Made by a program: the position numbers and the translations under genes. The notes below the pieces were generated by a model. The model saw only the letters and a program-made list of their open reading frames with translations, searched no databases and was not told the origin of the DNA. Below are positions 1 to 22,300 of a stretch of DNA of 22,300 bases, in pieces; positions within the stretch are counted from its first letter, which is position 1; every line of letters starts with the position of its first letter. Source of the DNA: a virus; the IMG/VR virus record IMGVR_UViG_3300001680_000252, positions 1 to 22,300 of that record; one strand, 5' to 3'.

Positions 1-447
1 GAGAACAGTGGAGAGGGATTGCCTCACTACATTGATGTTCTCAACAGTAAGAACTACAGATATGGGGCACATATAGCCCCTCATGACATAGTGGTTAGGG
101 AGTTTAGTACAGGGAAAAGTCGTAAGGACCTAGCATATAGTTTAGGTATAGACTTCCAAGTTGCTCCTAAGCTCAGTGTCATGGATGGTATTGAGACAGT
201 GCGCAACACAATACACAAGTGTTGGTTTGACGCAGAGAAGACTAAGAAAGGCTATGATGCTCTGCTTCAATATCGTAGTTCATATAATGACAAGAAGAAG
301 ATTTGGTCACAGAAGCCGGTCCATGACTGGACTTCACATGCAAGTGATGCATTCAGATACCTATGTGTAACTGATGTAGTATTTGTGGGTAATGCAGGTT
401 CTTGGGGAAGCGAGTTGCCTAAGCAAGACTTTAGCTGGGTAGTATAA
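1..447 (+). CDS. terL: Terminase large subunit, C-terminal part (5'-partial)
   Basis: The reading frame is open to the left edge of the window, so only the last 148 residues of the gene are present; the in-frame TTG at 19 is not needed as a start. The fragment has the form of the RNase H-like nuclease end of a phage packaging terminase: a segment ending HIAPHDIVVREFSTGK, then a long helix, and near the C-terminus HDWTSHASDAFRYL, which matches the conserved acidic motif (D..SH..DAfRY) that supplies a metal-binding Asp. In the family this domain cuts the concatemeric DNA, while the ATPase domain, outside the window, drives packaging into the procapsid through the portal. The portal gene follows 12 nt downstream, the usual order. 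The identification is made from motif and gene order, without a search. Confidence 0.9.
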   Translation, partial: ENSGEGLPHYIDVLNSKNYRYGAHIAPHDIVVREFSTGKSRKDLAYSLGIDFQVAPKLSVMDGIETVRNTIHKCWFDAEKTKKGYDALLQYRSSYNDKKKIWSQKPVHDWTSHASDAFRYLCVTDVVFVGNAGSWGSELPKQDFSWVV

Positions 448-459
448 ACAAAGGAATTT

Positions 460-2505
460 ATGGCAAAGAAAATGACAAAGAGAGAACTTAGTGCACTAGT
501 TGAGCAGGAATTGTACTCCGCTTCAGGCACTAGTAGCACAAAGCTAAGTGAGCAGCGTGCTGACGCAATGGACCGTTACCATGGAAAGAAGTATGGTAAT
601 GAGCAAGAAGGCCGTTCACAAATTGTCACAAGAGATGTCGCTGATGTGATTGAATGGATAATGCCTTCTCTCATGAAGATATTCACAGGTGGTGATAAGG
701 TAGTACAGTTTGAACCACAAGGTCCAGAAGATGTTCAGATGGCTAAGCAAGCTACTGACTACGTAAACTATGCCATCATGCGCCAGAACCCTGGCTTCTC
801 TATACTGTATAGTTGGTTCAAGGATGCATTAATCCAGAAGAATGGTATTGTAAAGCATTACTGGGACGACACTACAAAGACAACAAGAGAGGAGTACAAG
901 AACCTCACGGAAGAAGAATTTACTGCACTACTAATGGATGACGAAATTGAAGTAGTAGAGCACACAGCTAGTGACGCAGAAGAGCCAGGTATGGGTGAAA
1001 TGCCCAAGCCTATTACTCATGATGTCGTAGCTAAAAGAACAACACAGAGTGGTCAAGTACGTATTGAGAATGTACCACCTGAAGAATTTTTAATTAATAA
1101 ATATGCTAAGAGTATTGAAGAAGCTCGTTTTGTTGCACACAAAGTAAAGAAGACCAAGGGTGAATTACTCTCTATGGGCTACTCGAAGAAGCAACTAGAA
1201 CGTGCCTTCTCTTCTAAAGGTGAGAATGATTATAACCTAGAGAGGCTCGCACGCTTTGACCACGAAGGTGAAAGTGTCTATGATGACATTGATGATGGCC
1301 TGTGGGTTAGTGAGTGTTATATTAGAGTGGACTTTGATAATGATGGCATTGAAGAATTAAGAAAAATAACGAAGGTTGGAGATGAAATTTTAGACAATGA
1401 GGAAGTGGACAGCGTACCCTTCTCCTCCCTTACGCCTGTTCCAATGCCTCATAAGTTCTACGGATTGAGTATTTATGACTTAATCTCTGACCTTCAACTA
1501 ATTAAGACTACCTTAATGCGCAACTTGTTAGACAACATGTACCTAACAAACAACGGGCGTTATGAAGTAGTAGAAGGACAAGCCAACTTAGATGACTTAA
1601 TGACTAGTAGACCTGGCGGTATTGTACGAGTACGTACCCCAGGAGCTGTTAAGCCACTAGCTACACCACAACTGGACCAGAACTCTTTCAACATGCTAGG
1701 CTATTTAGATAGCATTCGTGAAGAAAGAACTGGTGTCAGTAAAAACTCTACTGGATTAGGTGAAGGGGCTCTTAAGTCCCATCAGACAGCCAGTGGAGTT
1801 AGTCAAGTAATGTCTGCAGCACAGCAGAAGATTGAACTAATTGCACGAGTATTCGCAGAGACAGGTATGAAGGACTTGTCTAACAGTGTGTACCAACTAG
1901 TGCAGAAGTATGAAACACCTGAGAAGATTGTCCGTCTAAACAATGACTGGGTTACTATGTACCCTTCTGAGTGGAAAGACAGAATGGACTGTACTGCTCA
2001 GGTTGGTCTAGGTTTTGGAAGTAAGGAAATGAATCTCATGCACCTAAACCAACTTACTCAGACTATTCAGATGATTTCACAACACCCTGCTGCTGGTATG
2101 TTGCTTAAGCCTAAGAATGTGTACAACCTAGTATCACAGCAGATTAAGGCTATGGGTATGAAGAATGTAAATGATTTCATTCAAGACCCTGGTGACGAAC
2201 AGATGCAACCTCCAGGCCCTAGTCCTGAAGAGCAAGCTGCTCAGATGGAGAGTCAACTCAAGGTAGAAGAGCTTAAGCTTAAGATGCAGAAGCTACAGAC
2301 TGAGAGCTCACTTAGACAGCAAGAGATGCAGTTAGAAGCTGACCTGGCACAGCAAGAGTTACAGCTGAAGGCACAAGAAGCTCAGGTGGACATGCAGATT
2401 AAACAGCAGGAGTTAGAAATTAAGAAGGCGGACTTAGCTCTTAAACAACAAGAGTTAATTTTAGAGAGAGAACAAGGGAGGCCAGTAGCTATTGGTCCTA
2501 CATAA
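460..2505 (+). CDS. Portal protein
   Basis: This 681-residue protein directly follows the terminase and has the length and sequence character of podovirus portals of the P22/SU10 type. The N-terminal part contains conserved-looking stretches such as SQIVTRDVADVIEWIMPSLM (about residues 52-71), followed by the mixed alpha/beta clip, wing and stem body. From about residue 589 to 672 the protein is a long Gln/Glu/Lys/Leu-rich heptad helix, matching the C-terminal barrel or coiled coil of large portals that projects into the capsid. Portals form the dodecameric ring at one vertex through which DNA enters and leaves, and they bind terminase and later the head-tail adaptor. The start ATG at 460 has an AAAGGAA-like ribosome binding site a few bases upstream. 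The function is inferred from family resemblance and neighbours. Confidence 0.9.
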   Translation: MAKKMTKRELSALVEQELYSASGTSSTKLSEQRADAMDRYHGKKYGNEQEGRSQIVTRDVADVIEWIMPSLMKIFTGGDKVVQFEPQGPEDVQMAKQATDYVNYAIMRQNPGFSILYSWFKDALIQKNGIVKHYWDDTTKTTREEYKNLTEEEFTALLMDDEIEVVEHTASDAEEPGMGEMPKPITHDVVAKRTTQSGQVRIENVPPEEFLINKYAKSIEEARFVAHKVKKTKGELLSMGYSKKQLERAFSSKGENDYNLERLARFDHEGESVYDDIDDGLWVSECYIRVDFDNDGIEELRKITKVGDEILDNEEVDSVPFSSLTPVPMPHKFYGLSIYDLISDLQLIKTTLMRNLLDNMYLTNNGRYEVVEGQANLDDLMTSRPGGIVRVRTPGAVKPLATPQLDQNSFNMLGYLDSIREERTGVSKNSTGLGEGALKSHQTASGVSQVMSAAQQKIELIARVFAETGMKDLSNSVYQLVQKYETPEKIVRLNNDWVTMYPSEWKDRMDCTAQVGLGFGSKEMNLMHLNQLTQTIQMISQHPAAGMLLKPKNVYNLVSQQIKAMGMKNVNDFIQDPGDEQMQPPGPSPEEQAAQMESQLKVEELKLKMQKLQTESSLRQQEMQLEADLAQQELQLKAQEAQVDMQIKQQELEIKKADLALKQQELILEREQGRPVAIGPT

Positions 2506-2517
2506 CTAGGAGAACAC

Positions 2518-2781
2518 ATGGGTAAGAAAGGGAAGGAGGTTCAGAAGGGTCAGGCTGCAAAGAGATTTGTGAATGACCCCTTGTATAAAGAAGCATTTGA
2601 AGAGACAAAAGAAGCACTCATTCATATGTTACTTAATACAGCAATAAGTGAAGAAGTGGAGAGAGACAGAATTTATATTACCATCAAGAGCTTAGACTTG
2701 GTTGACCAACACATCAGGTCAGTTCTTGATTCAGGAAAACTTGCTATGAAGGAGCAAGAGTTCTATACTGAAGACTGGTAA
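2518..2781 (+). CDS. Small helical head-module protein, function unknown
   Basis: This 87-residue, highly charged and probably all-helical protein lies between portal and scaffold. After a Lys-rich start it reads RFVNDPLYKEAFEETKEAL, and the second half contains RIYITIKSLDLVDQHIRSVL. This pattern (a 'DPLF.EAF' helix followed by a 'K.LD.V..HL..V' helix) is one I recognise from small proteins beside portal or terminase genes in many phages, which carry no firm function. An AGGAG ribosome binding site sits 6-7 nt before the ATG, and the gap after the portal stop is 12 nt, so the gene is co-transcribed with the head genes. It might be a minor capsid or portal-assembly factor; that is inference only. 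Confidence 0.75.
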   Translation: MGKKGKEVQKGQAAKRFVNDPLYKEAFEETKEALIHMLLNTAISEEVERDRIYITIKSLDLVDQHIRSVLDSGKLAMKEQEFYTEDW

Positions 2782-2807
2782 ACAACAACAACAACAAAAG
2801 AGAGGAG
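2782..2807 (+). promoter_or_regulatory. CAA-repeat leader plus strong ribosome binding site of the scaffold gene
   Basis: Between the stop at 2779-2781 and the scaffold start at 2814 lies an A/C-only tract made of five ACA units (2782-2799), followed by AGAGGAG (2801-2807) six bases before the ATG. The (CAA)n tract cannot form secondary structure, so it would leave the ribosome binding site open. This fits a gene whose product is needed in hundreds of copies per procapsid. The sequence is seen directly; the role as a translation aid is inference. Confidence 0.5.
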
Positions 2808-2813
2808 TGACTT

Positions 2814-3869
2814 ATGGATTCTACTGAGAATAACCAAGAAGTACAAGAAGACGTTTTATTTGATAGAGCGCAAGAAGGCACAGCCGAAGAAGCTGCAAAC
2901 AATATCCTTAACATGTGGAACTCGGAAGAGCAACCTACAAACGAGGAGACCGAAGCTGCACCTGAGGAGTCAGAGGTAGAAGAGGAAACAACAGAGAAAG
3001 ACGAAGACGAAACCGAGGAGGTCTCAACCGAAGAAACGGAAGAGGAACCCACTGAGGAAGTAGAAGAAGTTGATGAAGGTGAAGAGGTTTCAGAAGAAGA
3101 GACAGTAGACTCTAGCTATACTATTAAAGTAGATGGTGAAGAGTATGAGGTTAATTTGGAAGAACTTAAAGCTGGCTATCAGAGACAGTCGGACTATACT
3201 CGTAAGTCTCAAGCACTAGCGGAAGGACGTAAACAGAATGAAGCAATTCAAGATGAGCGTATCAAGTTAGAGCAAGAGAGACAAATGTACGCGAATGGTT
3301 TAGAGATGTTGCGAGAGCAGCAGGAAGCCAAGCTTACAGCATTTGATGAAGTGGATTGGAATGGCTTGAAAGAGGAAGACCCTTACACTTACATGATAAA
3401 GAAAGACGAGTACCGAGATGCTCAGGATAAGATTGCTAATGCTGAACAACAACAAAAGATTGTTCACCAACAGCAAGCACAATCACAAATGGCAGCACGT
3501 AGTGCATACGTACAAAATGAGTACGCAAAGCTAGTTGAGGTATTACCTGAGTGGGCTAAAGAAGGCAGCACAGTCAAGACAGATGTCAGAGACTACGCTT
3601 CTAAGGCGGGGTTCTTACCGGAAGAGGTTGAGCAATTATCAGACCACCGTAGTGTTCTTATTCTTAAGAAGGCAATGGAGTTTGATAGGCTTACCCAGAA
3701 GGTGTCCCCTAAGAAGAAGGCCGTTAAAAAAGTCCCGAAGGTACAGAAGTCTGGAAGAGGAAAAGTCAAAGCTGAGGCAGCTTCAGAAGTAGACCAGAAG
3801 AAGCGTGCAAGGTTAAGGAAGTCAGGCAACACAGATGATGCCGCTTCCGTTTTTTACGACTTGCTATGA
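2814..3869 (+). CDS. Capsid scaffolding protein
   Basis: This 351-residue protein sits immediately before the major capsid gene, the standard place for the scaffold. Residues about 20-100 are extremely acidic (runs of Glu with Thr, Val and Ser). After a short folded block with a YTIKVDGEEYEVNLEEL core comes a long Gln/Glu/Lys helical region (about 125-240), and the last 60 residues are Lys/Arg-rich, ending RLRKSGNTDDAASVFYDLL. An acidic or helical body with a basic C-terminal tail is typical of scaffolds, in which the basic tail binds the inner face of the capsid protein during assembly and the protein is later expelled. The terminal 'R..G...DAA.....LL' pattern recurs in scaffolds of related podoviruses. 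The stop codon lies in the loop of a hairpin at 3857-3878. Confidence 0.85.
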   Translation: MDSTENNQEVQEDVLFDRAQEGTAEEAANNILNMWNSEEQPTNEETEAAPEESEVEEETTEKDEDETEEVSTEETEEEPTEEVEEVDEGEEVSEEETVDSSYTIKVDGEEYEVNLEELKAGYQRQSDYTRKSQALAEGRKQNEAIQDERIKLEQERQMYANGLEMLREQQEAKLTAFDEVDWNGLKEEDPYTYMIKKDEYRDAQDKIANAEQQQKIVHQQQAQSQMAARSAYVQNEYAKLVEVLPEWAKEGSTVKTDVRDYASKAGFLPEEVEQLSDHRSVLILKKAMEFDRLTQKVSPKKKAVKKVPKVQKSGRGKVKAEAASEVDQKKRARLRKSGNTDDAASVFYDLL

Positions 3870-3878
3870 AGTAAGTCG
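3857..3878 (+). other. Hairpin at the scaffold / capsid gene junction
   Basis: CGACTTGC (3857-3864) can pair with GTAAGTCG (3871-3878), giving an 8-bp stem with one G-U pair and a 6-base loop that contains the TGA stop of the scaffold gene. No T-run follows on the + strand, so it is unlikely to be an intrinsic terminator. It could be an RNA-processing or 5'-stabilising structure for the capsid message. Only the base pairing is seen; the role is inference. Confidence 0.35.
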
Positions 3879-3906
3879 AAACAATAATATATAAGGATAT
3901 AATAAT

Positions 3907-4791
3907 ATGCCAACAACTATGAACGCAACAAGAGTAGGTATTAGAGAAGACTTAAGTAATGTAATTTATGACATCTCACCTACAGAAACTCCGTTCCTAT
4001 CTTCAATCGCGAAGAAAGGTTCGGTAAAGAGCACTCACTTTGAGTGGCAGACAGACTCACTAAATGCAGCAGCAGCAAATGCTCAGCTTGAAGGCGCAGC
4101 AGCAGGTGCAGCAGATATGGACGAGACAGTACGTCTTGGTAACTATACTCAAATCTCTACTAAGACAGTAGACGTTACTGGTTCAGGTGAAGCAGTAGAC
4201 GCAGCAGGTAAGAAGTCAGAGATGGCATACCAGTTAGCTAAGGCTTCTAAAGAACTTAAGCGTGACATGGAGTTAACACTTCTTGGTGCACAAGTAGGTG
4301 CTGCTGAGGCTGGTGGTGCTGGTCGTTCTACTACAGGTGCTGCAGGTTTCATCACTACTAATACAGTAGCGGTGGCAGATAATGGAGGTGTTTTCAATGA
4401 CTCTGACATCCTAGATGCAGCTGAGGCATGTTGGACACAAGGTGGTACTCCATCTACTTTATTGGTAGGTGCTACTGATAAGAAGTTAATCACTGGTATG
4501 ACTGGCCGTGCTGCACAAACACAATCAGTAGTGGACGACAACAAGTCGGTTTACAATGCTGTTGATGTTTATGTATCAGACTTTGGTACTTTCAACGTAG
4601 TGTTGGACAGATACTTACCTGCTAATACAGCTCTTATGTTGGACAACGACATGTGGTCAGTAGACTACTTACGTGACTTCCAGACAGTAGACATCGCTAA
4701 AGATGGTGACTCTGATAAGAAGATGCTTGTAGTTGAGTATGGCTTACGCTGTGGTAACGAAGCGGCTAACGCTAAGATTACTACTGCTTAA
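3907..4791 (+). CDS. Major capsid protein, SU10-like (DUF5309 type)
   Basis: This 294-residue protein has an N-terminus (roughly residues 10-45: VGIREDLSNVIYDISPTETP followed by FLSSIAKK) that is the recognisable start of the DUF5309 / SU10-type major capsid family, a variant of the HK97 fold. The middle is Ala/Gly-rich with the expected long helix (AYQLAKASKELKRDMELTLL, about 109-128). The C-terminal part carries the strands ending in MLVVEYGLRCGNEAANAKI. The protein would form the icosahedral shell around the scaffold. The ATG is preceded by AAGGAT at 3893-3898, about eight bases upstream. The gene is set apart from its neighbours by a hairpin on each side, the downstream one terminator-like, which fits the need for high expression. 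The family call is from memory of its sequence pattern. Confidence 0.9.
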   Translation: MPTTMNATRVGIREDLSNVIYDISPTETPFLSSIAKKGSVKSTHFEWQTDSLNAAAANAQLEGAAAGAADMDETVRLGNYTQISTKTVDVTGSGEAVDAAGKKSEMAYQLAKASKELKRDMELTLLGAQVGAAEAGGAGRSTTGAAGFITTNTVAVADNGGVFNDSDILDAAEACWTQGGTPSTLLVGATDKKLITGMTGRAAQTQSVVDDNKSVYNAVDVYVSDFGTFNVVLDRYLPANTALMLDNDMWSVDYLRDFQTVDIAKDGDSDKKMLVVEYGLRCGNEAANAKITTA

Positions 4792-4803
4792 GTAGTTAAT
4801 ATG

Positions 4804-4825
4804 ACCCCTACTTAGCTGTGGGGGT
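4804..4825 (+). terminator. Terminator-like hairpin after the capsid gene
   Basis: ACCCCTAC (4804-4811) pairs with GTGGGGGT (4818-4825) over eight bases (one G-U) around the loop TTAGCT. It lies 13 bases after the capsid stop codon and 12 bases before the next ATG. The following bases are TATACTATATT, A/T-rich but with no uninterrupted T-run, so termination would be partial. This is the usual way phages lower expression of the genes after the capsid gene. The stem is clear; the termination role is inferred. Confidence 0.65.
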
Positions 4826-4836
4826 TATACTATATT

Positions 4837-5142
4837 ATGTCAATAATAAACACCCAAATTACCCAAGATTCAGATGGTTCAATAATAATAACCTCTGAAC
4901 AGGACAAGGCTGCAGTAAGCAGCATCATAACTGGCAACGGTCAGTTACGACTAGACTCTGGACGTAGTGGCAAAAGCCAGTACGTAGGTGACTCGACAGG
5001 TCAGCACAGAGTTGCCCGTATACCCCTCATTGTGGTTGAGACGATGATGAGAGAAGGAGTATGGGGAGACAAAGAAAGAATGAAGCGCTGGTTAAATGAC
5101 CCAGAGAATTTACCCTTTAGAACAACAAGAGGAAAACTGTAG
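4837..5142 (+). CDS. Small conserved-looking protein between capsid and adaptor, unknown
   Basis: This 101-residue protein has an N-terminal half of short strands (IINTQITQDSDGSIIITSEQ) and a C-terminal half that is basic and helical, with IPLIVVETMMREGVWGDKER and a final proline/arginine tail. I do not recognise a named domain. Proteins at this position, between major capsid protein and head-tail adaptor, may be decoration or head-completion proteins, but nothing here proves that. No convincing Shine-Dalgarno sequence precedes the ATG: the only purine-rich stretch is the GGGGG inside the hairpin stem at 4818-4825. Translation may therefore depend on that stem opening. There is no alternative in-frame start upstream, because a TAG stands at 4813. 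Confidence 0.75.
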   Translation: MSIINTQITQDSDGSIIITSEQDKAAVSSIITGNGQLRLDSGRSGKSQYVGDSTGQHRVARIPLIVVETMMREGVWGDKERMKRWLNDPENLPFRTTRGKL

Positions 5143-5757
5143 ATGGCACTAAGTAACTATTCAGAAATAAAGAGTGCGGTAGCCGACTGGCTAGACCGTG
5201 GTGACTTAACAGATAGGATACCAGACTTCATTAGACTTGCTGAGTTACGCATCTACAGGGAACTTCGTATTCCCCCTATGGAGAATGTGGTTGAATTAAC
5301 AACAACCAACAACATAGTTGCCCTGCCTGCTAACTTCTTAGAGATGAGAGCAGCAACAATCAAAGCAGCTACTGATGTTCCACTCCGTAGAGTAGGATAT
5401 AGGAACCAACCTAAAACATTAGAGAAAGGAACACCCACTACCTTTGCAAGACGAGGCGGTGATTTGATACTACACCCAACACCAGAAACAGAGACCACAG
5501 TAGAGTTATATTACTATGCTGACCAGGGCTCCATAACTGATGATACAGACGGTTCTAGTTGGTTCACTAGCAATGCACCTGACTTGTTATTATATGGTGC
5601 TCTATTAGAGGCTCATCCTTATTTAAAAGATGATGAACGTATTGTAGTATGGCAGACTGCTTTTAAAGAAGCCATGAGAACATTGCAGAGCATGGCGGAT
5701 GACTCGGAATATGCCGGTGCAGAGATTGTTGTGAGAACAACTTCAGGAGTTTACTAA
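5143..5757 (+). CDS. Head-tail adaptor protein (SU10-like phage adaptor)
   Basis: This 204-residue protein begins MALSNYSEIKSAVADWLDRG, then DRIPDFIRLAELRIYRELR, the typical opening of the short phage adaptor family (SU10 adaptor, analogous to P22 gp4 and T7 gp11), which forms a dodecameric ring under the portal. The centre contains the beta strands with ALPANFLEMRAATI and GGDLILHPTPE, followed by the 'YYADQG' segment. The C-terminal helices read DLLLYGALLEAHPYLKDDER, then a further helix, as in the family. The ATG follows the previous stop directly (TAGATG) and is served by AGAGGAAAA inside the end of the preceding gene, so the two are coupled. The length is normal for the family. Confidence 0.85.
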   Translation: MALSNYSEIKSAVADWLDRGDLTDRIPDFIRLAELRIYRELRIPPMENVVELTTTNNIVALPANFLEMRAATIKAATDVPLRRVGYRNQPKTLEKGTPTTFARRGGDLILHPTPETETTVELYYYADQGSITDDTDGSSWFTSNAPDLLLYGALLEAHPYLKDDERIVVWQTAFKEAMRTLQSMADDSEYAGAEIVVRTTSGVY

Positions 5758-7187
5758 TGCCAAAGGATACAGGTTTCTTTTCAGACACTATAGATAACGT
5801 AACGGCAACAACATCAGCTGAGGACCACGCTACTACAGCAACTACTCAGGCAGGTATTGCAACTACTCAGGCAGGTATTGCAACTACTAAGGCAGGTATT
5901 GCAACTACCCAAGCAGCGTTTGCAACTACCCAAGCAGGATTATCTTTAGCTAGTGCAATTAATGCCTCAGATTCTGCTAGTGATGCTGATGACGCACTAC
6001 AGACTTTACTTGATATTAGTTTAGTAGATTGGGCAGTAACAGGTGCTGAGGATATACACGCAGACCGTTATACGGATACTGTTTATACACACCCAGCTAC
6101 TCATTCTATAAGTGAAGTATCTGAACTACAAACTGCACTAGATAATAAAGTAGATGACACACAGATACTTACAGATGTTCCTTCAGGTGCTGTCTTTACT
6201 GATACTACTTACACTGCTGGTACTAATGTTTCTATTGATGCAGGTGTCATTAGTGCTACTGATACTAATACTGGAGATGTCAACGTACAATCTGATTGGA
6301 GTCAGGCAACTACTACAGAAGATGATTTCATTAAGAACAAGCCTACTATACCTACGGCTTTAGCAAACATTACAGATGCTACCTCGGGTGTAGCGGTTGA
6401 TGATGGTATTACTATTGACGACACAAAAGTACCTAAGGTATTCACACAAACAGATAACCCAACCGCAGGCACCTTTGAAGCAGGTGATTTATGGTGGGAC
6501 ACAGACGGATATACTTGCCGTATAGCAGTTCTGATAGGTTCATCATTAGCTTGGTTTAATATGGCAGATTTTAATGTAAGCACAGTATATATAGCCACAG
6601 ATACAGCTGATTTTACAATGGCTAATGGTGATATAACAACTAGAGAGTTTGATGGTAAGGGTTGGAGTGAAGTTGTAGTAGCATCAGCAGGCTCTGTTGA
6701 TATAAGAGGTATAGATACTCCTTCTTTTACACAGTATGAGTGTGACGCTAAAACCAATTCAGTATTTACAGCTGTTAAAAATGGCGCAGATGGTGGGCAT
6801 CCTATTTTAGCAGCTAAGTTAGTAGAAGTAGGAGAGGATGGTTTTCAGTTTGGAGATGTTGAGCCTGATGGTGATTATGATGGAAGTGATGGTTACTGGC
6901 TTGTAGGCGCACAGGGGTATAGGGCAGACCCTGCTAATGGTTCATATGCCTCTGCCTCCCCTGAGCTACAACCAAGAGCACACGCTGTTCTTGATTATGG
7001 TGAGGCATACTTTAATCAGAGTTCGTTAGATTATAATGCCCTTACAAACCTACCCACTATTCCTGATGTCAGTACATTTATAACAGCCAGCGATGTTACT
7101 ACTGAGGTATTAGTTGATGGTGTAAGCTCTACTGTGGATTTTAGCTTAGATTTGTTTACTGGTGTACTAACTATAACAACTACCTAG
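5757..7187 (+). CDS. Tail fibre protein with heptad repeats and fibre modules
   Basis: This 476-residue protein starts by overlapping the adaptor stop (TAATG), with AGGAG ten bases upstream. Residues 28-62 are five copies of the seven-residue unit ATTQAGI, suggesting an elongated helical or trimeric shaft just after the virion-attachment end. About residues 110-132 carry HPATHSISEVSELQTALDNK, and about 179-202 and 425-441 carry the recurrent shaft modules 'SDW...T...DDFIKNKPTIP' and 'DYNALTNLPTIP' known from many phage tail fibres. The region about 240-420 is beta-rich and Asp/Gly-rich. The protein would sit on the tail and contact the host surface. There is no Peptidase_S74 domain at its end. 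Exact fibre versus tip assignment cannot be settled here. Confidence 0.8.
   Translation: MPKDTGFFSDTIDNVTATTSAEDHATTATTQAGIATTQAGIATTKAGIATTQAAFATTQAGLSLASAINASDSASDADDALQTLLDISLVDWAVTGAEDIHADRYTDTVYTHPATHSISEVSELQTALDNKVDDTQILTDVPSGAVFTDTTYTAGTNVSIDAGVISATDTNTGDVNVQSDWSQATTTEDDFIKNKPTIPTALANITDATSGVAVDDGITIDDTKVPKVFTQTDNPTAGTFEAGDLWWDTDGYTCRIAVLIGSSLAWFNMADFNVSTVYIATDTADFTMANGDITTREFDGKGWSEVVVASAGSVDIRGIDTPSFTQYECDAKTNSVFTAVKNGADGGHPILAAKLVEVGEDGFQFGDVEPDGDYDGSDGYWLVGAQGYRADPANGSYASASPELQPRAHAVLDYGEAYFNQSSLDYNALTNLPTIPDVSTFITASDVTTEVLVDGVSSTVDFSLDLFTGVLTITTT
5838..5942 (+). repeat. Five tandem 21-bp coding repeats in the tail fibre gene
   Basis: Five in-frame 21-base units start at 5838, 5859, 5880, 5901 and 5922. 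The first two are identical, the third differs by one base, and the fourth and fifth share CCCAAG in place of TCAGG and diverge at the end. Each encodes ATTQAGI or a close variant. Such near-identical units can expand or contract by slippage or recombination and so change shaft length. Confidence 0.9.
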
Positions 7188-7196
7188 GAGGTACTT

Positions 7197-7775
7197 ATGT
7201 CAATTACATTTGACTCTAGTGTCTCTGAGATTAATTATAATGGTAGCCCTGTAACTGAGGTTATTTGGAATACTACTTCTGTTTGGTCCAGCTTTGAGGA
7301 AGAGGTTTTATTCTCAGGTTCACAGTCAATTTATGGGTTGGCTACTGATAACACCTCAGTAAAATATCGTATGGAGTTTCCCTTAGGGTCTCACGCTATT
7401 CCCCAACAAGGCTCTTCTTATCACTTCAGACTGAAGCAGGCACACGTGATGACTAAATTTAGCTTTGATTCGCTATCAGTTTTATTTAAGCTACAGGACG
7501 GTACATATACCTCTATGGTCAGTCCTGATGTAGGGGCTAATTTTAATAGTTTAGGTCTTAATATTGCCTATCAAGCAGTTGCACCTGCTGAAGTAGGAAA
7601 GCCCACCTTACAGACTTATAGTACATCTGTTTTTGAGGCTGGCCTTATCCTCCCTTCGGTTAGCAACCCTATTGTGACTGTGGTTGTGGTGGGAGATATA
7701 GGTGGGCAGAAGGATTCAGAACACACATCAACAACTATTTTCTTAGACATCGCAAACTATGAGGCAACTTGGTAA
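7197..7775 (+). CDS. Probable tail fibre-associated / receptor-contact protein, unknown
   Basis: This 192-residue protein has a strong TAGGAGG ribosome binding site that begins within the upstream fibre gene's stop codon. Its N-terminus contains the short beta repeat YNGSPVTEVIWNTTSVW (about residues 14-30), a pattern ('I.YNG..V..V..N...VW') I associate with small phage tail-tip proteins. The rest looks like an all-beta domain rich in Ser, Val and aromatic residues, with no signal peptide and no membrane segment. Its position directly after a tail fibre gene suggests a tip, adhesin or fibre chaperone. No specific family is recognised. Confidence 0.65.
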   Translation: MSITFDSSVSEINYNGSPVTEVIWNTTSVWSSFEEEVLFSGSQSIYGLATDNTSVKYRMEFPLGSHAIPQQGSSYHFRLKQAHVMTKFSFDSLSVLFKLQDGTYTSMVSPDVGANFNSLGLNIAYQAVAPAEVGKPTLQTYSTSVFEAGLILPSVSNPIVTVVVVGDIGGQKDSEHTSTTIFLDIANYEATW

Positions 7776-8317
7776 TGAACAATTCATACACAGAACATAA
7801 GGATTTATTTTACTCTCTCGTTCCTGAAGGTACACCTTATCTGCATCCAGTAGGACCTTCAGGTTGTAATAATACATTAACTATGTATCTATACTGTGCC
7901 ACGATGAAAGAGGAAACTCAGGATGCACAGGTTATCTTTAATAAGTTTATGGCTAGAGTACAGGAGATTATCCCTGATGTTATTAAGCTACCTTCGAATA
8001 TTAAGTGTCGTGGTAGACTTAAGGCTGTTGCGGATTTATTCTTTGCTGCGGATATGCTATTTGAAGAAGTGAGTGAGCCTGTAGATGGTGCTTTATACCT
8101 ATCTGAGATAAACATTAATCCTAGTATGACCCGCAAGGAACACTCTAAAGGTGCTATCTCGCAAGTCAACCCTGAAGAAGGTAGTCAATATATTAAACAT
8201 ATGGGCTTATATTCTACTGAGATAGGTGATGTTTTATTTAATAAGGACAATAACTTAGAGTTTGCAGGGCATACCCTCTATGAAATTAAACAAGACTTAA
8301 CAGTCCCACAAGGATAA
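7775..8317 (+). CDS. Uncharacterised 180-residue protein in the fibre-lysis interval
   Basis: The reading frame extends to a TTG at 7769, but the ATG at 7775 overlaps the preceding stop (TAATG), so I take that as the start, giving 180 residues. The protein is mixed alpha/beta and mildly acidic, with three cysteines (in SGCNN, YLYCAT and IKCRGR) and a central helix RGRLKAVADLFFAADMLFEE, followed by SEPVDGALYLSEININPSM. It has no signal peptide or obvious membrane span. I do not recognise a family, and it does not show the catalytic pattern of a common endolysin. It stands between fibre genes and small membrane proteins, so it could be a fibre assembly factor or lysis-related; neither is shown. 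Confidence 0.65.
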   Translation: MNNSYTEHKDLFYSLVPEGTPYLHPVGPSGCNNTLTMYLYCATMKEETQDAQVIFNKFMARVQEIIPDVIKLPSNIKCRGRLKAVADLFFAADMLFEEVSEPVDGALYLSEININPSMTRKEHSKGAISQVNPEEGSQYIKHMGLYSTEIGDVLFNKDNNLEFAGHTLYEIKQDLTVPQG

Positions 8318-8322
8318 TAGAT

Positions 8323-8550
8323 ATGGAAGCAATGGATTTTTTTATATTCCTACTGGGAACTATAACAGTAATGCTGGGGTATTACTTAACACAACTATCG
8401 GATGACCTCAAGGAACTGGAGAAAGGAATGTTTAATTGTCAAGCTAAGTTACCTATGGTGTACGTATTGAAGGAAGACTATAAACACGACATCGATGAGA
8501 TTAAGAAGATGATGGGTAAGATTTACGATAGGTTAGAGACTAATAAATAA
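8323..8550 (+). CDS. Small single-span membrane protein next to holin
   Basis: This 75-residue protein has one N-terminal hydrophobic segment (about residues 5-24: DFFIFLLGTITVMLGYYLTQ) followed by a charged helical tail ending DIDEIKKMMGKIYDRLE. I have seen this layout, a membrane anchor with a C-terminal 'KEDY..D..EIK.....IYDRL' helix, in small phage proteins next to holins, where the role is usually not defined; an inner-membrane spanin-like or holin-regulating role is conceivable. AAGGA precedes the ATG, five bases after the previous stop. The tail is short for an i-spanin, and no partner lipoprotein is visible. The start could also be the second ATG, three codons in. Confidence 0.7.
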   Translation: MEAMDFFIFLLGTITVMLGYYLTQLSDDLKELEKGMFNCQAKLPMVYVLKEDYKHDIDEIKKMMGKIYDRLETNK

Positions 8551-8627
8551 TGTGGTGGACAGCAGGAGCTTATGTCCCTATGTTGTATGACCCTTGGGTT
8601 CTAGCTTTAGGTTGGTCAATAATATGA
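8550..8627 (+). CDS. Possible 25-residue Trp-rich hydrophobic peptide
   Basis: An ATG at 8550 overlaps the stop of the preceding gene (TAATG), the coupling form used throughout this genome, and opens a 25-codon frame ending TGA at 8625-8627. The peptide begins MWWTAGAYVPMLYDPW and ends with a hydrophobic stretch LALGWSII; it has four Trp residues and only one charged side chain. Lying between a membrane-anchored protein and a holin-like gene, it could be a small membrane peptide of the lysis set. It has no clear ribosome binding site of its own and could be chance. Confidence 0.35.
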   Translation: MWWTAGAYVPMLYDPWVLALGWSII

Positions 8628-8644
8628 AACACCTGCTGGTTTTA

Positions 8645-8653
8645 TGGTATAAT
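8645..8653 (+). promoter_or_regulatory. Candidate extended -10 promoter before the holin-like gene
   Basis: TGGTATAAT at 8645-8653 is a perfect match to the bacterial extended -10 element (TGnTATAAT). No good -35 box is found at the expected distance, which extended -10 promoters can tolerate. Transcription would begin near 8660, leaving a very short leader. This would overlap the AGGAG (8659-8663) that serves the ATG at 8671, so the element may be fortuitous. Confidence 0.3.
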
Positions 8654-8670
8654 ACATAGGAGTATTTAAG

Positions 8671-9081
8671 ATGTTTGGATTACCTTTAGAAGTAATAACA
8701 ATGCTGATAAGCACAGCAGGAACAGCATACATCCGTATGTCAGCAGACAGTAAGGCAGACTTAGCGGCAGAGAGAATAGCAAGGGCAGGAGCAGTACAGT
8801 CAGCTAGAGAAATGCAGAGCACGAACGCTAGTTGGACCAGGCGATTCATAACTATGGCATTCATTGGCATGGCATACTTCATCCTACTAGCCCCACTACT
8901 AAACCTACCCACAGTAGTACCAGTCGAAGTAACCACAGGATTCAAGTTCCTATTCTTTGATTTCACAAACACAGTAACAGAGTATGTAACCTTAGAAGGA
9001 ATGGTCACACCAGACTATCTCCCTCACGCTATAATGGCAGTGGTTGGTTTCTACTTTGGTAATTCAACAGCAAAAAGGTAA
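8671..9081 (+). CDS. Holin-like membrane protein (probably three spans)
   Basis: This 136-residue protein has an N-terminal hydrophobic helix (about residues 3-20), then a positively charged cytoplasmic-type stretch with several Arg and Lys, then a long hydrophobic block around FITMAFIGMAYFILLAPLL (about 59-77), and a final span HAIMAVVGFYFGNSTAKR at the end. This arrangement fits the phage holins of the three-span type, which form membrane lesions that end the infection cycle. AGGAG lies about eight bases before the ATG. No endolysin gene is visible in the window, so the lysis enzyme must be elsewhere or unrecognised. The call rests on topology and size more than on signature residues. Confidence 0.65.
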   Translation: MFGLPLEVITMLISTAGTAYIRMSADSKADLAAERIARAGAVQSAREMQSTNASWTRRFITMAFIGMAYFILLAPLLNLPTVVPVEVTTGFKFLFFDFTNTVTEYVTLEGMVTPDYLPHAIMAVVGFYFGNSTAKR

Positions 9082-9086
9082 ACAAT

Positions 9087-9953
9087 ATGGCATTAGAAAA
9101 CCCCACCTACATCAGTGATTTAGACGCATTAAACCCAGCAGGAACAGACAGCAGGGCACAAGGTGACAACCACATACGAAACTTAAAGAGTGCTATTAAA
9201 ACCACCTTCCCAAATATTGATGGGGCAGTAACAGCAACACAAGCTGACATTAATAAGCTCACTGGGTTATATACAACAACAGAGCAGCTTGATTATTTAG
9301 GTGGTTACTGTGTTGTAACTGGAATTAAAACATACGACACACAAGTAGAATGTGAGACTGAAACAAATGGGACTCCTTTAGGCACCTGGCACCCAGCGGT
9401 AACCTCTCAAATTCAAACACAGTTTGATACTCTTATAGAACTTGGTGCACCCATAATTGACCCTGAGTTTGCAGGCACTGTTAATGTAGGTTACTGTGCT
9501 TCAGCGGCTGGTGTTCTTTTAGGAAGTTTTAAAACAAGTACTGACTGTACAGACGCTGACGATACTAATGTGTGGGCAGTTAATAGAGTGGTACAGACAG
9601 GTATTAGTCACAACTTCATGGCTGCACAATACTCAGGCTCTGAAGTGCTTGGCACAGCGGAGGATGGTTTAGCTGTTATAGCAGACTTAGCACTCTCTAA
9701 TGTATTCATTGTGACTGTAAATCATGATGCTGATGTGTTGGCGTGTGACAATATGGCTTCAGGTGGTTGCTATACATTCCTAATTAAGAATACAGGTGCG
9801 TATGACCTCAACTTTGATAGTACGTTTTTCTCATTCCAAGGAGGTGAGCCAGCATTGACCAGTGGCAACGGAAAGGTGGACTTAGTTTCTTGTGTCTCAG
9901 ATGGCGCTAGGCTTTATTGTTCTATCACACATGACCTAGTCCCTTCCCTATAA
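9087..9953 (+). CDS. Tail fibre protein with conserved virion-attachment N-terminus and Cys repeats
   Basis: This 288-residue protein opens MALENPTYISDLDALNPAGT, then a segment ending HIRNLKSAIKTTFPNI, then GAVTATQADIN. This is a very widespread N-terminus of phage tail fibre and tail-tip proteins ('NPAG.D...QGD.HIRNIK..IK.TFPN..GAVT'). Next come two related segments with spaced Cys pairs: C75...C89...W101 and C137...C154...W163, each introduced by G-Y-C. The C-terminal 120 residues form a beta-rich block with a further four cysteines (C220, C228, C269, C278) and end with SDGARLYCSI, a common fibre ending. Function: attachment of the tail tip to the host surface. The AAAAAGG ribosome binding site lies just before the ATG. 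Confidence 0.75.
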   Translation: MALENPTYISDLDALNPAGTDSRAQGDNHIRNLKSAIKTTFPNIDGAVTATQADINKLTGLYTTTEQLDYLGGYCVVTGIKTYDTQVECETETNGTPLGTWHPAVTSQIQTQFDTLIELGAPIIDPEFAGTVNVGYCASAAGVLLGSFKTSTDCTDADDTNVWAVNRVVQTGISHNFMAAQYSGSEVLGTAEDGLAVIADLALSNVFIVTVNHDADVLACDNMASGGCYTFLIKNTGAYDLNFDSTFFSFQGGEPALTSGNGKVDLVSCVSDGARLYCSITHDLVPSL

Positions 9954-9954
9954 T

Positions 9955-10677
9955 ATGTTTGGATTTGTAGCAGGTGCAGGAATACCCGTAGTTGCCTTAG
10001 AGCCTACATTAGTAAGCGGTACTGTGGCAAAGCAGATTGGTAGTTCTCATGAGGTAACTATAACAGGAATGAGTGGTGTACCTAAGACATTAATTATTGT
10101 TTTTAATCAGTTTTCAAATGGCTCTATTGTGGCAGACAACATGACAGGGTTTACTGTTGACGGTGAGACACCTACCCGTGATATTTTCGAAACTAATAAT
10201 TCATATGATGATGGAAACTACGCAGGAATATATAGGCACTTCATAGGTGGTAAGGATGAAGTTACAATAGACTTTGGTTCTAGCATCACCAGTCTAACAC
10301 TATCCCGTAGCTCATACACAGTGTTTGCAGTTGATGGTGACCCTGAGTTAAGTGCTGTTTATTCTTATGATAACACAGATGGTTCTACTTCTACCGAGAT
10401 TGTACGTAACGCAGGCGACCTTTTAGTTGCAGGGATAGCAACACATGACACCGTCATCGATGGTGGTATGAGTAACACCACAAAGCCTACAATATCTGAT
10501 ATGACATTGGTGGATGTAGAATCACCTGACCCAACTTGGTATAAGTCATTTTGTTACTTTACAGGATATAAGTATAGCAGTGCTGCTGAAACACTTACAC
10601 ACACTACTCGTAGTTACCATTACGATGGAAGGTACAAGTCTATAGTTTATGCCTTATATAAGAAGAGAGGTTCTTAA
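9955..10677 (+). CDS. Probable tail tip / receptor-binding beta-sandwich protein
   Basis: This 240-residue protein starts one base after the preceding stop and has no clear ribosome binding site, so it is probably translated by coupling. The sequence alternates short hydrophobic strands with Ser/Thr/Asp/Gly turns over its whole length (for example KTLIIVFNQFSNGS and VTIDFGSSITSLTLSRSSYTV), and ends with a basic strand KSIVYALYKKRGS. The final 'A..YALYK' pattern is shared by small phage proteins that follow tail fibres and look like jelly-roll or Ig-like tips. A short hydrophobic N-terminus (FGFVAGAGIPVVAL) resembles a signal or anchor but lacks basic residues before it. The receptor-binding role is inferred from neighbours. 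Confidence 0.6.
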   Translation: MFGFVAGAGIPVVALEPTLVSGTVAKQIGSSHEVTITGMSGVPKTLIIVFNQFSNGSIVADNMTGFTVDGETPTRDIFETNNSYDDGNYAGIYRHFIGGKDEVTIDFGSSITSLTLSRSSYTVFAVDGDPELSAVYSYDNTDGSTSTEIVRNAGDLLVAGIATHDTVIDGGMSNTTKPTISDMTLVDVESPDPTWYKSFCYFTGYKYSSAAETLTHTTRSYHYDGRYKSIVYALYKKRGS

Positions 10678-12257
10678 TGCCAGACCAAGTTAAAGTATTA
10701 AACCCTAACGGTATAAACAGAGACATTAGTCCTTACGAACTACCAGATGACAAGTGGTCTGAGGGTAACAATGTATCATTCACAAATGACAGAACAAGTA
10801 TGTCCGCAGGTTACACTGCGTTTGGTGCTGATTTGGCTGTAGAGCCTTATTGGTTAATGCCTTTTACTACACTTACTGATAGCTATTGGATATATGCTGG
10901 CCTCGATAACATATATAAGACTGATGGTGTCACAAATACAAACATAACTAGACAAAACAGCACTCCTGAAGATGTAGACTACACAACCACAGACGGTAAG
11001 TGGAATGGTGGTGTACTAGGTGGTGTGGCTATTTTAAACAACGGTATTGACGTACCACAAATGTTAGGCACTGGCTCTACTAGATGTGCAGACCTCGACT
11101 ACTGGCCTACTGGCATGAAGGCTTCTGTTATTCGCCCATTTAAGCAATTCTTAGTAGCCCTCGACACAACAGAAGGCTCTGACAGATACCCATATAGAAT
11201 ACACTGGTCACACCCTGCAGAACCAGGTACAGTACCCACTACTTGGAACGCAGCTCTAGCTGATAAGGACGCAGGCTATGTAGACCTGAGTCAGACTAAC
11301 GGTTGGGTAGTGGACTCGCTTCCTCTCAAGGACGCTAACATTATTTATAAAGAAGACTCCGTATGGGGCATGTCTTATGAAGGTGGTCAGTCTATATTTA
11401 GGTTCTATGAAATATTTAATGACGCAGGTGTGTTTGGTCAGAGATGTGCCAAGTCTTTTGATGAGAAGCATTTTGTAGTCACAACTAATGATGTCTATGT
11501 CCACAACGGACAGACAAAAGAAAGTGTAATCACCAACCAAATGCGTACTGAGTTATTTAACTCCATGCATGCTGACCACACAGGTAAGACCTTTGTAACT
11601 GCTGACTATAAGAACAATGAAATGTGGGTTTGTTTTGTTTCTGGTGGTAATTACCATACTACACCTCTTCCCAACAAAGCTTTCATATGGAATTGGAAAA
11701 ACAATACATGGACAACCAGAGACATTCCTAATGTAAACCATATTGGTTGGGGTGTTGTGGCATCAGCACAGGGAACAATTGACTGGTCTGATACAGGAAC
11801 ATGGGATTCGGATGAAACATCTTGGGATGACCGAGGATATAACCCAACAATGACTTCTCTAATTATGGCTGATACAGTCAATAAAAAACTATTTGAAGTT
11901 AAGGAGTCTGAGACTGAGTTTGATAATGAGTCTATTGTTGCTTATGTGCGTAAGGATTCAATGAACCTAGGCTACTCAGGAACTAAGTACCTCAAGAAAA
12001 TTATTCCTAAGTTTAGTTCTGGTTCTGGGGAGGTCATGTTTGCTGTCGGTTACTCTATGGTTCCTAATCCTAAAGATGGTATTGTATGGAAACCTCCTAT
12101 TAGTTTTGATGTTGGCGAACAGTCTGAGTTGCCTGTCAGGGTCACAGGAAACTATATAAGTATTGCGGTTTACACAACATCTAGTAACACTAGGTGGTCA
12201 CTAGACAACCTTGAATTACACTGGGCACCTAGTGGGAACAGAGGGTCTGGCACGTGA
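10677..12257 (+). CDS. Tail nozzle / stabilisation-type protein (P22 gp10 / T7 gp12-like role)
   Basis: This 526-residue protein begins with DQVKVLNPNGINRDISPYEL, then a segment containing WSEGNNVSF, the characteristic opening of the beta-propeller tail tube or stabilisation proteins of podoviruses ('p.Gi..D..p..lp...ws..rNV.f'). The body is Trp- and Tyr-rich with many beta strands and contains blocks such as AFIWNWKNNTWTTRDIPNVN, typical of propeller blades. The C-terminus has a beta-sandwich-like ending with WSLDNLELHW. In virions the protein forms the hexameric nozzle below the adaptor ring, closing the tail and binding fibres. The start overlaps the preceding stop (TAATG) and has AGAGAGG upstream. 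Assignment is by recognisable N-terminus, length and order. Confidence 0.75.
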   Translation: MPDQVKVLNPNGINRDISPYELPDDKWSEGNNVSFTNDRTSMSAGYTAFGADLAVEPYWLMPFTTLTDSYWIYAGLDNIYKTDGVTNTNITRQNSTPEDVDYTTTDGKWNGGVLGGVAILNNGIDVPQMLGTGSTRCADLDYWPTGMKASVIRPFKQFLVALDTTEGSDRYPYRIHWSHPAEPGTVPTTWNAALADKDAGYVDLSQTNGWVVDSLPLKDANIIYKEDSVWGMSYEGGQSIFRFYEIFNDAGVFGQRCAKSFDEKHFVVTTNDVYVHNGQTKESVITNQMRTELFNSMHADHTGKTFVTADYKNNEMWVCFVSGGNYHTTPLPNKAFIWNWKNNTWTTRDIPNVNHIGWGVVASAQGTIDWSDTGTWDSDETSWDDRGYNPTMTSLIMADTVNKKLFEVKESETEFDNESIVAYVRKDSMNLGYSGTKYLKKIIPKFSSGSGEVMFAVGYSMVPNPKDGIVWKPPISFDVGEQSELPVRVTGNYISIAVYTTSSNTRWSLDNLELHWAPSGNRGSGT

Positions 12258-12508
12258 GTATAAGGTACGTACCGGAAGCTCCTCCTGCTGACCCTAAAGA
12301 CTTACCTAGTTATTTGACAAGAGAACTTAACAGAATGTCAGAAGTAATTAATAACATTTCTGATGGCAACCTGAGTGTAATACATTCTGCTCCTCCTAAG
12401 CCGAGACAAGGCAATATAAGATATGCGGATGGAACTGACTGGGAGCCTGTTGTTGGTGGTGGTGAGGGCCTGTATATATACTTAAGCACCGGATGGTCTA
12501 AGCTTTGA
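12254..12508 (+). CDS. Small conserved phage protein, unknown function, GTG start
   Basis: This 84-residue protein starts with GTG in a four-base overlap with the nozzle gene stop (GTGA). Its opening SIRYVPEAPPADPKDLPSYL followed by TRELNRMSEV is a pattern I recognise from small podovirus proteins encoded after tail genes ('YVP.PPP.D...LP.YL.REL.RI'). The second half, with QGNIRYADGTDWEP and YIYLSTGWSKL, resembles the small 'G.i.YADG..W.PG.G.G.Y.Y...W..L' module seen in fibre-linked proteins. No catalytic motif is visible. It might be a minor tail component. The next gene again overlaps it by four bases. Confidence 0.75.
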   Translation: MSIRYVPEAPPADPKDLPSYLTRELNRMSEVINNISDGNLSVIHSAPPKPRQGNIRYADGTDWEPVVGGGEGLYIYLSTGWSKL

Positions 12509-12918
12509 TTACAGGCATAGTCTCTAAGGACATAGACAAATACTGGGACAGTAGTTTTGATGTTCTCATTAAGAGAGCACTTAGATATAGCGTAGCAGGT
12601 TTCAAAGTAGAAGACATAAAGCAAGCATGTAAAGAACAAGACATGCAGTTGTGGGTTAGCACATCAGACGGTGTTGTTAATGGCATCTGCATAACACAAA
12701 TATTAACATACCCTAGGAAGAAGAACTTATTAATACTTCTACTAGCAGGTAAAGATTTTAAGGAATGGCAAGATGAAGGTAATGAAAGAATGGTTGATTA
12801 TGCTAAGGCAAACAACTGCAGAGGTATTGAGTTTCACGGCAGAAAAGGCTGGGGAAATTTACTTAAAGACAATAATTATAAAGAACAACATGTTGTGTTC
12901 TATAAGGAGATAGTATAA
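12505..12918 (+). CDS. GNAT-like phage protein, TTG start
   Basis: The only plausible start is TTG at 12505, in a four-base overlap with the previous stop (TTGA); the first internal ATG is about 47 codons in and would remove the fold's first half. The 137-residue protein has the order of a small GNAT fold: an N-terminal helical part, strands at about 48-82 (QLWVSTSDGVVNGICITQIL, then LLILLLAG), a helix at about 91-103, and a final strand-helix-strand with GIEFHGRKGWGNLLKDNNY. The usual acetyl-CoA loop (R/Q-x-x-G-x-G/A) is not evident, so it may be a structural or inactive relative. In T7 a different GNAT-like protein, gp13, stands before the internal virion proteins; the position here is similar. 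Confidence 0.7.
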   Translation: MITGIVSKDIDKYWDSSFDVLIKRALRYSVAGFKVEDIKQACKEQDMQLWVSTSDGVVNGICITQILTYPRKKNLLILLLAGKDFKEWQDEGNERMVDYAKANNCRGIEFHGRKGWGNLLKDNNYKEQHVVFYKEIV

Positions 12919-13937
12919 TGGGTGGTGGCGGAAGCGAAACAACAAAGAACGAGCCGTGGACAGCAGCTCAACCTTACTTAAAACAAGGATATGCAGAAGC
13001 TAAGAATCTGTATGAGAACTTTACACCAGAGTATTATGGTGGTCAAACACAGGCGGACTTTACTGCTGACCAGCTGACATCACAGCAAGGCATTCGTGAC
13101 TTTGCAACGAAAGGTGCTCCTGAGATGATGAACTCGGCAATGGGTGCATATCAGTATGGCACAGGTAGTCAGGTTCTCGATGTGGCTAACAACCCATATG
13201 TACAAGGCATGGCACAGGCTGCTGCTAGAGACGCTTACTCAGGGTTAGGTCAACAGTTCTCTAACATCAGAGGTGGCTCTATTATGTCAGGTGGTTTTGG
13301 TGGTGGTAGACAAGGCATTGCAGAAGGTAATGCTCTTGGTGCTGCTAATCAAAATGCCATTGACGCAACAGCAAATATTTATGGTAACGCTTATGGACAA
13401 GGACTTACACATCAAGCTAATACATTAGGTATGACAGGTAGTATTATGGACTCAGGGTTTAAACCATATGATGCTCTTAATGCAGTTGGACAACAGCAGC
13501 AGGACAGAGAGCAATCACTTATTAATGACTCTATGGCACAGCATGAATTTTACCAGAACTTACCGGCTGATAAACTTAACCAGTATCTTTCTCAGCTTGG
13601 TCAAACACAGGGTCTATTGGGTAATGCAGGTACTTCAACTACTCCAGGACAAAGTGGTATGGGTCAGGCAGGTGAAGCAGCTCAGATTGTAGCCACCTTA
13701 GCCCCCTTCTTTACTGGTTCTGATGAGCGCCTTAAGAAGGACATTTCTAAAGTTGGTGAAACACCTTCAGGTATTAACCTCTACTCTTGGAAGTGGAAAG
13801 AAGGAGCTGAGAAGTTTGGTGCTGACATGAACCACACAGTTGGTGTAATTGCACAGGAAGTAATGAAAGTTATTCCTGAAGCAGTTAAGAAGTTTGATGA
13901 TGGTTACTATAGAGTTAACTACTCTAAGGTTGTATAA
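12918..13937 (+). CDS. Probable internal virion protein with C-terminal S74-type chaperone domain
   Basis: This 339-residue protein starts MGGGGSETTKNEPWTAAQPY, followed by YGGQTQADFTADQ (about 40-52), the recurrent opening of podovirus ejection-type proteins ('MGGGS..TT...EPW...QPYL.....yY.GQT'). The middle (about 80-260) is rich in Gly, Ala, Gln and Asn with helical repeats. Residues 268-339 form an intramolecular chaperone / Peptidase_S74-like domain: SDERLKKDI holds the Ser268-Lys273 pair corresponding to the self-cleavage dyad, followed by GVIAQEV (309-315), IPEAV and YRVNYSKVV. The protein stops right there, without the C-terminal helices that follow in typical S74 domains. AAGGAG precedes the ATG, which overlaps the former stop (TAATG). 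Internal-protein status is inferred from the N-terminus and gene order. Confidence 0.75.
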   Translation: MGGGGSETTKNEPWTAAQPYLKQGYAEAKNLYENFTPEYYGGQTQADFTADQLTSQQGIRDFATKGAPEMMNSAMGAYQYGTGSQVLDVANNPYVQGMAQAAARDAYSGLGQQFSNIRGGSIMSGGFGGGRQGIAEGNALGAANQNAIDATANIYGNAYGQGLTHQANTLGMTGSIMDSGFKPYDALNAVGQQQQDREQSLINDSMAQHEFYQNLPADKLNQYLSQLGQTQGLLGNAGTSTTPGQSGMGQAGEAAQIVATLAPFFTGSDERLKKDISKVGETPSGINLYSWKWKEGAEKFGADMNHTVGVIAQEVMKVIPEAVKKFDDGYYRVNYSKVV

Positions 13938-14383
13938 TGCAAAATATATTTAACCAAGCATTTGGACAACAACCCGGTGGATATGTGTATGGTGAAAACC
14001 TAGGTGACACATCACAGAATGCATACAACTTATGGGGTTCTACTGGACCAACAAATCCTTACATTGCTAGAGCTGCAACACAAGCACCCCTAATCCCGCA
14101 GAATGTGGCTGATGTATTACCAGGTGGTGCTAATTATTATGATTGGGATGCTGAACAGGCTGCCGCACGTGCAGCTGAAGCCGAGCGATATGCTATGCAT
14201 GGTGGTGGCGGTGGTGGTTACTATGGAGGTACTTACTCTGAGTTCAACACTGATGCCTTAGGAAACTGGGTTGACAGCTGGAGTGATGGTCTGGGCTATG
14301 GTGGTTATGGTGATGACTCTGCTGATGGTGGTGCTGGCTGGGGTAATAATGGTGATGGTGATGACGGCTTTGGTGGCTGGTAA
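13937..14383 (+). CDS. Gly/Asp-rich small virion protein, unknown
   Basis: This 148-residue protein is coupled to the preceding gene (TAATG). Residues 1-60 contain FGQQPGGYVYGENLGDTSQN and further Asn/Pro/Gln-rich sequence; residues about 75-88 are an Ala/Glu/Arg helix (EQAAARAAEAERYA). The remainder is low-complexity Gly with Tyr, Trp and Asp (a run of six Gly, then many GYG, DGG and GDGDD units, ending GFGGW). There is no recognisable enzyme motif or signal peptide. The place between probable internal proteins suggests a virion component or chaperone for them. The acidic Gly-rich tail may be disordered. Low-complexity makes distant homology hard to judge. Confidence 0.65.
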   Translation: MQNIFNQAFGQQPGGYVYGENLGDTSQNAYNLWGSTGPTNPYIARAATQAPLIPQNVADVLPGGANYYDWDAEQAAARAAEAERYAMHGGGGGGYYGGTYSEFNTDALGNWVDSWSDGLGYGGYGDDSADGGAGWGNNGDGDDGFGGW

Positions 14384-14408
14384 TATAATTTAAAAGGAAC
14401 ATAATAAA

Positions 14409-14747
14409 ATGAATATAGAATTAATAAAAGAAATAATGGATACCTTCGGTGTAGGGCCAGAGGAAGCAATTAAAATGTCACAGATGCCTGAGATTCAGGG
14501 TGTGCTTTCTGCACAATATGCTGGTGGTCAGGATGCAGAAGCGTCTGCCTATGCTAGACAAGTGGCGGGACAACGTGGTCCTGCATTTGGCTCAATGCCT
14601 GGTGACACACCTCAAGTAAGACAAGGAAGTATGCAAGGTGGTCTGTTCCAAGAGACTCCTCAGTGTCCTCCGGGTAGCACATGGAATGGCACTACTTGTG
14701 CAGCCGTGCCTCAAGGGCCTTCGTCTCTAGGACCAATTTCACTTTAG
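14409..14747 (+). CDS. Small protein of the ejection cassette, unknown
   Basis: This 112-residue protein follows a 25-base A/T-rich gap that holds an AAAAGGAAC ribosome binding site. The N-terminal 35 residues form two amphipathic helices (IELIKEIMDTFGVGPEEAIK, then MSQMPEIQGVL). The middle is Gln/Gly/Pro-rich and probably flexible, and the C-terminus carries a compact Cys pair around Trp: C86-P-P-G-S-T-W92-N-G-T-T-C97. The next gene opens with another Cys pair only a few residues in, so the two ends may be related. No family is recognised. Its setting amid presumed internal virion proteins suggests a small structural part. Confidence 0.65.
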   Translation: MNIELIKEIMDTFGVGPEEAIKMSQMPEIQGVLSAQYAGGQDAEASAYARQVAGQRGPAFGSMPGDTPQVRQGSMQGGLFQETPQCPPGSTWNGTTCAAVPQGPSSLGPISL

Positions 14748-14759
14748 AAGGAGAATACA

Positions 14760-16046
14760 ATGCCTTGTTATAATTCAAGTGGTAACTTAATTCCAGGAAA
14801 TGCTCAGACATGTGCTAGCTTAGGTGGTGCCTGGGCAGTTGGTGAAACTCCTGTTGTTCAACCTCTTCCTACCATAGACAATATTGGAACACAATATGGT
14901 ATGGGTCAAGGCGTTCAGCGCAGTAACTTAGAGCCTGGACTTGGCTACCCTAATACAAATAACTTTGGTCAGCCTGTGAGTACAAACTTTGCTGGTGATT
15001 CTTTGTTTGACATGAAGCAGAAGAGACAGAACATTCTTGATAAAATGGAATTTCACAACAGTGTAACAACAGACACAACTAACACCACACCAAACAGTGC
15101 CTTTGGTGGTGGTATTAATCCGGAGTGGGATGCCCCTGTTCAAGGAATAGGAGATGCTCTGAATGTTTTGCCATCTAAGGAAGACTTGCAGTTTTTACAT
15201 AAGGCAGTAACAGACCCTGCAGAAAGAGACCGTGTTTGGGCATATATGAAAGAGAATCCTGGAACTTCTATTCTTGCAGCATTGACAGTCGTTGGTGTAG
15301 GTAAGAAACTTAAACAGTTTGTACCAAAACCTAAGAGGTATAAAGGTAAGCTAGAACAGAAGGCGGTTAAGCCACATATTGTGAATGGTAAGGTTGTTAA
15401 TGCCGATAAGGTTCAGCCGCATGTTGCTGCTGTAAGGCCTCAGAGTTTTCTTAAAGATGCTGCACTTACTGGTGGTGCTGCTCTATTGGCTGATAAGGTT
15501 TATACGGAACAAACTGGTAAGTCTTTTATCGAGAATGCCTTGGGACTAGGTGCTGAAAACAAGGACCTCCTGCGTCCTAATGTACCTAAGCCTACTACTT
15601 CTACTAATAACACAGGTCCTTTAAATAAGGATGGCAAGTTCCAGAAGTCAGACCCTGCTCGTAAGAAGAAGGACTTTGACTGGGACAGGCTAGCTAAGTT
15701 AGGTCAGCTAATGGCACACTTCGGTACTCCTCTTTCTAAGAGAGGTGACCACCCTAACGTACAGTGGGGTAAGGACGCAAACTCATTAAGAACAGCACAG
15801 ACTGCACTGGCTAAGTCCTTTAATACTAGTCCTTTTGCTAAAACAAAGGATTCTACTGTTGAAGGTCAATTCAAAGGTTTTCTAACTTCTCCTTCAAGAG
15901 ACTGGAATCCCCTTACTTGGGCTAGGTCTGAGGAAGAAGTGGACTCCTTAGCTAGTCAGTCAGCTATTCTTTATAAAGAGTATGTGGCTAAAGGCATGAC
16001 ACACGGTGAAGCCATTAAAAAGGTACGACTTAAGTTTGGATACTAA
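14760..16046 (+). CDS. Probable internal virion / DNA ejection protein
   Basis: This 428-residue protein has AAGGAG upstream of its ATG. The N-terminus, MPCYNSSGNLIPGNAQTC then ASLGGAW, contains the spaced pair C3...C18 followed by W25. A long helical region follows (about 80-170), then a hydrophobic segment GTSILAALTVVGVGKKLKQF (about 168-187), a basic Lys/Pro-rich stretch, a second Ala/Gly hydrophobic part (LKDAALTGGAALLADKVY, about 231-248), and a basic C-terminal half ending ALKKVRLKFGY-like (EAIKKVRLKFGY). Moderately hydrophobic, helical and basic proteins before a giant protein fit the P22/T7 type ejection set, which leaves the virion and spans the envelope. No catalytic signature is seen. 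Confidence 0.65.
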   Translation: MPCYNSSGNLIPGNAQTCASLGGAWAVGETPVVQPLPTIDNIGTQYGMGQGVQRSNLEPGLGYPNTNNFGQPVSTNFAGDSLFDMKQKRQNILDKMEFHNSVTTDTTNTTPNSAFGGGINPEWDAPVQGIGDALNVLPSKEDLQFLHKAVTDPAERDRVWAYMKENPGTSILAALTVVGVGKKLKQFVPKPKRYKGKLEQKAVKPHIVNGKVVNADKVQPHVAAVRPQSFLKDAALTGGAALLADKVYTEQTGKSFIENALGLGAENKDLLRPNVPKPTTSTNNTGPLNKDGKFQKSDPARKKKDFDWDRLAKLGQLMAHFGTPLSKRGDHPNVQWGKDANSLRTAQTALAKSFNTSPFAKTKDSTVEGQFKGFLTSPSRDWNPLTWARSEEEVDSLASQSAILYKEYVAKGMTHGEAIKKVRLKFGY

Positions 16047-16048
16047 AT

Positions 16049-19000
16049 ATGACTAGAGAAGAAGAACTACAGAGAATAATGGCTGAGGTTGATGGCAGTG
16101 CTGGAGGCTCTGTATCAGCCGGTCAGGCGGCCATGCCTTCTTACTTGTCATCACAGGCTGAAGGTGCTAGTGCTGTAGGTGACATATTTAATGTAGACAC
16201 TCCAGGTGTGGACCAGTTTGGTGCGGAACAACAAGCCAAGGCTTCTCAATTCCAATCACAATATCCTGAAGGTTTGTTTAAGACAGACAATAAATTAGGG
16301 TGGTGGCAGGAGAAGGCCACATTGAATAGCATGAACCAAATTGTTCCTATGCTTGGTTATGCTGCAGGTGCTGTGTTACAGGCAGTACCAAACCCTGTTG
16401 CTAAGGTTCTCGGTAAAACTATTACAGGTGCTACATTTGCTTCACAGTATAATGCTAACCTCGCAGATACATTACAGGAACACAGAGACAGAGCAGGACG
16501 CGAACTGTCCCAACAAGAGAAAGTTTGGGCTGCTGTTATTGCAGGTGGTGTTGCTGCACTAGACAGAATTGCCCCTGGTAAAGTAGGTAAGGACGTTGCT
16601 AAGAGTATGGGTGGCATGGGTGCTGTTGACACTGCACGTAAGTCTATCATCAAGAGAATGAATGCTTCTAGGCAGTCACTTTTGAGTTCTATTGGTACTG
16701 GTGCTAAGTATGTTGGTGGTGTTACAGGTAGAGAGGCACTTACTGAATCAGCACAGAAAGCACTACAAATTGGCACATCCGTAGACCCAGGATATTTAAC
16801 TACACGTCCTGGTATGGAGTCAATAGTAGAAGAAGGTGTAATTGCCGGACCTACTTCAGGCTTAATGTCTACACCTCAGGGAATTGTAGAAGCCACCTCA
16901 CAAAACAGGGATATTGGTACCGCACGTAGAGATGCTAAGAGATGGAATACAACACGTTCATCTGAGGCAGGTCATAAGTACATGCAGACAGGTGTTAGTG
17001 AAGACATAGGCAAAATTGAAATTACAAAAGCAGAGGACATCCTAAGTAAGGGTGGTCGTGCTATTGATGCATTAAGTGGTGAAAGAATTGGCAGAGGTCT
17101 CAAGGCTTTTGCTGACATTGGTGCCTACAAACCTGCTTCTATTATTAAGGAAGCAAGAGACAGACAAACCACAGGAAAGAACTATGCTATTATGAATGAT
17201 GTGTTGCAGTCATTCATTGAGCCTGGTTCACAGAGTGGTGAAGTCAAAGTACGTGACTCATTCCACCAGAGAAAGGACCTGTATTCTGGTCAACTGCTAG
17301 GTGAGGTTACAGCTGTGCTTGACCAACTAAGTAAGCATCCTAAGTTTGGTTTAATGGGTAGAGAGTTGTCAGGTAGTGTCAATGACTTCATTCGTTTAAC
17401 ATTAACAAAACCTAATAGTCCTGAGACATTAGCTATAAGAGAGAAGCTAATTAAGGATGAAGGCTTTACTCAAAAAATGATGAGTCAAGTTACACATGCT
17501 GCTGCTTTAATGAGAGAGAAGCAAGACGAAGCGTTCACCTTAATGAAGGAAGCAGGTATTCCTGTTAAGTACCAAGAGAATTACATATACAATCCTGTCA
17601 GTGAGAAGGCAGTACGTGATAATAGGAAAGGGTTTATTGAATCTCTAGTTGCGGCAAGTGTGAAAGCTAACAAAGAGAATAGTAAAATTAAAATACTTAC
17701 TGATGAGCAGGCTGCTGAAATTGCTGATAGCATTAGCCACGGTAAAGACCCTTCTGTACTGACAAGTAAGTATTTAATAGACAAGAACAAGAAGAAAGGA
17801 ACTAAGAAGAAAGGCAAACAGGACTTTGAGAAGTCACGTAGTGATATATGGAAACACCTAGATGACGAGTTTAGAGAGAAAGACTTAGGTAAAGTAATGG
17901 AGCAGTACCTATTACGTGCTGCTACTCGTGTTGCTAGTGCTGAGACATTCGGTGCTAAGGGTGCTGACAGACTACAGAAGAACCTAGACACCTTAAAGAA
18001 AGAAGGTGACATCACTCAGTCAGAAGTTGGCAGAGTGTGGGACATGTATGACGCAGTACACAACACATATAAGAAGGACGTTAAAGAAGGTGAGCAGTTG
18101 TGGCGTGATGCGTCTAGGTTTGGTACTACTGTAGGTGCTATCACACACCTAGGCTTAGCAACACTGTCATCCTTGCCTGAATTAATATGGGTTGGTGAGC
18201 GTGCTGGCTTTGGTAACATGATGAAGACACTACCATCAGCATTCAACTACGCATTCAAAGGCGCTAAGCATGGTCTCGGTGGTAAGAAAGGGGAGCAGTC
18301 AGAAGGTGCTAAACAACTTGCACGCTTAGGATTCAACCTGAACCCTGAAGTGAATGACAGACTGGACCAGCTGTTCTCAGCAGACCGTAGTAAGATTCTT
18401 AGTGGTTATTTCCGTTCACCTTTTGGTGCGTTCCTAACACAGTGGACAAACTTCACACGTAACTGGGCAGCACAGACTGGCCTGAGCATGATGAATGAGC
18501 ACGCAAACAGTTGGAACACTATGCCACCTGCTAAGAAGAGTAAATTCTTACGTGAGTTAAAGGAGCAAGGCATAACAGCCAGTGACTTTGAGCAGATTAT
18601 AGAAGCATCGAGAGATTCCAGTGGTAAAATTAATATTAGTATTCTTAATGATGACTTCTTAGATAAGACAATCACCAAAGAGTATAAGACAATGGGCAAG
18701 AAAGGTACTCAAACAAGAGTGAGGGACATTATGATTCCTTGGGTTCACAAGATTGTCAGTGACGTAGTGGTACAACCGAACGCTACCAACAAACCCTTGT
18801 GGATGTCTAACCCTTCATGGTCTATGTTGGCACAACTTAAGACATTCCCTATTGTGTTTGGTAATACGGTAGTTAAAAGACTACTTAGAAAACTAAACCC
18901 TCGTAGTTGTAGTGCAGACTTTGGTCTTGCCTTATCAGTTATGGGTGCTATTGCTGGAGCATATGCTGTTGCCTTTATTGGTGAGACTATGAAGTCAGGA

Positions 19001-19294
19001 ATTAGAGGAAAGGACATGGAAGACTTTACGTTGATGTCCGGTGCACATAAGATTGGTCTTACTGCTGTTCCTGGTATGTTAGTAGGTGCTGGTAAGTATG
19101 GCAGTGGTGCAGAAAGTCTTGCTGGTGTACACGCTGGTGCTGTTGGTACTTTGTTTGAGGATGTTGTCTACCCTATCTTTGGCGAAGGTGAGATAGGTGA
19201 TGGAACTGGTAACTTAATTGATTGGATTTTAGAGAGTGGTCTACAAGGACTAGGTCCTGCAGGCATTGCTATTAAAGGGAGCTTTGAAGAATGA
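16049..19294 (+). CDS. Large internal virion protein with polyvalent-protein (LPD38-like) C-terminal region
   Basis: This 1081-residue protein is the largest gene in the window, the position and size of a podovirus ejected protein. The N-terminal 300 residues hold Gly/Ala hydrophobic helices (about 100-135 and 165-185) and a GREALTESAQKALQIGTSVD block followed by DPGYLTT, a pattern seen near membrane-active parts of phage internal proteins. Residues 340-680 are helical and charged. The C-terminal third has hydrophobic parts at about 692-716 and 957-978 and the block FGAFLTQWTNFTRNW ... WSMLAQLKTFPIVFGNTVVK, which resembles the LPD38 domain found at the end of very large phage polyvalent proteins. 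No lytic transglycosylase motif was found. The gene overlaps the next by ATGA. Domain naming is from memory and needs a profile search. Confidence 0.7.
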   Translation: MTREEELQRIMAEVDGSAGGSVSAGQAAMPSYLSSQAEGASAVGDIFNVDTPGVDQFGAEQQAKASQFQSQYPEGLFKTDNKLGWWQEKATLNSMNQIVPMLGYAAGAVLQAVPNPVAKVLGKTITGATFASQYNANLADTLQEHRDRAGRELSQQEKVWAAVIAGGVAALDRIAPGKVGKDVAKSMGGMGAVDTARKSIIKRMNASRQSLLSSIGTGAKYVGGVTGREALTESAQKALQIGTSVDPGYLTTRPGMESIVEEGVIAGPTSGLMSTPQGIVEATSQNRDIGTARRDAKRWNTTRSSEAGHKYMQTGVSEDIGKIEITKAEDILSKGGRAIDALSGERIGRGLKAFADIGAYKPASIIKEARDRQTTGKNYAIMNDVLQSFIEPGSQSGEVKVRDSFHQRKDLYSGQLLGEVTAVLDQLSKHPKFGLMGRELSGSVNDFIRLTLTKPNSPETLAIREKLIKDEGFTQKMMSQVTHAAALMREKQDEAFTLMKEAGIPVKYQENYIYNPVSEKAVRDNRKGFIESLVAASVKANKENSKIKILTDEQAAEIADSISHGKDPSVLTSKYLIDKNKKKGTKKKGKQDFEKSRSDIWKHLDDEFREKDLGKVMEQYLLRAATRVASAETFGAKGADRLQKNLDTLKKEGDITQSEVGRVWDMYDAVHNTYKKDVKEGEQLWRDASRFGTTVGAITHLGLATLSSLPELIWVGERAGFGNMMKTLPSAFNYAFKGAKHGLGGKKGEQSEGAKQLARLGFNLNPEVNDRLDQLFSADRSKILSGYFRSPFGAFLTQWTNFTRNWAAQTGLSMMNEHANSWNTMPPAKKSKFLRELKEQGITASDFEQIIEASRDSSGKINISILNDDFLDKTITKEYKTMGKKGTQTRVRDIMIPWVHKIVSDVVVQPNATNKPLWMSNPSWSMLAQLKTFPIVFGNTVVKRLLRKLNPRSCSADFGLALSVMGAIAGAYAVAFIGETMKSGIRGKDMEDFTLMSGAHKIGLTAVPGMLVGAGKYGSGAESLAGVHAGAVGTLFEDVVYPIFGEGEIGDGTGNLIDWILESGLQGLGPAGIAIKGSFEE

Positions 19295-20985
19295 TTTGTG
19301 GTGCTAATTTAAATATACCTGGTGTAACTGAAGCTAACACAGTTTCCAAACAGTCCCCTGGTCTTTCCATGTTTATTGACAGTTCCTTTGCGAGTAAGGA
19401 CGAAGCATTAGAGAGCCTAGGAATCACACCAGAACAGTCTAAGGAGTGGGCTGACAAACAACAAGGTCACGAGAGAAGTTACAACACACCTGAGATGGGC
19501 GAGCTGGCTGCGAGAAGAGAAGCTGGGCTAGTGTCACAAGAAGAGTGGGTTAGTGCTGTCCGTGATAATAATATGCCTGTCTCATTCAATGAGGTTCAGG
19601 ACGTTCCTTCTTACAATGAGTTAGTGATGTCATTAGACAACCCACATAAAGGCATTATAAACACAGGCGGTGGTACTGCGCAAATGAAGAAGCTACCTAC
19701 AGGTATGAAGGTTGCTAGTAGGTTAGACATACCTGCTTACAAATTTAGGGACACTTGGGTTGTTACAATACACGTCCCAAGTAAAGGAAAAGCAGGTAAG
19801 GTAATTGGATATTCTAAGTCAGCACACCTTAAGAACGTAACATTCCAAGACGGTGCTAGGCAAATGAAGTCTGCTATGAAGATGGCACAGGGTGCCAATA
19901 AAGCACCAATAGCTACATTCATAGGTGACTGGGTTAATACAGACACTGACAAAGTAGTTAGCCTTAGTGAAGAAGCCTTAGCCTCCGATGGTTGGGTACA
20001 GGTAGGAATGAATCCTGATAGAGGAGAGTTCTTCTATGATAAGAATGGGTTTAAACCTGTTGCTTCTGCTAAGGAAGTCCTACAGGTTGGTTCTCTTCTA
20101 ATGGCACGTGGTGTTAAATATCTTAATAAAGAGGACGACGTAGGTAACACTAGTAAAAGAGCTGAGCCTTTAGTTGACCCTCAGGGGGATGATGGCTTTA
20201 CTGTTATGCCTACAGAAATACAACCTAATGGAGAACGTAAAATTGTTGGAACCATAGCTGCTGAACCTAGTGATGTTAATGGTGCTACAGATTACACAGT
20301 TAATGTTGCAGAAATGAACAATGATTTCATAGGTAAAGGTAAAGGTGTTGAGCTATACCTAACAATGGTTGAGGAACTCCTTAAGAAAGGCGTTAATATG
20401 GGGGGTTTTGGAAGAGTACCAGATTACCTTAGCTCTGGTGGTATGACTACTGAGTCTGCTATGCGTGTATGGAGAAGCATTTATAAAAACTTAGACAAAC
20501 ATTTAGAGAAGTTTCCTAACTTAAAAGGTGCAATACTTCTAATGCCTTCTAATGAAAAGGGAATGATATTCCATAAAGGCACTGCCAAGTTAAAAGATGG
20601 TGGTAGAGAAGAAAACCAATATGAGCAAGACGTTGGTCAAGAACCTGCATTTTCTATAGAGTTATACCCTGAAACATACAAGAAGAACGTAGCTAAAAAA
20701 CAGAAGCACAAAGCAACTCTACATACAGTCTGGGATGATGTGAATGACACACTAACACTAAGGGACGATACCCCTCAATCTCCAGGCTTCTTCGCATATG
20801 AAAAAGCTACACCTGCAACTAAGCACATGGTTGACTTTGCCCTCAGACATGATACAGACTTCCGCATTAATGCAGATGGCTCACTATCTCTGGACAATGA
20901 GTCATACAAGCAGGGGGTCACAACTTATGAAGGAAGAGTCAAGGTGCACGACATGAAAGAGTTGCGTGCATTCTTAGGATATTAG
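19291..20985 (+). CDS. Polyvalent-type effector with GNAT-like domain, in the ejection cassette
   Basis: This 564-residue protein starts in a four-base overlap (ATGA) with the 1081-residue gene, with AGGGAG upstream. Residues about 133-165 (LPTGMKVASRLDIPAYKFRD then TWVVTIH) and 235-279 (WVQVGMNPDRGEFFYDKNGF then KPVASAKEVLQVGSLLMAR) match a block I recall from the giant polyvalent proteins of phages and conjugative elements. Residues about 319-395 look like a GNAT-type acyltransferase fold: strands, then NNDFIGKGKGVELYLTMVEE (344-363 approximately, carrying a G-K-G-K-G loop), then LSSGGMTTESAMRVW, where such domains have 'S....S..A..vW'. The C-terminal part is beta-rich and unfamiliar. It may be ejected and act on host or phage targets early in infection; that is inference. 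Confidence 0.65.
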   Translation: MICGANLNIPGVTEANTVSKQSPGLSMFIDSSFASKDEALESLGITPEQSKEWADKQQGHERSYNTPEMGELAARREAGLVSQEEWVSAVRDNNMPVSFNEVQDVPSYNELVMSLDNPHKGIINTGGGTAQMKKLPTGMKVASRLDIPAYKFRDTWVVTIHVPSKGKAGKVIGYSKSAHLKNVTFQDGARQMKSAMKMAQGANKAPIATFIGDWVNTDTDKVVSLSEEALASDGWVQVGMNPDRGEFFYDKNGFKPVASAKEVLQVGSLLMARGVKYLNKEDDVGNTSKRAEPLVDPQGDDGFTVMPTEIQPNGERKIVGTIAAEPSDVNGATDYTVNVAEMNNDFIGKGKGVELYLTMVEELLKKGVNMGGFGRVPDYLSSGGMTTESAMRVWRSIYKNLDKHLEKFPNLKGAILLMPSNEKGMIFHKGTAKLKDGGREENQYEQDVGQEPAFSIELYPETYKKNVAKKQKHKATLHTVWDDVNDTLTLRDDTPQSPGFFAYEKATPATKHMVDFALRHDTDFRINADGSLSLDNESYKQGVTTYEGRVKVHDMKELRAFLGY

Positions 20986-21383
20986 AAATCAGTAACAACC
21001 TGCATCAGTTTCTTAAGAGGAACTAGATGTAGTTTACTTGCTCTGTTGTCACCACCCATTACAGTCCCCTTGCTTGCTTTGGGGACTAGTTGTTTAAGGA
21101 CTTCAGTAGGAAATACTAACGAGCACAGTAGCTTACCATCCTTGGTTAGGTTGTGTACCCAGAGGTCAGACTCAGTGGCTTCGAGGCCACTAGGTTTACC
21201 ATATGATTGTACCTCAATACATATGTTACCTGTCCCTGCCCACCTATCACGCTCAGTCTTTACCTCACATGTCTTGGCACCTGAGAACATGTCATCAATA
21301 TACTTCTCCCACTGCTGACCAAACTCCAAATCAATATCAAACTTCTTACGTCCTGCCCAGTCTTCTGCTTTATTTAAACTCAT
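20982..21383 (-). CDS. PD-(D/E)XK nuclease-like protein
   Basis: This 133-residue protein is read leftward and overlaps the endonuclease I gene by 14 bases, with AGGA upstream of its ATG. It contains an N-terminal helix with FGQQWEKYIDDM (21-32), then CEVKTERDRWAGTGNICIE (39-57), which has the E-x-K step and the 'D....TGN..IE' continuation typical of a small nuclease-like family in phages ('yEVK.D....TGN.fIE'), followed by KPSGLEATESDLWVH, where the family has 'SGi..T.AD.w'. The catalytic Asp of the full motif is not certain, so activity is open. It could be a resolvase-like or restriction-like enzyme of the replication module. Its stop codon interleaves with that of the convergent 564-residue gene. 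Confidence 0.65.
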   Translation of the reverse strand: MSLNKAEDWAGRKKFDIDLEFGQQWEKYIDDMFSGAKTCEVKTERDRWAGTGNICIEVQSYGKPSGLEATESDLWVHNLTKDGKLLCSLVFPTEVLKQLVPKASKGTVMGGDNRASKLHLVPLKKLMQVVTDF

Positions 21384-21789
21384 TTAATAATTCCTGTATT
21401 GTTTCTTCAGTGAAGTGACGAAAGTTATTCTTGTCTGCCCATTCTTCTTGTGTGTAGTAGGTACCATCCCTGCGCTTCTGTGCACCCGGCATCCTATTAC
21501 CTAACTTATACCATAAAAATACAAGCTCTGTTCCTGGTGGAAGTCTCTTCCTAATCCATACATACTTGCGTGCTTCACTTGACTCATTGAACCTTCCTTT
21601 TGCCTCAATTATTATATTGCCTACAACAAAGTCGGGATAATATTTGTGGTCAATTGAGTATTCAATAGGGTCAGGGTGAAACTCACAGTCTTTCATTAGA
21701 CCATCCTTGAGTTTAGTCTCCCACTTAGAATCTGCTGCTCTTTGGTTTGCCTTACCAAACCCTGCTCTTCTCCATGCTGGTACTCCCAT
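21370..21789 (-). CDS. T7 endonuclease I-like Holliday junction resolvase
   Basis: This 139-residue protein has the full active-site set of the T7 gp3 family: E24 in SKWETKL, D53 in HKYYPDF, E62 and K64 in NIIIEAKGRF, matching T7 E20, D55, E65 and K67 in spacing. The C-terminal part has ELVFLWYKLGNRMPGAQKRR and TYYTQEEWADKNNFRH, like the strand and helix after the active site in the family. The enzyme resolves branched DNA before packaging. The frame stays open to an ATG at 21828, but I choose the ATG at 21789: it overlaps the upstream stop (TAATG), has a strong GGAGGAG site, and the extra 13 residues would lie inside the zinc-ribbon gene. The order zinc ribbon, endonuclease I, PD-(D/E)XK protein is tightly coupled. 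Confidence 0.9.
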   Translation of the reverse strand: MGVPAWRRAGFGKANQRAADSKWETKLKDGLMKDCEFHPDPIEYSIDHKYYPDFVVGNIIIEAKGRFNESSEARKYVWIRKRLPPGTELVFLWYKLGNRMPGAQKRRDGTYYTQEEWADKNNFRHFTEETIQELLNEFK

Positions 21790-21971
21790 TACTTTAATTC
21801 TCCTCCTGGTTTGTGTCCCGTACCACAAGTTCTAAACTTGCTGTGGGACATTATCTTCTTAGTATCTTTAGATGTGCACTCTGGACAACGCCCACTTTTA
21901 TTTCTGTGTTCTATTGTGTTGTTCTTTGTGTACTCATTGTCACACTTGTTGCACTTGTAATCATATAGCAT
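21789..21971 (-). CDS. FmdB-like small zinc-ribbon protein
   Basis: This 60-residue protein begins MLYDYKCNKCDNEYTK, the N-terminal signature of FmdB-family zinc ribbons ('M..Y.Y.C..C...'), with C7 and C10 as the first pair and C29 and C32 (GRCPECTSK) as the second. These four Cys would bind one zinc ion. A further Cys (C49) lies in a basic, Gly-rich tail. The ATG at 21971 overlaps the preceding stop (TGATG); the GTG one codon earlier is less likely. The family is often annotated 'regulatory', without firm function. Here, coupled to endonuclease I, it may assist nucleic-acid binding; that is inference. Confidence 0.8.
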   Translation of the reverse strand: MLYDYKCNKCDNEYTKNNTIEHRNKSGRCPECTSKDTKKIMSHSKFRTCGTGHKPGGELK

Positions 21972-22282
21972 CACATACCTTCCTTGTCATCACAGTCACC
22001 ATAACAATCATCCATCATTCCGAACTCAGGTTCAAATTCTTTATGTCCATAACGGGTTGACCACTCTTCCCCACTCTCCTTAGCTAATGACTCAAGTCTT
22101 GTATAATACTTATTGACAAAATCCTTGCCTTGTTTACGTAGTATTTTTGTGAGCTCATTGTACCTACTCTCTAGTTCTTCTCTCTTGTCCTTCTCTTCTG
22201 TGTATAGTTTGTGCCATGAGACTGCTGAGTCTTCAACGAGCTTGTCATACTTCTCCTTCCTAGTCCAGTAGTCATCACTCAT
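21971..22282 (-). CDS. Charged coiled-coil protein, unknown
   Basis: This 103-residue protein is read leftward. Residues about 8-72 are almost all charged and helical with heptad-like spacing (for example EEKDKREELESRYNELTKIL). The C-terminus is acidic, with EFEPEFGMMDDCYGDCDDKE including two Cys four residues apart. No family is recognised. The start ATG overlaps an upstream stop (TGATG), and its own stop overlaps the zinc-ribbon start, so it belongs to the same transcript as the nuclease genes. It could be an adaptor or an inhibitor of a host protein, but nothing specific supports either. Confidence 0.65.
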   Translation of the reverse strand: MSDDYWTRKEKYDKLVEDSAVSWHKLYTEEKDKREELESRYNELTKILRKQGKDFVNKYYTRLESLAKESGEEWSTRYGHKEFEPEFGMMDDCYGDCDDKEGM

Positions 22283-22300
22283 CAGTCTTTACTGCCAAAT
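22282..22300 (-). CDS. Last codons of an upstream gene (5'-partial, outside window)
   Basis: Leftward from the right edge a frame runs into TGA at 22284-22282, which overlaps the next ATG as TGATG, the coupling seen for the following genes. Only five codons (ending F-G-S-K-D) are inside the window, so no product can be named, and its reality is inferred from the coupling pattern alone. Confidence 0.3.

Follow-up and report, generated by a model that had tools for sequence, protein, structure and literature searches.

S74 or ICA domains are known to serve fibres and MyRF as chaperones that build trimers and release themselves. In MyRF, as described in PMC8326128, residues S587 and K592 are needed for cleavage, the cut falls before the serine, and the strand that bears this site passes through the neighbouring subunit. 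Cleavage occurs only in trimers, and the main trimer force is helix alpha4, around which helix alpha1 forms a collar (PMC8326128). The known ICA domains are trimeric according to PMC8326128 and PMC3742443.

Among ejection proteins, gp20–24 of SU10 are described as present in the virion and gone after genome release (PMC9509320), and one of them, gp22, is an experimentally supported ejection protein without an S74 domain. T7 gp14 and P22 gp7, compared with the gene studied here by position only, occupy a similar operon place, ahead of larger ejection genes (PMC8954989), but in the available text of PMC8954989 S74 does not occur for them. That some such proteins bear an S74 annotation is already known from GenBank, where S74 or pfam13884 is noted on RHph_N2 EVC05_012, phiGT1_17, PAE2_13 and H6/1 gp17, the last being labelled a putative ejection protein. 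A discussion of S74 on ejection proteins was not found in the open-licence literature, among the matches listed: in the portions available of PMC3909814, PMC9782041, PMC10194240 and PMC11058221 the terms S74 or endosialidase chaperone concern fibres, spikes or tail lysins, and in what is available of the main text of the phiGT1 paper (PMC10386132) neither S74 nor chaperone occurs. What appears to be new here is the definition of a class of short S74 domains, the evidence from their presence and absence, and a set of fused proteins.

The window gene and its C-terminal S74 domain

The window, i.e., the whole stretch of 22,300 nucleotides that was analysed (IMG/VR record IMGVR_UViG_3300001680_000252, positions 1 to 22,300), carries on its plus strand a gene (12918..13937) for a small protein of 339 residues that matches phrog_4287, "DNA ejection protein", over residues 4–338 (E 2e-36) and matches nothing in NCBIfam. 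The protein ends in TGSDERLKKDISKVGETPSGINLYSWKWKEGAEKFGADMNHTVGVIAQEVMKVIPEAVKKFDDGYYRVNYSKVV, followed by a stop codon that is overlapped by the next ORF, starting at 13937. Pfam Peptidase_S74 (PF13884) is matched by residues 268–324 (DNA 13719–13889) with 47.9 bits against a gathering score of 22 (E 1.7e-12) and over all 58 profile positions (1–58 of 58), so the match is far above chance and complete by Pfam's definition. The short S74 domain as a whole comprises residues 268–339 (13719..13934, plus strand). It opens with SDERLK (13719..13736), whose Ser268 (TCT, 13719–13721) and Lys273 (AAG, 13734–13736) correspond to MyRF S587 and K592, and closes with VNYSKVV and the stop (13914..13937), where helix alpha4 would start; a single residue follows the end of the aligned domain, and the C-terminal coiled-coil helix is therefore absent. 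A first-pass annotation of this DNA had read the Ser268/Lys273 pair in SDERLKKDI, then GVIAQEV and VNYSKVV before the stop, and had taken the C-terminal helices to be missing, and on both points the ORF and the full Pfam match agree with it. It had overlooked that alpha1, the helix between the lysine and the first strand, is absent as well, its place being taken by the turn GETPSG (13755..13772), as the class alignment and the consecutive strands of the structural model indicate.

Directly before Ser268 lies a hydrophobic end segment, AAQIVATLAPFFTG (13677..13718), and within the 25 residues preceding Ser268 the best 15-residue Kyte–Doolittle mean is 1.16. By analogy with MyRF, the predicted cut site would be between G267 and S268, and the predicted mature product would be the ejection-protein part, residues 1–267 (12918..13718), an extent also suggested by the phrog_4287 match, by a helical model and by an orthologue of 264 residues (see below).

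The full-length AlphaFold2 model (pLDDT 70) contains helices and no strand of three or more residues in its N-terminal part, with a weak stretch at 234–263 and block means of 77–96 from residue 271 onward; the domain modelled alone reached a pLDDT of 89.6. Strands 273–281 and 287–293 are consecutive across a short turn, and a four-residue helical stub stands at the chain end. For the full-length model Foldseek found nothing at or below E 0.001, which leaves the N-terminal helices without an assigned fold and is no evidence of a new one; for the domain model it placed 7dc3 first (E 0.03). VIA-align of the domain model likewise placed the MyRF ICA domain first (2.1 Å, 58 residues, 33% identity), with a low Z of 4.4 and with a match that spans model residues 21–78 only and leaves the Ser/Lys strand outside; other ICA structures scored 2.3–2.4, level with unrelated kinases. 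In the comparison of profiles with structures, 7dc3 (2.7e-5) and 6f45 (1e-6) were found, and so was the designed protein 3pg0 (1e-4). Core sequence and fold are common to the window domain and the solved ICA domains: with endosialidase NF (3GW6), the phage neck appendage gp12 (3GUD) and MyRF (7DC3) it shares Ser-Asp-x-Arg-x-Lys, an aromatic pair and the GVIAQ strand. Unlike these three, it has no alpha1, no alpha4 coiled coil and no long tentacle, and it is borne by a helical ejection protein in place of a beta-helical stalk.

In all likelihood the carrier is an ejection protein, to judge from its family match, its relatives and its gene order, all of them read from sequence. With the S74 domain removed, residues 1–267 match phrog_4287 (E 7e-18) and no other PHROG. 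The same family is matched by SU10 gp22 (3.5e-109, profile 1–321 of 392, i.e., without the S74 end), by the N-terminal part of gp20 of Salmonella phage 7-11 (4.6e-102), whose own C-terminus is a short S74, and more weakly by LUZ24 gp53 (2e-10), which is mainly a phrog_7477 protein. Against the profile of the window protein's core family, LUZ24 gp53, which has no S74, scored 67 bits and SU10 gp22 just 11.5 bits (best domain 2.0), the link of the latter to the window protein running through phrog_4287 and not through the core profile. All three relatives are alike in their homologous core, but SU10 gp22 and LUZ24 gp53 lack the S74 domain of the window protein and finish with a hydrophobic tail rich in glycine.

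LUZ24 also shares the gene order, with homologues of gp56, gp55, gp54, gp53 and gp50 following one another in the window. The homologue of gp56 (10677..12257, plus strand; E 1e-88, and phrog_3287 at E 6e-117) would have a SU10-type nozzle role. For the homologue of gp54 (12505..12918, plus strand; blastp 4e-9), which matched no Pfam family, an acetyltransferase role is suggested from position only, an acetyltransferase being annotated at the equivalent place in RHph_N2 and phiGT1. The homologue of gp50 is a large virion protein (16049..19294, plus strand; phrog_6958 at E 5e-28, blastp 4e-11), and upstream the portal, capsid and adaptor proteins match the same Pfam families as those of SU10. 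The phage is short-tailed, and its S74-bearing protein is probably injected into the host. A fibre-type N-terminal part was also considered and rejected, phrog_4287 being the sole PHROG match and the model being helical; the ejection-like N-terminus noticed in the first-pass annotation thus holds with the S74 domain cut off, and the gene order speaks for it as well.

The short S74 form and its carriers

A total of 257 non-identical S74 proteins was gathered by several queries, two of the scans using patterns that contained the serine and the lysine. Tail length behind the domain was bimodal, with 15 residues or fewer in 83 proteins, 16–19 in none and 20 or more in 174, and the short form was defined by a chain end within 15 residues of the domain, by which L041, with a tail of 20, counts as long. 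De-replication at 80% identity in the domain left 55 short and 112 long forms; four of the long ones are fused proteins (see below), which were taken out and counted apart, leaving 108 other long forms. Since tail length sets the class, the missing alpha4 is true by definition, and the missing alpha1 is an independent result: its columns are filled in 106 of the 108 other long forms, in none of the 55 short forms and in none of the four fused proteins.

The residues around the putative cut are kept in both classes. Ser, Asp and Lys(+5) are conserved in 55/55 short forms and Arg(+3) in 47/55, while among the 108 other long forms Ser and Lys are found in all and Asp in 107. As a control for the bias of the Ser/Lys queries, short forms found without such a pattern were considered, with the result of 46/46 (in a 56-member set that includes L041), and a scan without S74 in the query gave Ser, Asp and Lys in 60/60 distinct S74 domains (from the best 80 of 468 relatives). 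A Kyte–Doolittle mean above 1 before the serine was seen in 45/55 short forms versus 13/106 long forms. Judged by these comparisons, the short S74 is a recurring class, not a damaged copy, and the loss of alpha1 and alpha4 with retention of the cutting residues is a coherent change; the conserved short form that was to be sought among homologues is thus present in 55 non-redundant proteins, all without alpha1.

The carriers differ from those of ordinary S74 domains. When the S74 domain is left out, just four PHROGs are matched at E 0.001 by the N-termini of the 55 short forms, namely the virion structural phrog_6121 (n = 29), the DNA ejection families phrog_4287 (n = 13) and phrog_598 (n = 3), and phrog_7477 of unknown function (n = 4); at least six of the 55 match none, and no fibre family is among these matches. 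A random 50 of the 108 long forms (a sample that included the fused L226 and L252) matched 123 families, of which 25 were listed, the commonest of these being two tail fibre families (14 and 9), two virion structural families (9 and 8) and a tail spike family (8); phrog_6121 occurred in three members and phrog_4287 in two. RHph_N2 EVC05_012 and phiGT1_17 (both phrog_6121), PAE2_13 (phrog_598) and H6/1 gp17 have the same C-terminal short S74 as the window protein, but the N-terminal parts in RHph_N2, phiGT1 and PAE2 come from other PHROGs. In relatives that are not fused (see below), the annotation of the next gene varies: in phiGT1, NYA-2014a and Octadecabacter DB2 it is given as a peptidoglycan hydrolase or noted as muramidase-like, and in RHph_N2, PAE2 and H6/1 it is called hypothetical or an ejection protein. 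No Pfam domain was found in phiGT1_18.

Two further kinds of S74 protein were met with. In L256 (4176–5297) an S74 of the long type, an exception among head proteins, is borne by a virion structural protein of phrog_8003; it has an alpha1-like sequence and a helical-looking tail of 26 residues. On the virus-classed contigs L021 (5245–6372) and L022 (5158–6381), short proteins with a start that looks signal-peptide-like by eye carry an S74-like domain in which the GVIAQ motif is altered to TSTIAQQ.

Presence, absence and fusion among relatives

The closest comparison is with L001/L002 from IMG/VR, which encode an orthologue of the window protein that is 93% identical, has 264 residues and ends three residues before the serine site. 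Their DNA is 86% identical to the window as far as 13676, and similarity resumes at 13937 with 91% identity; S74 was not matched in the 27.3 kb of L002, a record without a stated completeness. The next ORF of the window (13937–14383), which matches no Pfam or PHROG family by hmmscan, is itself 91% identical to L002 in DNA over its first 210 bases and then diverges into a Gly/Asp-rich tail, so that this gene, like the S74 gene, is mosaic at its C-terminus. A second, independent case is L263, with S74, versus L266/L268, without it: the DNA is 84–87% identical on either side of the gap, and the break is at the serine, L266/L268 ending in GGFGNVFKF/GGFGNLFRF where L263 reads GGFGALF-SDRRLK.

A further scan took as its query just the N-terminal part of another carrier family; it found at least 468 relatives, and the best 80 of the 468 were followed. 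Among these are 77 complete genes, 68 with S74 and nine without (six distinct), and all 68 S74 tails have 12 residues or fewer. From the start of a GGLFxLG motif, the stop lies 14–25 residues away in the nine relatives without S74, and the serine 11–20 residues away in 36 S74 proteins with the motif (best 80 of 468); some of the S74-less proteins extend about 12 residues past the usual serine distance. On a quick tree of 74 rows, in which two end branches are long, the S74 label changes at least seven times, not fewer than in shuffles. The median dN/dS is 0.24 for S74 and 0.22 for the core (120/281 pairs usable), rough values in that dS is near saturation and the pairs are not independent. Homologues with the full helices, which the first-pass annotation had named as counter-evidence together with a frameshift or stop difference here, did not turn up, none of the 68 S74-bearing relatives among the best 80 of 468 being long-tailed. 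A frameshifted or truncated long form was therefore rejected as unlikely, a long tail being seen in 0/68 of these relatives and the next ORF having no family match.

In seven IMG/VR loci (L226, L229, L232, L245, L250, L251 and L252, the last three near-copies, i.e., six distinct proteins) a single ORF of 1412–1740 residues joins an N-terminal unit to a short S74 and to a long part behind it. Five of the seven carry two S74 domains, and all 12 domains start with SD-x-x-x-K. L226 and L229 match phrog_4287 from the first residues over nearly the whole profile, and L245 and L252 match phrog_6121 from residue 165. Behind the last S74, L245 has an SLT transglycosylase domain and L252 a domain of glycosyl hydrolase 108 (GH108), and no Pfam hydrolase domain was found behind S74 in L226, L229 or L232. 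In GenBank, the complete, circular MW202675 (L360), labelled Myoviridae sp., has a protein of 1185 residues (5176–8733, "internal virion protein D") with S74 at 277–341 and SLT at 601–694, whose N-terminal part matches phrog_4287 weakly (9e-4); with it, a Pfam hydrolase stands behind S74 in 3/6 fused proteins tested. Residues 695–881 of L226 are homologous to the protein encoded next after S74 in L201, L199, L253 and L255, a homology to the next gene of unfused relatives that covers about 165 residues and was seen for L226 only. A scan with the whole of L226 matched just L226 itself and one partial relative. MYRF resembles these proteins in having its ICA domain mid-protein with other domains behind it (PMC3742443), but the fused phage proteins lack alpha1 (4/4) and MYRF requires trimerisation.

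Readings of the short domain

The reading favoured here, to which about an even chance is given, is that the short S74 would cap the C-terminus and remove itself by a cut before Ser268, without a coiled-coil trimer. It is favoured because the catalytic residues are invariant, presence and absence differ near the cut position, the preceding end is hydrophobic, and internal copies exist; moreover, with the parts that hold a trimer removed and the cutting residues kept, the domain probably serves as an end-piece that is temporary and can be removed. The gene product would accordingly be made as an ejection protein (1–267) with such an end-piece (268–339). The Ser268 strand would fold back into the cutter of its own chain or, alternatively, would be fed into that of a neighbour when the ejection proteins gather in the head, and the bond before Ser268 would then be cut, leaving a mature protein with a hydrophobic C-terminal segment, as in the relatives without the domain. 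Before the cut, the domain might cap this segment and delay its insertion or aggregation, and within the long fusions it would detach the ejection unit from the downstream part. A more specific version is put forward only tentatively, and with less confidence: that the short S74 cuts itself off alone, the loss of alpha1 turning the swapped strand into an intrachain hairpin (by comparison with MyRF, a serine strand without alpha1 would fold back on its own chain), and that phages thereby mature their ejection proteins and, where one or two copies lie inside the chain, divide polyproteins composed of an ejection unit, S74 and a hydrolase or other unit after their synthesis.

The main counter-argument comes from the analogy itself, in that the MyRF S74 cuts only as a trimer, held mainly by the alpha4 that is missing here. 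The conservation of Ser, Asp and Lys may serve folding, Asp being equally invariant. Ten of the 55 short forms have no hydrophobic segment, which counts against a cap, as do the S74-less relatives that run some 12 residues past the serine distance, the long-type S74 on the virion protein of L256, the hydrolase in only 3/6 fused proteins and the next-gene homology in L226 only.

These points lead to the strongest rival, a somewhat unlikely one, in which the domain never cuts but is retained as a compact adaptor that docks the ejection protein to the portal, the DNA or the next ejection protein, with Ser, Asp and Lys holding the fold. In its favour, both trimer helices are gone and MyRF cleavage needs trimers, the Asp outside the dyad is as invariant as the dyad, and the domain is under purifying selection. 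Yet the domain is absent from close orthologues and from 9/77 genes of another family (best 80 of 468), the difference between presence and absence falls at or near the serine position, and Lys(+5) is kept in 55/55 versus 47/55 for Arg(+3). The first-pass annotation had proposed a different use for the shortened form: a recurring short form on an ejection-type protein, and not on an ordinary fibre, was indeed found, but a permanent retained or threading fold is the less supported part of that proposal, because close orthologues end there without the domain and Ser and Lys are invariant.

A trimeric folding clamp, in which the ejection protein's own helices replace alpha4 and are helped to fold, with or without cleavage, is improbable: long helices are predicted in the N-terminal part and the known ICA domains are trimeric (PMC8326128, PMC3742443), but alpha1, the trimer collar of MyRF, is missing in 55/55 short forms, and a partial post-ejection structure of T7 gp14, a protein likened to this one by operon position only, is described as hexameric (PMC8954989). 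Still less probable, and disfavoured by the selection data, is a relic or passenger, i.e., a fibre S74 gained by recombination and now decaying; its patchy presence, with seven changes on the tree that are not clustered beyond shuffles, would suit this, but dN/dS is 0.24 against 0.22 for the core, Ser, Asp and Lys are invariant, the same shortened architecture occurs on several carrier families, and 68 relatives (best 80 of 468) include no long-tailed form. An ordinary tail fibre or spike, the other refutation that had been foreseen, can practically be dismissed, for although such genes go by "tail fibre domain-containing" or "tail spike protein/chaperone" in some records, the N-terminus is phrog_4287, the model is helical, and no fibre PHROG occurs among the 55 short-form N-termini whereas the long-form sample is commonly fibre or spike.

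If the self-removing cap is true, the short form separates cutting from trimerisation, the poorly understood ejection proteins gain a maturation step with a precise cut site, and from the fused forms one would expect polyproteins that process themselves within the phage head.

Elsewhere in the window, the product of 5757–7187 has an N-terminus of repeats rich in Thr and Ala (ATTQAGIATT) and matches a tail fibre family over a short stretch, and 21370–21828 on the minus strand gives a weak phage endonuclease I match (PF05367, 27.8 bits against a cut-off of 29.1). At about 8600–8800 of L002, a protein of 482 residues, the counterpart of a 428-residue protein of the window, contains a long Gly-Thr repeat that is absent in the window.
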